Of a DNA stretch of 64,000 nt, positions 1 through 64,000 are shown piece after piece. A model generated the notes under the pieces. That model was given only the letters and a program-made list of their open reading frames with translations, was not told the origin of the DNA and did not search any database. The stretch lies in the NCBI RefSeq assembly GCF_000024345.1, contig NC_013729.1, positions 6,944,001-7,008,000 on the forward strand. The letters are read 5' to 3'. How positions within the stretch are numbered: the stretch's first letter is position 1; each line of letters opens with the position of its first letter. The stretch is from Kribbella flavida DSM 17836 (GTDB taxonomy: Bacteria > Actinomycetota > Actinomycetes > Propionibacteriales > Kribbellaceae). A program made the position numbers and the translations under genes.

Positions 1-2
1 AG

Positions 3-425
3 GCCCTGCTCCTGGGCCGCCGGAGCGACGAGTGGTTCGGCACCCGCTGGCCCGCCCGGACCGGCGAGCTGGCCGACCGCCTGAACAGCCTGCCCAAGTA
101 CGTCGTGTCCGCCGGCCGCCGGAGTCCCGTCTGGACCAACTGCACGGTTCTCAGCGGCAACGTCGTCGACGAGGTCTCCCGCCTCAAGCAGCAGCGAGAC
201 GGCGACATCCTCGTCTACGCCAGCCGCCAGCTCGGACGGACCCTGCTGGAGCACAACCTGGTCGACGAGCTGCGGCTGATGCTCTTCCCGGTCGTGCTCG
301 GATCCGGCCGGCGCCTCTTCGACGACACCAGCGCCACGACGCCGCTGCGCCTGCTCCGCCACCGGACCATCGGCGACAACCTCACCCTGCTGACCTACCG
401 GCCCGAGGTCACTCCCGTCCGCTGA
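3..425 (+). CDS. RibD C-terminal/dihydrofolate reductase-family protein, 5' end missing
   Basis: The frame is open from the window edge and ends in TGA at 423-425, so the N-terminus lies outside the window. The visible 140 residues begin ALLLGRRSDEWFGTRWP, followed by LPKYVVS, DILVYASRQLGRTLLE, HNLVDELRLMLFPVVLGSGRRLF and a C-terminal strand. This is the typical second half of the DHFR-like fold of the RibD_C family, which are NADPH-dependent reductases of mostly unknown substrate in Actinobacteria. An internal GTG at 105 is not a sensible start because the reductase motifs lie upstream of it. The 3' end overlaps the convergent permease gene by 17 bp. Confidence 0.85.
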   Translation, partial: ALLLGRRSDEWFGTRWPARTGELADRLNSLPKYVVSAGRRSPVWTNCTVLSGNVVDEVSRLKQQRDGDILVYASRQLGRTLLEHNLVDELRLMLFPVVLGSGRRLFDDTSATTPLRLLRHRTIGDNLTLLTYRPEVTPVR

Positions 426-2322
426 GCACGGTGATCGGGCTGAACCTGGTCGTGGTCCAAGCGCTCAGCGCGGCGGTGCAGCCCACGACGACGAGAGCGG
501 CCGCGGAGATCAGCCCGAGCAGCCGCCACGGGACGGCGACCACGACCACGCCGTACAGCTCGGCCGTGCCGGCGGCGATCCCGGCCAGCGCCGCTCCCAC
601 GACCAGCGCGCCGAGCAGGACGCCGACCACCACGACGGTGATCGACTCGACCGTGGCGATGCCGACGACCTGCCGCCGGGTGCACCCGGCCATCCGGGCC
701 AGCGCGAACTCGCGCCGCCGGTCGGCCGCCGCCATGACCACCGCGTTGACCACGGCAACCGCCGCGTAGACCCCGGCCAGCCCCATCAGGACGGCGAAGA
801 TCCCGGTGTCGTCGCGCTGTTCCGCAGCGCCCTTCGCCTCGGCCCACTCACGCACCGTCCGCACCTCCCCCTGGGCAGCGAGCGCCTGGGCCAGTTCGGC
901 CGGATCGGTTCCCGCCGCGACCCGGACGAGCGTCTCGGTCCTCGCCTCGGCGCAGCGCGACGCCGGAGCACAGACCAGCGCCCGCGGGACGAAGAAGTGC
1001 TCGGTCACGTCGAGCGTCTCCGGCATCAGCGCGACCACCTTCAGCGTTAGCCGCTGCGTCCCGATCACGGCCGTCACCGACGAACCCAGCTTGTACCCCT
1101 CGGTCGCCATCCCGGGCCCGATCGCGATCGTTGCCCCAGTCAACTTGTCGAGTGATCCCTTGCGGGCACGCAGAGTGTGCGTGCGCTGGTACCCGGCCGG
1201 ATCGATGCCGACGGCCTCCGAGTACGTCGTCTGCTTCTTCTTCCCGGCGGTCCGGACGATCGTCACCGGCACCGTCGTCTGCACCGACGTGGCTGCGATC
1301 CGCGGATCCGGCGGTACCGCGCCGCCGACGACGAGCTCGGCGGTGATCAACTGCCGCTGCTCCTCCCCGACCGCCTTCGCCAGCGAGCCGAACACGCCCC
1401 ACAGACCGGCGAGCAGTCCCACCAGCACGATCAACGGCGCGGCCGTCGCGGCACTGCGGCGTACGGCGTGCAGGACGCCGGCGCGGGCCAGGTCGGTCAC
1501 CACGTTGCCGCGCAGCACCAGCGCCGGCAGCCGCCCGGCGAGGGGCACGACGACCGGACTCAGCTGGCTCAGCGCGACCGACCCGCTGATCATCACCACC
1601 AGCGCGATCATCAGCCCGGCCACGAAGTCGCCGGCAGCCTGCGCCGCGATCACCATCAGCCCGGTGAACCCGGCCGCCGACAACCCCCAGAACCACCGCC
1701 ACCCCGTCATCACCGGCAGTGTTCTGGGCAGATCGGCGAGGGCATCCAGCGCGCCGATCCGGGAGGCCCGCCAGGCCGCCGCGAACGCCCCGACCACGGC
1801 CGTGCCCACGCCGATCATCGCCGCCGCCCACAGCGCGCCCTGCTCCCACGGCGCGTGGAACGACGAGGGCAACATGCCCAGCTCGATCAGCAGCTTCGAC
1901 TGAGCCCACGTGCCGACCAGCCCGATCGGCACGCCAGCCGCAGTACCGACCAGGCCGAGCACCGCGGCCTCACCCAGCAGCATCAGCCGCAAGGTGCCGC
2001 GCTGCGCCCCGACCAGCCGCAGCAGCCCGAGCTCCCGCCGCCGCTGCACCACCGCGAAGCCGAACGTGGTGCTGACGACGAACACCGTGAGGAAGACGGC
2101 GAGCATCACCGACATGCCCATCAGCGTCGCCGCCCCGGCGTACCCGTCGCGCAGCTTGGCCCGCTCAGGGCCCGACAGTCCGGGCGGCACCTGGGGAGGG
2201 TCCGTCGCGGCCATCACCTGCAGGGCCGACTGCACCAGGCCGACGCCGAACGCGACTGCCACCACCGCACCCGCGAACAAGTGCCACCGATCGCGTACGG
2301 CCCCCAGAGACATCCTCAGCAT
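409..2322 (-). CDS. FtsX-type ABC transporter permease with two FtsX domains
   Basis: About 637 residues with a duplicated architecture. An N-terminal transmembrane helix precedes a four-helix FtsX domain (segments around VFLTVFVVSTTFGFAVVQRR and LGEAAVLGLVGTAAGVPIGL), then a long extracytoplasmic part, then a second FtsX domain near the C-terminus (FAVLMGLAGVYAAVAVVNAV). This is the layout of LolC/MacB-like or antimicrobial-peptide permeases, which work with a separate ATPase. No ATPase gene is adjacent in the window. I chose ATG at 2322 (MLRMSLGAVRDRW); a TTG at 2334 would add four residues. The TetR gene upstream is in the same orientation 69 bp away and may be co-transcribed. Substrate unknown. 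Confidence 0.85.
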   Translation of the reverse strand: MLRMSLGAVRDRWHLFAGAVVAVAFGVGLVQSALQVMAATDPPQVPPGLSGPERAKLRDGYAGAATLMGMSVMLAVFLTVFVVSTTFGFAVVQRRRELGLLRLVGAQRGTLRLMLLGEAAVLGLVGTAAGVPIGLVGTWAQSKLLIELGMLPSSFHAPWEQGALWAAAMIGVGTAVVGAFAAAWRASRIGALDALADLPRTLPVMTGWRWFWGLSAAGFTGLMVIAAQAAGDFVAGLMIALVVMISGSVALSQLSPVVVPLAGRLPALVLRGNVVTDLARAGVLHAVRRSAATAAPLIVLVGLLAGLWGVFGSLAKAVGEEQRQLITAELVVGGAVPPDPRIAATSVQTTVPVTIVRTAGKKKQTTYSEAVGIDPAGYQRTHTLRARKGSLDKLTGATIAIGPGMATEGYKLGSSVTAVIGTQRLTLKVVALMPETLDVTEHFFVPRALVCAPASRCAEARTETLVRVAAGTDPAELAQALAAQGEVRTVREWAEAKGAAEQRDDTGIFAVLMGLAGVYAAVAVVNAVVMAAADRRREFALARMAGCTRRQVVGIATVESITVVVVGVLLGALVVGAALAGIAAGTAELYGVVVVAVPWRLLGLISAAALVVVGCTAALSAWTTTRFSPITVLSGRE

Positions 2323-2391
2323 GGTCCAAGCCAACCCGTACGGCGCAGTCCGCGCCCGGGCCGCAGCGCCCGGGCCGGGGTAGTGCAGGCG

Positions 2392-2955
2392 CTACCTCAG
2401 GTGCGACAGCAGTGCCGCGAAGTCGGCCTGGTCGAACGACCTGGCCCCGACCAAGGACTGCAGCAACAACCCGTCGAGCGCGGCGACCAGCAGACTCGCC
2501 TTCTGCGGGTTGGTCGTGAACGTCCGGGCGATCTCGGTCAGCGGCTGCAACCACGCGGCCGCGGCCTCCCGCAGCTCGGGCCGCCGGGCCGCGAGCAGGT
2601 ACAGCTCGTACTCCGCGAGCGTGCGGCCCCGTCGGTAGACCAGCAGGTGCTCGACCAGCCTGGCCAGCTCGTCGGCGGGCCGGGCTCCGAGCTCGGTCAC
2701 TCGTTCGTGCAGCTCGGCCGTGAGGTCCTCGGCGGCCCCGGTGAGGGCCGCGACCAGCAGGTCGTCGAGCGTCGCGAAATGGTACGTCGTCGAGGCGAGC
2801 GAGACCCCGGCCCGGGCGGCGACGGCCCGATGGCTGATCGCGGCCACACCGTCGCGCTCGATCACCGCCAGCGCCGCGCGCAGCAGCTCGGCCCGCCGCT
2901 GCGCCCCGCGGACCCGGCGGCCGTCGGGTCTCCGGCTTCGCGCGCTGACCTGCAC
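2392..2955 (-). CDS. TetR-family transcriptional regulator
   Basis: About 187 residues. The N-terminal helix-turn-helix reads RAVAARAGVSLASTTYHF, preceded by RRAELLRAALAVIERDGV, the canonical TetR DNA-binding layout; the C-terminal helical ligand domain is not assignable. The open frame extends upstream to 3234, but that extension has low-complexity Ser/Arg-rich coding and overlaps fbiC, so I place the start at GTG 2953-2955 (VQVSARSRR). It lies upstream of, and in line with, the FtsX permease, so it may control that gene. It is divergent from fbiC with 91 bp between them, which must hold both promoters. Confidence 0.85.
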   Translation of the reverse strand: MQVSARSRRPDGRRVRGAQRRAELLRAALAVIERDGVAAISHRAVAARAGVSLASTTYHFATLDDLLVAALTGAAEDLTAELHERVTELGARPADELARLVEHLLVYRRGRTLAEYELYLLAARRPELREAAAAWLQPLTEIARTFTTNPQKASLLVAALDGLLLQSLVGARSFDQADFAALLSHLR

Positions 2956-3046
2956 AAACGGCAAAGTATCAGGACAGGCGTACTGATTGTTTTTGGGTCC
3001 GGAAATCGCCCGATCGGGGCCGTTCCAGCGCCTAGGCTCGGACCTC

Positions 3047-5560
3047 GTGACGACGACACCCAGTACCGCGATGCGGCGGGCGCTGAAGCGCGCCGACGAT
3101 GGCAAGACGCTCGACCGGACCGAGGCGGAGGTGCTGCTGACCGCCTCGGGCGAGGCGCTGGAGACCCTGATGGCGACCGCCGCCCGGGTCCGCGACCAGG
3201 GCCTCGAGGACGCCGGCCGCAGCGGCATCGTCACCTACTCGAAGAAGGTCTTCATCCCGCTCACGCGGCTGTGCCGGGACCGCTGCCACTACTGCACGTT
3301 CGCGACCACGCCCGGCCGGGTCGAGTCGCCGTACCTGAGCCCGGACGAGGTGCTGGAGATCGCCCGCCAGGGTGCGGCGCTGGGCTGCAAGGAGGCGCTG
3401 TTCACCCTTGGCGACGCACCTGAGGACCGGTGGGACGCCGCCAAGCAGTGGCTGGAGGAAGCCGGCTACGACAGCACGCTGGACTACGTTCGCGCGATGG
3501 CGATCCGGGTCCTGGAGGAGACCGGCCTGCTGCCGCACCTGAACCCGGGCGTGATGTCGTGGCAGGACCTGCAGCGGCTGAAGCCGGTCGCGCCGAGCAT
3601 GGGCATGATGCTGGAGACCACCTCGCGCCGGTTGTTCGAGGAGAAGGGCCAGCCGCACTTCGGTTCGCCGGACAAGGACCCGGCGGTCCGGATCCGGGTG
3701 CTGGAGGACGCCGGGCGCTCGAACGTGCCGTTCACCACCGGCCTGCTGATCGGCATCGGCGAGACGATCGCCGAGCGGGCCGACTCGATCTTCGCGCTGC
3801 GCCGGGTGGCCCGGCAGTACGGCGGCATCCAGGAGGTCATCATCCAGGGCTTCCGGGTGAAGCCCGACACCGCGATGCGCAACGACGAGGATGTGCCGCT
3901 GGACGAGTGGCTGGCCGCGATCGCGGTGACCCGGATCGTGCTCGGGCCGCGGGCGCGAGTCCAGGCCCCGCCGAACCTGGTCAACCTGAACGAGGCGAAG
4001 CTGCTGCTGGCCGCCGGCGTCGACGACTTCGGCGGCGTCTCCCCGCTGACACCGGACCACGTGAATCCCGAGCGTCCGTGGCCGCACCTGGACGACCTGG
4101 CCAAGCTCACCGCGGACGCCGGCTTCACCCTGCGCGAGCGGCTCACCGCCCACCCGGAGTACCTGCGCGAGCCCTGGCTGGACCCGCGGCTGATCTCGCA
4201 CGTCGAGGCTCTGGTCGACCCGGCCACCGGCCTGGCGAACGAGGCCGCGCTGCCGAAGGGCCTGCCGTGGCAGGAGCCCGACGGCGGCTGGGACAGCGTC
4301 GGGCGAACCGACCTGCACACCGCGATCGATACCGAGGGCCGCCGGACCGAAACCCGCTCGGACTTCGACGCGGCGTACGGGGACTGGGACGTACTGCGCG
4401 AGGACGTGGCCGCCCGGAAGGCGCCGGAGCGGATCGACGGCGACGTGAAGCAAGCGCTCGCGGCCGCCGAGCGTGACCCGGCCGGGCTGTCCGACGCGCA
4501 GGCGCTGACGTTGATGACGGCAACAGGTCCGGCGCTCGACCAGCTGGCCCGAATCGCCGACGACCTCCGCAAGGCCGTGGTCGGCGACGACGTCACCTAC
4601 GTGGTGAACCGCAACATCAACTTCACCAACGTCTGCTACACGGGCTGCCGGTTCTGCGCCTTCGCCCAGCGGCGGACCGACGCCGACGCGTACTCGCTGT
4701 CGATGGACGAGGTTGCCCAGCGGGCCGAGGAGGCCTGGGTGATCGGCGCGACCGAGGTCTGCATGCAGGGCGGCATCCACCCCGACCTGCCCGGTACGGC
4801 GTACGCGGACCTGGTCCGCGCGGTCAAGCAGCGCGTCCCCGAGATGCACGTGCACGCCTTCTCGCCGATGGAGATCGTCAACGGCTCGGTCCGCACCGGG
4901 CTGTCGATCGAGGAGTTCCTGATCTCGGTCAAGGAGGCCGGGCTGGACAGCGTTCCCGGCACCGCGGCCGAGATCCTCGACGACGACGTGCGCTGGATCC
5001 TCACCAAGGGCAAGTTGCCGACGGCAAGCTGGATCGAGGTGATCAGCACCGCGCACCGGGTCGGCCTGCCGTCCAGCTCGACGATGATGTACGGCCACGT
5101 GGACTCGCCACACCACTGGGTTCAGCACCTGCGCACGATCGCGGCGGTGCAGGACCGGACCGGCGGCTTCACCGAGTTCGTGCTGCTGCCGTTCATCCAC
5201 ACCAACTCGCCGATCTACCTGGCCGGCGTGGCCCGCCCCGGCCCGACGTACGACGAGAACCGCGCGGTGCACGCGATGGCGCGGATCATGCTGCACGGCC
5301 GGATCGACAACATCCAGTGCTCCTGGGTGAAGCTCGGCACCGAGGGCTGCGTCGCGGTGCTCAACGGCGGTGTGAACGACATCGGCGGCACCCTGATGGA
5401 GGAGACCATCAGCCGGATGGCCGGGTCCAAGCACGGCTCGCGCAAGTCCATCGACGAGCTCACCGCGATGGCCACCGCCGCCGGCCGCCCCGCCCGGCAG
5501 CGGACCACGACGTACGGCGAGGTGCGGCAGCGGCCGCTCGGTGCGCTCGAACTGGCCTGA
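3047..5560 (+). CDS. fbiC: FbiC, 7,8-didemethyl-8-hydroxy-5-deazariboflavin (FO) synthase (CofG-CofH fusion)
   Basis: About 837 residues holding two radical-SAM modules. The first (CofG-like) has its 4Fe-4S cysteines at C76, C80 and C83 (CRDRCHYC); the second (CofH-like) at C530, C534 and C537 (CYTGCRFC). Together they convert tyrosine and 5-amino-6-ribitylaminouracil to FO, the deazaflavin chromophore of coenzyme F420. The fusion is typical of Actinobacteria, while archaea use two proteins. Start chosen at GTG 3047; the frame stays open to 2987 without a convincing start. It stands as a single gene here. Its presence means the host makes F420, which matters for interpreting the luciferase-like oxidoreductase at 47113-48180. 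Confidence 0.97.
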
Positions 5561-5624
5561 CGGCGACACCCCGGAACAGCGACGAGCAAGGCCCCGGACC
5601 GGCGGCCTCGCTCGTCGCTGATCG

Positions 5625-8600
5625 TCAGCGGGTCAGCTGGAGCGTGACGGTCTCGGTCACGCCGTTGACCTTCACCGTCAGGGTCGCCGGGCCGGTGCCC
5701 GTGGCGGTGATCGTGCCGCGCGCCGCGTCGTACCGCACGTTGTGGCTGGTCGACCAGTCGGCGCTGACCGGGTAGGCCACCGGCACCGACCGCCCGTTCT
5801 GCGTCAGCACGGCCGAGACCTGCGCCGTGGCCCCGCGACGCAGGGTGGCCGGCGCTGACAGCGTCAGTTCGTCGACGTGCGGGCGGATCTGCGCGGACAG
5901 CCAGTTCGGTCCACCGCGGTGCGGCAGCCAACGGGCCTGCGCCTGCTCGCCGGCGCTGACCTTGTCCACGCCGAGCAGCGTCCAGCCGGTGAAGCCTCCG
6001 TTGTCTGCACCGGTCGCCGGCGCCTTGCCGGAGTTGCCGTTCACCAGGTAGGGAACCCCGTTCACCCGCGAGGCGTGGAACGTCCCGACGTGCCCGCCGA
6101 TGAACGCCGCGCCCTTGCCGGTCTCGTGCTGGAACTCGGCCAGCCACCGCTCGACCAGCGCCGCCTCGTGCCGGTCGGCCAGCTGGCTGTTCTTGGCCGG
6201 GGTGGGGTCGCGCGGCGGGTGGTGCTCGATCAGCACGACCGACGAGATCGCACGGTCCGTCGCCGCCTGGTCCAGCGCCGACCGTAGCAGCGCGACCTGG
6301 TCGAACCCGCTGCTGCGCAGGGTGCCGTTCGAGGTGTTCAGCGTGACGAAACGGGTGCCCTGGTGGTCGAACACCCGGTGCGGCGCACCGAAGTACTTGG
6401 TGAAGTTGCCGATCGCCGACCCCATCACCTCGTGGTTGCCGGGCACGTAGTAGTACGGCACCGACGTGCCGATCTCCTCGTCCAGGATCCGCTGGGCCAG
6501 CTGGAAGTCGGCCTCGGTGGCCTCGTCGACGAAGTCGCCGGCGATGACGAAGAAGTCGGGCTCGGCCGCCTTGATCTCGCGCAGCGTCCGGCGCGCCGCC
6601 TGGACCAGGGCTGAGTTCGGGTCACGCGCCACGAACTGCGCGTCGGACATCACCGCGAACCGCCAGTCCCGGCCGTCCACCGCGCGCGCCGTCTGCACCA
6701 GACCGTCCCGGACCGGCGGTGCCGCCGGAGCGGTCACCGTCGGGGCCGACTTGACGTAGGCGTTGTCGATCACGACCTCACCGGTGTACTGCGCGGCCGC
6801 CTTCGTCTCCAGCGTGTAGACCCGGCGCAGGCTCACCGGTTGCGGAAGTCCCTCGGGGACCGGCAGCTCGACGGTCTGCCAGCCGTTCCAGGTGATGTAC
6901 GGGCCGTACAGGGTCGTCGAGCGTCCAGTGGCGTCGACGACCTGCAGCGCGGTCCACTCGCCCTTGCCGTGACCGTGGATCGAGACCCCGAAGGCGCGGG
7001 ACTGCCCGGTGCCGCCGAGCGGCCGCGGCGAGATCGCGATGGCGTTCCGGGTCAGCGTCGACTGGCTGAAGTCGTAGCTGAGCTTGAGTCCGGGACCGTT
7101 CTCACCTTCGGCCACCTTGCGCACCGACACCGCGGCGCGGGCCGACCCGGCGGTCCACTGCTCGGCCTGGTCGAAGGTGTCGAGGATGCGCTTCTCGACG
7201 CCGACCGACACCGCGACCGACGTCTCGAGGGCACCGATCCGGGCGGTGATCACGCCGGCCCCGGACTCCTGCTTCGGCGTCAGCTCGAACCGGCCGTCGC
7301 GGGTCGGCACGACCTGGAACAGGGTCTGGTCGTAGGACAGCCGGACGTCGGCCGGCTCGACCGGCGCGGAGTTGCCGTGGGCATCGAACCCGACCAGACC
7401 GAAGCTGCCGGTGGTGGTCAGGTTCAGCGTCGCGCTCGTCGGCGTGACCCGCTGCACCGGCCCGAGCACCTCCAGCTCCGTGCTGCCGCGTCCGCCGGAC
7501 GTCGTCGCACGCACCGTCGCCCGTCCCGGGGTGAGGGCCCGGAACACCCCGTCGCGCACGATGCCGTGCGAGGCGGACCAGTGGATCCGCGGGGTCTGCC
7601 GGACCGCGCCGTACATCTCGTCGTACGCCGTGGCGGTCAGCGTGCGGGTCGTGCCGGCGAAGACCCGGTCCGGCCGGCCACCCGGCACCGGCGCATCACC
7701 CGGCGCGGTCCGGCCGTCGGCCGCCGTCTCGACCCACAGGCCGCGGACCCGGCCGCTGCCCTTCGGCGCCATCACGGCCAGGCCGTTCGGTACCGGTCGG
7801 ACCGATCCGTCGCCCGGCACGTTGTCGACCTGCACCTTGGTCCCGCCCGGCCGGCGGCTGACCAGCGTGGTCGAACCGCCGCCGTCCAGCTCCACCCCGA
7901 CGTACGCGCCGCGGGCGGCCAGGATCCGGCCCATCTCGGCCAGCGTCGCGCCCCGGCTGTGGGTCAGCCGGTTGCTGTCGATGCTGACGATCACCATCTT
8001 CTTGCCGTCGGCGGAGAAGCCCAGCCCGGTCCGCCCGGCGTACGCCGTGTCGTCGGCCGGCTGCGGCTTGCCCTCCTTGACCAGCAGCGCGTGGGCGCCG
8101 ACGGCGGTCCGCACCACACTGCCGTCCGACGCGCGCGGCGCGAACGCGACCGGGACGCGGTCGCCGACCTTCAAGCGGCCGAGCTCGTCCGCGCCGGCCT
8201 CGCGGCCGACCAGGATCGTCGTCCCGGCGGGAATGTCGCCCGCACCGGCCGCGGCTGCCACGGCGGTCACCGTGTCCCCCGCGACGACGACCTCGGTCAC
8301 CTTGGCCGCGCCGGCCACCGCGTGGGCGCGGGAGTAGCTGCCCCACAGCGTCGTGAAGGCGCCGATCTCGTCCTTGCGGATCACCGGGCTGTTCAGCCGG
8401 TTCAACCGGTACGGACCGGCCGTGCCGTCGAACAGCACCTCGAGGATGCGACCGACGCCCTGGGGGTCGAAAGCCACCGCCCGGTAGGGATCCTCGGACT
8501 GCGACTTGACCAGTTGGCCGTCGGCCACAGCCGGGCCGAGCGGCGCGCCGGAGTTGTTGATGTCGAAGAAGTCGGCGTTGACCGCGGCCACCGCGCCGGC

Positions 8601-8909
8601 CTCGTTCGCCTGCTGGTCGAGCGGCTTGGTCGCGGTGACCTGGCCCGGCGACAGGTAGTCGATCCGCGCACCCTTGGTGAGGTCGACGGACAGGGTGTTG
8701 CCCTGCTGCCAGCCGCGCTCGTCGAACGTCTCGAGCGATCCGGCGGTCACCCCGGGCGCCACCGGGCGGGTGCGTTCGTACGTCTGCAGCTGAGCCGGCG
8801 AGGCGACGGTTCCGGCCGCTGGGGTGGCCGAGGCCGGGAGCAGCGCCGGAGTGGCCAGCGCGAACGCGAGCGGCACGGCCACCAGGCGGGTGAGGGACGG
8901 GGCAGGCAC
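5625..8909 (-). CDS. Secreted phosphodiester glycosidase (NAGPA-like)/calcineurin-like metallophosphoesterase fusion
   Basis: About 1,094 residues. The start is GTG 8907-8909, with GGAGG five bases upstream and followed by a signal peptide (LVAVPLAFALATPALLPASA). Residues about 50-400 form a phosphodiester-glycosidase (NAGPA) domain (AVNADFFDINNSGAPLG; VGVELDGGGSTTL). Next come bacterial Ig-like repeats, a jelly-roll carbohydrate-binding-like region (ILDTFDQAEQWTAGSA to EVVIDNAY), a metallophosphoesterase domain (SDAQF, GDFVDE, GNHE, EHHPP, GGHVG) and a final Ig-like domain. Such proteins act outside the cell on phosphodiester-linked sugars such as teichoic-acid or glycan remnants; the actual substrate is unknown. 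Two metal-site positions are non-classical (DAQ for DxH, GHVG for GHxH). No partner genes are nearby. Confidence 0.88.
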   Translation of the reverse strand: MPAPSLTRLVAVPLAFALATPALLPASATPAAGTVASPAQLQTYERTRPVAPGVTAGSLETFDERGWQQGNTLSVDLTKGARIDYLSPGQVTATKPLDQQANEAGAVAAVNADFFDINNSGAPLGPAVADGQLVKSQSEDPYRAVAFDPQGVGRILEVLFDGTAGPYRLNRLNSPVIRKDEIGAFTTLWGSYSRAHAVAGAAKVTEVVVAGDTVTAVAAAAGAGDIPAGTTILVGREAGADELGRLKVGDRVPVAFAPRASDGSVVRTAVGAHALLVKEGKPQPADDTAYAGRTGLGFSADGKKMVIVSIDSNRLTHSRGATLAEMGRILAARGAYVGVELDGGGSTTLVSRRPGGTKVQVDNVPGDGSVRPVPNGLAVMAPKGSGRVRGLWVETAADGRTAPGDAPVPGGRPDRVFAGTTRTLTATAYDEMYGAVRQTPRIHWSASHGIVRDGVFRALTPGRATVRATTSGGRGSTELEVLGPVQRVTPTSATLNLTTTGSFGLVGFDAHGNSAPVEPADVRLSYDQTLFQVVPTRDGRFELTPKQESGAGVITARIGALETSVAVSVGVEKRILDTFDQAEQWTAGSARAAVSVRKVAEGENGPGLKLSYDFSQSTLTRNAIAISPRPLGGTGQSRAFGVSIHGHGKGEWTALQVVDATGRSTTLYGPYITWNGWQTVELPVPEGLPQPVSLRRVYTLETKAAAQYTGEVVIDNAYVKSAPTVTAPAAPPVRDGLVQTARAVDGRDWRFAVMSDAQFVARDPNSALVQAARRTLREIKAAEPDFFVIAGDFVDEATEADFQLAQRILDEEIGTSVPYYYVPGNHEVMGSAIGNFTKYFGAPHRVFDHQGTRFVTLNTSNGTLRSSGFDQVALLRSALDQAATDRAISSVVLIEHHPPRDPTPAKNSQLADRHEAALVERWLAEFQHETGKGAAFIGGHVGTFHASRVNGVPYLVNGNSGKAPATGADNGGFTGWTLLGVDKVSAGEQAQARWLPHRGGPNWLSAQIRPHVDELTLSAPATLRRGATAQVSAVLTQNGRSVPVAYPVSADWSTSHNVRYDAARGTITATGTGPATLTVKVNGVTETVTLQLTR

Positions 8910-9497
8910 AGGGACCTCCGGTCGTGAACGATTGACCAGAACAGTCAACGTGCACGTAACCCATTTACACCAGGGCTCACCGGTGAATGGACCCCGAAAA
9001 CTTGGTGGCCCCGGGCCGGTCGGGCTGGACCGGTCCCCAGTCAGCACCGGTGCAGCGAGAGCACGGCCCGGGGAAAGGAAAACGCCGACCGTGCCGGGCG
9101 TCGGTCGCCACCTCACTGGCGACCGGCTGCCCTGTGCGGCACGGCCGGCGTCTAACGCTGCCCCGAGAGGGCGGTCGGCCCGAAGGAAGGTGGAGCCTCG
9201 ACCTGGTTCCGCAACCGGCAGGGGAGGTACAGTCCGGTCACGGACGGAAGATCGCGGTGCCACCAAGAGCCTGTGCCGGCGACCCGTCCGTCGCCGACAA
9301 CGCAACGTTGTCACGGGGCCCCGGAGCGGGGCCATGCTCACGATCAAACATTTGCATTGGCTTTTCAGAAGGCGACACTACGTGCACAAGTCGTCACTTT
9401 CCGTACTGACGTTGCCTGCCGCAACAACGGAAAAGCTTGCACGCTTGACCATCCGGCCCACCGGGCGTCGAAGCGCCCATCCTGGTTCCGGACGTGG
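8910..9497. other. Gene-free gap of 588 bp with dense inverted repeats; function not recognised
   Basis: No reading frame here has coding character; those that cross it are rich in Arg/Pro/Gly and overlap real genes. The part from about 9040 to 9250 contains several stem-forming segments, for example GTCGCCA/TGGCGAC separated by six bases at about 9105-9124. The pattern suggests a structured leader or small RNA, but I could not match it to a riboswitch, RNase P, SRP or tmRNA consensus by eye. The promoter of the phosphodiester glycosidase must lie at the left end and the 3' region of the acyl-CoA oxidase operon at the right end. Confidence 0.4.
9296..9333 (-). terminator. Two tandem hairpins downstream of the acyl-CoA oxidase operon
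   Basis: GACAACG-CAA-CGTTGTC (9296-9312) and GGCCCCG-GAG-CGGGGCC (9317-9333) are perfect 7-bp stems with 3-nt loops, separated by four bases. They lie about 165 bp past the end of the minus-strand unit 12078-9498. No U-tract follows in either direction, so a terminator role is inferred from position and stability only. Confidence 0.4.
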
Positions 9498-10118
9498 TCA
9501 GTACGGGTAGGTGTCGTCCCGCCTGGTCGGGTCCATGTCCCAGAGCGAGAACTCGACCACCTTGTGCGACTCCTCGCCGCCGGCCGGGCTGAGGCCGACC
9601 GTGTCGTAGTCCTTGGAGCCGAGCCCGTCGAGGTAGCCGAGCAGCTCGAACGCCGAGCGGGCATCATCGATATCGTCGATCTCGTCGTCGTTTCCCTGGA
9701 TCACAGCCTCGTCGGCGCGGCTGCGCACGTAGGCGATGAACGCCTCCGGATCGGTCACCACGAAGTCGTAGCGGGCCTGGTAGCTGAGCCGCATCCCGTT
9801 CTCCGGGACCAGCGGCTCGTCCAGGTCGGCCACCCCCTCGACCAGCTCCCGGTAGTCGGCCGGGTCGTCGAAGTCGTCCGGCCCGAGCGGCACGTCGTCC
9901 AGCTCGTCGGGGTCGTAGGAGTCGATGCCGAGAAAGATGTCTCCCCAGCCCCGCTCGTGCACCGCGTCGGCCAGCACCCGGGACTGGACCCGGACGTTCT
10001 CGATCGCCGTGGTGGCCCGCAGGTCGTGCAGGTCCAAGGCGTCGGCCTGCTCCAGCAGCACCTTGGCAAGTTCGCGGGCGGCCTCGGCGGCCGAGGCGGG
10101 CTCAAGCGGCTCACTCAT
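9498..10118 (-). CDS. Acidic hypothetical protein
   Basis: About 206 residues, start at ATG 10116-10118 (MSEPLEPASAAEAAREL). The protein is soluble and strongly acidic in the middle (SYDPDELDDVPLGPDDFDDP), has a helical N-terminal segment (AKVLLEQADALDLHDLRATT) and ends FSLWDMDPTRRDDTYPY. There is no signal peptide or membrane helix. I do not recognise the family. Its start overlaps the stop of the acyl-CoA oxidase gene by 8 bp, so the two are probably translationally coupled, yet no functional link is evident. Confidence 0.7.
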   Translation of the reverse strand: MSEPLEPASAAEAARELAKVLLEQADALDLHDLRATTAIENVRVQSRVLADAVHERGWGDIFLGIDSYDPDELDDVPLGPDDFDDPADYRELVEGVADLDEPLVPENGMRLSYQARYDFVVTDPEAFIAYVRSRADEAVIQGNDDEIDDIDDARSAFELLGYLDGLGSKDYDTVGLSPAGGEESHKVVEFSLWDMDPTRRDDTYPY

Positions 10119-12078
10119 GCAGCGACCGTACAACCATCGGTACGTCGACCGCCGCGCCCGGTACGCCGAACGCGTCGACCAGGCTGCTCGCGTGCGGCCG
10201 GACCCGCCCGCACAGGTCGTTCACCAGCGCCGTGATCGCCTTGGACCGCGGGCCGGACAGCCGGCCGTGCTCCATGAACCAGGCCCGGTCGTTCTCGATC
10301 GTGGTCAGCGCGTGCAGGTCGTACAGCTCCTTCAGCCGGTCCCGCGTCTCCCCCTCCGGTGCGGCGTGCACGGCGCGCTGGAACGCCTCCAGCACGACCC
10401 GCTCGACGTGCGCCCGGCCGGCCGCGATGACGTGGTCCTGGCACCGGTTGAACACCTCGAACGCCTCGTCGCCGGCGTCGATCCCGGCCCGCAGCCGGCG
10501 GGCCACGCCGGCCAGCATGTGCTGCTCGCGGAACCGCAGCAGCCCGGAGTGGTAGTCGTCGTCACGGAGCCCGGCGTCCGGGTCACCCGCGTCCGACCGG
10601 TTCGGCACGGCGTCGCGCAGCCGCTCGATCAGCCCGCGCAGCGCGGTCTTCTCCACCGCGATCTCGACCGCCTGCCCGGCCACGAACCGCGCGGTGCCGA
10701 GCGGGTCGAGCTTGCCGAACGACTCCCGGTAGTCGGTCAGCAGGCCCTTCGCGACCAGCTGCAGCAGGACGGTGTTGTCGCCCTCGAAGGTGGTGAACAC
10801 GTCGGTGTCCGCCTTCAGCGTCGAGAGCCGGTTCTCGGCCAGGTAGCCGGCCCCGCCGCAGGCCTCCCGGCACAGCTGGATCGTCTCGGTCGCGTGCCAG
10901 GTGCCGACGGCCTTGGTGCCCGCGGCCTGGGCCTCCAGCGCCCGGCGGTCGTGCTCGTCGCTCCGGCTTCCGCCGTCCGGCGCGCTGCCGCCGTCCTGCC
11001 CGGTGGCGGTGTCGGCGCCGAAGATCCGGGCGAACTCGTCGACCAGCTCGGCCTGGGCGAAGTGCAGGGCGTAGGTCCGGGCGAGCAGCGGAAGCAGCCG
11101 GCGCTGATGCATCCGGTAGTCCAGCAGCAGCGCCTCCTCCGGGCTGCCGGGCGCGCCGAACTGCCGTCGCTGCTCGGCGTACCGGACGGCGATCGTCAGC
11201 GCCACCTTGCTCGCGTTGATCGCGGCGCCGCCGACCGAGACCCGGCCCTGGACCAGCGTGCCGAGCATCGTGAAGAACCGGCGGTCCGGGTTCTCGATCT
11301 CGCTGCGGTAGGTGCCGTCGGCATCCACCTGGGCGTACCGGTCGAGCAGCGCCTCGCGCGGCACCCGGACCTGGTCGAAGACGATCCGGCCGTTGTCGAC
11401 GCCGTTCAGCCCGAGCTTGGGGCCGCAGTCGCTGATCGTCACGCCGGTCACCGGCTGCCCGTCGTCGGTCCGGATCGGCACCAGCAGGCAGTGCACGCCG
11501 AGGGTCTGGCCGCCGACCACCAGCTGCGCGAACACCGCGGCCAGCCGGCCGTGCCGGGCCGCGTTGCCGATGTAGTCCTTGCGCGCGGACGCGGTCGGCG
11601 TGTGCACGACGAACTCCCCGGTCGCCGGGTCGTACGTCGCGGTGGTCTCGAGCGCCTGCACGTTCGACCCGTGGCCGGTCTCGGTCATCGCGAAGCAGCC
11701 GAGCAGGTCACCGGTGAGCGCGTCGGCCAGGTACCGCTCGTGGTGCCGCTCGGTCCCCAGGTGCAGGATCGCGCCGGCGAACAGCCCGAACTGGACGCCC
11801 GCCTTGACCATCAGCGACAGGTCCCCGAAGGCGAGCGTCTCGAAGCCGGCGATGAAACCGCCCAGGTCGCCCTGGCCGCCGTACTCCTTGGGAAAGCCGC
11901 GGACCGGGTGACCCTGCGCGGCCACCTCCCGCAGGGTGGCCAGCACCTGGTCGCGGTACTCGTCCCGCGACAGCCGCAGCCCCGCGTCCAGCAGGCCGGC
12001 GTGCGTCGCCAGCCCGTCCCGTACGACGTCGCGCGCGGCCTTGTGCGGCCCGTCCAAGTACTCCCGCAGCCCGGTCAT
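10111..12078 (-). CDS. Acyl-CoA oxidase/dehydrogenase-family flavoenzyme
   Basis: 655 residues, longer than usual acyl-CoA dehydrogenases (about 380) and in the range of acyl-CoA oxidases. Diagnostic segments are the flavin/substrate stretch CFAMTETGHGSNVQALET (about residues 130-147), DQVRVPREALLDRY, QGRVSVGGAAINASK, and the C-terminal CREACGGAGYLAENR followed by TTFEGDNTVLLQL, as in ACOX proteins. It should oxidise an acyl-CoA to the trans-2-enoyl-CoA using FAD, with oxygen or ETF as acceptor; the sequence does not decide which. A Gly/Ser/Asp-rich insertion (GQDGGSAPDGGSRSDEHD) sits in the middle of the C-terminal half. First gene of a two-gene unit with the acidic protein. Confidence 0.88.
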   Translation of the reverse strand: MTGLREYLDGPHKAARDVVRDGLATHAGLLDAGLRLSRDEYRDQVLATLREVAAQGHPVRGFPKEYGGQGDLGGFIAGFETLAFGDLSLMVKAGVQFGLFAGAILHLGTERHHERYLADALTGDLLGCFAMTETGHGSNVQALETTATYDPATGEFVVHTPTASARKDYIGNAARHGRLAAVFAQLVVGGQTLGVHCLLVPIRTDDGQPVTGVTISDCGPKLGLNGVDNGRIVFDQVRVPREALLDRYAQVDADGTYRSEIENPDRRFFTMLGTLVQGRVSVGGAAINASKVALTIAVRYAEQRRQFGAPGSPEEALLLDYRMHQRRLLPLLARTYALHFAQAELVDEFARIFGADTATGQDGGSAPDGGSRSDEHDRRALEAQAAGTKAVGTWHATETIQLCREACGGAGYLAENRLSTLKADTDVFTTFEGDNTVLLQLVAKGLLTDYRESFGKLDPLGTARFVAGQAVEIAVEKTALRGLIERLRDAVPNRSDAGDPDAGLRDDDYHSGLLRFREQHMLAGVARRLRAGIDAGDEAFEVFNRCQDHVIAAGRAHVERVVLEAFQRAVHAAPEGETRDRLKELYDLHALTTIENDRAWFMEHGRLSGPRSKAITALVNDLCGRVRPHASSLVDAFGVPGAAVDVPMVVRSLHE

Positions 12079-12148
12079 GGCCCCAACCTATGCCGGAGGT
12101 CTCGAAAAACTAAGGACAATCGGGGGTTACCTGCCGCATCTGCGGCCC

Positions 12149-12154
12149 TAAGAT
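12149..12154 (+). promoter_or_regulatory. Candidate -10 element for a leaderless transcript of the molybdate operon
   Basis: TAAGAT matches the actinobacterial -10 consensus TANNNT and ends seven bases before ATG 12162. That is the spacing expected when transcription starts at the A of the start codon. No Shine-Dalgarno sequence precedes this ATG. The -35 region (GTTACC near 12126) is weak. Confidence 0.45.
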
Positions 12155-12161
12155 GGCCAGC

Positions 12162-12557
12162 ATGCCGATTTTGCGGATCAGTGAGGCGGCCGCTCTGCTC
12201 GGGGTCAGCGACGACACCGTGCGGCGCTGGATCGACCAGAAGCGCCTGCCCGCCACCGAGCAGGGCGGCCGGATGGCCGTCGACGGCCGGGAGCTGGCGG
12301 CGTTCGCGCAGCGGCTGGCCGAGTCGCCGGAGCCGGGCACCACCACCGCCGCCTCGGCCCGGAACCGGATGCGCGGCATCGTCACCCGGGTGGTCAAGGA
12401 CGGCGTGATGGCTCAGGTCGAGCTGCAGACCGGGCCGTTCCGGGTCGTCTCGCTGATGAGCCGCGAGGCGGCCGACGAGCTCGGCCTCGAGCCGGGCGTC
12501 GTCGCGGTGGCCTCGATCAAGTCCACCCACGTCGTCGTCGAGATCCCGGAGGCCTAG
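12162..12557 (+). CDS. HTH-MOP protein: molybdopterin/molybdate-binding regulator
   Basis: About 131 residues. The N-terminal MerR/excisionase-like helix-turn-helix (RISEAAALLGVSDDTVRRWI, residues 5-24) is followed by a C-terminal MOP/TOBE domain (NRMRGIVTRVVKDGVMAQVE, then EPGVVAVASIKSTHVVVEIP), which binds oxyanions such as molybdate. This architecture fits a one-component molybdate sensor. It ends at 12557 and modA starts at 12558, so it heads the operon and probably regulates it. ATG 12162 is preferred over ATG 12153, which overlaps the -10-like TAAGAT; the upstream start would add only MAS. Confidence 0.85.
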   Translation: MPILRISEAAALLGVSDDTVRRWIDQKRLPATEQGGRMAVDGRELAAFAQRLAESPEPGTTTAASARNRMRGIVTRVVKDGVMAQVELQTGPFRVVSLMSREAADELGLEPGVVAVASIKSTHVVVEIPEA

Positions 12558-13379
12558 ATGCCGCGTCGAACCAGTTCCCCGGCGAAACCGACGCCAGGAG
12601 TCGTGAAGGCAGGGCGGCGAGTCCTGGCCGGTGTGGTGGCCGTTGCCGGCCTGCTCGCGTCGGCCGCGTGCGGGTCGGGTGACTCCCCGGCCGCGTCGGC
12701 GAACGGTTCCGGCGTCGACGGCACGGTCACCGTGTTCGCGGCGGCCTCGCTCACCGGCAGCTTCACCCGGCTCGGCAAGGACTTCGAGGCAGCGCACCCG
12801 GGCGTCGAGGTGGTCTTCAACTTCGCCGGCAGCTCGGCGCTGGCCCAGCAGATCAACCAGGGCGCGCCGGCCGACGTCTTCGCCTCGGCCGCGCCGAAGA
12901 ACCTGGACCAGGTCACCGGCAAGGGCACCCCGACCACTTTCGTCCGGAACCGGCTGGAGATCGCCGTGCCGAAGGGCAACCCGGGCAAGGTCACCGGGCT
13001 GCGCGACTTCGCCGATCCCGGCCGCAAGATCGCGCTCTGCGCCGAGCAGGTGCCGTGCGGCGCGGCCGCGCGGAAGGTGTTCGCCGCGGCCCGGATCACC
13101 CCGGAGCCGGACAGCCTGGAGCAGGACGTCAAAGCAGCACTGACCAAGGTCGGGCTGGGCGAGGTGGACGCCGCGCTGGTCTACCGGACCGACGTACTCG
13201 CGGCGAAGGACAAGGTCGAGGGCATCGAGTTCCCCGAGGCGGCGCAGGCGGTCAACGACTACCCGATCGCGACGCTGACCACGGCCCCGAACGCCGAGGG
13301 CGCCCAGGCGTTCGTCGACTTCGTCCTGTCGCCGGCGGGCAAGAAGGTCCTGGCCGAGGCTGGTTTCGACGTTCCGTGA
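12558..13379 (+). CDS. modA: ModA, molybdate ABC transporter substrate-binding lipoprotein
   Basis: 273 residues. A basic N-terminus leads into a hydrophobic signal ending LLASAAC, with Cys as likely lipidation site. The mature part shows the ModA pattern: VTVFAAASLTGSFTRLG, VEVVFNFAGSSALAQQI, GAPADVFASAAPKNLD, IPLA-type hinge RNRLEIAVPKGNPG, DVKAALTKVGLGEVDAALVYRTD and a C-terminal FVDFVLSPAGKKVLAEAGF. It captures molybdate (or tungstate) outside the membrane and delivers it to ModB. The start ATG directly follows the stop of the HTH-MOP gene, and the stop overlaps the GTG of modB, so all genes are translationally linked. Confidence 0.95.
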   Translation: MPRRTSSPAKPTPGVVKAGRRVLAGVVAVAGLLASAACGSGDSPAASANGSGVDGTVTVFAAASLTGSFTRLGKDFEAAHPGVEVVFNFAGSSALAQQINQGAPADVFASAAPKNLDQVTGKGTPTTFVRNRLEIAVPKGNPGKVTGLRDFADPGRKIALCAEQVPCGAAARKVFAAARITPEPDSLEQDVKAALTKVGLGEVDAALVYRTDVLAAKDKVEGIEFPEAAQAVNDYPIATLTTAPNAEGAQAFVDFVLSPAGKKVLAEAGFDVP

Positions 13380-14188
13380 GCACCCGCGGCCGGAGGAGAC
13401 GGACGGGTGGCCGACTGCCGGTCGTCCTGCTGCTGCCCGCGCTGCTCGGGCTCGCCTTCCTGCTCGTTCCGTTGATCGGCCTGCTGCTCGAAGCCCCCTG
13501 GTCGACGTTGCCGTCCCGGTTGTTCAGCGCCGAGGTCGGCCAGGCCCTGCGGCTGTCGCTGATCTGTGCGAGTGCCGCGACCGTGCTCTGCCTGCTGTTC
13601 GGCATTCCGCTCGCCTGGCTGCTCGCCCGGGCGGACATCCCCGGCCGCGGCGTGCTCCGGGCGCTGGTGACCGTTCCCCTGGTTCTGCCCCCGGTCGTCG
13701 GCGGGGTGGCGCTGCTGCTCGTCCTGGGACGCCGCGGGCTGATCGGCGAGCGGCTCGATCTGTGGTTCGGCCTGACCCTGCCGTTCACCACCGCCGGCGT
13801 GATCGTCGCGGAGGCGTTCGTGGCGATGCCGTTCCTGGTGATCTCGGTCGAGGGCGCACTGCGGGCGGCCGACCCGCGGTACGAGGAAGCGGCGGCCACC
13901 CTCGGCGCGGGACGCTGGCTGACCTTTCGCCGGGTCACGCTCCCGTCGATCGCGCCGGGCGTCGTCGCCGGCGCGGTGCTGTGCTGGGCCCGCGCGCTCG
14001 GTGAGTTCGGCGCCACGATCACCTTCGCCGGCAACCTGCCGGGCCGGACCACCACCATGCCGCTGGCGGTCTACCTGGCGCTGGAGACGGACCCCGACGT
14101 GGCGGTGGTCCTCAGCCTGGTCCTCCTGCTCGTCTCCGTGGCGGTCCTGGCCTGTCTGCGCGAGCGCTGGATCGGCGGCCTGCGATGA
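13376..14188 (+). CDS. modB: ModB, molybdate ABC transporter permease
   Basis: About 270 residues starting at GTG 13376 within GTGA shared with the modA stop. After a basic N-terminus the first helix is VVLLLPALLGLAFLLVPLIG, followed by further helices (LSLICASAATVLCLLFGIPLAWLLA; LVTVPLVLPPVVGGVALLLV) and the cytoplasmic EAA loop EEAAATLGAGRWLTFRRVTLP, which docks onto ModC. The conserved ARALGEFGATITFAGN segment is characteristic of molybdate/sulfate permeases. It ends in an ATGA overlap with modC. Confidence 0.95.
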   Translation: MSTRGRRRRTGGRLPVVLLLPALLGLAFLLVPLIGLLLEAPWSTLPSRLFSAEVGQALRLSLICASAATVLCLLFGIPLAWLLARADIPGRGVLRALVTVPLVLPPVVGGVALLLVLGRRGLIGERLDLWFGLTLPFTTAGVIVAEAFVAMPFLVISVEGALRAADPRYEEAAATLGAGRWLTFRRVTLPSIAPGVVAGAVLCWARALGEFGATITFAGNLPGRTTTMPLAVYLALETDPDVAVVLSLVLLLVSVAVLACLRERWIGGLR

Positions 14189-15252
14189 CCTTGCACGCCG
14201 ACCTGCACGTACGCCGTACCGGCTTCGAACTGGCGATGGAGTTGTCGGTCGCCCCGGGCGAGGTGGTCGCCCTGCTCGGCCCGAACGGCGCCGGGAAGAC
14301 CACCGCCCTGCGTGCACTCGCCGGCCTGCTGCCGCTCGACGACGGCCGGATCACCCTCGACGACGACCTGTGGGACGAGCCGCCCGGCGTCTTCCGCCCG
14401 GCCGACCGACGCCCGATCGGGGTCGTCTTCCAGGACTACCTGCTGTTCGACCACATGAGCGCGCTGGAGAACGTTGCCTTCGGCCTGCGCGCTCGGGGTG
14501 TCGGCAAGCACACCGCCCGGGCCGAGGCTCTCCGCTGGCTGTCCACGGTCGGTCTTGCCGAGCACGCCGCGTCCCGTCCCCGTTCCCTCTCCGGTGGCCA
14601 AGCCCAGCGCGTCGCGCTGGTCAGGGCTCTAGCGACTGAGCCCGAACTGTTGCTGCTGGACGAGCCACTCGCTGCCCTCGACGCCGGGACCACCCTGCAC
14701 GTCCGCGCCGAGCTCGGCCAGCACCTGTCCCGCTACGAGGGCCGCACGCTACTGGTCACGCATGACCCCCTCGACGCCATGGTCCTCGCCGACCGCCTGG
14801 TCATCGTCGAGAACGGCCGGGTCGTCCAGGAAGGCGCTCCCACCGAAATCGCCCGCCGCCCCCGGACGGACTACGTCGCTCACCTGGTCGGCCTCAACCT
14901 GTACCGAGGTACCGCCGAAGGCACCACCGTTCACCTGGCCGCCGGCGGCACCGTCACCACCGCCACCCCGGCCACCGGTCCTGTGCACGTGTCGTTCCCC
15001 CCGTCGGCCGTCAGCCTCTACCCCGACCGCCCCAGCGGCAGCCCCCGCAACACCTGGCCGGTCGTCGTCACCGGGATCGAGCAGCACGCCCACACGGTCC
15101 GAGTCCGCCTCTCGCCCGCTCCGGACTCGTCGGCCCCCACCGATCTGCTCACCGACGTCACCACCGCCGCAGTCGCCGAGCTCCACCTCACCCCCGGCCG
15201 CCACCTCTGGGCCACCCTCAAAGCCACCGAGACCCAGACCTACCCCAGCTGA
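14185..15252 (+). CDS. modC: ModC, molybdate ABC transporter ATP-binding protein
   Basis: 355 residues. Walker A GPNGAGKTT (residues about 33-41), Q-loop VFQDYLLFDHMS, signature LSGGQAQR, Walker B LLLLDEPLAALD and the H-loop LLVTHDPLDAM make a complete nucleotide-binding domain. The C-terminal third is a MOP/TOBE-like domain (ARRPRTDYVAHLVGLNLYRG, later VVVTGIEQHAHTVRVRL), where molybdate can inhibit transport. Start ATG overlaps the modB stop by 4 bp. The operon ends here and a long hairpin follows. The molybdopterin oxidoreductase at 29982 is a possible beneficiary of the imported molybdate. Confidence 0.95.
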   Translation: MTLHADLHVRRTGFELAMELSVAPGEVVALLGPNGAGKTTALRALAGLLPLDDGRITLDDDLWDEPPGVFRPADRRPIGVVFQDYLLFDHMSALENVAFGLRARGVGKHTARAEALRWLSTVGLAEHAASRPRSLSGGQAQRVALVRALATEPELLLLDEPLAALDAGTTLHVRAELGQHLSRYEGRTLLVTHDPLDAMVLADRLVIVENGRVVQEGAPTEIARRPRTDYVAHLVGLNLYRGTAEGTTVHLAAGGTVTTATPATGPVHVSFPPSAVSLYPDRPSGSPRNTWPVVVTGIEQHAHTVRVRLSPAPDSSAPTDLLTDVTTAAVAELHLTPGRHLWATLKATETQTYPS

Positions 15253-15268
15253 CCCAGCTCCGTACTCC

Positions 15269-15329
15269 GACTTTGAGCACGCGCCAGCCACCACATCGGC
15301 GTACGAGTGGCTGGCACGTGCTCAGAGTC
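15269..15329. terminator. Long imperfect inverted repeat (23-nt arms) after modC
   Basis: Arms 15269-15291 and 15307-15329 pair over 23 positions with one G-U wobble and one mismatch, around a 15-nt loop. The left arm starts GACTTTGAGCACG and the right arm ends CGTGCTCAGAGTC. It begins 17 bases past the modC stop. There is no following T-run, and it is nearly symmetric so it would fold on either strand. Most likely a transcription terminator or mRNA-end stabiliser; a mobile-element footprint is possible but nothing else supports it. Confidence 0.6.
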
Positions 15330-15415
15330 GCGTCGGGCGCCGGCCGGGCGCGCTTGTTGCCTGGCGCAACGAGGGGGACGGCGGATACTGGGGGGTGGAC
15401 CAGACCGCGCGAGGG

Positions 15416-16384
15416 ATGGGGAGCACCGTGATCGAGCCGAGTGTCGAGTGGCGGGAAGTGGTGCACGACGACGAGGCCGAGCGGCACCGGCGGCAGGCGG
15501 AGCGGTTCGTGGAGCTGCAGGCACGCAGGTCGGGGGAGTTCGGCGCCGGGCGCGCGTCGCACCGCCAGCAGGTGGCCGCGTTACGGGCCGTGCTGACGGT
15601 GCCGAGCGACCTCCCGGAGTACGCGCAGCAAGGACTGTTCCGCGTCCCCGACACGTACGACGCCTGGGTGCGGCTCTCGAACGGCGGCTTCAACCGGGCG
15701 CCGGACGCGGTCCCCGACGTGCACGGCTTCGCGGTGAAGGTGTTCGGCACCAGCGGGCCGGCCGCGCTCGGCGGCGAGGCGGTCTGCCAGGACCTCGTCC
15801 TGATCAACCACGAGCGGCTCAGCTCTCCGACCAGCGAGGAGTTCACCACGCTGGTCACCACCGCCGCCGGCACGTCCGGCCAGGTCCTGCGCGCGGTCGC
15901 CCGGCAGCCCAGCCTCTTCCCTCGCCTCCGAGCGGCCTCCGCCGCGCTGAAGACGCCGTTCTCCGGGTTCGCGACCCAGGACTTCTTCAGCGCCGCCCCG
16001 ATCGCCTTCGGCCCGTACGCCGTCCGCGTGAAGCTCGCCGCCCGCGCGGACCAGGTCGATCCGCGCGCGTCCGGCGACTGGGCGGCCGACGTGCACGCCC
16101 GGCTCGCCGACGGCCCGCTGCACTACGACCTCCAGGTCCAGTTCTTCGTCGACGAGCAGCGCACGCCGATCGAGGACGCCTCGGTGGTCTGGGACACGCC
16201 CTGCCTGACCGTCGCCCGGTTGACCGTCCCACGGCAGCGGCCGGACCCGGCCCTGGCCGACGAGATCGAGCGCGCGAGCTTCGACCCGTGGACCGCGAAG
16301 GCCGAGCACCGGCCGCTGGGTGAGGTGATGCGGGCCCGCCGGATCGCCTACGCGGCCAGCCGGCAGAACCGGGACGCGCAGTGA
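15416..16384 (+). CDS. Catalase-fold (catalase-like domain) protein
   Basis: About 322 residues, shorter than true catalases (about 480-700). The catalase-type beta-barrel core is recognisable from RLSNGGFNRAPDAVPD, VHGFAVKVFG, CQDLVLINHERLSSPTSEEF, TPFSGFATQDFFSAAPIAFG and HYDLQVQFFVDE. The classical haem signature around the distal His and the proximal RxxxYxDTQ motif are not visible, so peroxide dismutation cannot be claimed. Such small relatives may be haem peroxidases or fatty-acid hydroperoxide enzymes. Two starts compete: ATG 15416, or GTG 15428 with GGGGAG four bases upstream (four residues shorter). It is separated from modC by the long hairpin, so it is probably its own unit. Confidence 0.75.
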   Translation: MGSTVIEPSVEWREVVHDDEAERHRRQAERFVELQARRSGEFGAGRASHRQQVAALRAVLTVPSDLPEYAQQGLFRVPDTYDAWVRLSNGGFNRAPDAVPDVHGFAVKVFGTSGPAALGGEAVCQDLVLINHERLSSPTSEEFTTLVTTAAGTSGQVLRAVARQPSLFPRLRAASAALKTPFSGFATQDFFSAAPIAFGPYAVRVKLAARADQVDPRASGDWAADVHARLADGPLHYDLQVQFFVDEQRTPIEDASVVWDTPCLTVARLTVPRQRPDPALADEIERASFDPWTAKAEHRPLGEVMRARRIAYAASRQNRDAQ

Positions 16385-16423
16385 GAAATCCTCAGCACGA
16401 CGTTCCCACGTCGAAGTTACGGC

Positions 16424-16530
16424 CTGTGACAGCACTGCCACGAATCGACATGATGTCACAGCGCTTTCCCCGCTCAAAGTGAGCGGAATGTGACAAAGAG
16501 TGTTTAGTTACTCACTCGTAGTGCGTGAGT
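16424..16530 (+). promoter_or_regulatory. Repeat-rich promoter region of the class III lanthipeptide operon
   Basis: The heptamer TGTGACA or its complement occurs three times in 71 bp: 16425-16431 (+), 16454-16460 (as TGTCACA) and 16489-16495 (+). The first two form an 8-bp inverted repeat CTGTGACA/TGTCACAG. A 7-bp perfect stem CCGCTCA-AAG-TGAGCGG lies at 16470-16486, and ACTCAC/GTGAGT (16510-16515/16525-16530) is a further inverted repeat. The block ends about 100 bp before the lanKC start and is the natural place for binding by a pathway regulator such as the response regulator at 24854-25453. Exact promoter elements are not clear. Confidence 0.5.
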
Positions 16531-16627
16531 TCTTCACGGTCTAGTCGTGACGCGATGCACTACGCCGACCCCCCTCGCGCTGCCCAAGATGTGCCGGGGC
16601 ACCGACGAGAGAGGGGGACGAACCGCC

Positions 16628-19195
16628 GTGGAATCCTACGAGCTGTACTGCCTGGCCGACCGGCTGTTCTACGACACCCCGGCCAATCGCGGTGCCGAGC
16701 ACCCCGACTTCGCCCAGGCTTCGCGACCCGTCCCGGCCGGCTGGCAGCACGTCGCCGGCGAGATGTGGATGCACTACGCCCCGGACGGGCTGCGACTGCC
16801 CGCCCAGGGCTGGAAGGTCCACGTCTCCGCTGGACTGGCCGACGCCGAGCGCGTGCTCGACGCGGTCTGGGACTACTGCGTCCCCCGTGGCATCGCGTTC
16901 AAGTTCCTGCGCAACGAGCCGGTCCTGGTGATGGTCAACTCGAAGTCGGCCCCGCGCGGCTCCAGCGGCAAGCTGGTCACCATCTACCCGACCGACGAGG
17001 CCCAGCTGGAGCTGGTCCTCAAGGAGCTCGACGACCTTCTCCACGGCGTCCGCGGCCCGTACATCCTGAGCGACCTCCGGTACGCCGAAGGCCCGTTGTT
17101 CGTCCGGTACGGCGCGTTCGTCAGCCGCTACACCCTGGACGCCGCCGGCGACCGGGTGCTCGCGCTCGAGGACGACCACGGCCGGCTGGTTCCCGACCAC
17201 CGCAGCCCGACCTTCAGCGTGCCGCCGTGGGTGCGGCTGCCGTCGTTCCTCGCGTCGCACCTGGAGGCCCGCAACGCGGTCACCACCAACGACCTCGCGT
17301 ACACGATCGACGGCGTCATCCAGTTCTCCAACGGTGGCGGCGTCTACCTCGGCCACCACAACGAGACCCAGGACCGGGTGGTGCTCAAGGAGGGCCGTCC
17401 GCTGGCCGGCCTGGACATGTCCGGCCGGGACGCGGTCGCCCGGATCGGGCACGAGCGCGACATCCTGCAGCGCCTCGACGGGCTCGGCGTCGTACCGAAG
17501 GTGCACGACTACTTCACGCTCGGCGATCACCACTTCCTGGTCCAGGAGTTCGTCGACGCGAACCCGTTGCAGCGCGAGCTCGTCCGCCGCTACCCGCTGA
17601 CCCGGCCGGACGCGTCCGCCGCCGACCTCGCGGAGTACGCCGAGTGGGCGACCCGGATGGTCACGGCGGTCCAGCAGGCGGTCGGCCAGCTGCACGGCCG
17701 GGGTGTCGTGTTCTGCGACCTTCACCCCGACAACGTGCTGCTGAGCACCGGCGACCGGCTGGTCCTGATCGACTTCGAGGTGGCCACGCTGGCCGCCGAG
17801 CAGGCCCGGTCCGCGCTGGCTCATCCCGGCTACGCGGCGCCCGGCGACCGCCAAGGCACGGACGTCGACCTGTACGCGCTGGCCTGCATCACCCTCGGCC
17901 TGTTCGCGCCGCAGGCAACCATGCTGCTGAACCTGCATCCGGGCAAGGCTTTCCAGCTCGCCGGCATGATCGCCGAGACCTTCCCGGTGCCGAGGGCAAC
18001 GCTCGACGCCGCAGTCCGGACGATCGTCGGCCCGGAGCTCACCGAGGACCCGGAGATGGCGGCGCTGCCGCTGCCCGGCCGCGCCGGCTGGACCGACGTA
18101 CGGGCGGCGCTGACGACGGCGATCGTGGCGAGCGCGACTCCGGAGCGGGACGACCGGCTGTTCCCCGGCGACATCGCGCAGTTCCGCCCGGGTGGTGGCA
18201 TCAACCTCGCCACCGGTGCCGCGGGTGTCCTGTACGCACTGGCGAAGACCGGGGCCGGCCGCTTCCCGGAGTACGAGGACTGGCTGCGCGAGCACGCCCT
18301 GACCACCGAGACCGGCCCAGGCCTGTACGACGGACTGCACGGAGTCGCCCACGTCCTCGGCGAGCTCGGCCACCGGCAGGACGCTCTCGACGCCATCGAC
18401 CGCACGCTCGCCGACGACCTGGGCAGCCGCGAGCTCGGACTGCACTCAGGTCTCGCAGGCATCGGCCTCAACCTGCTGCACTTCGCCGCGACCGAGCCGG
18501 GTCTGCAGGGCAAGGCGGTCCGCATCCTCGACCTGGTCGCGGACCGGCTCGGCGACGTCACCGACGTTCCGGAACTGAGCGGCGAGGGCAAACCACGGGC
18601 CGGGCTGATGTACGGCTCCTCCGGTCCCGCACTGCTCTTTCTCACGGCGTACGAGCGCACCGGCGACACCGGCCTGCTCGACCTCGCGGAGACCGCGCTG
18701 CGGCAGGACCTGCGCCGCTGCATCCCGACGCCGGACGGCACGCTCCAGGTCAACCAGGGCTGGCGGACGCTGCCCTACCTGGAGGAAGGCTCGGCCGGCA
18801 TCGCGCTGGTGCTCAGCCGCTACCTGCAGCACCGGCCCGACGAGAAGCTGGCCACCCAGCTGGCTGCGCTGCGGCTCGTCACCCACTGCGCGTACTACGT
18901 GCAGCCCGGCCTGCTGATGGGTCGCGCCGGGCTGCTGCTGACCGCGGCCGAGCTCGGCGACAGCACCGATGACCTGGTCCGCGGACTCGGCTGGCACGCG
19001 CTGCCGTACGAGGGCGGACTGATCTTCCCGGGCAACCAGCTGCTCCGTCTCTCGACGGACCTGGCCACCGGATCCGCCGGCGTTCTGCTGGCCCTGGGAA
19101 CCGCGCTGCACGAGCGGCCGGTGTCCCTCCCGTTCCTCGGACCTCCCCAGTGGTCCGAGTCCCCATCCCGACGACTTCCTCCGAAGGAGGTGTAA
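16628..19195 (+). CDS. lanKC: LanKC, class III lanthipeptide synthetase (lyase-kinase-cyclase)
   Basis: About 855 residues from GTG 16628 (VESYELYCLADRLFYD), with GAGAGGGGGA nine bases upstream. Domains in order: N-terminal phospho-Ser/Thr lyase region (about 1-205), a Ser/Thr-kinase-like domain with glycine loop FSNGGGVYLG, Lys254 (VVLKE), catalytic loop VVFCDLHPDN (Asp364) and IDFE (Asp382), then a LanC-like cyclase (about 530-855). The cyclase keeps GLYDGLHGVAHVL but has GLLMGRAG where class I/II cyclases carry zinc-binding Cys, so it is zinc-free as in class III enzymes. It phosphorylates and eliminates Ser/Thr of the precursor at 19200 and closes lanthionine/labionin rings. First gene of the operon. 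Confidence 0.95.
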   Translation: MESYELYCLADRLFYDTPANRGAEHPDFAQASRPVPAGWQHVAGEMWMHYAPDGLRLPAQGWKVHVSAGLADAERVLDAVWDYCVPRGIAFKFLRNEPVLVMVNSKSAPRGSSGKLVTIYPTDEAQLELVLKELDDLLHGVRGPYILSDLRYAEGPLFVRYGAFVSRYTLDAAGDRVLALEDDHGRLVPDHRSPTFSVPPWVRLPSFLASHLEARNAVTTNDLAYTIDGVIQFSNGGGVYLGHHNETQDRVVLKEGRPLAGLDMSGRDAVARIGHERDILQRLDGLGVVPKVHDYFTLGDHHFLVQEFVDANPLQRELVRRYPLTRPDASAADLAEYAEWATRMVTAVQQAVGQLHGRGVVFCDLHPDNVLLSTGDRLVLIDFEVATLAAEQARSALAHPGYAAPGDRQGTDVDLYALACITLGLFAPQATMLLNLHPGKAFQLAGMIAETFPVPRATLDAAVRTIVGPELTEDPEMAALPLPGRAGWTDVRAALTTAIVASATPERDDRLFPGDIAQFRPGGGINLATGAAGVLYALAKTGAGRFPEYEDWLREHALTTETGPGLYDGLHGVAHVLGELGHRQDALDAIDRTLADDLGSRELGLHSGLAGIGLNLLHFAATEPGLQGKAVRILDLVADRLGDVTDVPELSGEGKPRAGLMYGSSGPALLFLTAYERTGDTGLLDLAETALRQDLRRCIPTPDGTLQVNQGWRTLPYLEEGSAGIALVLSRYLQHRPDEKLATQLAALRLVTHCAYYVQPGLLMGRAGLLLTAAELGDSTDDLVRGLGWHALPYEGGLIFPGNQLLRLSTDLATGSAGVLLALGTALHERPVSLPFLGPPQWSESPSRRLPPKEV

Positions 19196-19199
19196 ACAC

Positions 19200-19337
19200 A
19201 TGGCACTTCTCGACCTTCAGGGTCTGGAGACCCCGGGCTACGGCCACGGCGGCCACCACCACGGCGGCTCCACGCTGACCGTGCTCGGCTGCGGTTCGCA
19301 GCGTCCGAGCAACCTGAGCCTTCTGCTCTGCCACTGA
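19200..19337 (+). CDS. lanA: Class III lanthipeptide precursor peptide (LabA/RamS-like)
   Basis: 45 residues, too short for ordinary ORF calling. AAGGAGG (19184-19190) lies nine bases before ATG 19200, and lanKC stops four bases upstream. The leader opens MALLDLQGLETP, containing the LLDLQ-type recognition helix of class III leaders. A His/Gly-rich linker (GYGHGGHHHGG) follows. The core holds two copies of the labionin pattern Ser-x2-Ser/Thr-x3-Cys: STLTVLGC and SNLSLLLC, ending in His. Pro12 is a plausible cut site for the prolyl oligopeptidase encoded next. The make-up agrees with what I recall of flavipeptin-type peptides from Kribbella; identity was not checked. Confidence 0.92.
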   Translation: MALLDLQGLETPGYGHGGHHHGGSTLTVLGCGSQRPSNLSLLLCH

Positions 19338-19365
19338 TCCGGACCTGCTGCACGAGGTTTCCGAA

Positions 19366-19399
19366 GGCCCTGGGCGGGCGGCAACTCCCGCCCAGGGCC
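19366..19399 (+). terminator. Perfect 13-bp hairpin between precursor and protease genes (attenuator)
   Basis: GGCCCTGGGCGGG (19366-19378) pairs perfectly with CCCGCCCAGGGCC (19387-19399) around an 8-nt loop. It starts 28 bases after the precursor stop and 63 bases before the protease start. There is no U-tract, so it probably acts as a partial terminator or 3' stabiliser that keeps precursor mRNA in excess over the downstream genes, as known for other lantibiotic operons. Confidence 0.7.
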
Positions 19400-19462
19400 T
19401 GCCTGGCAGTTGCCGGCGTAGCGCTGCCGGGCCCGTGCTGACGCCTTGGGGAGGAAGCGACC

Positions 19463-21432
<1,970 letters not shown>

Positions 21433-21436
<4 letters not shown>

Positions 21437-23088
21437 GCCTGACCTTCGCAGCGGTGGCTCGGCACGGCCGCGGGTGGTTGCCGGTGATCGCGGTGACCTC
21501 CGTGGCCGGCAGTTGCGTCTCGCTCGCGCTGCCCTCGGTGCTCGGGCGTTCGGTGGACTCGATCGTGGCCGGGCACGGCTACCACCAGTGGCTGACGATC
21601 GCCGTGGCATTGGTTGCCACCGGCATCATCTGTGCGCTGGTCGACGTCTTCGCCGGTACGGCGTGTGTCGCCGGGACGACGGCCTGGCTGCGGCACGGGC
21701 TGGTCCGGAGGGTCGTCCGCGGTGGTCCCGAAGGCAGCCGCGGCTTCGACACCGGCGACCTGGTCAGCCGCGTCTCCGGCAACGCGGTCGACGCCGCCCA
21801 GGCCGGGCCCGCGCTGATCAGCGCCTTCGCCGCGGTCCTCCCGCCCGCGGGCAGCCTGGTCCTGCTGGCGCTGATCGACCCCTGGCTGGCGGCGGCGTTC
21901 TTCGGCGGCGTCGCGCTCGTCATCGCCGTGCTCTGGATCTTCGCCCGCCGGACCGCTCGGATCAGCCTCGCCTACCAGGAGACCCAGGGCCGGATCTCCG
22001 GCCTGCTGACCGAGTCGCTGACCGGCATCCGTACGATCCTCGCCGCCGGCACCGTCGGCCGCGAGGAGCGGCGCATCCTGAGCCTGCTGCCCGAGCTGCA
22101 CAAGCACGGCCTGCTGACCTGGCGCGTGCTCGCCCGCTCCGGGGCCCAGGCCGCGGTGGTCGGACCGCTGGTCCTGGTCGCGGTCCTCGCGGTCGGCGGC
22201 CTGCAGCTCGTCGAGGGCAGGATCACCGCCGGCGAACTCTTCGCCGCCGGCCAGTACGCCGTACTCGGGGCGGGCCTCGGCAGCCTGACCGGCGTCATCG
22301 GGGAGATCGCCCGGGCCCGCGCCGGGGTGAGCCGGGCGGCCGAGGTGTTCGCGATCGAGTCGGTGCCGCACGGCACGCTGCCGCTGCCTCCCGGACCGGG
22401 CCGCCTCCGCTTCGACGGCGTGAGCGTCCGGTCCGGCGACACCGTCCTGCTCGACGAGATCCAGCTGGACCTGCCCGGTGGTGCGACGGTCGCCGTCATC
22501 GGTCCGAGCGGCGCCGGCAAGTCCGTTCTGGCCGCGCTGGCCGCCCGTCTGCGGGACCCGTCGACGGGTCAGGTCCTGCTCGACGGCGTACCGCTGCAGG
22601 CCGTCCAGCGGCACGCTCTGCGCCGAGCGGTCGGCTGCGCGTTCGAGCGGCCGACGTTGGTCGGGTCGACCATCGGCGACGCCATCTCGCACCGCGCGAA
22701 CAGCACGGTCCGGACCCTCGCCGCGGCCCGGGCCACCCACGCGCACGACTTCGTCAGCCGCCTCCCGCAGGGCTACCGTACTCCGTTGCCCGAAGCCCCG
22801 ATGTCCGGCGGAGAACGCCAGCGGCTCGGCCTGGCCCGCGCCTGGCCCGCGGACCGCCTGCTCGTCCTGGACGACGCCACCTCCAGCCTCGACACCGCGA
22901 CCGAGATGCAGATCAGTCGCACGCTCACCGACGACCGGCACCGTCGTACCCGGCTGATCGTCACCCACCGCCCCGCCACCGCAGCTCGGGCCGATCTGGT
23001 GGTCTGGATGGAGCGAGGCCGCGTCCGTGCGGTCGGCCACCACTCCGAGCTCTGGCGGCACCCCGATTACCGCGAGGTCTTCGGATGA
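21433..23088 (+). CDS. ABC exporter, fused permease-ATPase, first subunit (RamA/RamB-like)
   Basis: 551 residues. An N-terminal six-helix exporter domain ([61 protein letters not shown]) is followed by a nucleotide-binding domain with Walker [10 protein letters not shown], signature [15 protein letters not shown], Walker [13 protein letters not shown] and H-loop VTHRPATAA. With the next gene it forms a likely heterodimeric exporter for the lanthipeptide, as RamA/RamB do around SapB. Here Walker B has Asp where the catalytic Glu is expected (LDDA), suggesting one degenerate ATP site, as in many heterodimeric exporters. ATGA overlaps on both sides couple it to the protease and the second subunit. 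Confidence 0.92.
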
Positions 23089-24791
23089 AGCGCGAACTGC
23101 GGTACGGCGTCGCGGCGCTGCGCAACCGGTCGGCACTGAAGCTGGCGCTCTGGTCGGTGCCCGAGATCCTGCCGACGGCGCTCTACGGCATCGCCGTGGC
23201 GCGCGCGACGGACAGCTTCCTCGCCGGTCACGCCTGGCAGGGCATCGCCTGGCTGGGCGGACTGGTCGCCACCGCCTGCATCGGCGCGGCCGGCTCGTAC
23301 CAGGTCTACGGCCGCCTCGGCGAGCTGGTCGAGCCGCTCCGCGACGACCTGGTCCGCCGGGTTGTCGGCGGCGCCCTGCGGACCGGCGACGACGCGGCGG
23401 TGGCCCGGTTGAACCGCCAGGTGGAGATCGTCCGGGACACCTTCGCCGGTCTGGTGCTGGTGGTCCGCAGCTTCGCGGTCACACTGTTCGGCGTTCTGGC
23501 CGGGTTGTTGTCGCTGGCACCGGCGATCGCGGTGCTCGTCGTACCGCCGTTCCTGCTCGGGTTCGCGGCGTCGCTGGCGGTGCTCGGGCTGGCGGCGGAC
23601 CGGGTGCGCGCGTCGCTGCAGGCCGACGAGGACCTGGCGGCGGCCGCGGGCATGACCTTCAGCGGGGTGCGGGACATCACCGCGACCGGGTCCGAGGAGT
23701 TCGTCGAGCACTTCGCCGGGCGGCCGATCGAGGCGCAGGCCGCAGCCGAGCGGTCGCTGGCGAAGGTGGCCGCGCTGCGCACGCTCTGCTTCGCCGTCGG
23801 CGGCTGGGCGCCGCTGCTGATCCTGCTGGCGGCCGGTCCCTGGCTGGTGGGCCGCGGCGTCAGCACCGGGACACTGCTCGGCGGCCTCACGTACGTCCTG
23901 ATCGGCCTGCAGCCGGCGCTCAGCACGGTGATGGGCGCCCTGGGCGACAGCGGCCTGCGGTACGTCGTGACGCTCGGCCGGATCCTGTCCCTGCAGCCGC
24001 CTCCCGAGCGGCCTTTGCGCGGCTCCCAGCAGTCCGGCGCAGCGATCGAGCCGGCCGGCCACCAGGTCCGGGCGCGCGGTCTCACCTTCGCCTACGGGCC
24101 GGCCGCTGAGCCGGTGCTCGAGCGGCTCGACCTGGTCGTTGCCGAGGGCGAGCACCTCGCGGTGGTCGGGCCGAGCGGGATCGGGAAGTCGACGCTGGCC
24201 GGGCTGATCTGCGGTCTGCTCACGCCGACCGAGGGGCGGCTGCTGCTCGGCGGCGTACCACCGAGCGAGGTGACGGCGGAGCGGCTGGCGGGGACGCGGG
24301 TTCTCATTCCGCAGGAGGCCTACGTCTTCAGCGGGACCGTCCGGGAGAACCTGGACTACTTGTTGCCCGACGCCTCGACGTCGGAGGTCGAGCAGGCTGT
24401 CGACGCGGTCGGTTCCGCGGCCCTGGTGCGACGGCTCGGCGGACTGGATGCGACGCTCCGGCCGGGAGACCTCTCCGCGGGCGAGCGTCAACTGATCGCC
24501 TTGACCCGCGCCTACCTGTCGCCCGCGCCGCTGGTGGTGCTCGACGAGGCGACCTGCTTCCTCGACCCGGAGGCCGAACGCCGCGCTGAGCAGGCGTTCG
24601 CCCAGCGCGGCGGCACCCTGATCGTCATTGCCCACCGCATCAGTTCGGCGTTGCGAGCCCAGCAGATTCTCGTGCTGGACGGCAACCGAGCCACCCTGGG
24701 CACCCACCAGACGCTGCTCCGCGCCTCGCCGCTCTACCGGGAACTTCTGGGCCACTGGCAACCCGAGGACCGGATCCAGCCCGCCTCCTGA
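23085..24791 (+). CDS. ABC exporter, fused permease-ATPase, second subunit
   Basis: About 568 residues starting at ATG 23085 ([20 protein letters not shown]). Six-helix exporter domain, then nucleotide-binding domain with Walker A GPSGIGKST, signature LSAGERQLIALTRAYL, Walker B LVVLDEATCFLD and H-loop VIAHRISSAL. The catalytic Glu after Walker B is present (LDEA), so this half should supply the consensus ATPase activity that its partner lacks. Last gene of the class III lanthipeptide operon; a hairpin follows five bases after the stop. Confidence 0.92.
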   Translation: MKRELRYGVAALRNRSALKLALWSVPEILPTALYGIAVARATDSFLAGHAWQGIAWLGGLVATACIGAAGSYQVYGRLGELVEPLRDDLVRRVVGGALRTGDDAAVARLNRQVEIVRDTFAGLVLVVRSFAVTLFGVLAGLLSLAPAIAVLVVPPFLLGFAASLAVLGLAADRVRASLQADEDLAAAAGMTFSGVRDITATGSEEFVEHFAGRPIEAQAAAERSLAKVAALRTLCFAVGGWAPLLILLAAGPWLVGRGVSTGTLLGGLTYVLIGLQPALSTVMGALGDSGLRYVVTLGRILSLQPPPERPLRGSQQSGAAIEPAGHQVRARGLTFAYGPAAEPVLERLDLVVAEGEHLAVVGPSGIGKSTLAGLICGLLTPTEGRLLLGGVPPSEVTAERLAGTRVLIPQEAYVFSGTVRENLDYLLPDASTSEVEQAVDAVGSAALVRRLGGLDATLRPGDLSAGERQLIALTRAYLSPAPLVVLDEATCFLDPEAERRAEQAFAQRGGTLIVIAHRISSALRAQQILVLDGNRATLGTHQTLLRASPLYRELLGHWQPEDRIQPAS

Positions 24792-24795
24792 GACT

Positions 24796-24816
24796 GGCTT
24801 GCGGGACAGGCAAGCC
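24796..24816. terminator. Short hairpin between convergent exporter and regulator genes
   Basis: GGCTTGC (24796-24802) and GCAAGCC (24810-24816) form a perfect 7-bp stem with a 7-nt loop, between the stop of the exporter gene (+) and the 3' end of the regulator gene (-). It can act in both directions. Confidence 0.5.
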
Positions 24817-24853
24817 GGACGCGGCAACCATTCGTCGCGGCGGCGGTCCGCGG

Positions 24854-25453
24854 TCAGATCCAGCCGGCGTCCTGGGCCTTGCGGATCGCCTCGATCCGGC
24901 TGCGGGCACCGGTCTTGGTCAGGATGCGGGACAGGTAGTTGCGCACCGTACCGGCGCTCAGACTCAGTGTGCGGGCGATCTCCTGGGCGGTGGCGCCGGT
25001 GGTGACCTGGCGCAGCACCTCGCACTCGCGGTCGGTGAGCGGGTTGTCACCGGCCCGCAGCGCGGCGACCGCGAGGCGGACGTCGACGACCGGCAGGCCC
25101 TTGGCCACGTCCCGGACCGCCTCGACCAGTTGGTCCGTGGTCGCGTCGGTCGCGATCAGGCCGACCCGCGGCGCCTGCTTGACCAGCGCCATGCTGGTCG
25201 CGGCGATCGCCTCGTGGTCGACCAGCACCAGCACGCCCCGGCCGGTCAACCGCCGGCACAGCTCCTCGATCCCGACCTTGCCGGGCAGCTGCGGGTCGAG
25301 CACGACCACCTGCGGACGCAGCCGGACGGCGGCGAGCACGTCGTCCGACCGGTCCAGCGCGGCCAGCACGTCGAGATCGGACTCCCTGGACAGCACCGCG
25401 GCCAGTGCTCCACGCACCAACGTGCCGCGGTGCCCGAGGACCACTCGGATCAC
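24854..25453 (-). CDS. LuxR/NarL-type response regulator with atypical receiver domain
   Basis: 199 residues. The receiver domain keeps the phospho-acceptor-like Asp in VVVLDPQLPG (about residue 53), but the usual acidic pair after the first strand is replaced by GHR (VVLGHRGTLV). The C-terminal helix-turn-helix is complete: LTDRECEVLRQVTTGATAQE, then IARTLSLSAGTVRNYLSRIL and TKTGARSRIEAIRKA. No histidine kinase is adjacent. RamR and AmfR regulators of class III lanthipeptides are orphan response regulators of this type, so it probably controls the adjacent operon. It starts at GTG 25451-25453 and is convergent with the exporter genes. Confidence 0.88.
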   Translation of the reverse strand: MIRVVLGHRGTLVRGALAAVLSRESDLDVLAALDRSDDVLAAVRLRPQVVVLDPQLPGKVGIEELCRRLTGRGVLVLVDHEAIAATSMALVKQAPRVGLIATDATTDQLVEAVRDVAKGLPVVDVRLAVAALRAGDNPLTDRECEVLRQVTTGATAQEIARTLSLSAGTVRNYLSRILTKTGARSRIEAIRKAQDAGWI

Positions 25454-26007
25454 CGCACGCCCCCATCAATCGTTTGCCTCAACCACGGGCCCTCCCGGCC
25501 CGTGACTCGATCAACGAGCGAACGTGAGTTACGACACGCACGATTCCTCGCCGGTCCGCCCGGACAACCCCGTCGCCCACGCCGTCATCAGCGCTCGTCG
25601 CGAGCGTGGAAACCGTTCTGTTGTTGGGTTTTCGATGGCCGGAGGCAAGAAAAATTTCAGCCGAAGTTGGGCATACCCCTTGCGTTCGCGGCGCGGGTCA
25701 CGCACGATGGCTCGGTCAACGCCGTTACCGGCGCGTGACCATTCGGACGCTGTCTCGTGACATCGCCCGAGTGCTTGTCCCCTGCACCCCTGGAGGGAGT
25801 GGTACCTCACCCAGACTGTGGAGCCCGGTACGGCCGCCGACAGCGGCCACGATCCGAGCCTCACGCACACAGGTGACGACCACCATCATCCCGCCGGCCG
25901 GCCCGCACTTCCGGCGCGCCGCGGGATTCTCGGGGAAAGTGCGCACGCGGCTGAATCGGCCGGGCTGGAGAAGTTCACCATGCCCAGCTCATGAGGAGCA
26001 GATTCTG
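25454..26007 (+). other. 554-bp gene-free region upstream of the Rpf-like gene
   Basis: It holds the promoters of the response regulator (leftward) and the Rpf-like gene (rightward). Visible structure: an 8-bp stem CACGGGCC/GGCCCGTG at 25484-25504 with a 5-nt loop, and nested stems at 25696-25740, where GGTCACGC pairs with GCGTGACC and encloses AACG/CGTT. The long distance to the Rpf start suggests a structured 5' leader. The c-di-AMP (ydaO) riboswitch that often precedes actinobacterial rpf genes was looked for, but its conserved blocks were not seen. No convincing gene. Confidence 0.45.
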
Positions 26008-26706
26008 ATGTCCAAAGCTCGACATGCCCGACCCCGGCGAAGTACCCGCCGGATCGTCCGGACCCTCTCCATCGCCGGCCTCGGCGCCGGGATCACCGCC
26101 GTCGGCGCGGGCGCTGCTTTCGCGACCGACTACACGGTGAAGTCCGGCGACACCCTCTCCGAGATCGCCCAGGCCAACGGCACCGACTGGCACCAGCTGG
26201 CCGAGCTGAACGGTCTGGACAACCCGGACCTGATCCTGATCGGCCAGACGCTCAAGCTCGACGGCGTGAACAAGGCCGCCGTCACCGAGCGCCGGTCCAC
26301 GGCCAAGACGGAGCGCAAGACCGAGCGCCGCAGTGAGCGCAAGGTCGAGGCCAGGAGCGAGCGCAAGACCGAGCGCAAGTCCGAGCGCAAGTCCGAGCGC
26401 AAGTCCGAGCGCAAGGCTCGTACCAGCCGGTCGGAGTCGACCCGCGGCGGAAACGGCGGCAGCGTCTCGATGAGCGCGGCCTGGCGCAAGGTCGCCCAGT
26501 GCGAGTCCGGCGGCAACCCGCGGGCGGTGAACCCGACGGGCAAGTACCACGGTCTTTTCCAGTTCGACCGGCAGACCTGGCGCAGCGTCGGTGGATCCGG
26601 CCTCCCCTCGAACGCCTCGGCCGCCGAGCAGCTGATGCGCGCGAAGAAGCTGTACTCGCAGCGCGGCGCGTCCCCGTGGCCGTCCTGCGGCCGCTTCCTG
26701 CGCTGA
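26008..26706 (+). CDS. Secreted LysM and transglycosylase-like (Rpf) cell-wall hydrolase
   Basis: About 232 residues from ATG 26008, preceded by GAGGAG. The signal peptide (RRIVRTLSIAGLGAGITAVG) ends near AFA. Next a LysM domain (about 42-85, YTVKSGDTLSEIAQANGTDW) binds peptidoglycan. A linker of about 50 residues built from Ser/Thr-Glu-Arg-Lys repeats follows. The C-terminal Rpf domain starts WRKVAQCESGGNP with catalytic Glu166 and continues YHGLFQFDRQTWRSVGG. Resuscitation-promoting factors cleave peptidoglycan and help dormant or spore-forming cells regrow. A strong 11-bp hairpin follows the gene. Confidence 0.92.
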   Translation: MSKARHARPRRSTRRIVRTLSIAGLGAGITAVGAGAAFATDYTVKSGDTLSEIAQANGTDWHQLAELNGLDNPDLILIGQTLKLDGVNKAAVTERRSTAKTERKTERRSERKVEARSERKTERKSERKSERKSERKARTSRSESTRGGNGGSVSMSAAWRKVAQCESGGNPRAVNPTGKYHGLFQFDRQTWRSVGGSGLPSNASAAEQLMRAKKLYSQRGASPWPSCGRFLR

Positions 26707-26723
26707 CCCGCAGTCTGGTGAAC

Positions 26724-26751
26724 GGTGGTGCCGGTCGCAGCCGGCACCACC
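26724..26751. terminator. Bidirectional terminator-like hairpin
   Basis: GGTGGTGCCGG (26724-26734) pairs perfectly with CCGGCACCACC (26741-26751) around a 6-nt loop, between the convergent Rpf-like (+) and methyltransferase (-) genes. It lies 18 bases after the Rpf stop and 27 bases past the methyltransferase stop. TTC follows on the plus side, but no long U-tract. Confidence 0.65.
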
Positions 26752-26778
26752 TTCACGTGCAGGCCTCCCGTCGCACGC

Positions 26779-27426
26779 TCAGTGCGTGAGCACCAGCATC
26801 CGGTTGGCCCCGGCCTGGAACTCGTACGGCACCCGACGAATCTCCGCCTGAACACCGTCGAGCTGCTCGAGCAGCTCCGGCAGGTACTCCACCGGCTCCC
26901 CCGCACCCTGCTTGACCAGCGGGAAGACCCGCACCTCGGACCGCGCCACCCGGACCAGCTCGCGCAACGCCGCCAGATGCCAGTCCTGGTCGTACTTGTC
27001 GGCCCAGGTGAACAGCAGGTGCGAGCTGAGCACCAGCTCGAACCGCCGGTCCGGGAACGGCAGCTCCGGCAGGCTGCCCGGCACGTACCGCTCGGGCGCG
27101 ACCGCGACGTCGGTCAGGAACCGGTCCGCCGCGTCGAGCCGCAGCTCGTCTTTGCGCTCCGGCGATCCGTACCAGTGCCAGACGAAGTTGCCCGCGTGCT
27201 CGTCCACGATGCCCGAGGTGGCCGGCAGGCTGCGCCGCACCGTGTCGACCAGCTCCGCCGCCGGCAGCTCGTACGCCGGGTCGACCGCGACCGCGTCGAC
27301 GCCCCGGGCCGCCGCCTCGGCCGTGAACCCGGCGCCGCCGGCGCAGCAGTCCAGCACGGACTCGGGAAGGTCGGACAGATCGAACATCGCCTCGTACTCG
27401 GCGTACGAGCGGGATGTCACCAGCAC
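26779..27426 (-). CDS. Class I SAM-dependent methyltransferase
   Basis: 215 residues, start GTG 27424-27426. The SAM-binding motif I is VLDCCAGGAGFTAEAAARG (about residues 24-42), motif II ends in VDAVAVDPAYEL, and post-motif FELVLSSHLLFTWADKYDQ corresponds to the catalytic/acceptor region, followed by LRELVRVARSEVRVFPLV. The substrate cannot be told. Four bases separate it from the Pr6Pr-family gene upstream on the same strand, so they are co-transcribed. Confidence 0.85.
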   Translation of the reverse strand: MLVTSRSYAEYEAMFDLSDLPESVLDCCAGGAGFTAEAAARGVDAVAVDPAYELPAAELVDTVRRSLPATSGIVDEHAGNFVWHWYGSPERKDELRLDAADRFLTDVAVAPERYVPGSLPELPFPDRRFELVLSSHLLFTWADKYDQDWHLAALRELVRVARSEVRVFPLVKQGAGEPVEYLPELLEQLDGVQAEIRRVPYEFQAGANRMLVLTH

Positions 27427-27430
27427 GGAT

Positions 27431-28072
27431 CTACCTCTCGACGGTGGTCCTGGTCAGCCGGCGGTCGAGAAGGGTGGCCCCGAACGCCAGAGCGAGGAAC
27501 AGTAGCGCGACGAGCAGACAGTTCAGCAGGACCTGGGCGTAGCCGAGCTCGCCGACGTCGACGAACGGGTACGGGTAGAAGCCGACCAGCTCGCCGCGGA
27601 CCAGCGTGAAGGCGAGCCACAGCAGGGGGAACGCGAGCGACCAGCCGACGATCTCGCGGTCGGTGCGGTCGCGCGGGCCGAACAGCAGCCAGCCCACGAC
27701 GCCGAGCACCGGAGTGGCCGTGTGCAGCAGGAAGTTGGTGAGCGCGGCCGCACCGGACAACTCGTCCAGCCCGGCCAGCGCCACGTGGTAGACGATCCCG
27801 GTCACCGCGATGCAGAGCACACCGTTCAGCCGGAGCGTCCGGAACACCGTGGAGTCGGAGGCGGCGCCGAGCGCGAGCAGCAGCGTGGTGCCACCGAGCA
27901 GCAGGTTCGACTGGATCGTGAAGAAGGCGAAGACGTTGAGCACCCGGTCGGGATTGTCCGGGAAGAAGCCTTCGGTCGTGGTCGCCGTGACGACCAGTTG
28001 CACGATGATGCCGATCGCCACGACCGCAGCCGTCACCGCGAACCAGAGCCGCCCCGCACCGAACTTGGTCAT
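27431..28072 (-). CDS. Pr6Pr-family integral membrane protein
   Basis: 213 residues with six predicted membrane helices, for example LWFAVTAAVVAIGIIVQLVV, AFFTIQSNLLLGGTTLLLAL, GVLCIAVTGIVYHVALAGL and VLLNCLLVALLFLALAFGA. The motifs FFTIQSNLL, NFLLHTATPVL and YPYPFVDV are characteristic of the Pr6Pr (FAR-17a/AIG1-like) family. Function unknown in bacteria. Located directly upstream of the methyltransferase gene on the minus strand and downstream of another membrane protein gene. Confidence 0.85.
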   Translation of the reverse strand: MTKFGAGRLWFAVTAAVVAIGIIVQLVVTATTTEGFFPDNPDRVLNVFAFFTIQSNLLLGGTTLLLALGAASDSTVFRTLRLNGVLCIAVTGIVYHVALAGLDELSGAAALTNFLLHTATPVLGVVGWLLFGPRDRTDREIVGWSLAFPLLWLAFTLVRGELVGFYPYPFVDVGELGYAQVLLNCLLVALLFLALAFGATLLDRRLTRTTVER

Positions 28073-28127
28073 GACCGCAATCTACGGTGCGGGAGCGGAG
28101 CCGGCCGGGAGCGGCGAGGCGGAACAC

Positions 28128-28682
28128 TCAGGCCTCGACCCGGTCCTGCTTGCTGTCGGCGTCCTCGTCCACGTCGTCGCCGTAGCTGAACGAGATGAAA
28201 CCGTCGATCACCAGCACGATCGTCCAGGTCCAGGCCGGACCGAGCAGCGCGTCGTACCCTTCGCCGGACAGCAGGCCGAGGCCGATCATGATCGCGCAGG
28301 CCACGGCGTACGAGGTGAGGTGGCGGTACCAGCCCTGCCGCTCCCAGCGGGCCTTCTCCCGGGTCCCCTTGCGTGGCTTGTACGGCCGCGGCCCGCCGGC
28401 GAACTTGTGCGCCGCCCAGCCGTCCGCCCACTGCAGCGTGCGGTGGCCGAAGCCGACACTGACGCCGATGAAGATCGCGGCCAGCGAGTGCTTGAACGAC
28501 GGCTCACCACCGGTGCGGATGTCGATCACGCTGGCGACCAGCATCACGACGTCCACCAGCGGCACCATCACGAGCAGCGCCATGCCCAGCTTCGGCAGCC
28601 GGAACAGGTAGCGCGTCGTCAGGCCGGCGGCGAGCAGGACCCAGAAGCCGATCTCGCACGCGGCGATGACAGCCAGCAGCAC
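28128..28682 (-). CDS. Four-helix integral membrane protein of unknown function
   Basis: About 184 residues. Hydrophobic segments: LLAVIAACEIGFWVLLAAGL, LGMALLVMVPLVDVVMLVAS, SLAAIFIGVSVGFG, then a basic cytoplasmic stretch (GPRPYKPRKGTREKARWERQ), two more segments (YAVACAIMIGLGLL; WTWTIVLVIDGFISFSY) and an acidic tail DDVDEDADSKQDRVEA. The layout resembles 2TM/DUF-type proteins seen beside TetR regulators. Start at GTG 28682 is preferred because AAGGG lies eight bases upstream; GTG 28691 is the alternative. It is divergent from the TetR gene across a palindromic operator, so it is probably the TetR target. Confidence 0.75.
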   Translation of the reverse strand: MLLAVIAACEIGFWVLLAAGLTTRYLFRLPKLGMALLVMVPLVDVVMLVASVIDIRTGGEPSFKHSLAAIFIGVSVGFGHRTLQWADGWAAHKFAGGPRPYKPRKGTREKARWERQGWYRHLTSYAVACAIMIGLGLLSGEGYDALLGPAWTWTIVLVIDGFISFSYGDDVDEDADSKQDRVEA

Positions 28683-28710
28683 GGCGTCCACCCTTTCTTT
28701 TTTGATACGA

Positions 28711-28739
28711 CTGTGTTGACAAGAACCACGGTAACACAG
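28711..28739. promoter_or_regulatory. Inverted repeat, probable operator of the adjacent TetR regulator
   Basis: CTGTGTT (28711-28717) and AACACAG (28733-28739) are perfect inverted arms around 15 bp, in the gap between the divergent membrane-protein gene and tetR gene. A TTGACA hexamer (28716-28721) overlaps the left arm and would suit a -35 element. A TetR dimer bound here could repress both directions. Confidence 0.55.
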
Positions 28740-28757
28740 GAGTGCTAAAAAGGGCGG

Positions 28758-29357
28758 GTGCCGAAAATCGTCGATCACGAAGCCCGCCGCGAGGAGATCG
28801 CCCAGGCGCTGTGGCGGGTGGTCCGTCGCGACGGCATCCGCTCCGCCTCGGTCCGCACCGTCGCCGCCGAGGCCGGCTGGTCCGCCGGCGCGGTCCGCTA
28901 CTACTTCCCCGACCAGGACGGCCTGATCAGCTTCGCGATGGACCTGGTCTCCCGCCGGGTGCACGACCGGATCGCCGCGCTGAGGGTGACCGGCAGCGCG
29001 ACCGAGATGGCTCTGCGGTACCTGGAGGAAGTGATCCCGCTCGACCCCGAGCGGCTGGCCGAGTTCGACGTGTGGCTGTCGTTCATCGCCCAGGCCCAGG
29101 CCGAGACCGGCGCCGGTGGGCTGCGTGAGCATCTTGCGCCGTCCACCGAGGGCCTGCGCCGGCTGTGCCTGTCGATGCTCAGCGAGCTGGCCCGGGACGG
29201 CGCTCTGCGCAAGGATCTCGACCTCGACCTGGAAGCCGAGCGGTTGCACGCGCTGATCGACGGGATCTCCCTGCACGTGGCGGTCCAGCCCGAGGTGACC
29301 ACCGCCGATCGCGCTCGGCAGGTGGTGGCCGCGCACCTGGACTCCCTGCAGCGCTGA
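28758..29357 (+). CDS. TetR-family transcriptional regulator
   Basis: 199 residues from GTG 28758 (VPKIVDHEARREEIAQAL). The helix-turn-helix is SVRTVAAEAGWSAGAVRYYF, followed by DQDGLISFAMDLV. The C-terminal part (YLEEVIPLDPERLAEFDVWL; LHALIDGISLHVAVQPEVTT) resembles the BetI/TetR_C_6-type ligand domain. Ligand unknown. Divergent from the four-helix membrane protein gene with a palindrome between them, so it is probably an autorepressor that also controls that gene. Confidence 0.9.
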   Translation: MPKIVDHEARREEIAQALWRVVRRDGIRSASVRTVAAEAGWSAGAVRYYFPDQDGLISFAMDLVSRRVHDRIAALRVTGSATEMALRYLEEVIPLDPERLAEFDVWLSFIAQAQAETGAGGLREHLAPSTEGLRRLCLSMLSELARDGALRKDLDLDLEAERLHALIDGISLHVAVQPEVTTADRARQVVAAHLDSLQR

Positions 29358-29439
29358 CCGCCGCAACCGCTGGCAGACTCCGGACAATCCGCCCGCGAGA
29401 CCTGACGGAACCTCCGGTCCGCATGGCACGATCCACCCC

Positions 29440-29949
29440 ATGGAGACCGAGGGCGTGATCGTCGTCAGCGGGATCACGGCGGCGGGAAAGTCGACGGTCT
29501 CCCAACTGCTCGCCGAGCGCTTCCAGTACGGCGTCCACCTGCGCGGCGAGGTGTTTCGCCGGATGATCGTCAGCGGCCAGGCCTCGGCCGACGCGGAGAA
29601 CGGCGCCGAGGCGCAGAAACAGCTGAAACTGCGGTACCGGCTGGCCTGCCAGGCGGCCGACGGCTACGCCCAGGCCGGCTTCACGGTGGTCCTGCAGGAC
29701 GTGGTGATCGGCGAACTGCTGCGCGAGTTCCTGGACGGCATCCGGAGCCGGCCGCGCTACCTGGTCGTGCTGACGCCCCGGCCGGACGTCATCGCACGCC
29801 GGCTCGGCGGCCTGTCGGTGGACGAGCTCGACTACGAGCTGCACGCCTTCACCCCACGCCGAGGTCTCTGGCTGGACAACTCCGACCTGTCCCCGCCCGA
29901 GACCGTCGACGCCATCCTGGGCCGGCTGGACGAGGCGCGGTTCGACTAG
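29440..29949 (+). CDS. P-loop kinase/phosphotransferase-like protein (chloramphenicol phosphotransferase-like fold)
   Basis: 169 residues. Walker A is GITAAGKST (residues about 11-19) at the end of the first strand VIVVSG. HLRGEVFRRMIVSG marks an acceptor/lid region, VVLQDVVIGELLREFLDGI the Walker-B-like strand and YLVVLTPRPDVIARRLGGL the C-terminal strand. Small proteins of this type phosphorylate small molecules or nucleosides; the acceptor is not evident. Free-standing between the TetR gene and the molybdopterin oxidoreductase gene, 32 bp ahead of the latter and in the same direction. Confidence 0.75.
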   Translation: METEGVIVVSGITAAGKSTVSQLLAERFQYGVHLRGEVFRRMIVSGQASADAENGAEAQKQLKLRYRLACQAADGYAQAGFTVVLQDVVIGELLREFLDGIRSRPRYLVVLTPRPDVIARRLGGLSVDELDYELHAFTPRRGLWLDNSDLSPPETVDAILGRLDEARFD

Positions 29950-29981
29950 TCGCCGTGCCTACCTGGCGGTAGCTTGGCTGG

Positions 29982-32087
29982 ATGGCAGCCACCGTGCGCA
30001 GGACCTCGTGCAATCTGTGTGAAGCCATCTGCGGCGTACTCGTCACCGTCGACGACGGCCGGGTCACCGACATCCGCGGCGACGAGTCCGACCCGTTGTC
30101 GCGCGGGCACATCTGCCCGAAGGCCGTGGCCCTCCAGGACCTGCAGGACGACCCGGACCGGCTGACCACCCCGGTCCGCCGTACGCCGGACGGCTGGCAG
30201 GAGATCGGCTGGGACGAGGCCACGGCGTACGTCGCCGCGCGACTGACCGCGATCCAGCAGGAGCACGGCAGGAACGCGGTCGGCGTCTACCTCGGCAATC
30301 CCAACGTGCACAGCCTCGGCGCGATGACGCACATGCCGACAGCCGTGCGGTTGCTGCGGACCCGCAACCGGTTCAGCGCCACCTCGGTCGACCAGTTGCC
30401 GCACATGCTCGCGTGCCACCTGCTCTACGGCCACCAGCTGATGGTCCCGGTCGCCGACATCGACCGGACGGCGTACCTGTTGATGCTCGGCGCGAACCCG
30501 CTGGCCTCCAACGGCAGCATGATGACCGCGCCCGGGTTCGGCCGGCGGCTCAAGGAGGTCCGCCGCCGCGGCGGCCGGGTGGTGGTGATCGATCCGCGCC
30601 GGACCGAGACGGCGGCCGTCGCCGACGAGCACCACTTCGTCCGGCCCGGCACCGACGCGGCGTTCCTGCTGGCCCTGATCCACCAGGTGATCGCGGACGG
30701 CAACGCCCGGCCGGCCGACTACGTGGACGGACTGGACCAGGTGACCGCCGCGGTCGCGGAGTGGACGCCGGAGCGGGCCGCGGCGGCGACCGGGATCGAC
30801 GCCGCGGTGATCCGCCGGATCGCGGCCGAGTTCGGTACCGCGGACCGGGCCGCCTGCTACGGCCGGGTCGGGGTGTCGACGCAGCAGTTCGGGGCGGTCT
30901 GCCAGTGGGCCGTGCAGGTGCTCAACATCATCACCGGCAACCTCGACCGGCCCGGCGGCACGATGATCCCGCGACCGGCCGTCGACACTCTGCGTGGAAT
31001 CGGGCGCGGCCACTTCGGGGTGTGGACGAGCCGGGTGCGAGGTTTGCCCGAGTTCGGCGGCGAACTGCCCGCGGCCGCGATGGCCGAGGAGATCCGGACC
31101 CCGGGCGACGGCCGGATCCGGGCGATGGTGACAATCGCCGGCAACCCGGTGCTGTCCACGCCGAGCGGCCGCCGGCTGGACGAGGCCCTGGCCACGCTGG
31201 ACTTCATGGTCGCCGTCGACCCCTACATCAACGAGACCACCCGGCACGCGGACGTGATCCTGCCGCCGACCCCGCCGTTGGAGCGCGACCACTACGACCT
31301 GGCCTTCCACCAGCTGGCGGTCCGGAACACCGCCCGCTGGAACGACGCCGTGCTGCCCCGGCCGGCCCACGCCCGGCACGACTGGGAGATTTTCCGCGAC
31401 CTGGGACTGGCCCTGCTCCGCCGTACGCCGATGAGCCGGCGCAAGCTGCTCGCCACGGCGCGGCTGCGGCTCACCCCGCGACGGATCGTCGACGCCGGGC
31501 TGCGGATCGGGCCCTACCGGCTGTCGGTGCGAAAGCTCCGGAAGTCCCCGGGCGGGATCGACCTCGGTCCGCTGCAACCCGCACTGCCGCAGGCATTGCG
31601 GACGCGCGACAGGCGGATCGACCTCGCCCAGCCGATGCTGCTCGACGACCTGCCCCGGGTGCAGCAGTCGTTGCTTGCTTTGAGCAACGAGGATGACCTG
31701 TTGCTGATCGGGCGCCGGCACTTGCGCAGCAACAACTCGTGGATGCACAACTCGGCTCGGCTGGTGAAGGGCAAGCCACGGCACCAGCTGCTGATGAACC
31801 CGACGGACCTGGCGCACCGCGAGCTGGTCGACGGCCAGCTGGTGGAGGTCACCTCCGCGGTCGGCTCGGTCGCGGTCGAGGTTGCCGCAAGCAACGACAT
31901 GATGCCGGGCGTGGTCAGCCTGCCGCACGGCTTCGGCCACGGCCGGGCCGGGGCGCGGCTGACCGTGGCCAACCAGGTGTCCGGCGTCTCGGCCAACGAC
32001 CTCACCGACGACGCATTCACCGACACCCTGTCCGGTACGGCGGCGCTCAACGGCGTACCGGTGCAGGTGACCGCCGCCAACCGGTGA
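29982..32087 (+). CDS. Molybdopterin-dependent oxidoreductase with N-terminal 4Fe-4S domain
   Basis: 701 residues. The 4Fe-4S cluster motif is C-x2-C-x3-C...C: SCNLCEAICG followed by GHICPKA (residues about 10-48). Pterin-binding segments follow, including LLMLGANPLASNGSMMTAPG, VVVIDPRRTETAAVADEHHF, GTDAAFLLALIHQVI, NIITGNLDRPGGTM and VDPYINETTRHADVILPPTP. The C-terminal molybdopterin dinucleotide domain contains LMNPTDLAHRELVDGQLVEV. It belongs to the formate-dehydrogenase/DMSO-reductase superfamily; without a clear Cys/Sec/Ser/Asp ligand call the substrate stays open. No electron-transfer subunit is adjacent. The mod operon 15 kb upstream supplies molybdate. Confidence 0.88.
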   Translation: MAATVRRTSCNLCEAICGVLVTVDDGRVTDIRGDESDPLSRGHICPKAVALQDLQDDPDRLTTPVRRTPDGWQEIGWDEATAYVAARLTAIQQEHGRNAVGVYLGNPNVHSLGAMTHMPTAVRLLRTRNRFSATSVDQLPHMLACHLLYGHQLMVPVADIDRTAYLLMLGANPLASNGSMMTAPGFGRRLKEVRRRGGRVVVIDPRRTETAAVADEHHFVRPGTDAAFLLALIHQVIADGNARPADYVDGLDQVTAAVAEWTPERAAAATGIDAAVIRRIAAEFGTADRAACYGRVGVSTQQFGAVCQWAVQVLNIITGNLDRPGGTMIPRPAVDTLRGIGRGHFGVWTSRVRGLPEFGGELPAAAMAEEIRTPGDGRIRAMVTIAGNPVLSTPSGRRLDEALATLDFMVAVDPYINETTRHADVILPPTPPLERDHYDLAFHQLAVRNTARWNDAVLPRPAHARHDWEIFRDLGLALLRRTPMSRRKLLATARLRLTPRRIVDAGLRIGPYRLSVRKLRKSPGGIDLGPLQPALPQALRTRDRRIDLAQPMLLDDLPRVQQSLLALSNEDDLLLIGRRHLRSNNSWMHNSARLVKGKPRHQLLMNPTDLAHRELVDGQLVEVTSAVGSVAVEVAASNDMMPGVVSLPHGFGHGRAGARLTVANQVSGVSANDLTDDAFTDTLSGTAALNGVPVQVTAANR

Positions 32088-32126
32088 TCCACGCCGGGAC
32101 CTCGAGCAGGTTCGCGGCACGTCGCA

Positions 32127-32196
32127 CAGGATCGCGGGACCGCGTGCAGGACCGCGTGCAGGATCGCGGGACCGCGTGCAGGATCGCGGGACCGCG
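32127..32196. repeat. Tandem array of self-complementary units between convergent genes
   Basis: Units of CAGGATCGCGGGACCGCGTG occur at 32127-32146, 32159-32178 and, incomplete (18 bp), at 32179-32196, with a shortened 12-bp unit at 32147-32158. Each full unit contains the palindrome CGCGG-GA-CCGCG, so RNA from either strand could form a row of small hairpins. It lies 40 bp after the molybdopterin oxidoreductase stop and ends six bases before the LacI-type stop codon, a position suited to bidirectional termination. Confidence 0.8.
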
Positions 32197-32202
32197 GACA
32201 GG

Positions 32203-33249
32203 CTATGCCCTGTTCAAGGTGCCGACTTCCTGGGCGCGGCGTCCGGGTGCGGCCGAGCTGTCGCGGACGATCAGCAGCGGGGTGGAGTAGAGATGCGCCT
32301 CGGGCGGCGCGCCGTCGAGCACGCCGAACAGGCGGCGGGCGACCTCCGCGCCGTACGCGACGATGTTGTGGCTCATCGCGGTCAGCGGCGGATGGGTCAG
32401 CCGGCACAGCGCCGAGTCGTCCCAGGCGACCAGCGTGACGTCGTCGGGTGATCGCAACCCCAGGCCGTTGACCACCGAGAGCCCGGCGACCGCCATCAGG
32501 TCGTTGTCGTAGATGATCGCGGTCGGGCGGTCGTCGGCGGTCAGCAACCGCCGGGTCGCCGCGGCACCCTGCTCGCCGGAGAAGTCGGTGTGCAGCACCT
32601 GCAGGTCGAGCCCCAGCCGGCGGCCGACCGCGGCGAAGGCCTGGTCCCGGATCCACACGTGCCCGTGCTCGGGCGGCCCCGCGACGCGCGCGATCGACCG
32701 GTGGCCGAGCGACACGACGTGCTCCACCGCGGCATTCATCGCGGACCGGCCGTCGGTCCAGACAGACGTCAGCCCGTCGGCCAGCGCGGGGTCGCCGACC
32801 ACCACCGCGGGCAGTTCGAGCTTGCGCAGCAAGGGAATCCGAGGGTCGTCGACGCGCAGGTCGACCACGATCACCCCGTCCACCCGCCGCTCGGCGGCCC
32901 ACTTCCGGTACGTCGCCATCTCGTCGGCCAGGTCGGGCACGACCTGCAGGGCCAGCGCGTACGACTTCTCGCTCAGCACGGACTCCACACCGCCGACGAA
33001 GCCCATGTAGAAAGGCTCCTCGCTGAGCGTCTTCGCGGTCCTGGCCAGCACCAGGCCGAAGGTCTCACTGCGCGCCGCCGACAGCTGGCGGGCGGCCCGG
33101 TTGGGCATCCACTCCAGCTCCTCGGCGACCTTGAGCACGCGCGCCCGGGTGGCCTCGGAGACCCCCGGCTGGTTGTTCAGCGCGTACGACACCGCTCCCT
33201 TGGAGACGCCCGCCCGTCGGGCGATCTCCTTGATGGTCACACGGGCCAC
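32203..33249 (-). CDS. LacI-family transcriptional regulator of the mannoside gene cluster
   Basis: About 348 residues, start at GTG 33247-33249 with AAGGAGG six bases upstream. The N-terminal LacI helix-turn-helix is VTIKEIARRAGVSKGAVSYA, followed by hinge helix RAARQLSAARSETFGLVL and a periplasmic-binding-protein-like effector domain (VVPDLADEMATY; GVIVVDLRVDDPRIP; AIIYDNDLMAVAG; VAWDDSALCRLTHPPLT). It is divergent from the isomerase/dehydrogenase/mannosidase genes. Two sites with the LacI-type core AACCGGTT stand before its likely targets. Effector unknown, but the context points to a mannoside or derived sugar. Confidence 0.92.
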   Translation of the reverse strand: MARVTIKEIARRAGVSKGAVSYALNNQPGVSEATRARVLKVAEELEWMPNRAARQLSAARSETFGLVLARTAKTLSEEPFYMGFVGGVESVLSEKSYALALQVVPDLADEMATYRKWAAERRVDGVIVVDLRVDDPRIPLLRKLELPAVVVGDPALADGLTSVWTDGRSAMNAAVEHVVSLGHRSIARVAGPPEHGHVWIRDQAFAAVGRRLGLDLQVLHTDFSGEQGAAATRRLLTADDRPTAIIYDNDLMAVAGLSVVNGLGLRSPDDVTLVAWDDSALCRLTHPPLTAMSHNIVAYGAEVARRLFGVLDGAPPEAHLYSTPLLIVRDSSAAPGRRAQEVGTLNRA

Positions 33250-33540
33250 GATCGGCCTCCTTCGAACGGGCGGTCCGAACCGGGACGGGCGGTCCGGCAG
33301 GCACTCATTGTGCGCCGCCCCCCACTGTCTGTCTGCAGGTAAACGCTCTCCCTCACCCACAGCAACCATTTGATCAAACCCACCTCGTGCACGGCCCAGC
33401 CACCGATCGCGCCGGTTTCCGGCCGGTCCGTGCACAAGGTTGCGGAACGGAGGTCGGGAAGCGGTTGCCGGGGACGTGTTCGGAGGGTGGTTGCACTCTG
33501 GTCCGGGCGGGCAAGGTGGGATAGTCTGCCGGTCGGTACT

Positions 33541-33551
33541 TAACCGGTTCG
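33541..33551. promoter_or_regulatory. LacI-type operator-like palindrome before the isomerase gene
   Basis: The 8-bp palindrome AACCGGTT at 33542-33549 lies 63 bp upstream of ATG 33612. It shares this core with the perfect 12-bp palindrome at 35653-35664. CG-centred sites of this kind are typical for LacI-family proteins. A second palindrome, TTTGATCAAA at 33369-33378, lies closer to the regulator gene and may serve its own promoter. Confidence 0.55.
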
Positions 33552-33611
33552 GTCAACCGAGGCCGGGTCTTCTTTGGGCAGCGGAGAAGCTCCGGCGACG
33601 AGGAGAGAAGA

Positions 33612-34358
33612 ATGGTCGCAGTGGACAACCTGTCCCTCCAGCTCTACACCGTGCGGCACAAGCTGGAGGAGGACTTCGACGCCACGCTGGCCCGGATCGC
33701 GGAGATCGGCTACACGAAGGTCGAGCCGTTCGGTCTGGTCAATCTGGCCCCGCAGCTCGCCGAAGCGCTGCCCAAGTACGGTCTGTCGGCGCCGAGCACG
33801 CACGCCGGCCTGCTCCGCGAGGACAGCGGCCCGATCTTCGAGGCCGCCCAGCAGCTGGGCATCGGCACCGTCATCGACCCGTTCGTCGAGCCCGCGCGCT
33901 GGCAGTCCGCGGACGACATCAAGGCGACCGCGGAGGCGCTGAACAAGGCGGCTGCCGAGGGCGCCGAGCACGGCATCGCCGTCGGCTACCACAACCACCA
34001 CTTCGAGCTGGAGTCGGTGATCGACGGCGTGCACGGCCTGGAGATCCTGGTCGCGCACCTGTCCGACGAGGTCATTCTCGAGGTCGACACGTACTGGGCC
34101 GCCGTCGGTGGCGCCGACGTGCCCGCGCTGCTCGGCCGGCTTGGTGACCGGGTGAAGGCGCTGCACGTCAAGGACGGCGACGGCACCCTGGACAACAAGG
34201 CGCAGGTCGCGGTCGGCGACGGCACCATCGCAGTGCAGGACATCCTGGCCGCGGCGCCCACCGCGCTGCGCGTCGTCGAGCTGGACGACTTCAGCGGCGA
34301 GATCTTCGACGCCGTCGAGGGCAGCTTCCGCTACCTCACCGGGCAGGATTTCGCATGA
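33612..34358 (+). CDS. Sugar phosphate isomerase/epimerase (xylose-isomerase-like TIM barrel)
   Basis: 248 residues from ATG 33612, with GAGGAGAG seven bases upstream (GGAGAGAAGA spacing). Strands and metal-ligand segments of the AP_endonuc_2/TIM-barrel family are visible: LSLQLYTVRHKLEEDFDATL, GYTKVEPFG, AVGYHNHHFELE, VILEVDTYWAAVGG, VKALHVKDGDG and LRVVELDDFSG. Such enzymes isomerise or epimerise sugars or cyclitols, often next to Gfo/Idh/MocA dehydrogenases as here. First gene of a two-gene unit (ATGA overlap) behind an AACCGGTT site. Confidence 0.9.
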   Translation: MVAVDNLSLQLYTVRHKLEEDFDATLARIAEIGYTKVEPFGLVNLAPQLAEALPKYGLSAPSTHAGLLREDSGPIFEAAQQLGIGTVIDPFVEPARWQSADDIKATAEALNKAAAEGAEHGIAVGYHNHHFELESVIDGVHGLEILVAHLSDEVILEVDTYWAAVGGADVPALLGRLGDRVKALHVKDGDGTLDNKAQVAVGDGTIAVQDILAAAPTALRVVELDDFSGEIFDAVEGSFRYLTGQDFA

Positions 34359-35452
34359 GCGCGGTCGGCGTAGGCGTGATCGGCGCCGGGGTGATCTCCG
34401 ACGCCTACATCAAGAGCATGCAGAGCTTCCCCGACCTCAGCGTCGTCGCGATCGGCGACCTGCGGCCGGAGGCAGCCAAAGAGAAGGCCGAGCAGTACGG
34501 CATCCCCGCCCACGGCGGACCCGAGGCCGTGCTGAACAACGCCGACGTCGAGATCGTGGTCAACCTGACCATTCCGATCGCGCACGTCGAGGTCGCGCTG
34601 GCCGCGATCGCCGCCGGCAAGCACGTGTGGAGCGAGAAGCCGTTCTCGCTCGACCAGGAGAGCGGGCTGAAGCTGCTGTCCACCGCCCAGGACGCGGGAC
34701 TGCGGCTGGGCTGCGCGCCGGACACCATTCTCGGTCCCGGCCTGCAGACCGCACGCCGGATCATCGAGAAGGGTGACATCGGGCAGCCGCTCACCGCGCT
34801 GACCCTGATGCAGTCGCCCGGCCCGGAGTCCTGGCACCCGAACCCGGCGTTCCTGTTCCAGGAGGGCGCCGGCCCACTGTGGGACATCGGCCCGTACTAC
34901 CTGACCACGCTGGTGCAGCTGTTCGGCCCGGTCGCGGCCGTCGCCGGGCTCGGCTCGAAGTCGCGGGACAAGCGCACGATCGGCTCCGGCCCGCTGGCCG
35001 GCACCGAGTTCGACGTCACCGTGCCGACGCACGTCAGCGCGATCGCACGGTTCGAGTCCGGTCAGTCGTCGCAGAGCATCTTCAGCTTCGACTCCCCGCT
35101 GCCGCGGGCCGGGTTCGTCGAGATCACCGGTTCCGAGGCGACGCTGGCCCTGCCGGACCCGAACCGCTTCGACGGTGAGCTCAAGGTCCGCCGCCGCGAC
35201 GGCGAGGACTGGGAGTCGGTCGCGACCACCGAGGCCACCGCCGAGCGGGGTACCGGAGTTCTGGAGATGGCGCGGGCGATCCGGGCCGACCGGCCGCACC
35301 GGGCCACCGGCGCGCTGGCCTTCCACGTCGTCGACGTGATGGCCTCGATCACCGACTCGATCGAGTCCGGCACGTTCGTCGACGTGACCAGCACGGTCGA
35401 GGTCCCGCCCGTCCTGCCGGACGACTGGGACGTCACCGCGGCCACGCTCTGA
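34355..35452 (+). CDS. Gfo/Idh/MocA-family NAD(P)-dependent oxidoreductase
   Basis: 365 residues. The N-terminal Rossmann fold shows GVGVIGAGVISDAYIKSM, VVAIGDLRPEAAKEKAEQYG and IPIAHVEVALAAIAAGKHV. The catalytic EKP motif is present in WSEKPFSLDQESG, and WDIGPYYLTTLVQLFGPV supplies the conserved DxGPY-type active-site segment. These enzymes oxidise a hydroxyl of a sugar, glycoside or cyclitol. It shares a 4-bp ATGA overlap with the isomerase gene, so both act in the same route, probably converting a sugar released by the nearby beta-mannosidase. A strong terminator follows. Confidence 0.92.
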   Translation: MSAVGVGVIGAGVISDAYIKSMQSFPDLSVVAIGDLRPEAAKEKAEQYGIPAHGGPEAVLNNADVEIVVNLTIPIAHVEVALAAIAAGKHVWSEKPFSLDQESGLKLLSTAQDAGLRLGCAPDTILGPGLQTARRIIEKGDIGQPLTALTLMQSPGPESWHPNPAFLFQEGAGPLWDIGPYYLTTLVQLFGPVAAVAGLGSKSRDKRTIGSGPLAGTEFDVTVPTHVSAIARFESGQSSQSIFSFDSPLPRAGFVEITGSEATLALPDPNRFDGELKVRRRDGEDWESVATTEATAERGTGVLEMARAIRADRPHRATGALAFHVVDVMASITDSIESGTFVDVTSTVEVPPVLPDDWDVTAATL

Positions 35453-35470
35453 CCGCTGTCGACGCATCGG

Positions 35471-35502
35471 ATCCCCGGCGAACCGCTGTGTTCGCCGGGG
35501 AT
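35471..35502 (+). terminator. Strong terminator hairpin after the dehydrogenase gene
   Basis: ATCCCCGGCGAAC (35471-35483) pairs perfectly over 13 bp with GTTCGCCGGGGAT (35490-35502) around a 6-nt loop, followed by TCCTTC. It lies 18 bases past the stop. The mannosidase gene therefore probably has its own promoter, at its own operator. Confidence 0.75.
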
Positions 35503-35528
35503 TCCTTCACCCCGGCCCACCCCGCGAC

Positions 35529-35624
35529 CTGAGCCCGCCGACCCGAGCCCGCCGATCCGGGTTCGCCGATCCGGGTTCGTCGACTCGAGTCCGCCAACCC
35601 AGCCCGCGACCTGAGCCCGGCCAC
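35529..35624. repeat. Degenerate 14-bp tandem repeats upstream of the mannosidase gene
   Basis: Seven adjoining units follow the pattern CYGRGYYCGYCGAY: 35529-35542, 35543-35556, 35557-35570, 35571-35584, 35585-35598, a 12-bp variant 35599-35610, and 35611-35624. Units 3 and 4 (CCGGGTTCGCCGAT, CCGGGTTCGTCGAC) are closest to each other. They fill the space between the terminator and the operator. Function unknown; may be a recombination-prone minisatellite or a protein-binding array. Confidence 0.7.
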
Positions 35625-35652
35625 CCCGCCGGCTGCTTCGTCGTTGTTCAAC

Positions 35653-35664
35653 TGAACCGGTTCA
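35653..35664. promoter_or_regulatory. Perfect LacI-type operator at the mannosidase start
   Basis: TGAACCGGTTCA is a perfect 12-bp palindrome ending four bases before ATG 35669. It shares the AACCGGTT core with the site at 33542-33549. Its position overlapping the ribosome-binding region implies that a bound repressor would block transcription directly. Likely ligand: the LacI-family protein at 32203-33249. Confidence 0.7.
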
Positions 35665-35668
35665 TGAA

Positions 35669-38146
35669 ATGAGATCGATGACCTCCCTGACCGTTGTCCC
35701 CCTGACCTCCGCCGGCGGTGCCGCCTGGACCGTGCGGGCCGTCGACGGCCCGGTACCGGACCGGCACAGCGCGCTGCGGACCACGCCGGTCACCGCGACC
35801 GTGCCGGGCGAGGTGCACACCGACCTGCTGGCGGCGGGCGTCATTCCCGACCCGTTCGACGGCGCCAACGAGGGCACACTGGCCTGGATCGGCCGGACCA
35901 GCTGGAGCTACCGGATCGAGTTCGACTGGGACGCCGACGGGCACGCGGTCCAGGAGCTGGTCGCCGAGGGGCTGGACACGGTCGCCACCGTCACGCTGAA
36001 CGGCACGGTCGTGGCGAGGACCAGCAACCAGCACCGCTCGTACCGGTTCGACGTGACCGCTCTGCTTGTTGCCGAGAGCAACGAACTGGTGATCGAGTTC
36101 GCCGGTCCGGTGGAGACCGCGAACCGGCTGGCCGAGCAGCTCGGGGTCTGGCCGCACACGAATCTGCACCCGTACAACGCGCTGCGCAAGATGGCCAGCA
36201 ACTTCGGCTGGGACTGGGGACCGGACGTCGCCACGGCCGGGATCTGGCGGCCGATCCGGATCGAGTCGTGGACCGGCGTCCGGATCGACACCGTGCGCCC
36301 GCTGGCCGGTCTGGACGGCGACCGCGGCGTGCTGGACACCCGGGTCACGCTGGCCTGGGCCGACGGCTTCACCGCCGACGCCACCGTCGCCGTCGAGGTG
36401 GGCGGGACCAGCACCGAGACCACCGTGCCGGCCGGCACCGCCGAGGTCGGCGTCACCTCGACGCTGGACGCCGTCGACCGCTGGTGGCCGCGCGGGTACG
36501 GCGACCAGCCGCTGTACGACGTGAGCGTGTCGCTGCGCGCCGGCGAGCAGACCGGCGACTGGACCGGCCGGGTCGGCTTCCGCACGATCACCGTCGACGT
36601 CGCACCGGACGAGCACGGCGGCCCGTTCGTGCTGTCGGTGAACGGCAAGCCGGTCTACGTGCGCGGCGCGAACTGGATCCCCGACGACGCGTTCGTCACC
36701 CGGCTGAACCGCGAGACCTACCAGCGCAGCATCGCCGACGCCGTCGACGCCGGGATGAACCTGCTCCGGGTCTGGGGCGGCGGCATCTACGAGACCGACG
36801 ACTTCTACGACATCTGCGACGAGGTCGGCCTCCTGGTCTGGCAAGACTTCCTGTTCGCCTGCGCGGCGTACTCGGAGGACGAGCCGCTGCGCAGCGAGGT
36901 GGAGGCCGAGGCCCGGCAGGCCGTCACCCGGCTCGCACGGCACGCCAGCCTCGCGGTCTGGAACGGCAACAACGAGAACATCTGGGGCTACGTCGAGTGG
37001 GGCTGGCGCCAGCCGCTGGCCGGCCGGACCTGGGGCGAGGGGTACTACTTCGACCTGCTGCCGAAGATCGTCGCCGAGCTGGACCCGCGGACGCCGTACT
37101 CGCCGGGCAGCCCGTACTCCTACGACCACTTCATCCACCCGAACGACGAGCGCCACGGCACCATGCACATCTGGGACGTGTGGAACCAGGTGGACTACTC
37201 GACGTACCGCAAGTACCAGCCGCGGTTCGTCTCCGAGTTCGGCTTCCAGGGACCGCCGGCCTGGTCGACGCTGACCTCGGTGGTGCACGACGAGCCGCTC
37301 GACCCGTACGGCGAGCAGATGCTCGTGCACCAGAAGGCGAACGAGGGCAACCTCAAGCTGGAGCGCGGGCTCGGCAACCACCTGCCGCGCTGGAAGACCA
37401 TCGATGACTGGCACTGGACCACCCAGCTCAACCAGGCCCGCGCGGTCGCCTACGGCATCGAGCACTTTCGCAGCCTGTTCCCGCTGAACACCGGGGCGGT
37501 CGTCTGGCAGCTGAACGACAACTGGCCGGTGATCTCCTGGGCGGCCGTCGACGGGCACGGGATCCGCAAGCCGCTGTGGTTCGCGCTGCGCCGGGTGTAC
37601 GCCGACCGGCTGCTCACCGTGCAGCCGCGCGAGGACGGCCCGGTGGTTGCCGCGCACAACGACACCGAGGAGACCTGGTCGACCGAGGTGACGGTGGCCC
37701 GGCGCAGCACCGCGGCCGGTGGCGAGGTGCTCGCGCAGGAGACGTTCAGCCTGGAGGTGGGTCCGCGGTCCGCGGTCCTGAACTCGCTGCCCGCCTCGGT
37801 CGCCACTCCCGGCGACCCGACGACGGAGTACGTCGAGGTGCGCGCGGCCGACGGCAGTACGGCGTACTGGTACTTCGTCGAGGACACCGCGCTGCAGCTG
37901 GTCGGCGACGCGTTCACGTCGTCGGTGACGGCGACCGGCGACGGGTACGACGTGACCGTGACGGCGACCGCGCTGGTGAAGGACCTCGCGCTGTTCCCGG
38001 ACCGGCTGGACGCGGCGGCCCGCGTCGACAGCTGCCTGATCACGCTGTCGGCGGGCGAGGCGCACACCTTCCACGTGACGGGCGGCGCCGCACCGGACAC
38101 GGTCGGCGTACCGGTGCTGCGGTCCGCGAACGACTTGGTGGCTTGA
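35669..38146 (+). CDS. Beta-mannosidase-like glycoside hydrolase, family GH2
   Basis: 825 residues from ATG 35669 (or ATG 35678). The N-terminal jelly-roll domain (TVPGEVHTDLLAAGVIPDPF; FGWDWGPDVATAGIWRPIRI) is typical of beta-mannosidases. An Ig-like domain (RVGFRTITVDV) and a TIM barrel follow. Acid/base Glu436 lies in GNNENIWGY and nucleophile Glu523 in VSEFGFQGPP. Further conserved segments are NMLR-type AGMNLLRVWGGGIYETDDFY and PLNTGAVVWQLNDNWP. No signal peptide, so it hydrolyses imported beta-mannosides or mannose-containing oligosaccharides in the cytoplasm. A LacI-type operator overlaps the translation start region. Confidence 0.93.
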   Translation: MRSMTSLTVVPLTSAGGAAWTVRAVDGPVPDRHSALRTTPVTATVPGEVHTDLLAAGVIPDPFDGANEGTLAWIGRTSWSYRIEFDWDADGHAVQELVAEGLDTVATVTLNGTVVARTSNQHRSYRFDVTALLVAESNELVIEFAGPVETANRLAEQLGVWPHTNLHPYNALRKMASNFGWDWGPDVATAGIWRPIRIESWTGVRIDTVRPLAGLDGDRGVLDTRVTLAWADGFTADATVAVEVGGTSTETTVPAGTAEVGVTSTLDAVDRWWPRGYGDQPLYDVSVSLRAGEQTGDWTGRVGFRTITVDVAPDEHGGPFVLSVNGKPVYVRGANWIPDDAFVTRLNRETYQRSIADAVDAGMNLLRVWGGGIYETDDFYDICDEVGLLVWQDFLFACAAYSEDEPLRSEVEAEARQAVTRLARHASLAVWNGNNENIWGYVEWGWRQPLAGRTWGEGYYFDLLPKIVAELDPRTPYSPGSPYSYDHFIHPNDERHGTMHIWDVWNQVDYSTYRKYQPRFVSEFGFQGPPAWSTLTSVVHDEPLDPYGEQMLVHQKANEGNLKLERGLGNHLPRWKTIDDWHWTTQLNQARAVAYGIEHFRSLFPLNTGAVVWQLNDNWPVISWAAVDGHGIRKPLWFALRRVYADRLLTVQPREDGPVVAAHNDTEETWSTEVTVARRSTAAGGEVLAQETFSLEVGPRSAVLNSLPASVATPGDPTTEYVEVRAADGSTAYWYFVEDTALQLVGDAFTSSVTATGDGYDVTVTATALVKDLALFPDRLDAAARVDSCLITLSAGEAHTFHVTGGAAPDTVGVPVLRSANDLVA

Positions 38147-38179
38147 GTCTCCCCCGCTGGGAGACGGCACAGTGAGGGC

Positions 38180-39007
38180 ATGACCTACTCGATCGGTGAG
38201 CTGGCCCGACGGACCGGGCTCTCGGTGAAGACGATCCGCTTCTACTCCGATCGAGGGGTCGTGCCGCCCACCGGCCGCACCTCGGCGGGCTACCGCCAGT
38301 ACGACGCGGAGGCGCTGGCCCGCCTGGAGCTCATCCGCACGCTGCGCGACCTCGGTCTGCCGCTGGCGACCATCCAGCAGGTGCTGCAGCGCGAGCATTC
38401 GCTGGCGGAGGTCGCCGCTGCTGAGGCGGACGCGCTGGAGGTGCAGATCCGGGCCCTCCGCGTGCGGCAGGCGGTCCTCCGCTCTGCAGCCCTCTCGCCG
38501 GAGCGGCTGCACGAGTTGCAGCGGTTGGCAGCGCTGACCGCTGCTGAACGGACCACCCTGGTCGAGGGCTTCCTGGAGTCAGTCTTCGCCGATCCCCGGC
38601 CCTCGCTCGCGGCCGCCCGGCAGACCATGCGCCCTGCGCTGCCGGACAATGCGACCGTCCAGCAACTGGAAGCCTGGTTGGAGCTGGGCTCGCTCTGCCA
38701 GGACTCCGACTTCCGGGACCTTCTGCGGCAGCTCGTGAAGAATGTGCCGGCCGACGGCGTGCCGCGTCCCGATGCCGTCGCTGTCGTCCGCGACCGAGTG
38801 GCACAGCTCGACGGCCTCTCGCCCGACTCCCCTGCCGCAGCCGCGATCGTCGTCGAGCTCGGTCCACTGGACATCGACCACCTCCGGCTGGCATCGGACC
38901 CGCGCAGGCAGCGCTACGTCGAGCTCTTGGCAGTCCTCAACGACTGGCCCGCCCCAACCGACCCAACGCCCGCCCTGAACTGGTACCTGGCCGCAGCCCG
39001 CGCGTGA
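38180..39007 (+). CDS. MerR-family transcriptional regulator
   Basis: 275 residues. The N-terminal winged helix is YSIGELARRTGLSVKTIRFY with wing SDRGVVPPTGRTSAGYRQYD, followed by the dimerising coiled coil (ARLELIRTLRDLGLPLATIQ; VAAAEADALEVQIRALRVRQ). The C-terminal helical domain of about 150 residues has no metal-binding Cys pattern and is not assignable. It starts 33 bp after the mannosidase stop and could be read through from it. Its last 71 bp overlap the convergent CtaG-like gene, giving antisense 3' ends. Confidence 0.88.
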   Translation: MTYSIGELARRTGLSVKTIRFYSDRGVVPPTGRTSAGYRQYDAEALARLELIRTLRDLGLPLATIQQVLQREHSLAEVAAAEADALEVQIRALRVRQAVLRSAALSPERLHELQRLAALTAAERTTLVEGFLESVFADPRPSLAAARQTMRPALPDNATVQQLEAWLELGSLCQDSDFRDLLRQLVKNVPADGVPRPDAVAVVRDRVAQLDGLSPDSPAAAAIVVELGPLDIDHLRLASDPRRQRYVELLAVLNDWPAPTDPTPALNWYLAAARA

Positions 39008-39770
39008 ACCTCCGGCCTTCGGCGGAGTACCACTGCAGGGCCAGGACGACAGCCAGCAAGATCTCGACCACGTCGCCGCCGTAGTACATGACCTTCGCGC
39101 CGACAGCCAGGTCAGCAGCAGCGAACGTGGTGCCCGGCGGCGGAGAAGCGTACAGCGACTTCGCCAGTACGGCGTGCGCCGCGCCGGCCAGAACGACCGT
39201 CGCGGCGCGCGGCACGAGGCCGTAGCGGCGCCGAACGGGATCCAGCTGGCAGATGACGAAGGCGAACAGCAGTCCGCTCACGATGACGTGCCCGTGAACC
39301 ACCGCGTGCAGCCAGGGGCGTTCCTGCGACGCAGCGAACAGCGGAGTCCGGTAGAGCGCCCAGAGACCGCCAACCTCGAGGACAGCGACCACTGGAAGAA
39401 GCTGCACGAAGCTCGACCACCTGGAGTGCGCGAGAGCGAGCAAGGATTGCCGAGCCCGGCCAGGGCGGAGTACGCGGAGAGCGAGGGTCAGCGGGCGGGC
39501 CAGCACAATCAGCAGCGGCGCAAGCATGCCGATGAGCAGGTGCTGGGTCATGTGAGCCGTGAACGCTCGACCCGGCAGCGGCAAGGCGAAGGCCGCAGTG
39601 AGTCCGAGCACTCCACCGGCGAAGCACAGGAACCGCCCGACGGACCAGGTGTCCCCGCGCCGCTGCAGCCGCTGCACCGCCCACGCGTACACGATCACCA
39701 GGACCAACGCCGTCAGCAGGGCAGCGAAGGTCGCCAGCCCGGTCGCCTGATGGTCGTGCGAGTGGGTCAT
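38937..39770 (-). CDS. CtaG-like cytochrome c oxidase assembly membrane protein (caa3_CtaG)
   Basis: About 277 residues from ATG 39768-39770 (MTHSHDHQATGLATF). Seven membrane segments include ALLTALVLVIVYAWAVQRLQ, FLCFAGGVLGLTAAFALPLP, HLLIGMLAPLLIVLARPLTL and VVHGHVIVSGLLFAFVICQ. The HMTQHLL motif with histidines in membrane helices and the His-rich N-terminus are typical of caa3_CtaG proteins, implicated in copper delivery to cytochrome oxidase. Its start overlaps the stop of the DUF2243 gene by 4 bp, so both are one unit. The 3' end overlaps the MerR gene. Confidence 0.88.
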   Translation of the reverse strand: MTHSHDHQATGLATFAALLTALVLVIVYAWAVQRLQRRGDTWSVGRFLCFAGGVLGLTAAFALPLPGRAFTAHMTQHLLIGMLAPLLIVLARPLTLALRVLRPGRARQSLLALAHSRWSSFVQLLPVVAVLEVGGLWALYRTPLFAASQERPWLHAVVHGHVIVSGLLFAFVICQLDPVRRRYGLVPRAATVVLAGAAHAVLAKSLYASPPPGTTFAAADLAVGAKVMYYGGDVVEILLAVVLALQWYSAEGRRFTRGLRPGTSSGRALGRLGRASR

Positions 39771-40261
39771 GGCCGAGTGCGCCCGGCGCGGATCAGCAGG
39801 ACGCCGGCCACGACCATCAGGACCGCCAGCACGTTCCAGGTCCAGTCGTACAGCGTGAGGTCGACCTGGTAGCGGATCTGATGCAGATCGAGCAGCTTGT
39901 GCTGGACGGTGCCGTCGTACAACTGGAAGGCGCCCGCGCCCAGCAGGATGCCGCCAGCCAGACTGCGGCCGACCAGGCCCGCACGCCGGCGCAGATCGGC
40001 CACCATGACCAGCCCGATGACCACCGCGAACCACCCGAAGGCATGGAACAGCCCGTCCGAGACGAGCCCGGCTGCGGGCGTCGACCGGTCGTAGAAGTGG
40101 TGCCAGTGCAGCAACTGGTGAAACACGGTCTCGTCGACGAACGCCGCGATCCCGATGCCGATCAGCACCCCGGCCCAGACGGACCGAGTCGGCAGCAGCA
40201 CGCCGTACTCCGGTGGAGGCTGCACCTGGGAACGTTGGGCCGGTGGGCGGGCGGTGGACAT
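39767..40261 (-). CDS. DUF2243 four-helix membrane protein
   Basis: About 164 residues from ATG 40259-40261 (MSTARPPAQRS), with AAGGG eight bases upstream; a GTG at 40276 would add five residues. Four helices: VWAGVLIGIGIAAFVDETVF, LFHAFGWFAVVIGLVMVADL, GILLGAGAFQLYDGTVQHKL and WNVLAVLMVVAGVLLIRAG. The motifs DETVFHQLLHWHHFYD and YDGTVQHKLLDLHQIR, rich in histidines, are diagnostic of DUF2243. Pairing with CtaG-like proteins is common and suggests a metal or oxidase-assembly role, but the function is unproven. Confidence 0.88.
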   Translation of the reverse strand: MSTARPPAQRSQVQPPPEYGVLLPTRSVWAGVLIGIGIAAFVDETVFHQLLHWHHFYDRSTPAAGLVSDGLFHAFGWFAVVIGLVMVADLRRRAGLVGRSLAGGILLGAGAFQLYDGTVQHKLLDLHQIRYQVDLTLYDWTWNVLAVLMVVAGVLLIRAGRTRP

Positions 40262-40358
40262 CGGAACACCCTTCACGCGGGGACGGTTGATCGCCGGTAC
40301 CCAGATCCCCGGGCGCTATCCGAGCCAGCTGCCTGCCGGCGCTAGAGGATGCGCAGGG

Positions 40359-40931
40359 TCAGCGGCGTGGGCGGAGGGCGGTGAGGTGGGCGTCGAGCAG
40401 CAACTCCAGCCGTTTGCGGCCGAAGGTTCGCGGATCCACCAGGGCTTGCACCACGAGACCGTGGGTGAAGGCGGCCAGACCGGCGGCCAGGTCCATGGCA
40501 TCGCCCGTGATCAGGTCGCCATCGTTCTGCGCCTGAATGACCAGCGGCTTCAGCCGCGTTCGCCAGCGGCGGTAGCGAGCTTGCTCCAGCGCAGCCAACT
40601 GAGGGTCGGCCAGCGCGACATCCCAGGAGCTGACCCAGACCCGGTTCAGTTCGGTCGTTTCCGCAGTTAGCGGCAGCACCGCGATCAGAGCAGTCCGCAG
40701 ATCGGTGGTGTCCGGGACCAGGGCCTGCGTCCGCTGCTCGGCAACCTCCAGGGCGTGCAGTACCAGCGCCTGCTTGGACGGAAAGTAGTGGGTGACCAAT
40801 CCGGTGGACCCGCCCATCGCCGCCGCCACCGCGCGCAGCGTCAGGCCGCCGAACCCGTCCGCGGCAACGACTTTCCACACCGCCGCCGACACGTCACGGC
40901 GGCGCGCGTCGTGATCCGTTTTCGCCGGCAT
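40359..40931 (-). CDS. TetR-family transcriptional regulator
   Basis: About 190 residues from ATG 40929-40931 (MPAKTDHDARRRDV). The helix-turn-helix is TLRAVAAAMGGSTGLVTHYF followed by PSKQALVLHALEVAEQRTQA, with a BetI-like C-terminal domain (RVWVSSWDVALADPQLAALE; GLAAFTHGLVVQALVDP). It is divergent from the GNAT gene; a 20-bp palindrome lies between them, 14 bp before its own start. Target probably the GNAT gene and itself. Confidence 0.9.
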   Translation of the reverse strand: MPAKTDHDARRRDVSAAVWKVVAADGFGGLTLRAVAAAMGGSTGLVTHYFPSKQALVLHALEVAEQRTQALVPDTTDLRTALIAVLPLTAETTELNRVWVSSWDVALADPQLAALEQARYRRWRTRLKPLVIQAQNDGDLITGDAMDLAAGLAAFTHGLVVQALVDPRTFGRKRLELLLDAHLTALRPRR

Positions 40932-40945
40932 GCGTCCAGTGTACG

Positions 40946-40965
40946 TACCAAACAATTGTTATGTA
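40946..40965. promoter_or_regulatory. Palindromic operator between TetR and GNAT genes
   Basis: TACCAAACAATTGTTATGTA is a 20-bp dyad with 8 of 10 positions symmetric around the core AACAATTGTT (40951-40960). It is an AT-rich island in GC-rich surroundings and lies between the divergent starts at 40931 and 41007. Confidence 0.65.
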
Positions 40966-41006
40966 TGGTGGGGCGGTCCAGCACTCCCGGGTCCTGAGGA
41001 GACACG

Positions 41007-41561
41007 ATGTTCGCTGCAACGATCGCCGACAACGCCGAGTTGCGGCCGCTCGAGCCCTGGCAGGCCGCCGAGTTCCAGGCCCATGTCGACAAGGCTCGAA
41101 CGAACCTCTCCCCCTACTTGCCGTGGGCGGTGACTGTCGTCGACGACCGAACAGCACGTGAGTTCCTGCAGCGCTATGCCGAGCGCCAGGCTGCGGACGA
41201 GGGTCGCATCTACGGCATCTGGCTGGCGGACGAACTCGTCGGCGGACTGCTGTTCCGCACCTTCGACACCGATGACGGCAGTTGCGAGATCGGCGTCTGG
41301 CTGGCCGGCCACGCCGAGGGGCGCGGTCTGGTCACCCGCTCGGCGCAGCTCCTGATCGATTGGGCGCTCGGCGTCCGGGGCCTGAGCCGGGTCGAGTGGC
41401 GGTGTGTCCCGTCGAACACCCGCAGCATCGCCGTCGCGCGCCGCCTGGGAATGACACACGAGGGCACCCTCCGGCAGGCCTTTCCCTACCGCGGGGAAGC
41501 GCACGACGTACAGACCTGGTCGCTCCTGCGCACCGAATGGGAGGACCGCTCGCGGGAGTAG
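41007..41561 (+). CDS. GNAT N-acetyltransferase, RimJ/RimL type
   Basis: 184 residues from ATG 41007, preceded by GAGGAG. LRPLEPWQAAEFQAHVDKAR opens the fold; YGIWLADELVGGLLFRTFD, CEIGVWLAGHAEGRGLVTRS (acetyl-CoA-binding loop), GLSRVEWRCVPSNTRSIAVA and RLGMTHEGTLRQAFPYRGEA are classic RimL-type acetyltransferase segments. Substrate may be a protein N-terminus or a small amine. Divergent from the TetR gene and likely controlled by it. Confidence 0.9.
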   Translation: MFAATIADNAELRPLEPWQAAEFQAHVDKARTNLSPYLPWAVTVVDDRTAREFLQRYAERQAADEGRIYGIWLADELVGGLLFRTFDTDDGSCEIGVWLAGHAEGRGLVTRSAQLLIDWALGVRGLSRVEWRCVPSNTRSIAVARRLGMTHEGTLRQAFPYRGEAHDVQTWSLLRTEWEDRSRE

Positions 41562-41588
41562 CCCGGTTCGGAGGCATACTCGACTTCC

Positions 41589-42461
41589 GTGACTGGGGCA
41601 CGGGGATGGACGTTGGCTGCGTTCTGCGCGGTGGTGGCAGTACTGCTCGGCAGCTGTGGCGGCTCCTCGGCTCCGCCCAGCGTCCAGGACTCGCCCACGC
41701 CGACCGTCTCGGCGAGCACACCGGCTCAGCCGTCGTCGAAGCCCAGCACCACCCCGGTGCGCCGGCCTGGTGAGTCCCGGGCGCGAACGCTGATGCCGAT
41801 CGTGCAGCACGGTCCCCGGGACAAGCCGCGGATCGCACTGACCTTCGACGCCGACCTCACGACCGCAATGCGCCGCCGGCTGCACAGCGGTCAGGTGAAG
41901 TCGTACTACAACGAGGCACTGATCCAGCACCTGCGCGACCTGAGGGTCCCGGCCACCTTGTTCCTCACCGGCCTGTGGATGGAGCAGTACCCGGACCGGA
42001 CCCGCGAGCTGGCCGCGGACCCGCTCTTCGAGCTCGCGACCCACAGCTACGACCACCGTGCCTTCACCAAGCGCTGCTACACGCTCGGCACCGTCCCCCG
42101 CGCCGGCATGCTCACCGACGTACGCCGGGCCGTCACCATCCTGGACGAGCTGGACCCGCAGGCGACCCGCTGGTTCCGGTTCCCCGGCGGCTGCTACGAC
42201 GGCACCGCCCTGCACGAGTTGGCTCCGGCCGCTGTCACCGCGGTCGGCCTGGACGTTCCGGGCGCCGACGGCTTCGCCAAGTCGTCCGAGTCGATCGTCG
42301 GCCAGGTCCTGCAGAACGCGCGCAACGGCTCGATCGTCGTCCTGCACATGCACGGCGGCGACAACGCGCCGCTGACCGACGAGGCGATTCCCTCGATCGT
42401 GAAATCGCTGCGTTTGCGGGGCTACGAGTTGGTCACCGTGACGGAACTGATGGCCGGCTGA
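41589..42461 (+). CDS. Polysaccharide deacetylase (NodB homology) lipoprotein
   Basis: 290 residues from GTG 41589. Signal with lipobox VLLGSC (Cys near residue 23), a Ser/Thr/Pro-rich spacer (residues about 25-60), then a NodB domain: IALTFDADLT (metal-binding Asp), TLFLTGLWMEQYP, LATHSYDHRAF (HxxxH metal ligands), WFRFPGGCYDGTALHE and IVVLHMHGGDNAP. It should remove acetyl or related groups from peptidoglycan or another surface glycan, outside the membrane. It starts 27 bp after the GNAT gene, so they may be co-transcribed. Confidence 0.88.
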   Translation: MTGARGWTLAAFCAVVAVLLGSCGGSSAPPSVQDSPTPTVSASTPAQPSSKPSTTPVRRPGESRARTLMPIVQHGPRDKPRIALTFDADLTTAMRRRLHSGQVKSYYNEALIQHLRDLRVPATLFLTGLWMEQYPDRTRELAADPLFELATHSYDHRAFTKRCYTLGTVPRAGMLTDVRRAVTILDELDPQATRWFRFPGGCYDGTALHELAPAAVTAVGLDVPGADGFAKSSESIVGQVLQNARNGSIVVLHMHGGDNAPLTDEAIPSIVKSLRLRGYELVTVTELMAG

Positions 42462-42576
42462 AGCCGTCACAACCTGCGGTCCGGCGAGTGGCGGTGGCGC
42501 GACGCCCCGTCCGGGGTGGCAGTCTGGGCTGACGACGGGCCAACGGTCCGGCGCTACGAGACAGGGACGGTGGGCT

Positions 42577-43935
42577 TTGACGACGACCGAGTCGCGGTCA
42601 CGGGGCCGGAGCCTGCGTGGCAACGCGCTGGGAGTTGGTGCGGGCACGGCGATCGGCGTCGCCTCCACCGCCCCGGCGTACTCGCTGGCAGTGTCGGTGG
42701 GACTGCTGGCTGTGTACACCGGCGCCGCGGCACCGCTGGTGCTGGCGGTCAGCGCGATACCGGTCGTACTGGTCGCGCTCTGCTTCCGGGAGCTGAACCG
42801 GGCCGAGCCGGACTGCGGTACGACGTTCCCGTGGACCGAGAAGGCGTTCGGCCTGAGCGTCGGCCGGATGGTCGGCTGGACCACGGTGATGGCCTGCGTC
42901 CTGGTGATGAGCAATCTCGCCCAGGTCGCCGCCGTCTACACCTACGCACTGCTCGGCCTGGAAACCGCTGAGGAGTCCCGGCTGGCACAGGCCGGGCTGG
43001 GCACGGTGTTCATCCTCGGCATGGCCCTGCTCGCGTACCGCGGCATCCGGGTCGCCGCAGGCACCCAGCTGTTGCTGCTGTCGGTCGAGCTGGTCGCGCT
43101 GATCTGGTTCGTCGTCGGCGCGTTCCGGGAGGCCGGCACCGTCAGCATCCCCGCGTTCTCGGACACCGGTGACGGAGCGTGGGCGGCCGGCGTACTGGTC
43201 GCTGTCTTCCTCTACTGGGGCTGGGACTCGTCGTTCAGCGTCAACGAGGAGTCCCGCAACCCACGCAGTACTCCGGCCATCGCCGCCCTCGTCGCGAACG
43301 GCATCCTCGTCGTCCTGTACGTCGTGGTCGCCTGGGCCGCCGTCGCGTACGCCGGGACCGGCCAGCTGGCGGAGATCGCCGACGACGACTTCCTGGCGGT
43401 GCTCGGCGCCGACCTGCTCGGCACGGCCGGCGGCAAGCTGCTGATCGCCGCGGTCCTGGTGTCGGCGCTGGCCTCGACGCAGACCACGATCCTGCCGACC
43501 GCCCGGACGATGCTGTCGATGGCCCGGCGGGACGCGTTCCCGGGCCAGTTCGCGCGGATCTCGGCCCGCTACCAGACCCCGAGCGTGTCGACCTGGACGT
43601 TCGCGACCGCCAGCGTGCTGGTGTACGTCGTGCTGGTGCTCACGTCGGACGCCGTACTGGCCGACTCCGTGGCCGCGGTGTCCATCCTGGTCTCGCTGTA
43701 CTACCTGGCCACGGCTCTGGCCGTCCCGGTGTACTTCAGCGGCGAGCTCCGCGGCCGGATGGTCCAGCGGCTGGTGGTGCCGGTGCTGGCGACCGTGTCG
43801 TTCGCGACGGTGCTCGTGCTGGCGGTGGCCGACGTCGGCACCGGCCCGCTGGTTGTGGTCGGTGTGACCATGGTGGTGGGCGCGGCGGTGATGTTCTCGA
43901 TGAAGCCGCCGGCCGAAGGGGAGGGACGACGATGA
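42577..43935 (+). CDS. APC-superfamily amino acid/polyamine permease
   Basis: 452 residues, about 12 membrane helices, start assigned to TTG 42577 (MTTTESRSRGRSLRGNALGV). The first helix has the conserved GVGAGTAIGVASTAPAYSLA, later FRELNRAEPDCGTTFPWTEK and GWDSSFSVNEESRNPRSTP, which match the APC consensus near the first and sixth helices. Substrate not predictable. It is the first gene of a coupled trio: its stop shares ATGA with the YgiB-like lipoprotein gene, which in turn overlaps the ATP-grasp gene. This suggests it moves an amine or amino acid that the ligase uses. Confidence 0.9.
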   Translation: MTTTESRSRGRSLRGNALGVGAGTAIGVASTAPAYSLAVSVGLLAVYTGAAAPLVLAVSAIPVVLVALCFRELNRAEPDCGTTFPWTEKAFGLSVGRMVGWTTVMACVLVMSNLAQVAAVYTYALLGLETAEESRLAQAGLGTVFILGMALLAYRGIRVAAGTQLLLLSVELVALIWFVVGAFREAGTVSIPAFSDTGDGAWAAGVLVAVFLYWGWDSSFSVNEESRNPRSTPAIAALVANGILVVLYVVVAWAAVAYAGTGQLAEIADDDFLAVLGADLLGTAGGKLLIAAVLVSALASTQTTILPTARTMLSMARRDAFPGQFARISARYQTPSVSTWTFATASVLVYVVLVLTSDAVLADSVAAVSILVSLYYLATALAVPVYFSGELRGRMVQRLVVPVLATVSFATVLVLAVADVGTGPLVVVGVTMVVGAAVMFSMKPPAEGEGRR

Positions 43936-44348
43936 GCGACCGCCGGATGCGCAGTGTGGGGATCACGCTCGGTCTGACCGCGCTGGTCGCCGCCTCACTG
44001 ACCGGGTGCTCCAGCGACGACGAGGACCAGCCGGACTACGCGGCGATCTGCGTCGACCCGGAGACCGAGCAGCGGACCAGCGACGAGAACTGCAAGGACG
44101 AGCGCGAGTACAACGGCTCCGGCGCGGGATTCTTCTGGTTCTACATGGCCACCCGCAGCGGAGTGCTCGTACCGCCGATCGGTGGCCGCTACCCGGCCGG
44201 CTCCGGCACCTACACCGTCCCGCGCACCGGCACCGGCGGCGCGGCGCCCTCGGTCCGGCGCGGCGGGCTGAACCCGGGCGGCGGTGACATCGGCACCATC
44301 ACCCGGGGCGGGTTCGGCAAGTCCGGCAAGGGGAGCTCTGGCGGCTGA
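43932..44348 (+). CDS. Small YgiB-like lipoprotein with C-terminal TRGGFG motif
   Basis: 138 residues. Lipoprotein signal SVGITLGLTALVAASLTGC with Cys near residue 26, an acidic stretch (SSDDEDQPDYAAICVDPETE), two further Cys, an aromatic segment (GAGFFWFYMATRSGVLVPPI), and a Gly/Thr/Arg-rich tail ending GTITRGGFGKSGKGSSGG. The TRGGFG-plus-Gly/Ser tail resembles the C-terminus of Escherichia coli YgiB, which is encoded beside the ATP-grasp protein YgiC, just as here. It may be the protein substrate of the ligase. Couples on both sides by overlapping start and stop codons. Confidence 0.78.
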   Translation: MSDRRMRSVGITLGLTALVAASLTGCSSDDEDQPDYAAICVDPETEQRTSDENCKDEREYNGSGAGFFWFYMATRSGVLVPPIGGRYPAGSGTYTVPRTGTGGAAPSVRRGGLNPGGGDIGTITRGGFGKSGKGSSGG

Positions 44349-45571
44349 TGTGGCGACACGCGATCAAGCCGCGGCCGGACTGGCGCGACAAGGTCGTCGA
44401 GCAGGGCCTGGTCTACCCGATGACCGAGCTGCCCGACGGCACCGAGCGCCCGTACTGGAACGAGAGCGCGTGGTACGAGGTGACCATGGAGGAGGTGCTG
44501 CACCTCGAGCGGGTCACCGAGGAGCTGTACGAGATGTGCAAGCACGCCGCGTCGGTGATGGCGGCCGGTGACCGGTTCAGCGACGCCCAGCTCGGGCTCG
44601 CCCCGGGCACGTTGCCGCTGGTGCAGCAGTCGCTGAAACGCGACGACCTGTCCGTGTACGCCCGGTTCGACCTGGTCTGGAACGGCGTCGAGCCGAAGAT
44701 GCTGGAGATCAACGGGGACACCCCGACCGGGCTGCTGGAGTCCGCGGTGATCCAGTGGAACTGGCTGGAGGACGTCTTCCCCGACGCCGACCAGTGGAAC
44801 TCGGTGCACGACCGCCTGGTCAAGTGGTGGAGCGAGCAGCTCGCCGCCGGCCGGTTGCCGGGCAACGAGGCGCACTTCTTCAACTCCGGCGCCGAGACCA
44901 CCGGCGAGGAGGCGATGACGGTGGCCTACCTGCGCGACACGGCGGCGATGGCCGGGCTGGCGACGTACGGGCACGAGATCGAGGACCTGGGCTGGGAGTC
45001 GGCGCAGCGGGCGTTCGTCGACTGGGGCGGGCGGAAGATCCGGACCGCGTTCAAGCTGTACCCGTGGGAGGACATGCTCGACGACGAGTTCGGCCGCTAC
45101 CTGCTGGCCGGCGTCGAACGCGAGCCGGTGCAGTGGATCGAGCCGATCTGGAAGACGATGCTGTCCACCAAGGCGATCCTGCCGGTGCTGTGGGAGCTCT
45201 ACCCGGACCACCCGAACCTGCTGCCGGCGTACTTCGACCACCCCGGCGACCTGCTCGAGTGGGTGGCCAAACCGCTGCACGGCCGGGAGGGCGGCAACAT
45301 CCGGATCCACACCATCGGCGGCGACGACCACGTGCACGACGGCCCGTACGACACCGGCACGATGGTCTACCAGGAGTGGAGCCCGCTGCCGTCGTACGAG
45401 GGGAACCGGGCCGTGATCGGCAGCTGGATCGTCGACGGGGCGGCCGCCGGCATGATGGTGCGCGAGTCCGACGGGCCGATCACCGACTACTACGCCCGCT
45501 TCGTCCCGCACGCCATCGGCACCGCGCCGCGCCCCGACGAGGAGACGATCAAGCAGTGGCTGACGGAGTGA
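44348..45571 (+). CDS. Glutathionylspermidine synthase-like ATP-grasp ligase (YgiC/YjfC family)
   Basis: 407 residues starting at ATG 44348, which shares its A with the TGA of the lipoprotein gene. Family segments: YWNESAWYEVTMEEVLHLE, RFDLVWNGVEPKMLEINGDT (metal/ATP site), PTGLLESAVIQWNWLEDVFP, AKPLHGREGGNIRI (ATP-grasp lysine and glycine loop) and YQEWSPLPSYEGNRAVIGSW, ending AAAGMMVRESDGPITDYYAR. These enzymes make amide bonds between a carboxylate and an amine. Only the synthetase domain of glutathionylspermidine synthase is present, without the amidase. Context suggests it modifies the neighbouring lipoprotein or makes a peptide-amine conjugate. Its TGA directly abuts the convergent stop of the next gene. 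Confidence 0.9.
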   Translation: MWRHAIKPRPDWRDKVVEQGLVYPMTELPDGTERPYWNESAWYEVTMEEVLHLERVTEELYEMCKHAASVMAAGDRFSDAQLGLAPGTLPLVQQSLKRDDLSVYARFDLVWNGVEPKMLEINGDTPTGLLESAVIQWNWLEDVFPDADQWNSVHDRLVKWWSEQLAAGRLPGNEAHFFNSGAETTGEEAMTVAYLRDTAAMAGLATYGHEIEDLGWESAQRAFVDWGGRKIRTAFKLYPWEDMLDDEFGRYLLAGVEREPVQWIEPIWKTMLSTKAILPVLWELYPDHPNLLPAYFDHPGDLLEWVAKPLHGREGGNIRIHTIGGDDHVHDGPYDTGTMVYQEWSPLPSYEGNRAVIGSWIVDGAAAGMMVRESDGPITDYYARFVPHAIGTAPRPDEETIKQWLTE

Positions 45572-47032
45572 TCAGTCGACGGTGATCGCGACGTACTTGA
45601 CCTCCAGGTACTCGTCGATGCCGACGCTGCCGCCCTCGCGGCCGAGGCCGGACTGCTTGACGCCGCCGAACGGCGCCGCGGGATTGGAGACGATGCCCTG
45701 GTTGAGCCCGATCATGCCGGTCTCCAGCTTCTCGCAGACCCGCAGCGCGCGGCTGAGGTCGTTGGTGAACAGGTAGGAGACCAGGCCGAACTCGGTGTCG
45801 TTCGCCATCGCGACCGCCTCGTCCTCGGTGTCGAAGGCGGTCAGCGGTGCGACCGGGCCGAAGATCTCCTCCTTCTGCAGCCGGGCCGACCGTGGTACGT
45901 CGGTGAGCACGGTCGGCGGGTAGAAATAACCCTTGCCCTCGGCAACTTCGGCGCCGGTGAGCACGCGGGCGCCCTGCTGCACCGCGTCGTCGACCAGCTC
46001 CTTCACCTTGTCGCGCTGCTCGGCGTCGATCAGCGGGCCCACCTCGACGCCGTCCTCGGTGCCGCGGCCGACCCTCAGCGCCGACATCCGCTCGGTCAGC
46101 CTGGTCGCGAAGTCGTCCAGCACCGACGAGTGCACGTAGATCCGGTTGGCCGCGGTGCACGCCTCGCCGCCGTTGCGCATCTTGGCCTGCAGCGCGCCCT
46201 CGACCGCCTTGTCCAGGTCCGCGTCGGGGAAGACCAGGAACGGCGCATTGCCACCCAGCTCCATGCTCGTGCGCAGCACCTGTTCGGCCGACTGCTCGAT
46301 CAGCTTCCGGCCGACCTGCGTGGAGCCGGTGAACGAGAGCTTGCGGGCCCGCGGGTCGCGGATCAGCGGCTCCATCACGCCGCCGGAGTCGCTGGTGGTG
46401 ACCACGTTGAGCACGCCGGCCGGCAACCCGGCCTCGGTCATCAGCTCGGCCAGCTTCAGCATCGACAGCGGCGTCTGCGCGGCCGGCTTGATCACCATCG
46501 TGCAGCCGGCCGCGACCGCCGGCCCGATCTTGCGGGCGCCCATCGCGGCCGGGAAGTTCCACGGCGTGATCAGCAGGCACGGCCCGACCGGCTGCCGCGT
46601 CACCAGGAACCGGCCCTTGCCGTTCGGCGCGACCTGGTAGCCGCCGTCGATCCGCACCGCCTCCTCGGCGAACCAGCGGAAGAACTCCGCGGCGTACGCG
46701 ATCTCGCCCTTGGACTCCGCGACCGGCTTGCCCATCTCCAGCGTCATCAGCAGCGCCAGCTCGTCGGCGCGCTCGGTCATCAGCTCGTACGTCCGGCGCA
46801 GGATCTCGCCGCGCTCGCGCGGAGCGGTGGCAGCCCAGTCCGCCTGTGCGGCGACGGCCGCGTCCAGTGCGGCCACACCGTCGGCCGGACCGGCGTCGGC
46901 AACCTCGCACAACGTCGTACCGGTGGCTGGGTCCTCGACGGCGAGAGTCCTACCGCTCTCCGCCGCTCGCCACTTGCCACCGACGAACAGCTCGGTCGGG
47001 CACTCCTGGACGACTTCCTGCTCGCGCGACAT
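45572..47032 (-). CDS. gabD: NAD(P)-dependent succinate-semialdehyde dehydrogenase
   Basis: 486 residues, aldehyde dehydrogenase superfamily. General base Glu258 in MELGGNAP and catalytic Cys292 in GGEACTAANR. Cofactor segments are ITPWNFPAAMGARKIGPAVA and SFTGSTQVGRKLI, and the C-terminal PFGGVKQSGLGREGG is typical of GabD. It oxidises succinate semialdehyde to succinate at the end of the GABA or polyamine route. The convergent arrangement with the YgiC-like gene is extreme: both stop codons form TGATCA at 45569-45574 with no bases between. A broader aldehyde substrate range is possible. Confidence 0.9.
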   Translation of the reverse strand: MSREQEVVQECPTELFVGGKWRAAESGRTLAVEDPATGTTLCEVADAGPADGVAALDAAVAAQADWAATAPRERGEILRRTYELMTERADELALLMTLEMGKPVAESKGEIAYAAEFFRWFAEEAVRIDGGYQVAPNGKGRFLVTRQPVGPCLLITPWNFPAAMGARKIGPAVAAGCTMVIKPAAQTPLSMLKLAELMTEAGLPAGVLNVVTTSDSGGVMEPLIRDPRARKLSFTGSTQVGRKLIEQSAEQVLRTSMELGGNAPFLVFPDADLDKAVEGALQAKMRNGGEACTAANRIYVHSSVLDDFATRLTERMSALRVGRGTEDGVEVGPLIDAEQRDKVKELVDDAVQQGARVLTGAEVAEGKGYFYPPTVLTDVPRSARLQKEEIFGPVAPLTAFDTEDEAVAMANDTEFGLVSYLFTNDLSRALRVCEKLETGMIGLNQGIVSNPAAPFGGVKQSGLGREGGSVGIDEYLEVKYVAITVD

Positions 47033-47096
47033 CAGCTCTGCCTTTCCGTAGTGGGGCAGTACCCACCTTAGGTCGGGGCGGTCGAGCGTTGGGCGC

Positions 47097-47124
47097 GATC
47101 AGGCGGTGGCGATCAGGCGGTGGC
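47097..47124. repeat. Perfect 14-bp tandem duplication at the end of the oxidoreductase gene
   Basis: GATCAGGCGGTGGC occurs twice without a gap (47097-47110 and 47111-47124). The second copy contains the stop codon and last codons of the minus-strand luciferase-like gene, the first lies just beyond. As 14 is not a multiple of three, the duplicate is out of frame and does not extend the protein. Looks like a slippage product. Confidence 0.75.
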
Positions 47125-48180
47125 GACGAAGTGCGGGGCCGAGCGCGGCACGGTGCGGATCGCCCGGGTCAGAGCCGCCGCGACCGTGCGGAGGATCGAG
47201 GAGCGCACCAGACCGTCGTACGCGAGTGGGGTGAGCATGATCTCGTCCGCGCCGGTGCTGGCGGCCAGGGTCGCCAGCCCGGAGGCCACCGTCGAGCGTG
47301 AACCGACGATGTGCCCCGGGTCGTCCAGCAGCCGCTCTGCCCGCCCACGCTCGCGGCCGGTGAGCGGCGGCGCCAGCAGTTCGAGCAGCTCGGCCGGAGT
47401 GGCCCGCAGCGAGGCCGTGCTCAGCCGGTGCTTCACCCGGACGTACTCCGCCAGCCGGTTCAGCGCCTCCTCGTCGGTGTCCGCGGCAACGATCCCGACG
47501 GACACCCCGAGGTACGGCTTGCCGGTCGGCCCGGTCGGCTCGAACGTGTCCCGGTACGCCGCCGCGGCCGCCACCGTCGCCTCCGACGCGGTGAGGAACA
47601 CCGGCAGCCCTCGTACCGCGGCCAGCTGCGCCGTCGCCGGCCGGTTCGCCAGGACGAACACCGGTGGTGGCAGCCCGGCCAGCGTGAGGCGGACGTCTCC
47701 GACGGGAACCCGTCCGGGCAGACCGTCACGCAGGAACCGGCAGAGCTCGTCCAGCCGCTGCGGGAAGGTCTCCCGCGCGTCACCGGACCAGCCCAGAGCG
47801 GCCGCGGTACAAGGTGCGGAGACGGCGCCCTCGCTGACGCCGAGATCGACCCGGCTCGGGTACGCCGCCGCGAGCGCCGCGAACTGCTCGGCGACCAGCA
47901 GCGGCTGGTGGTTGCCCAGCAAGATCCCGCCGGACCCGAGCCGGATCCGGTCGGTCCGGGCCGCCAGCACCGCGGCGAGCACCGCCGGCGACGCGCTGCC
48001 GAAGCCGCGCACCCCGTGGTGCTCCGCGAGCCAGAACCGGCGGAAGCCGAGATCGTCGGCCGCCTGGGCGACCTCCACGGTCTCCCGCAACGCGGCGGCG
48101 GCGGACTGGCCGGCCGGTTGCGGCACCACGTCGAGCACCGAGTGGGCGGAGACCGGGAGTCCGGGAGCTGGGCTGAACAC
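47113..48180 (-). CDS. Luciferase-like (LLM class) flavin- or F420-dependent oxidoreductase
   Basis: 355 residues, start GTG 48178-48180. The LLM TIM-barrel pattern is clear: LSVLD-type SAHSVLDVVPQPAGQSAAAA, GFRRFWLAEHHGVRGFGSAS, IRLGSGGILLGNHQPLLVAE, YPSRVDLGVSEG and GKPYLGVSVGIVAADTDEEA. Most relatives use FMN, some use coenzyme F420. It is divergent from lanM across 418 bp, and each gene has one copy of a 20-bp near-palindrome about 33 bp before its start, implying shared control. F420-dependent LLM reductases (LanJC) that reduce dehydroalanine to D-alanine are known from class V lanthipeptides; a similar role here is inference only. Confidence 0.88.
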   Translation of the reverse strand: MFSPAPGLPVSAHSVLDVVPQPAGQSAAAALRETVEVAQAADDLGFRRFWLAEHHGVRGFGSASPAVLAAVLAARTDRIRLGSGGILLGNHQPLLVAEQFAALAAAYPSRVDLGVSEGAVSAPCTAAALGWSGDARETFPQRLDELCRFLRDGLPGRVPVGDVRLTLAGLPPPVFVLANRPATAQLAAVRGLPVFLTASEATVAAAAAYRDTFEPTGPTGKPYLGVSVGIVAADTDEEALNRLAEYVRVKHRLSTASLRATPAELLELLAPPLTGRERGRAERLLDDPGHIVGSRSTVASGLATLAASTGADEIMLTPLAYDGLVRSSILRTVAAALTRAIRTVPRSAPHFVATA

Positions 48181-48213
48181 CTGCCCACCGTGTCACCTGT
48201 CCGCCGATCGCAC

Positions 48214-48233
48214 ATGGGGGATCCACCCCCATG
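48214..48233. promoter_or_regulatory. 20-bp near-palindromic operator, copy 1 (oxidoreductase side)
   Basis: ATGGGGGATCCACCCCCATG; the inner arms CATGGGGG and CCCCCATG (48213-48220 and 48226-48233) are perfectly inverted. It lies 33 bp upstream of the GTG of the luciferase-like gene. It matches copy 2 at 48547-48566 in 17 of 20 positions. A half-site ATGGGGG follows at 48261-48267. Confidence 0.75.
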
Positions 48234-48500
48234 TTCCGCACCCCCACCCGGCGCCGAAAGATGGGGGCCGACGGCTCTTGCCGGGCCGTTGACGCCTCAG
48301 GCATCGTTCTCGGCGTTCCAGCAGTTCGACCCGACAGCGGGAGGCCGGCCACGACGACCACGACCAGCGGGAACCGTCACGGTCTCTCGCCACACCTGGA
48401 TTCCTGACCCGGAAAGCCTTCCACCAGAGGCGGCCCGGGACAGGTCCTGCTGCCGCGGGGCGGTCAACCCCCAGTCACCGTCCCGCGGACAGCAGCAAAA

Positions 48501-48539
48501 CAAGCGTTTGCCGGACACGTACGTCGAAGCGAACGCTTG
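48501..48539. promoter_or_regulatory. Inverted repeat in the lanM promoter region
   Basis: CAAGCGTTTGC (48501-48511) and GCGAACGCTTG (48529-48539) are inverted with 10 of 11 positions matching, spaced by 17 bp. It stands just upstream of operator copy 2. Further upstream, CTGCTG-CCGCGGG (48447-48459) and CCCGCGG-A-CAGCAG (48482-48495) could form another stem. These may be activator sites for the LAL regulator at 51818 or a promoter-proximal structure. Confidence 0.45.
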
Positions 48540-48546
48540 CGGGAAT

Positions 48547-48566
48547 ATGGGGGTTCCATACCCATG
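48547..48566. promoter_or_regulatory. 20-bp near-palindromic operator, copy 2 (lanM side)
   Basis: ATGGGGGTTCCATACCCATG lies 32 bp before the GTG of lanM. It differs from copy 1 only at positions 8, 13 and 14. Equal spacing to the two divergent start codons argues that both genes answer to one regulator. Confidence 0.75.
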
Positions 48567-48598
48567 TCTTCTCGCGCGCCTGCTGCCACGCTGTCGGC

Positions 48599-51490
48599 GT
48601 GCTCGACTCAGCGACGGCGGCAACCGCCCATCCCACGGCCTGGTGGTCCGCTGGGCTGGCTCCGCACGAGTCCGGCGCGCAGCGCCCGGCCTGGGCGGAG
48701 TACATCGAGCGCAGTACCGCCACCACCCACGAGCCGGAGGCGGCAACCGGGGATTGGCAACACGATTTGCTCCGCTGCCTCGCTCCCCTGCTCGCCACCG
48801 CCCGCAACGACCTGCTCGCCGCCGGACACACCGGCCCGGTCACCGACCAGTTCCTGCAACGCCTGGGCCACCGCCTGCTCAAGCTGTCCGCCCGCACCCT
48901 GGTCCTGGAACTGCACCGCGCTCGGGTCCGCGGCGACCTGACCGGCGCCACCCCGAACGAACGTTTCCTGGATTTCACCCACCGGCTCGCAGGAGGGAGC
49001 GAGCTGGCGGACCTCCTGGCCGAGTACCCCGTCCTGGCCCGCATCCTGGGCGAGGCGTGCCGGCAGTCCGTAGCCGCCCACCACGAACTGCTGACCCGCC
49101 TCGCCGAGGACCGCGAACTGCTGGTCACCACGCTCTTCCACGGCCGCGACCCGGGCGAGCTCGCCGGTGTGGATCCAGGCGGCGACCCTCACCGGGGCGG
49201 TCGCTGCACGACCGTCCTCACTTTCGCCGACGGTCGCAAGGTCGTCTACAAGCCTCGGCCCCTGGATCTGCACGAGCACTTCAACCAAATCGTCGACTGG
49301 CTGAACAGCAGGACCGCCGCGGCCTTGCGCACCGTACGGATCGTCCGCCGCCCCGGCTACGGGTGGATGGAGTTCATCGAGCACGCGCCGTGCGACGACC
49401 TGGCCGCCGTACGCCGCTTCTACCACCGCCAAGGCGCTCTGCTGGCTCTGCTGTACGTGCTCGACGGCACCGACATGCACCACGAGAACCTCATCGCCGG
49501 CGGCGACCAGCCGGTTCTCGTCGACGTCGAGACGCTGTTCCATCCGGCCATGGCGAGCACCGGTCCGCTCGGTCAGGATCCAGCCCACACCGCCTTGCTC
49601 AGCTCGGTCTCCCGGACCGCACTGCTGCCATTGATGGTGGTCGGAGAGCACGGTGCCGCGGATCTGTCCGGCATCGGCGGCGACGACGGCGTAGCTCCCC
49701 ACGAGGTCGTCGACTGGGCGGATGCCGGACTCGACTCGATGCACCTCGTACGCCGCGCCGGCAAGAACCAGTACCGCGACAACCGACCTACTCTGCGCGG
49801 GTCGGTGACCGAGCCCAGGGACCACGAAGTCTCTTTGCTCGCAGGCTTTCGCAGCGCGTACGAAGCCATCGCCCGGCACCGCGCCGAGTTGCTCGGTCCA
49901 GCTGGCCTGCTCACCCGGTGCTCGGCAGACGAGATCCGCTACGTCCCGCGTCCTTCGCGGATCTACGCCACCCTGCTCGACGAGTCGACCCATCCCACTG
50001 CGTTGCACGATGCCGACGGCCACAGCTCACTGCTCGACCTGCTGTGGGATGCCAACCAGGAGCTGCGCCAGGTGGTGCCGTCCGAGCTCGCGGATCTCTG
50101 GTCGGGCAACATCCCGCTCTTCACCACGCGCCCGCAAACCCGTGACGTCTGGGCTTCCGACGGCACCCGGGTCCCGGGCCTGCTGAGGACGGAAGGCCTG
50201 GCAGCCGTCGAGGCGAAGGTCGCGGCGATGGGCGAGGTCGACCAGGACCGCCAGTGCTGGGTGATCTCCGCGAGCCTCGCCACTCGCCCCGCACCGGTGC
50301 TGCACTCGAGCACCGCCACCCGGCCGGGACTCGGGACCGCCGAAGCGGATCCGGAGCAGCTGCTCGCCGCCGCCACCGACATCGCGGACGAGGTGATGGC
50401 CCAGGTCCTCGGCGACAACGGCAGCCAGGCGAACTGGCTCGGCCTCGAACTGCTCGACGACCACCACTGGACGATCCTTCCCATGGGCGCCGGGCTCACC
50501 AACGGCTACCTCGGAACCGCGTTGTTTCTGGCCCAGACCGGAGTTCTCACCGGCGCGACCAAGTACTGCGAACTGGCGTACGACGCGATCCGCCCGATCC
50601 CCCAGGTGCTCGAGGTCTTGGCAGCGAGTCCCGACGCCGGGCAGACCGTCGGCGCCGGCCTGCACGGACTGGGCGGGATCAGCTACGGCCTCAGCAGGCT
50701 GGCCGAACTGCTCGACGACTCCAGCCTGCTCAGCTGGCTGGACCTGTCGCTCCAGCTGATGGAGAACGCAGCGTCCCGTTCCGAAGGCGTTCCGAGCTAT
50801 GTCGAAGGCGCCGCCGGGGGCCTCACCGCTGTGCAGGCGATCGGCAGCGGTCCACGGACGACGAAGCTTGCCGCCCAGTACGCCGACGAACTGCTCGCCG
50901 CTGTCAACCTTCACCTCCAGCAGGCCGAGCCGGCCGGCTTCGCGCGCGGCTACGCGGGAATCGCTTGGGCGCTGGGCCATTACGCCGCGGCAGATTCGCA
51001 GTACCACCACGCTGCCCGAGTCGCGGTTGAGCGAGCCGAGCAGACCACCGCAGCGAATCCGGGCTGGTGCTCCGGCCAGGCCGGGACGTTGCTCGCCGGT
51101 CTGCGCGCCGGTGGACCGGTCGACCTCGACGCCTACCTGCGCCACGCCACCGAACGTCCGATGCTCGCCGACCTGAGTCTGTGTCACGGCGAGCTCGGCG
51201 CGGTCGAGCCACTGTTGTGGCTGACCGAACGCGATCACCCAGCCGTTGCGGCCGTCCGGCGCCGCCGGGCCGGGCTGGTGCTCGCCGCAGTACAGCAGCA
51301 CGGACCGCAGTGCGGCACGCCGCGCGCCGTTCCCTCCCCCGGTCTGCTGACCGGCCTGGCGGGAATCGGCTACGGCCTGCTGCGCCTCGGCTTCCACGGG
51401 CAGATCCCGTCCGTGCTGCTGCAAGAACCGGCCCGGCCGGCGCCCATCACAGCGCCGGCGGGCCACCAACCGACAGGGGAGACATCATGA
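48599..51490 (+). CDS. lanM: LanM, class II lanthipeptide synthetase
   Basis: 963 residues from GTG 48599. The N-terminal DUF4135 dehydratase shows GRKVVYKPRPLDLHEHFNQI, PGYGWMEFIEHAPC, the catalytic loop GTDMHHENLIA (Asp292, His294, Glu296, Asn297) and LVDVETLFHP (Asp309, Glu311). The C-terminal LanC-like cyclase carries GAGLHGLGGISYGL and the zinc ligands Cys824 (GWCSGQAG), Cys862 and His863 (SLCHGELG). It should phosphorylate and dehydrate Ser/Thr and add Cys thiols in the peptide encoded directly downstream. No obvious ribosome-binding site precedes the start. The stop overlaps the precursor ATG (ATGA). No exporter or peptidase gene is linked. Confidence 0.94.
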   Translation: MLDSATAATAHPTAWWSAGLAPHESGAQRPAWAEYIERSTATTHEPEAATGDWQHDLLRCLAPLLATARNDLLAAGHTGPVTDQFLQRLGHRLLKLSARTLVLELHRARVRGDLTGATPNERFLDFTHRLAGGSELADLLAEYPVLARILGEACRQSVAAHHELLTRLAEDRELLVTTLFHGRDPGELAGVDPGGDPHRGGRCTTVLTFADGRKVVYKPRPLDLHEHFNQIVDWLNSRTAAALRTVRIVRRPGYGWMEFIEHAPCDDLAAVRRFYHRQGALLALLYVLDGTDMHHENLIAGGDQPVLVDVETLFHPAMASTGPLGQDPAHTALLSSVSRTALLPLMVVGEHGAADLSGIGGDDGVAPHEVVDWADAGLDSMHLVRRAGKNQYRDNRPTLRGSVTEPRDHEVSLLAGFRSAYEAIARHRAELLGPAGLLTRCSADEIRYVPRPSRIYATLLDESTHPTALHDADGHSSLLDLLWDANQELRQVVPSELADLWSGNIPLFTTRPQTRDVWASDGTRVPGLLRTEGLAAVEAKVAAMGEVDQDRQCWVISASLATRPAPVLHSSTATRPGLGTAEADPEQLLAAATDIADEVMAQVLGDNGSQANWLGLELLDDHHWTILPMGAGLTNGYLGTALFLAQTGVLTGATKYCELAYDAIRPIPQVLEVLAASPDAGQTVGAGLHGLGGISYGLSRLAELLDDSSLLSWLDLSLQLMENAASRSEGVPSYVEGAAGGLTAVQAIGSGPRTTKLAAQYADELLAAVNLHLQQAEPAGFARGYAGIAWALGHYAAADSQYHHAARVAVERAEQTTAANPGWCSGQAGTLLAGLRAGGPVDLDAYLRHATERPMLADLSLCHGELGAVEPLLWLTERDHPAVAAVRRRRAGLVLAAVQQHGPQCGTPRAVPSPGLLTGLAGIGYGLLRLGFHGQIPSVLLQEPARPAPITAPAGHQPTGETS

Positions 51491-51699
51491 CCGCCCAGCA
51501 CCCGCACGACGAGAACCTCGCCCAGCCCGCCACCGACCTCGAAGGCACCGACCCGCTCGGTCCCGTCACCTTGCCGAAGCGCAGCAAGATCGGTCGCCGC
51601 GCGCTCGCACTCGTCGGCACCACCAGCATGGCGGCGCTGGCGGTTCAGACTCTCGCCGACGGCTGCTCGACCTTCACGACTGTCGGGCACGAGCTTTAG
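51487..51699 (+). CDS. lanA: Class II lanthipeptide precursor peptide with a single cysteine
   Basis: 70 residues, ATG 51487 overlapping the lanM stop, with GGGGAGA three bases upstream. It opens with an acidic, polar part (MTAQHPHDENLAQPATDLEG), then a Pro-rich segment (TDPLGPVTLP), then a basic and hydrophobic segment (KRSKIGRRALALVGTTSMA) and ends AVQTLADGC-STFTTVGHEL. The only Cys is 11 residues from the C-terminus, with Ser/Thr on both sides. Immediate coupling to lanM is the main reason to call it the substrate. There is no classical GG cleavage motif; ADG before Cys is the closest. The basic-hydrophobic part also resembles a secretion signal, an alternative reading. Confidence 0.8.
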   Translation: MTAQHPHDENLAQPATDLEGTDPLGPVTLPKRSKIGRRALALVGTTSMAALAVQTLADGCSTFTTVGHEL

Positions 51700-51723
51700 C
51701 GCCTGCCGGGCGGCCGGATGGAT

Positions 51724-51740
51724 GGATCGGGCAACGATCC
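51724..51740. promoter_or_regulatory. Short inverted repeat between the class II precursor and the LAL gene
   Basis: GGATCG-GGCAA-CGATCC is a perfect 6-bp dyad with a 5-bp centre, 24 bp after the precursor stop and 77 bp before the LAL regulator start. It could be a weak terminator or an operator of the regulator gene. Nothing else notable in this 118-bp gap. Confidence 0.35.
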
Positions 51741-51817
51741 GATCAAACGTCTGATGCACTTCCAGCCGACCAGCCGATCCGCCTGCGATCCGACCTGTCC
51801 ACGATTAGAGTGCAGGG

Positions 51818-54736
51818 ATGCGGACCCATGCGCCCAAGGTGGTCGGCAGGGATGGGGAGATCGAACAGCTCCACGACCTTTTGGCGGCTGCCCGTTCCGG
51901 CCATGGCGGTGCTGTCTTCCTGACCGGCGAGCCTGGCATCGGCAAGAGCCGGCTCGCCGCGGTAGGCACCACCGAGGCGCTGGATCACGGCATGGTCACT
52001 CTCCGGGGCCGGGTCGTCGCCATCGGTACGACGGTCGCCTTCCGGCCGTTCAGCGAAGCGCTGCTGTCGTTGATTCGCCGGGGAGAGATGCCCGATCCCG
52101 AAGTGCTCGGGCCGTACCGACGGGTACTCGCCCGGCTGATCCCGGACTGGGACGACGGAACCGCCGAGACCGCTGTCTCGGCGGTCGTGCTCGGCGAGGC
52201 GATCCTTCGGCTGCTCGGCACGGCCGGTCGCGATCGCGGCTGCCTGCTCGTCCTGGAAGACCTGCAGGGCGCGGATCCGGAAACGCTAGCCGTCGTCGAG
52301 TACCTGCTGGACAATCTCGAGGACCAGCCGATCGCGCTGATCGCGACCGTTCGCTCCGAACGCTGCCCCGCCGAGGTCGTGGCGCAACTGGCCGATCAGC
52401 GAGGCACTGCCACGCTGACAGAACTCCGTCCTCTCGACCGGGACCAGGTCCGCGAGCTCGCGGCCAACCGGCTCGAGGTCGGGCCGGAAGCCGTCCCGGA
52501 CCAGCTCGCCGATCGCCTCTGGACCGACAGCGCCGGCATCCCCTTCATCGCCGAGGAGTTGCTGCAGGAAGCCAGCAGGTCGGGCCAACTGCTGGCCGGT
52601 GGCGACGGTGTGGTGCAGGTTGCCGACGACCTCCGGATGACCATTCCGGCCGCTGTGGTGCACAGCATCAACAGCCGGACCGACCAGTTGGGTCCACAGT
52701 CCCGAGAGCTGCTTGTCCTGGCAGCGGTGATCGGGCACCGTTTCCCGCTGAGCGTGGTCCGGCAAGCCAGTGCGATCGACGAACGGCAACTGCTCGCCAC
52801 CCTGCGGGCCGGCCTGGCCGCACAGCTGGTCGGGCCGGACGAACCGGTTCCCGACTGGTACGCGTTTCGCCATCCGTTGACCGCCGAGGCACTGCTCGCC
52901 GGGCTGAACCCGACCGAGCGTGCGACGTTGGCCGGCCGGTGCGCCGACGCAATCGAGTTGCTCCACCCCGGGCTGCCGGGCGAGTGGTCGTTGATGGTCG
53001 CGGAACTGGCCGAGACCGGCGGGAACCCGGCACGTGCGGCACGGTTGTTCGCCGAGGCAGGGCGGAGGGCCTTCGACGAGGGTTCGCTCGGCAGTGCGGC
53101 GCGGCTGCTCGATCGCGCTTTCACCTTGCTGGCCGACGATCCAGATGTCGAGTACCGTGCGGACGTGCTGGGCTCCCTGCTGCTCGCGCTCGGCGAGACA
53201 GGGCAGTTCGAGCACCCGGCCGCCCGGCCGGAGCTTGTCGACCACCTGGCAAGTCGCGGTCTGGACAGTCGCAACGTGGCCCGGCTTCACGTCCGTCTCG
53301 CGGAGTTCAACTACTCCGCCAGTCGCTGGTCCGCTGCGATTTCGCACATCGGCTCCGCCCGAGCCCTGCTCGGACCGGAGGCCGGCGACGCCGACCTCGC
53401 CCCGCTGGAGGCGATCGCGGCGGCGGTCGAAATGACCAGGACCAGTCCGGGCCGGCTCAAGTCGGCCACCGAGCTGGCCACCCGGGCCGCGGAGGCCGCG
53501 CAACGCGCGAACCTGCCGACGGTCGAAGCCGATGCGTGGCAACTGCTCGGCATCCTCGCTCGGGAACACGATCTCGAGCAGTCGATCAGGTACTTCCAGC
53601 GCGCTCGGCAGGTAGCCACCGACAACAACATGGGGCTGCAGCGCGTCGTCGCGCACATCTTCCAGGCGGGCACCATCTACCTCGCCGACGGTGACGGCAC
53701 CGAGCTGGAGACGGCCAGGCAGCAGGCGCTGAAGATCGGGGCGATCCCGAGCGCTTACGACGTCGACCGAATCCTTGCCCAGCAAGCCGTGCTCAGAGCC
53801 GAGTACGACGTGGCCGCGGTGAAGATCGAGGAGTGCCTGGAGGTCACCCGGCGGCTCAAGCTCGGCCGCGGCGCGCCGTACGTGCTGGTGACCAAGGCGA
53901 TGCTGGCCGGCCATCAGTGCCGGCGCGCCGCGATGGAGCAGACCCTCGCCGAACTTGCCGAGTACGGCGAGAGAGCGTCGCACGAGCTGCCGGTGTCCTT
54001 CGGACTGGCGCGGACCTTCTGTGCGCTGCTCGAGGAGAACCGCGAGCTCGCCGAGAACGAGATGGCCCAGGCGCTGGCCTACGACGCCCAGAACCCGAGC
54101 ATGTTCCATCTGGCGGGCAAGAACGGTGTCGGGCTCCTGCTCGGCGTACTCGCCGGCCGAAACAGCTGGGAACACCTTGAAGCGGTGATGGCCACCGCGG
54201 CCAGCCGGATGCGCTGGAACCGGCAATTTGTCCAGTTGGCGCACGCTGTCCTGCTGGGACGGGACGGACGCGCCGAGGAAGCCTCGGCGATGGTCGACGA
54301 GGCGCTGCAAACCGCCGAGATCTATCCGATGGCACGCCACCTCGGTCTGCGGCTGGTGGCCGAGCAGGCGGCGGCCGACGGATGGGGCGATCCCGTGCTC
54401 TGGCTCCGGCTGGCGGAGGAGCACTTCCACCGCGCCGACGTACCGGCTGTCGCCAGTGCCTGCCGGAGCATGTTGCGGCAGCTCGGGGCGACCGTGTCGC
54501 AGCGGCGGTCGGGCAGTGATCAGGTGCCGGCGCATCTGCGGCAGTTGGGGATCACCACCCGGGAGTACGAGGTCTGCCTGTTGCTGGTGGATCGGATCGG
54601 GAACAAGTCGATCGCGTCGCGGTTGCACATCTCTCCCCGTACCGTGGAGAAGCACGTGGCGAGTTTGATGACCAAGACGCGGCAGCCGGATCGTGAGGCG
54701 TTGAGCAGCTTCGCGCGGACGGTGTTGCAGGACTGA
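51818..54736 (+). CDS. LAL-type (large ATP-binding LuxR) transcriptional regulator
   Basis: 972 residues. N-terminal AAA+/STAND-type ATPase with Walker A GEPGIGKSR (residues 37-45) and Walker B LLVLEDLQGAD (about 143-153), a long helical TPR-like middle (about 400-890), and a C-terminal LuxR helix-turn-helix (about 908-965): LGITTREYEVCLLLVDRIGN, KSIASRLHISPRTVEKHVAS. LAL proteins are usually activators of secondary-metabolite or sugar genes in Actinobacteria. It follows the class II lanthipeptide genes in the same direction and is the obvious candidate for their activator, possibly through the 20-bp repeats upstream of lanM. Confidence 0.93.
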   Translation: MRTHAPKVVGRDGEIEQLHDLLAAARSGHGGAVFLTGEPGIGKSRLAAVGTTEALDHGMVTLRGRVVAIGTTVAFRPFSEALLSLIRRGEMPDPEVLGPYRRVLARLIPDWDDGTAETAVSAVVLGEAILRLLGTAGRDRGCLLVLEDLQGADPETLAVVEYLLDNLEDQPIALIATVRSERCPAEVVAQLADQRGTATLTELRPLDRDQVRELAANRLEVGPEAVPDQLADRLWTDSAGIPFIAEELLQEASRSGQLLAGGDGVVQVADDLRMTIPAAVVHSINSRTDQLGPQSRELLVLAAVIGHRFPLSVVRQASAIDERQLLATLRAGLAAQLVGPDEPVPDWYAFRHPLTAEALLAGLNPTERATLAGRCADAIELLHPGLPGEWSLMVAELAETGGNPARAARLFAEAGRRAFDEGSLGSAARLLDRAFTLLADDPDVEYRADVLGSLLLALGETGQFEHPAARPELVDHLASRGLDSRNVARLHVRLAEFNYSASRWSAAISHIGSARALLGPEAGDADLAPLEAIAAAVEMTRTSPGRLKSATELATRAAEAAQRANLPTVEADAWQLLGILAREHDLEQSIRYFQRARQVATDNNMGLQRVVAHIFQAGTIYLADGDGTELETARQQALKIGAIPSAYDVDRILAQQAVLRAEYDVAAVKIEECLEVTRRLKLGRGAPYVLVTKAMLAGHQCRRAAMEQTLAELAEYGERASHELPVSFGLARTFCALLEENRELAENEMAQALAYDAQNPSMFHLAGKNGVGLLLGVLAGRNSWEHLEAVMATAASRMRWNRQFVQLAHAVLLGRDGRAEEASAMVDEALQTAEIYPMARHLGLRLVAEQAAADGWGDPVLWLRLAEEHFHRADVPAVASACRSMLRQLGATVSQRRSGSDQVPAHLRQLGITTREYEVCLLLVDRIGNKSIASRLHISPRTVEKHVASLMTKTRQPDREALSSFARTVLQD

Positions 54737-54846
54737 TCCCGGGGTCCGCGCGTGTGCTCAGGCGGTGGGTGCCCGGTCGGTGATAGGTGTCGACGCACGG
54801 ACCTCAGGGGGTGGCCGCCCACCCCGCGGCGCGCGTCGTTCCGTCG

Positions 54847-54875
54847 ATAATTTATGAACGCTCGCTTTATATATA
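54847..54875 (+). promoter_or_regulatory. AT-rich promoter/operator region of the ROK gene
   Basis: The stretch is almost pure A/T at both ends (ATAATTTAT and TTTATATATA) within a very GC-rich context, with TTTAT repeated at 54851-54855 and 54866-54870, 15 bp apart. It ends about 30 bp before the ROK start. ROK/NagC-type regulators bind A/T-rich repeats of this kind and often control their own gene. Confidence 0.5.
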
Positions 54876-54906
54876 GGATGGGCGAGTGGCAGGCAAGGGG
54901 TCGGAC

Positions 54907-56136
54907 ATGGGCAAGGGAACGGTCGGCGGCGGCGGTACGACGATGCTGCGGCGGATCAACGTGGCGGCGGTGCTGGACGCGGTCCGGCGGTCCGCCCCGG
55001 CGCCGCTGCGGGTCGCGGAGCTGGTCGAGCGGACCGGTCTGGCCAGACCGACCGTCGCGCAGGCCGTCGACGAGCTGCTGGACAACGGCTGGTTGCAGCA
55101 GCACGGTCCCGACTCCGCCGACCGCTCGCTGGGCCGGCCGGCCATCCGGGTCTCGCTGCGCGGCCGCGCGGCGCCGGTGCTCGGGCTGGACGTCGGCCCG
55201 CACCGGGTGACCGTCGGTGTCTCCGACCTGGCCGGTCGCAAGCTGTCCCTCGTCCGCCGGTCCGGCCCGGGCTGGACCGCCCAGGAGCTGCTCGGCGTGA
55301 TCAGCGAGGTGATCACCGAGGCGCTGGACGAGGCGGAGGTCCCGGCCGAGGACATCGCCGCGGCGGTCGCCGCCAGCCCGGGCATCGTCGACGAGCACAC
55401 CGGCCGGGTCCAGCTGGCCCCGAGCGTGCCGGGCTGGTCCTCGGTCGACCTGGTCAAGCACGTACGCAGCCTGCTCGACTGCCCGGTGATGCTCGACAAC
55501 GACGCCAACCTGGCTGCCCTGGCGATCGCCGCCGCCCGGGGCGGGACCGGCACGCTGCTGGCCGTCCAGTGGGGTGAGCGGCTCGGTGCCGGCATCGTGA
55601 TCGACGGCCGGCTGCACCGCGGCACCGGCGCCGCCGGCGAGATCGGCTTCATCGCGACCGCGACGGACGACGTGATCAATCCCGAGGACAGTCGCGGACC
55701 GTTGGAGCGTGCCGTCGGTTCCGAGGCGATCGCCGCGCTCGGCCGGCAGGCCGTGCTCGACCACCCGGACTCCCGGCTCGCCGAGCTCGGCCGCGACCAG
55801 CTGGACACGGCCGACGTGTTCGCCGCGGCCGCCGAGCGTGATCCGGTGGCTCAGGCCGTCGTGCAGCAGGTCGCCCGCGACTTCGCCCGCGCGCTGGCCC
55901 CCGCTGTCCTGGTGCTCGACCCGACGGCCGTGGTGATCGGTGGCGGCGTCGCCCGCGCCGGCGCCGTACTGCTCGACGCCATCTCCGACCAGCTGCGGCT
56001 GCTCACGCTCAACCACCCGAAGCTGGAACTGTCCGCGCTCGCCGAGGACGCTGTCGTCACCGGCGCGATGCGGATGGCGCTGGACGAGGTGTGGCAGCGC
56101 AAGCTCCCGACTCCGGCGCTGACCACCACCGCATAA
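54907..56136 (+). CDS. ROK-family transcriptional regulator
   Basis: About 409 residues. N-terminal winged helix (MLRRINVAAVLDAVRRSAPA; RVAELVERTGLARPTVAQAV) followed by a ROK/ASKHA domain: VLGLDVGPHRVTVGVSDLAG, AAVAASPGIVDEHTGRVQLA, VMLDNDANLAALAIAAARGG, GERLGAGIVIDGRLHRGTGA and AAGEIGFI. The usual zinc-binding CxCGxxGC motif of ROK kinases is missing. ATG 54907 is preferred, with AAGGGG six bases upstream; GTG 54886 would add seven residues. Not linked to a sugar transporter here, so the effector is unknown. Confidence 0.88.
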   Translation: MGKGTVGGGGTTMLRRINVAAVLDAVRRSAPAPLRVAELVERTGLARPTVAQAVDELLDNGWLQQHGPDSADRSLGRPAIRVSLRGRAAPVLGLDVGPHRVTVGVSDLAGRKLSLVRRSGPGWTAQELLGVISEVITEALDEAEVPAEDIAAAVAASPGIVDEHTGRVQLAPSVPGWSSVDLVKHVRSLLDCPVMLDNDANLAALAIAAARGGTGTLLAVQWGERLGAGIVIDGRLHRGTGAAGEIGFIATATDDVINPEDSRGPLERAVGSEAIAALGRQAVLDHPDSRLAELGRDQLDTADVFAAAAERDPVAQAVVQQVARDFARALAPAVLVLDPTAVVIGGGVARAGAVLLDAISDQLRLLTLNHPKLELSALAEDAVVTGAMRMALDEVWQRKLPTPALTTTA

Positions 56137-56182
56137 TTTCTGCAGCGGTTTGCTCGTCCTGACCGGCGGGCACCGCGCACCC

Positions 56183-56668
56183 ATGAGCACCTGGACCGAG
56201 AGCCGCCCGGTTCGCAGCGCCGGCGTACTGGTTCTGCTGGTCGCCGCGGTCGCCGCCGCGGCGCTGATCGGCGTCCTCGGGGTGGACGGCACCGCCGAGC
56301 GCTACCAGCAGCTGCAGCAGCCGTCCTGGGCGCCGCCGAGCTGGCTGTTCGGCCCGGTGTGGACAGTCCTGTACGCCATGATCGCCGTCAGCGGCTGGCT
56401 CGTCTGGCGCCGCGTCGGCTGGAGCCGCGCACTCGTCCCGTACGCCGTCCAACTGCTCCTCAACGCCGCCTGGACTCCGCTGTTCTTCGGCGCCGGAGCG
56501 ATCGGACCGGCCCTGGTGGAGATCGTGCTGCTCTGGGCCACCATCGCGTGGACCGTGCTCACCTTCGCCCGGGTCCGCCGGTCCGCCGCGGCCCTGCTGG
56601 TTCCGTACTGGGCCTGGACCACCTTCGCCACCGCGCTGAACGCCTCGATCTGGTGGCTCAACCGCTGA
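56183..56668 (+). CDS. TspO/MBR-family membrane protein
   Basis: About 161 residues from ATG 56183 (MSTWTESRPVRSAG). Five membrane helices, with family motifs QQPSWAPPSWLFGPVWTVLY, GWLVWRRVGW, LLLNAAWTPLFFGA and PYWAWTTFATALNASIWWLN. TspO proteins bind tetrapyrroles and cholesterol-like ligands and are tied to porphyrin export or breakdown and stress responses. It lies 46 bp after the ROK gene in the same direction, perhaps co-transcribed. Confidence 0.92.
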   Translation: MSTWTESRPVRSAGVLVLLVAAVAAAALIGVLGVDGTAERYQQLQQPSWAPPSWLFGPVWTVLYAMIAVSGWLVWRRVGWSRALVPYAVQLLLNAAWTPLFFGAGAIGPALVEIVLLWATIAWTVLTFARVRRSAAALLVPYWAWTTFATALNASIWWLNR

Positions 56669-56717
56669 GCTGACCACTCGGCACACGGCTGTGACACTGC
56701 AGTGGGATGATCACTGC

Positions 56718-59700
56718 GTGTCAGGGCAACAGGCCATCCCGAAGTGGCAGCAGTCGGCAGCCGGCTGGGTAGGTCTGGCGGTCGTCAGCGCGGCCATCTG
56801 GTCGTTCGTCGCGGTCCCGCTGCACCTGGTCGCTCCCGAGGTGGTGAAGCGGGTCGAGGGAGTCATCGACTTCACCGGCATCCCGGCCGGGCACACGTTT
56901 CTCTCCGCGGTCTACCTGGCTGTCGTCGGCAGCGCGCTGCTGCGCGGCAAACGAGCTGCCCTGCTCTGGGTGCTGTGGGTTTTCGAGGGCCTGACGCTGG
57001 TCACCCAGATCGCCGCGCTCGGCTTCATCAGCGTGCGGATCGCGAACCCGAACGACCCCGACCTGATCGCCGAGTTCGGCCGCGCCTCGATCGAGGACCT
57101 GGAGGTCGGCATCGTCCGGGTGCTCGTGCCGGCGCTGCTGATCGTGCTGCTGTGGCGGATCCGGGACAGCTTCCCCGCCCGGCTCGCCCCGGGCAGCCGG
57201 CGGGTGGCGATCGGCGTACTGGTCACCGGCCTGCTGATCTCGATCGCGGTCAGCATCGCGCTGACCCAGGTCGTCCCGAACACGCTGCAGGGCCAGAAGG
57301 AGAAGATCGGCTGGGCGGTGTTCTCCGCCTTCGGCCAGAGCCGGGCGCGGATGGGTTCCGGGCACGAGGGGCATGCCTGGGTCGGGCTGACCGTCGGCTT
57401 CCTGTCCGCCGCTTCGCTGGTGATCGCGTTCTGGATCTTCCTGCGCTCGGTCCGCCGGGTCCGCTACCTCAGCCAGGCCGAGGAGCTGCAGGTCCGTCGC
57501 CTGCTGCTCCAGTACGGCGAACGCGACAGCCTCGGCTACTTCGCCACCCGGCGCGACAAGGCCGTCGTCTTCGCGCCCGGCAACGACGCCGCGATCGCGT
57601 ACCGGGTGGTGAACGGGGTCAGCCTGGCCAGCGGCGACCCGCTCGGCGACCCGGCGGCTTGGCCCGGCGCGATCGAGCAGTGGCTCGCCGAGGCCCGCAT
57701 CTACGGCTGGTCCCCGGCCGTTCTGTCGGCCAGCGAGGAGGCCGCCCGCGCGTACGTCGACGCCGGGCTGCGGGCGCTCGCGATGGGGGACGAGGCGATC
57801 ATCGACGTCGCCGACTTCAGCCTCGAGGGCCGGACGATGCGGCCGGTCCGGCAGGCCGTCACCCGGGTCCAGCGAGCCGGCTACCACGCTCAGGTCGTCC
57901 GGCACGGCGACCTCGCGCCGGACGACCTCGCGCAGTACGTCGAGCTGGCGGAGCGGTGGCGCGGGGCGCGGACCGAGCGCGGGTTCTCGATGGCGCTCGG
58001 CCGGCTCGGGGACGCCGCCGACGCGCGCTGCGTGATGGTGATCGCGCGGGACGCCGGCGGCGCCGTGCGCGGCCTGCTCTCGTTCGTGCCGTGGGGCGTG
58101 CGCGGTGTCTCGCTGGACCTGATGCGCCGCGACCCGGAGTCGGTGAACGGGTTGATGGAGTTCATGGTCACCGCGCTGGTGGACGCCTGCGGCGATCTCG
58201 GCGTGCACCGGATCTCGCTGAACTTCGCGATGTTCCGGGAGATCTTCAGCGACGCCGAGCGGGTCGGCGCCGGGCCGGTGCTGCGGCTGACGAACGCGCT
58301 GCTCACCGCGGCCTCGCGGTTCTGGCAGCTGGAGAGCCTCTACCAGTCGAACGAGAAGTACCTGCCCCGCTGGTCCCCGCGGCTGATCTGCTACTCGCGG
58401 GGCGCTTCGCTCGCGCAGGTGCTGCTCGCGGCCGGGACCGCCGAGGGGTTCCTGCCGGCGCCGCGGCCGTGGACCCGGGTCGACGCCCGCAGTACCGCGG
58501 ACCGCAACGCCATCGCGGTCGGCGACGACGGCCGGTTCGCGATCACCGTGCAGGAGCAGGAGGACGAGCTGCTCCGGCCCGCGCTGCCGGACCGCCGGCT
58601 CACCGAGCAGGAACGCATCCGGCGGGCCAAGTCGTCCGCGATGGTTGCTGAGGGCATCGATCCGTACCCGGTCTCGGTGCCGAGGACCGAAACCCTGGAG
58701 CGGATCCTCGCGCTGCACCAGAACCTGCCGCCCGACCACCACACCGGTCACCACGTCTCGGTCACCGGGCGGGTGATGCGGCTGCGCGACCACGGCAACC
58801 TGGCGTTCGCCCAGCTGCAGGACGGCCTCGACCAGCTGCAGGTGATGCTCGCGGCCGGCACCTGCCCGGCCGAGGACCTGCGGAACTGGGACCGGTTCGT
58901 GGACATCGGCGACCACGTCAGCGTCACCGGCGAGGTGGTGACGAGTCGCCGGGGCGAGCTGTCGGTCGCGGTGACCGGCTGGACGATGGCGGCCAAGTGC
59001 CTGCACCCGTTGCCGGACAAACGCAAGGGTTTCACCGATCCCGAGGCCCGGGTCCGGCAGCGCCACCTCGACCTGGTGACGAACCCGGACGCGCTGCGGA
59101 TGCTGCGGCACCGCAGCACCGCGGTACGGGCCCTGCGGCACGGGTTCGAGGCGCGCGGATTCGTCGAGGTGGAGACGCCGATGCTGCAGGCGGTGCACGG
59201 CGGGGCGAACGCGCGGCCGTTCGTCACCCACATCAACGCCTACGACACCGACCTGTTCCTGCGGATCGCGCCGGAGCTGTTCCTCAAGCGGCTCGGCGTC
59301 GGCGGACTCGGCAAGGTCTTCGAGCTGAACCGCAACTTCCGCAACGAGGGCGCCGACGCCACCCACAACCCCGAGTTCACCTCGGTCGAGGCGTACCAGC
59401 CGTACGCCGACTACCACGTGATGCGCGAGCTGACCCGGGAGCTGCTGCTGGAGACGGCCGTCGCGGTGTTCGGCAAAGCGGTGGTCCAGCGCGACGGTGC
59501 GGAGCTCGACATCTCCGGCGACTGGCCGGTCGTCACCGTGCACGACGCGGTCAGCCGCGCCGCCGGGGTCACGATCGACCCCGGTACGCCGGTCAGCCGG
59601 CTGCGGGAGATCTGCGCGCAGCACGGCGTCCGGGCCGGCTTCGACCTGTCGGCCGGCGAGCTCGTCCTCGAGCTGTACGACGAGCTGGTGGAGCCGCGGA

Positions 59701-60071
59701 CCACGCTACCGACGTTCTACACCGACTTCCCGCTGGAGACGTCGCCGCTGCCCCGGGGCCACCGCACCGATCCGCGGCTGGCCGAACGCTGGGACCTGGT
59801 CGCCTTCGGCGCGGAGATCGGTACGGCGTACTCGGAGCTGGTGGACCCGGTCGAGCAGCGCCGGCGGTTGACCGAGCAGTCGCTGAAGGCGGCCGCGGGC
59901 GACCCGGAGGCGATGTCGCTGGACGAGGACTTCCTGGCCGCGCTGGAGTACGCGCTGCCGCCGACCGGTGGGCTCGGGCTGGGCGTCGACCGGATCCTGA
60001 TGATGCTGACCGGCCAGAACATCCGGGCCACGCTGGCCTTCCCGTTCGTCCGTCCCACCCCCCGGAGCTGA
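56718..60071 (+). CDS. lysX: LysX, lysylphosphatidylglycerol synthase fused to lysyl-tRNA synthetase
   Basis: About 1,117 residues. Six or more N-terminal membrane helices (about 1-235), then a DUF2156/phosphatidylglycerol lysyltransferase domain (about 250-590, with VRRLLLQYGERDSLGYFATR, KAVVFAPGNDAAIAYRVVNG and VHRISLNFAMFREIF). An OB-fold anticodon-binding domain follows (VSVTGRVMRLRDHGNLAFAQ) and finally a class II synthetase core with motif 2 FELNRNFRNEGADATHNPEF and motif 3 GLGLGVDRILMMLTG. It charges tRNA with Lys and transfers it to phosphatidylglycerol, lowering membrane charge and giving resistance to cationic peptides. That may matter in a strain making two lanthipeptides. GTG 56718 is chosen; GTG 56691 is possible. 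Confidence 0.93.
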   Translation: MSGQQAIPKWQQSAAGWVGLAVVSAAIWSFVAVPLHLVAPEVVKRVEGVIDFTGIPAGHTFLSAVYLAVVGSALLRGKRAALLWVLWVFEGLTLVTQIAALGFISVRIANPNDPDLIAEFGRASIEDLEVGIVRVLVPALLIVLLWRIRDSFPARLAPGSRRVAIGVLVTGLLISIAVSIALTQVVPNTLQGQKEKIGWAVFSAFGQSRARMGSGHEGHAWVGLTVGFLSAASLVIAFWIFLRSVRRVRYLSQAEELQVRRLLLQYGERDSLGYFATRRDKAVVFAPGNDAAIAYRVVNGVSLASGDPLGDPAAWPGAIEQWLAEARIYGWSPAVLSASEEAARAYVDAGLRALAMGDEAIIDVADFSLEGRTMRPVRQAVTRVQRAGYHAQVVRHGDLAPDDLAQYVELAERWRGARTERGFSMALGRLGDAADARCVMVIARDAGGAVRGLLSFVPWGVRGVSLDLMRRDPESVNGLMEFMVTALVDACGDLGVHRISLNFAMFREIFSDAERVGAGPVLRLTNALLTAASRFWQLESLYQSNEKYLPRWSPRLICYSRGASLAQVLLAAGTAEGFLPAPRPWTRVDARSTADRNAIAVGDDGRFAITVQEQEDELLRPALPDRRLTEQERIRRAKSSAMVAEGIDPYPVSVPRTETLERILALHQNLPPDHHTGHHVSVTGRVMRLRDHGNLAFAQLQDGLDQLQVMLAAGTCPAEDLRNWDRFVDIGDHVSVTGEVVTSRRGELSVAVTGWTMAAKCLHPLPDKRKGFTDPEARVRQRHLDLVTNPDALRMLRHRSTAVRALRHGFEARGFVEVETPMLQAVHGGANARPFVTHINAYDTDLFLRIAPELFLKRLGVGGLGKVFELNRNFRNEGADATHNPEFTSVEAYQPYADYHVMRELTRELLLETAVAVFGKAVVQRDGAELDISGDWPVVTVHDAVSRAAGVTIDPGTPVSRLREICAQHGVRAGFDLSAGELVLELYDELVEPRTTLPTFYTDFPLETSPLPRGHRTDPRLAERWDLVAFGAEIGTAYSELVDPVEQRRRLTEQSLKAAAGDPEAMSLDEDFLAALEYALPPTGGLGLGVDRILMMLTGQNIRATLAFPFVRPTPRS

Positions 60072-60164
60072 GCTCGCGCCGCAGCCCGTGCACGTCCGGG
60101 TCGCGGGTGCACCGGACGAGCCTTACGCTTTGCCGACAAGGATTTTCCATCCTGGGGGGCAGCG

Positions 60165-61115
60165 ATGCGGAAGATGGTCTCGGTGGCGCTGGGGGTGGCG
60201 CTGCTCGGTCTGGCGACCGGCTGTGGGAACGGCGACGACGCCGCGGACGACGCGCCGACGAGCTCGGCGACGACGACGTCGGTCCCGACAGCGAGCGCGC
60301 CGGCCAGCGCGCCCAGTGCGCCGGCGTCCACACCGGCGGGGCCGGTGACCGGAGCGCAGTACCAGGCACAGCTGGCCGAGGCGGACCGACGCATCGCCGC
60401 CGAGGTACGCGGCCTCACCGGCGCCAACTCCGCGACCAATCTGCAGAACGCGATCCTGAGCCTGTCGGAGCGACTGACGACCGAAGCGACAATGCTGGGC
60501 GCCCTCCAGGTTCAGCCGCACGTCGCCGCTGCGCACAAAACGCTGCAGACCCGGCTTCGCGCGGCAGCCACGGCGTTGTCGGCGCACGACACGGTCGGGA
60601 CCGACGCCAAGTGCGGCGGCGTCGTCTACACCTCCCAGACCGTGCAGCGGAAGCTGACCGCGGACCTGACCGCGGCGGTCACCCCGTTGGCCAAGCTCGG
60701 GCTGAGGTTCGGCACCTCGCTGCCGAAGGTCGAGCCGGAGCCCGCCGACCAGCGCCCGTCGAACGGCGACGTCCTGGTCCGTTCGGGTCCGCGCGGCTCG
60801 GGCCGGCTGCAGGTGAAGAACGGGACCGCCCAGGACGTCGCGGTGGCCGTGGTCACCGACGGCAAGCCGCCGGCCAAGCCGCACCTGCTGGTCTACGTGC
60901 AGGCGAAGAAGACCGCGACGATCAGCCGGATCGGCGGCCAGTACCACCTCTACGCCAAGAGCGGCACCGACTGGAACCCGAAGCGCCGGCAGTTCAGCAA
61001 GGACTGCAGCTTCCTGAAGTTCGACCAGGGCTTCGGCCGCAACGAGGGCTGGCGGGTCGACCTGCAACCGTCCGCCCTCGGCAACGCCTCCACCAGCGAC
61101 GTCGCCCCGTTCTGA
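60165..61115 (+). CDS. Hypothetical lipoprotein
   Basis: 316 residues from ATG 60165, with GGGGGGCAG upstream. Signal SVALGVALLGLATGC with lipobox LATGC (Cys about residue 20), a long Ala/Ser/Thr/Pro spacer (about 25-65), a helical region (QYQAQLAEADRRIAAEVRGL; LQNAILSLSERLTTEATMLG), and a beta-rich C-terminal part (LQVKNGTAQDVAVAVVTDGK; KKTATISRIGGQYHLYAKSG). Two Cys (KCGG, DCSF) could form a disulfide. Family not recognised. Stands alone between lysX and the vapBC genes. Confidence 0.78.
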   Translation: MRKMVSVALGVALLGLATGCGNGDDAADDAPTSSATTTSVPTASAPASAPSAPASTPAGPVTGAQYQAQLAEADRRIAAEVRGLTGANSATNLQNAILSLSERLTTEATMLGALQVQPHVAAAHKTLQTRLRAAATALSAHDTVGTDAKCGGVVYTSQTVQRKLTADLTAAVTPLAKLGLRFGTSLPKVEPEPADQRPSNGDVLVRSGPRGSGRLQVKNGTAQDVAVAVVTDGKPPAKPHLLVYVQAKKTATISRIGGQYHLYAKSGTDWNPKRRQFSKDCSFLKFDQGFGRNEGWRVDLQPSALGNASTSDVAPF

Positions 61116-61130
61116 CCGCGAGCGCGGCGG

Positions 61131-61565
61131 CTAGAAATCGTCCGGCAGCAAGCGGTACGCCGCGTGTGGCGTCAGCGGCCGGACCGCACGGAAGTCCCGC
61201 CGGTCGAGCGTCAGGAGGGTGTCGGTCCGGTACTCCGCCGCCAGGGCGACCGTGACGGCGTCCGCGAGATCCAGGTCCAGATCGGCGTAGCGGCGCATCA
61301 CGGCCGTGGCGGTTTGCAGGATCGGCGTGCTGATTTCCGGCACCTGAAAGCGCATCCTCTGCACCTGGGCGAAGAGCAGGTCGAGAATCGCCGTCCGTGC
61401 CGCCGCACCGAGACGTGCCCTGGCAAGGTGGTCGACCTCCGCCAGAACCAGCGGAGACAGGATCACCGTGCCGGCGTCTTGCAGCGCCTGGCGGCAGCCG
61501 GTTGCCTCCTGCGCGTTCCGGTCGAAGGCCGCGATGATGCCGGAGGTATCGGCGACAAGAATCAC
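61131..61565 (-). CDS. vapC: VapC-like PIN-domain toxin
   Basis: 144 residues. The PIN fold's acidic residues are present: Asp6 (LVADTSG), Glu43 (LVLAEVDHL), Asp99/Asp102 (DLDLADA) and Asp121 (LTLDRRDF). VapC toxins are Mg-dependent ribonucleases that cut tRNA or rRNA when freed from their antitoxin. The start overlaps the stop of the upstream RHH antitoxin gene by 4 bp, the standard antitoxin-first order. Confidence 0.9.
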   Translation of the reverse strand: MILVADTSGIIAAFDRNAQEATGCRQALQDAGTVILSPLVLAEVDHLARARLGAAARTAILDLLFAQVQRMRFQVPEISTPILQTATAVMRRYADLDLDLADAVTVALAAEYRTDTLLTLDRRDFRAVRPLTPHAAYRLLPDDF

Positions 61566-61801
61566 TGAGTACCGGCTCGGTGTGCGACGGCCGACCGGAC
61601 CTCGTCCTTGTCCGCCGGACTGCCGGGACCATCGAAGGTCGGCCAGTCGAGCGGCTCGTCCCAGACCCGGTTCGCCATCGCCGCCAGGTGGATGCCCTCC
61701 CGGATGATCTCCGCCTCCGGCACGCCACGCCGTTCGGCCGCCTCCTTGATCAAGGCGAGGTCAGCCGGGTCGGCGTACACGTTGGTGCGCTTCATGGACA
61801 T
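61562..61801 (-). CDS. vapB: Ribbon-helix-helix antitoxin of the VapBC module
   Basis: 79 residues. The CopG/Arc-type ribbon-helix-helix is MKRTNVYADPADLALIKEAA followed by RRGVPEAEIIREGIHLAA. The C-terminal tail (WDEPLDWPTFDGPG) should wrap the toxin. ATG 61799-61801 is chosen because TAGCGT (61813-61808) lies exactly where a -10 element of a leaderless mRNA would be; ATG 61795 is the alternative. Two ACATGTA sites overlap this promoter and allow autorepression by the VapBC complex. Confidence 0.87.
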   Translation of the reverse strand: MSMKRTNVYADPADLALIKEAAERRGVPEAEIIREGIHLAAMANRVWDEPLDWPTFDGPGSPADKDEVRSAVAHRAGTQ

Positions 61802-61822
61802 GTACCAACGCTAACACATGTA
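61798..61822 (-). promoter_or_regulatory. VapBC promoter with paired ACATGTA operator sites
   Basis: ACATGTA occurs at 61798-61804 and 61816-61822, 18 bp apart, each with a palindromic ACATGT core. A -10-like TAGCGT on the minus strand sits between them, six bases before the antitoxin ATG. Two sites about two helical turns apart suit cooperative binding of RHH dimers. Confidence 0.55.
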
Positions 61823-61826
61823 CTAG

Positions 61827-62678
61827 CTAGCTGAGCGCCTGCAGGCCGACGACGGAGAGCAGTTTGAGTTTTTCGGCGGCCTCGGTGCCGGGGGTGGCGG
61901 TGTAGACGACGATGCGCAGGTCGCTGCCCGGCACGGTCAGGATGTCGCAGTCGAGGGTGACCGCGCCGAGGTCGGGGTGCTGGATCGTCTTGCGGTCGGA
62001 GTCGTGGAAGCCGGTCCTATGCTCGTCCCAGGCGGTCGCGAACTGCTCGCTCGCGGCGTGCAGCTCGGCGATCAGCGCGCGCAGGTCGCGGTCCTTCGGG
62101 TAGCGCGCGGCGGCCGCGCGCAGGTCGGTGACCATGGCGAGTCTGAACCGGCGAGCCTGTTCCTCGGTCTGCACCACCTTGACGGAGCGGCCCGCCCAGC
62201 TGTCCTCGACAGCGGTGTAGTGCCGCCAGATGATGTTGCGGGCCCGTCCGCGCAGCGCCGACGGGTCACCGAGCAGCGCCGCCCACAACGGGTTCCAGCT
62301 GATCATCGTCCAGGCCGCGTCGCACACCATCACCGGCGCACCGTCCAACTGGTTCACGAGCCGCTGGACGCCAGGTGGAATGTACGCAGAGATCTGCCCC
62401 GGCGTCGGCGGCGTCTGCCCGGCCAGCACGAACAGGTGGTCGCGTTCCGCGTCGCTGAGCCGTAGTGCGCGGGCCAGCGCGGTGAGCACCTGGACCGACG
62501 GAGCCGACGACCGGCCCTGCTCCAGCCGGACGACGTAGTCCACGGACAATCCCGCCAACTGGGCGAGCTCCTCACGCCGGAGCCCGGGCGCCCGCCGTAC
62601 GCCGTTGACCGGCAGGCCCGCTTCGGCAGGGGTCACGCGGTCGCGCCAGGCGTGCAGCATGTTGCCGAGTTCTCCCAC
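61827..62678 (-). CDS. XRE-family regulator with MmyB-type ligand-binding domain
   Basis: 283 residues from GTG 62678. The N-terminal Cro/CI helix-turn-helix is RREELAQLAGLSVDYVVRLE followed by GRSSAPSVQVLTALARALRL. The C-terminal MmyB domain (PAS-like) contains PVMVCDAAWTMISWNPLWAA, a feature of a widespread actinobacterial family named after MmyB of the methylenomycin cluster, thought to bind fatty-acid-like ligands. It lies 25 bp upstream of vapB on the same strand. No target can be named. Confidence 0.9.
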   Translation of the reverse strand: MGELGNMLHAWRDRVTPAEAGLPVNGVRRAPGLRREELAQLAGLSVDYVVRLEQGRSSAPSVQVLTALARALRLSDAERDHLFVLAGQTPPTPGQISAYIPPGVQRLVNQLDGAPVMVCDAAWTMISWNPLWAALLGDPSALRGRARNIIWRHYTAVEDSWAGRSVKVVQTEEQARRFRLAMVTDLRAAAARYPKDRDLRALIAELHAASEQFATAWDEHRTGFHDSDRKTIQHPDLGAVTLDCDILTVPGSDLRIVVYTATPGTEAAEKLKLLSVVGLQALS

Positions 62679-62747
62679 GTGCCCAGTATTGCGGTTCGTG
62701 CCGGGAACAGCCTGGTACTGCCAATCCCTACGACCGCAGGCCGGCCG

Positions 62748-63287
62748 TCACGGAGTCAGCAGGTCCAGCAGGGCAAGCAGGTGGTCCGTCAGCGTGGGAT
62801 TGTCCGGCGGCTCCGGGTCGTCCGGCGGACCGGACGGTGTGGGCGACGGAGTACCGGGCGGAGGGCTCGGCGGCTGCGACGGGGTGGCAGTCGAGGTCGC
62901 GGTCGGCGTCGGGTCCGGGCGCGGCCGGACCGTGCGCTCGTCGCCGGGCGGCGGGGGCTTCGCGGTGACCGGGTCGCCAGGACGCGCACTCTGCTCGGCC
63001 GGGCCGGGCGTCGGCGCATCCCGCTGGGGACCGGACCGGGAGTCGCTGTTGTCCTGACCGGCGGAGCCGGCGGTGTCCGGGGCACCGGGCAGCGTCGCCG
63101 GTGGCGGGGTCGGGTACGGCGTCGTCGTGGCCGGCGGGTCGCCCGGGATCCGCGGAAAAACCGGGTCGGACGAGCTCACCGACGGTGGTCCGTCGACCGG
63201 GTTCACCGCGTCGGCGGTCTGGGCCGGGCCGGGCAGTGGAAGCAGCGGGACCCGGGGACCGCCGAGCAGGCTGACGACGGCCAGCAC
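62748..63287 (-). CDS. Proline-rich, probably membrane-anchored hypothetical protein
   Basis: 179 residues if read from GTG 63285-63287. After a short hydrophobic stretch the body is a low-complexity Pro/Thr/Ser/Asp chain (PTPTATSTATPSQPPSPPPG), ending TLTDHLLALLDLLTP. The frame stays open upstream and encodes RRFTYIALPLAALYAVLAVV, a good signal or anchor. No ATG/GTG/TTG begins it; an ATC at 63333-63335 stands six bases after GAGGAG, so the real start may be there (195 residues). Function unknown; likely a cell-wall-spanning protein. Confidence 0.6.
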   Translation of the reverse strand: MLAVVSLLGGPRVPLLPLPGPAQTADAVNPVDGPPSVSSSDPVFPRIPGDPPATTTPYPTPPPATLPGAPDTAGSAGQDNSDSRSGPQRDAPTPGPAEQSARPGDPVTAKPPPPGDERTVRPRPDPTPTATSTATPSQPPSPPPGTPSPTPSGPPDDPEPPDNPTLTDHLLALLDLLTP

Positions 63288-63514
63288 GGCGTACAGGGCG
63301 GCGAGTGGCAGGGCGATATAGGTGAAGCGTCGGATCTCTGGCTCCTCAGGCAGATTCCGGCGAGGTGGTGCCTGTTCTTTCCTCGGAGAACAGCCTCACA
63401 ACCTTTGGGACCCTAGCGGGTGAACACCCGTTTGAAACACCCCCCGGCCCGAATCTTTGCGCAACGCGCCAGCTCCGGGGCGCGACGGCGGCGGCCACGT
63501 GCCAGCCTGCTGGG

Positions 63515-64000
63515 ATGACGCTCCTGCTGCTGCACGGCCTCGGCGCGACCCGCCGGGTCTGGGACCACTGGCCCGTCGGCGACCCCGGCGTACTCGCTCC
63601 TGACCTGCCCGGCCACGGCACGGCCGAGCCCCTCGACCACTACAGCTTCGAGTCGATCGCCGCCGCGGTCGCCGCCGGCCTGCCGGACGACGCCGGCGAG
63701 CTGGACGTCGTCGGCCACTCGCTCGGCGGCGTGATCGCCCTGGAGCTGGCCAGCGGCCGGTACGGCGTTCAGGTCGCCAAGGTGGTCGCGCTCGGGGTCA
63801 AGGTCTCCTGGTCCGACGACGACCTGGCCCGGACCGCGGCACTCGCGGCGAAGCCGGTGGCCTGGTTCGACCAGCGCGAGGACGCGGCCCAGCGCTACCT
63901 CAAGGTCTCCGGCCTGCAGGGGCTGGTCGATCCCGCGAGCGACGCGGTCGACCACGGCCTCGTCCAGCACGACGGGCGCTGGCGGCTCGCGCTGGACCCG
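63515..64000 (+). CDS. Alpha/beta hydrolase, 3' end outside window
   Basis: The frame runs from ATG 63515 to the window end (162 codons) without a stop. It begins MTLLLLHGLGATRRVWDHWP (oxyanion HG motif), continues APDLPGHGTAEPLDHYSFES and carries the nucleophile elbow VVGHSLGGVIALELASG. The catalytic Asp and His would lie beyond the window or near its end. This is a standard small alpha/beta hydrolase of the esterase/lactonase/peroxidase type; substrate unknown. No strong Shine-Dalgarno; CTGGG just before the ATG. Confidence 0.88.
   Translation, partial: MTLLLLHGLGATRRVWDHWPVGDPGVLAPDLPGHGTAEPLDHYSFESIAAAVAAGLPDDAGELDVVGHSLGGVIALELASGRYGVQVAKVVALGVKVSWSDDDLARTAALAAKPVAWFDQREDAAQRYLKVSGLQGLVDPASDAVDHGLVQHDGRWRLALDP

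Follow-up and report, generated by a model that had tools for sequence, protein, structure and literature searches.

Twin palindromic operators point to a common activator of lanM and a divergent luciferase-like oxidoreductase gene in Kribbella flavida

Two divergent genes of Kribbella flavida DSM 17836, lanM and a gene for a luciferase-like oxidoreductase, are each preceded by a similar 20-bp element, which raises the questions of whether one regulator controls both and whether the oxidoreductase belongs to the lanthipeptide locus. Here we report a computational analysis of this arrangement in the window, i.e. the whole stretch of 64,000 nucleotides that was analysed (contig NC_013729.1, positions 6,944,001 to 7,008,000), and in further genomes.

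The lanM gene (48599..51490, plus strand, GTG start) encodes a class II lanthipeptide synthetase of 963 aa, which scored 782 bits against TIGR03897 (cut-off 304) and carries a DUF4135 dehydratase domain (PF13575) and a LanC-like cyclase domain (PF05147). Residues C824, C862 and H863, the presumed cyclase zinc ligands of this family, are invariant in 37/37 proteins of the genus. The precursor peptide encoded by lanA (51487..51699, plus strand; 70 aa, C-terminal part ...ADGCSTFTTVGHEL) ends in DGCSTFTTVGHEL, and its core contains Ser/Thr as well as Cys, as a class II precursor requires; the lanA ATG overlaps the lanM stop codon (ATGA), so both genes probably form one transcription unit. A precursor sharing the lanA leader motif adjoins lanM at 30 of the 37 main loci of the genus, and the search for this motif near lanM gave no match at seven (L067, L068, L071, L073, L075, L083 and L087); at L071, a precursor of the lanA type is nevertheless visible among the Cys-containing small open reading frames. 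At 16 of the 30 loci with a precursor, none of those found has a Cys in its last 22 residues. Behind lanA lies the gene of a LAL regulator of 972 aa (51818..54736, plus strand), with an AAA_16 ATPase domain (PF13191, residues 7-175) and a C-terminal GerE/LuxR helix-turn-helix (PF00196, residues 913-959). The oxidoreductase (47113..48180, minus strand, GTG start; 355 aa) matches PF00296 (E 5.2e-40) and PDB 4us5 (E 2.6e-35) and falls into the MsnO8 subfamily (TIGR03558, 264 bits; cut-off 166.95).

The original prediction placed two 20-bp operators at 48214-48233 and 48547-48566 with 17/20 identical positions, and sequence comparison in the window confirmed both the places and the match. It further put them 33 and 32 bp from the start codons; the near-equality stood, but the 1-bp difference did not, because the 20-mer includes one extra G. 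Read as symmetric 19-bp palindromes (ATGGG-N9-CCCAT, 48214-48232 and 48547-48565), the operators are separated from GTG 48180 (minus strand) and GTG 48599 (plus strand) by exactly 33 nt on both sides, and each has its centre at position -43 relative to the predicted start codon. The oxidoreductase operator (48214..48232, minus strand) has the form ATGGGGG-N5-CCCCCAT, its arms reach CATGGGGG/CCCCCATG (48213-48233), and GAAC precedes it on the minus strand (48236-48233). The lanM operator (48547..48565, plus strand) reads ATGGGGG-TTCCA-TACCCAT and is preceded by GAAT (48543-48546).

Within the window, the two copies of ATGGG-N9-CCCAT speak against an accidental likeness, as shuffled versions gave a mean of 0.00. 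Genome-wide copy number says little on this point. The 7,579,488-bp genome has the pattern in two places, both at the lanM/oxidoreductase locus. A reversed-pattern control also gave two, i.e. the pattern is not over-represented genome-wide, which is what a chance origin would lead one to expect; the count was therefore not used as evidence. Unlike copy number, the co-location and placement of the two sites are above chance. Many unrelated copies of the motif would have spoken against the proposed link between the two genes, and a scan of the whole 7.58 Mb with the degenerate 20-mer (up to 3 mismatches) found only five sites, including the twin operators (reversed control, 0). Among the other three, all with 3 mismatches, the -10 spacing described below fits in one (L003, genome 377192-377211) and not in two; with so few sites such a fit is near chance, and L003 was set aside.

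Conservation was followed through 38 genomes of the genus; lanM and the LAL gene persist in 37 of them, and the oxidoreductase in 34. All 37 main lanM loci have the lanM-side site, each with the full ATGGG-N9-CCCAT, and all 34 oxidoreductase loci have the oxidoreductase-side site, in each case with TGGG-N9-CCCA and in 25 with the full pattern. The distance from operator to predicted start is 33 or 34 nt at all 37 lanM-side and 34 oxidoreductase-side sites, while the distance between the two operators varies from 46 to 486 bp. Reading frames open from the operator-spaced starts in 34/34 oxidoreductases and in the 37 lanM genes (954-995 aa). The ATGGG and CCCAT columns hold 1.5-2.7 bits, and the lanM-side flank columns from -25 to -7 each hold less than 0.5 bits. 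The consensus is approximately RAAY-ATGGGKG-N5-YMCCCAT-G, with its centre some 43 bp before the predicted start codon and with AAAT in front of 21/37 lanM sites. Across the 38 genomes, the pattern matched these loci and only one other place (G004:C303). Since both sites and their spacing are conserved in 34 congeneric genomes, together with the -10 element and despite divergent flanks, chance is untenable; accidental resemblance of two unrelated palindromes is already refuted by this conservation and has a negligible probability, and the earlier argument that equal placement is hard to explain by chance is upheld.

G022 lacks lanM, LAL and oxidoreductase as well as the pattern, and in G020 and G033 the oxidoreductase and its site are both missing and the lanM-side site is retained. 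The absence of the oxidoreductase from these two genomes may reflect a single loss rather than two. At two further lanM loci (L088, L089), LAL is present and the sites are only degenerate or rearranged. Class III genes also have a site in front of them in G031 and G004, where the -10 spacing is not found.

A -10-like NANNNT follows the operator at a fixed distance at 98/99 sites. Its A-N3-T pair lies 23/24 nt from the operator at 37/37 sites on the lanM side, 34/34 on the oxidoreductase side and 27/28 of the remaining set; other offsets gave a mean of less than one site per set. At L038, the operator fits and the -10 spacing is off. In the window, the putative -10 elements are CACGGT for the oxidoreductase (48187..48192, minus strand) and CACGCT for lanM (48587..48592, plus strand), both with A at -11 and T at -7 relative to the start codon. 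The palindrome spans about -52 to -34, a position where a repressor might also block polymerase, and both sites could in principle be repressor operators overlapping promoters, with induction freeing both genes. This is improbable, because the expected -35 place has no good hexamer (the best has 4/6 matches to TTGACA, in 8/37 lanM promoters, and the others have at most three), the phasing to the -10 element is fixed, and the candidate regulator is of the MalT/LAL type. Known MalT/LAL members are mostly activators; the LAL protein SCO6993 is, however, reported as a repressor (PMC9628970). From just two features, the position of the site and the missing -35 hexamer, we infer an activator.

That a single regulator serves both genes, as originally predicted, is strongly supported by footprinting across genomes, and the two sites are probably operators of one dedicated activator, most plausibly the LAL protein encoded behind lanA. 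The choice of LAL draws on co-occurrence within the genus and on a second genus, of which 392 genomes were scanned with an operator pattern. This gave at least 27 sites, spread over at least 26 genomes, and the reversed pattern gave none. Patterns for this genus and for a class sample required GAAY in front; as 21/37 lanM sites of the first genus have AAAT there, these counts are lower bounds. In the second genus, 21/27 pattern sites lie directly upstream of lanM, a LAL homologue is nearby in 21/26 site-bearing genomes, and four of the five sites without a nearby LAL lie at the end of a contig or on a contig that is itself very short. Twenty genomes of this genus combine lanM, LAL and site. 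The only class-sample match outside the own genome (G401) has a fitting A/T pair, and the roughly 10 kb to each side of it matched neither lanM nor LAL; it was taken as chance.

Alternatively, one regulator might act on both sites and be encoded elsewhere, with LAL a neighbour in another role. LAL paralogues in L091-L093 have a nearly identical recognition helix, yet the sequence retrieved around them lacks the site, and one genome (G726, L129) has a site and matches neither lanM nor LAL. The helix comparison did not discriminate between LALs with and without a site, and co-occurrence rather than specificity therefore points to LAL. Against a distant regulator, site and LAL stay together in both genera although the gene order varies (LAL may lie downstream; at L038 it is divergent, on the other side of the site; at L128 LAL and site occur without lanM), and at L090, where lanM occurs without LAL, no site stands in front of lanM. 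A regulator encoded elsewhere is accordingly unlikely, and the original suggestion of the LAL at 51818 holds as regards co-occurrence in two genera and the lack of a site at L090 and in G022, but is weakened by the site-less paralogues.

Under control by LAL, a signal would cause the protein to bind the operator in the place of the -35 element and to recruit RNA polymerase (class II activation). Transcripts would begin at the GTG codon or no more than two bases away (leaderless), one promoter leading into lanM-lanA and the other into the oxidoreductase gene. As LAL would drive both promoters, the oxidoreductase would be made together with the lanthipeptide machinery; judged from the sequences, the two genes are very probably switched on together.

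Whether the oxidoreductase also acts on the peptide is a separate matter. Its close orthologues were seen only in genomes with the lanM cluster (34/34, the best seven candidates being scored per genome), and this and the co-regulation bear out its proposed membership in the lanthipeptide locus, while a role on the peptide is something we infer. It is probably a tailoring or self-protection enzyme. It could instead be co-regulated and yet serve ordinary metabolism, together with the aldehyde dehydrogenase next to it, rather than act on the peptide, a less probable but serious possibility: the dehydrogenase gene lies directly behind it and is present in 38/38 genomes, but occurs without the oxidoreductase in G020, G022, G031 and G033, and close orthologues of the oxidoreductase were seen only alongside the lanM cluster. 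Among known systems, two come close, both tailoring enzymes of a kind that reduces dehydrated residues of the peptide or oxidises its thioether. GarO of actagardine is reportedly an enzyme of the luciferase-like family in a class II lanthipeptide cluster. LanJC of birimositide, a luciferase-like reductase, likewise comes from a class II cluster (PMC7268733). What they would share with the present enzyme is the luciferase-like family PF00296, a family-level feature of many unrelated enzymes; the present enzyme belongs to the MsnO8 subfamily. Formation of a sulfoxide as by GarO was rejected as a poor fit where precursors have no Cys, although a precursor elsewhere in the genome is possible.

The NarL heptamer is TACYYMT, arranged 7-2-7. 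The lanM-side half TACCCAT fits this heptamer, but orientation and spacing differ (AKRRGTA-N5-TACYYMT). The PAS-LuxR operator of PimM/PteF, CTVGGGAWWTCCCBAG, is likewise a GGG...CCC palindrome; it stands in front of antibiotic genes, in the -35 region, and is bound by a LuxR-type helix-turn-helix (PMC9774167). The present sites do not fit that consensus: the spacing is GGG-N9-CCC instead of GGG-N4-CCC, the outer bases are AT/AT with RAAY in front, the domain search found no PAS domain in the LAL protein, and the regulon, as far as seen, comprises one or two promoters. PikD, SCO6993 and other LALs combine an ATPase with a C-terminal LuxR helix-turn-helix, as here, and several are described from inside antibiotic clusters (PMC3282765). 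For SCO6993 it is stated that a consensus site could not be predicted (PMC9628970), unlike the present operator, which is a strict consensus across two genera. Of the open-licence papers found in literature searches, none had a title or abstract opening on this operator or on regulation of the lanM locus.

A more tentative reading is that LAL and palindrome together make up a portable control module, attached by actinobacteria to different ribosomal-peptide systems, which in this genus also commands an otherwise unplaced luciferase-like modifier of LanM products. The cases concerned would be class II LanM (37 genomes of the genus and 20 of the second genus), class III LanKC (G031, G004) and, in G762, a further short-peptide system that includes a PqqD/M50-like gene. 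Many of the LanM products proposed as oxidoreductase substrates in this reading would have no cysteine.

Many natural-product clusters of actinomycetes contain LALs, whose operators have been hard to define. A strict and conserved operator with fixed promoter geometry is a searchable key by which lanthipeptide loci can be found through their regulation. It reveals which neighbours belong to a locus, such as the oxidoreductase, doubtful from gene order alone, and provides a defined target to switch on a silent cluster.

The luciferase-like oxidoreductase gene (47113-48180, minus strand) is divergent from lanM (48599-51490, plus strand), which is followed by lanA, the gene of a 70-aa precursor (51487-51699), and then by the gene of the ATPase/LuxR-type regulator LAL (51818-54736). 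lanA starts inside the end of lanM, and the 4-nt overlap of its start with the lanM stop (ATGA, 51487-51490) suggests that enzyme and substrate are translationally coupled. Near the locus, 56691-60071 encodes a LysX-like protein with fused phosphatidylglycerol lysyltransferase and lysyl-tRNA synthetase domains.

The twin predicted operators were confirmed as symmetric 19-mers, ATGGGGG-ATCCA-CCCCCAT on the oxidoreductase side (48214-48232) and ATGGGGG-TTCCA-TACCCAT on the lanM side (48547-48565), each 33 nt from its start codon, and the equal placement in the original prediction thus holds to the base. A degenerate 20-mer with up to three mismatches found only these two sites in the window (mean of 0.00 in shuffled sequences). 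The pattern ATGGG-N9-CCCAT occurs at two places in the whole genome (a single contig of 7,579,488 bp), both at this locus; this count proves nothing by itself because the reversed control likewise gave two places. What argues against chance is that the sites are 333 bp apart and that each precedes a start codon.

In the genus (38 genomes, probably Kribbella), lanM (E <= 1e-60) and the LAL gene were each present in 37/38 genomes and the oxidoreductase gene in 34/38. All 40 lanM places listed were fetched, comprising 37 main loci, a single one in each genome (L051-L087), and three secondary loci (L088-L090). The lanM proteins of relatives are 62-69% identical to LanM of the window (53% in genome G031), and the oxidoreductases 66-93% identical to its oxidoreductase. 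TGGG-N9-CCCA was found upstream of lanM in 37/37 main loci and upstream of the oxidoreductase gene in all 34 main loci having that gene, and the fuller ATGGG-N9-CCCAT on 37/37 lanM sides and 25/34 oxidoreductase sides. The predicted starts, from which open reading frames extend in both genes, lie 33 nt (n = 4) or 34 nt (n = 33) from the operator for lanM and 33 nt (n = 21) or 34 nt (n = 13) for the oxidoreductase, with inter-operator distances of 46-486 bp. Information content is 1.5-2.7 bits in the columns of ATGGG and CCCAT and less than 0.5 bits in each of columns -25 to -7 on the lanM side; unlike on the lanM side, conservation on the oxidoreductase side reaches beyond the operator. An additional TGGGKG half-site lies 16-21 nt upstream of the operator in 23/34 oxidoreductase promoters and in 0/37 lanM promoters; in the window, TGGGGG is shifted to 9-14 nt upstream (minus strand, 48241-48246). 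Directly upstream of the palindrome is a short AAAT or GAAY-like prefix in the same orientation relative to each gene (lanM side: AAAT 21, GAAT 16; oxidoreductase side: GAAC 23, GAAG 7, AAAC 3, AACT 1).

The promoters are built alike. An A-N3-T pair, read as positions -11 (A) and -7 (T) of a -10 element, begins and ends 23/27 or 24/28 nt from the operator end at 37/37 lanM, 34/34 oxidoreductase and 27/28 second-genus sites, which are related sequences and so not independent trials; other offsets gave a mean of <1 site per set. Even so, two different genes and both genera share this geometry. Outside these sets, the misfits were sites preceding class III genes of genomes G031 and G004. No good TTGACA-like hexamer was found at the usual distance, the best having 4/6 matches in 8/37 lanM promoters and the others <=3/6. 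Transcription initiation 7 nt downstream of the -10 element would fall on the GTG codon and yield leaderless messages, and the operator centre near -43 would correspond to a class II activator layout. Elsewhere in the genome of the window, a three-mismatch relative of the operator with fitting A-N3-T spacing (genome positions 377192-377211, locus L003) is a possible third target, near chance level.

The original prediction proposed one regulator for both genes, perhaps LAL. The conserved operator in two promoters of equal build supports the former and the co-occurrence of site and LAL in two genera the latter, both as far as sequence goes. Pattern ATGGGKGNNNNNYMCCCAT matched in 37/38 genus genomes (reversed control: three matches in the 38 genomes), the sole off-locus one among the matches listed being on contig C303 of G004; G022, which lacks lanM, LAL and oxidoreductase, had zero matches. 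A longer GAAY-containing pattern, searched in 394 genomes across the class, matched only in the own genome and at one unrelated place. In the second genus (taken as Streptomyces), a similar pattern gave 27 sites in 26/392 genomes (reversed control: 0), 21 of them directly upstream of a lanM. A LAL homologue lay within the fetched stretch in 21/26 site-bearing genomes, 20 of these also with lanM. Of the five sites without LAL match, two are on contigs of 3.3 kb (L146) and 5.5 kb (L125), two are <200 bp from a contig end (L131, L132), and one (L129) had neither a lanM nor a LAL match in ~9 kb on each side. Gene orders vary, with LAL behind lanM, divergent across the site (L038), or with a site and no lanM (L128). 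At L121/L125, a gene that by eye resembles one for a SARP-type regulator is divergent from a lanM and has an operator upstream, together with a -10 that fits.

The secondary locus L090, which has lanM and no LAL, has no site upstream of lanM. The link is not simply proved, because LAL paralogues at three loci without lanM (L091-L093), where no operator site was found in the 13.8 kb fetched per locus, have recognition helices nearly identical to those of site-associated LALs, and because the lanM-LAL loci L088 and L089 have only degenerate or rearranged sites. LAL is nevertheless very likely the regulator acting at both predicted operators.

That the oxidoreductase belongs to the lanthipeptide locus, as proposed, agrees with its distribution: in a search of 293 genomes from the order, close orthologues (E <= 1e-70) were found in 34, every one of them a member of this genus and with the gene adjoining lanM. 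The neighbouring aldehyde dehydrogenase gene does not explain this pattern because it is present in 38/38 genus genomes. In G020 and G033 the oxidoreductase was lost together with its operator and the lanM operator was kept, which may represent one event because the flanks are alike. The enzyme belongs to the MsnO8 subfamily. Class II clusters with luciferase-like enzymes have been described, and for one such enzyme, LanJC, reduction of dehydrated residues has been proposed (PMC7268733). Precursors were identified at 30 main loci, and at 16 of these (L052, L059-L062, L065, L069, L070, L072, L074, L077, L078, L080, L082, L084, L085) every precursor identified lacked Cys in the last 22 residues; the putative zinc ligands of the LanM cyclase are nevertheless invariant in 37/37.

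The second predicted operator marks a partner gene of a lanthipeptide system, and in two genomes operators are found at peptide/LanKC genes. In G031, the gene opposite lanM is not an oxidoreductase; it encodes a short peptide (read by eye), a class III LanKC gene (NF038151, 675 bits) comes next, and that side has the operator GAAT-GTGGGTG-CTGGC-AACCCAT (L153, 12566-12584). On G004:C303, two sites (L151, 9863-9941, minus strand) precede the same peptide type and a LanKC. The -10 spacing differs in both, and the short class III-like precursor ends in HTDGSGVSYNC (read by eye). At L128 (7444-7700), LAL and an operator lie upstream of a gene for a short peptide that ends in SLYSPDGC and of a reading frame that by eye looks PqqD/M50-like; there is no lanM match at this locus, and among the ORFs tested Pfam gave no PqqD/M50 match.

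The comparisons support an interpretation as one conserved predicted operator, two equally built promoters and one very likely regulator. The predicted operator and its regulon are new and belong to a known kind, palindromes of LuxR type that lie in the -35 region.
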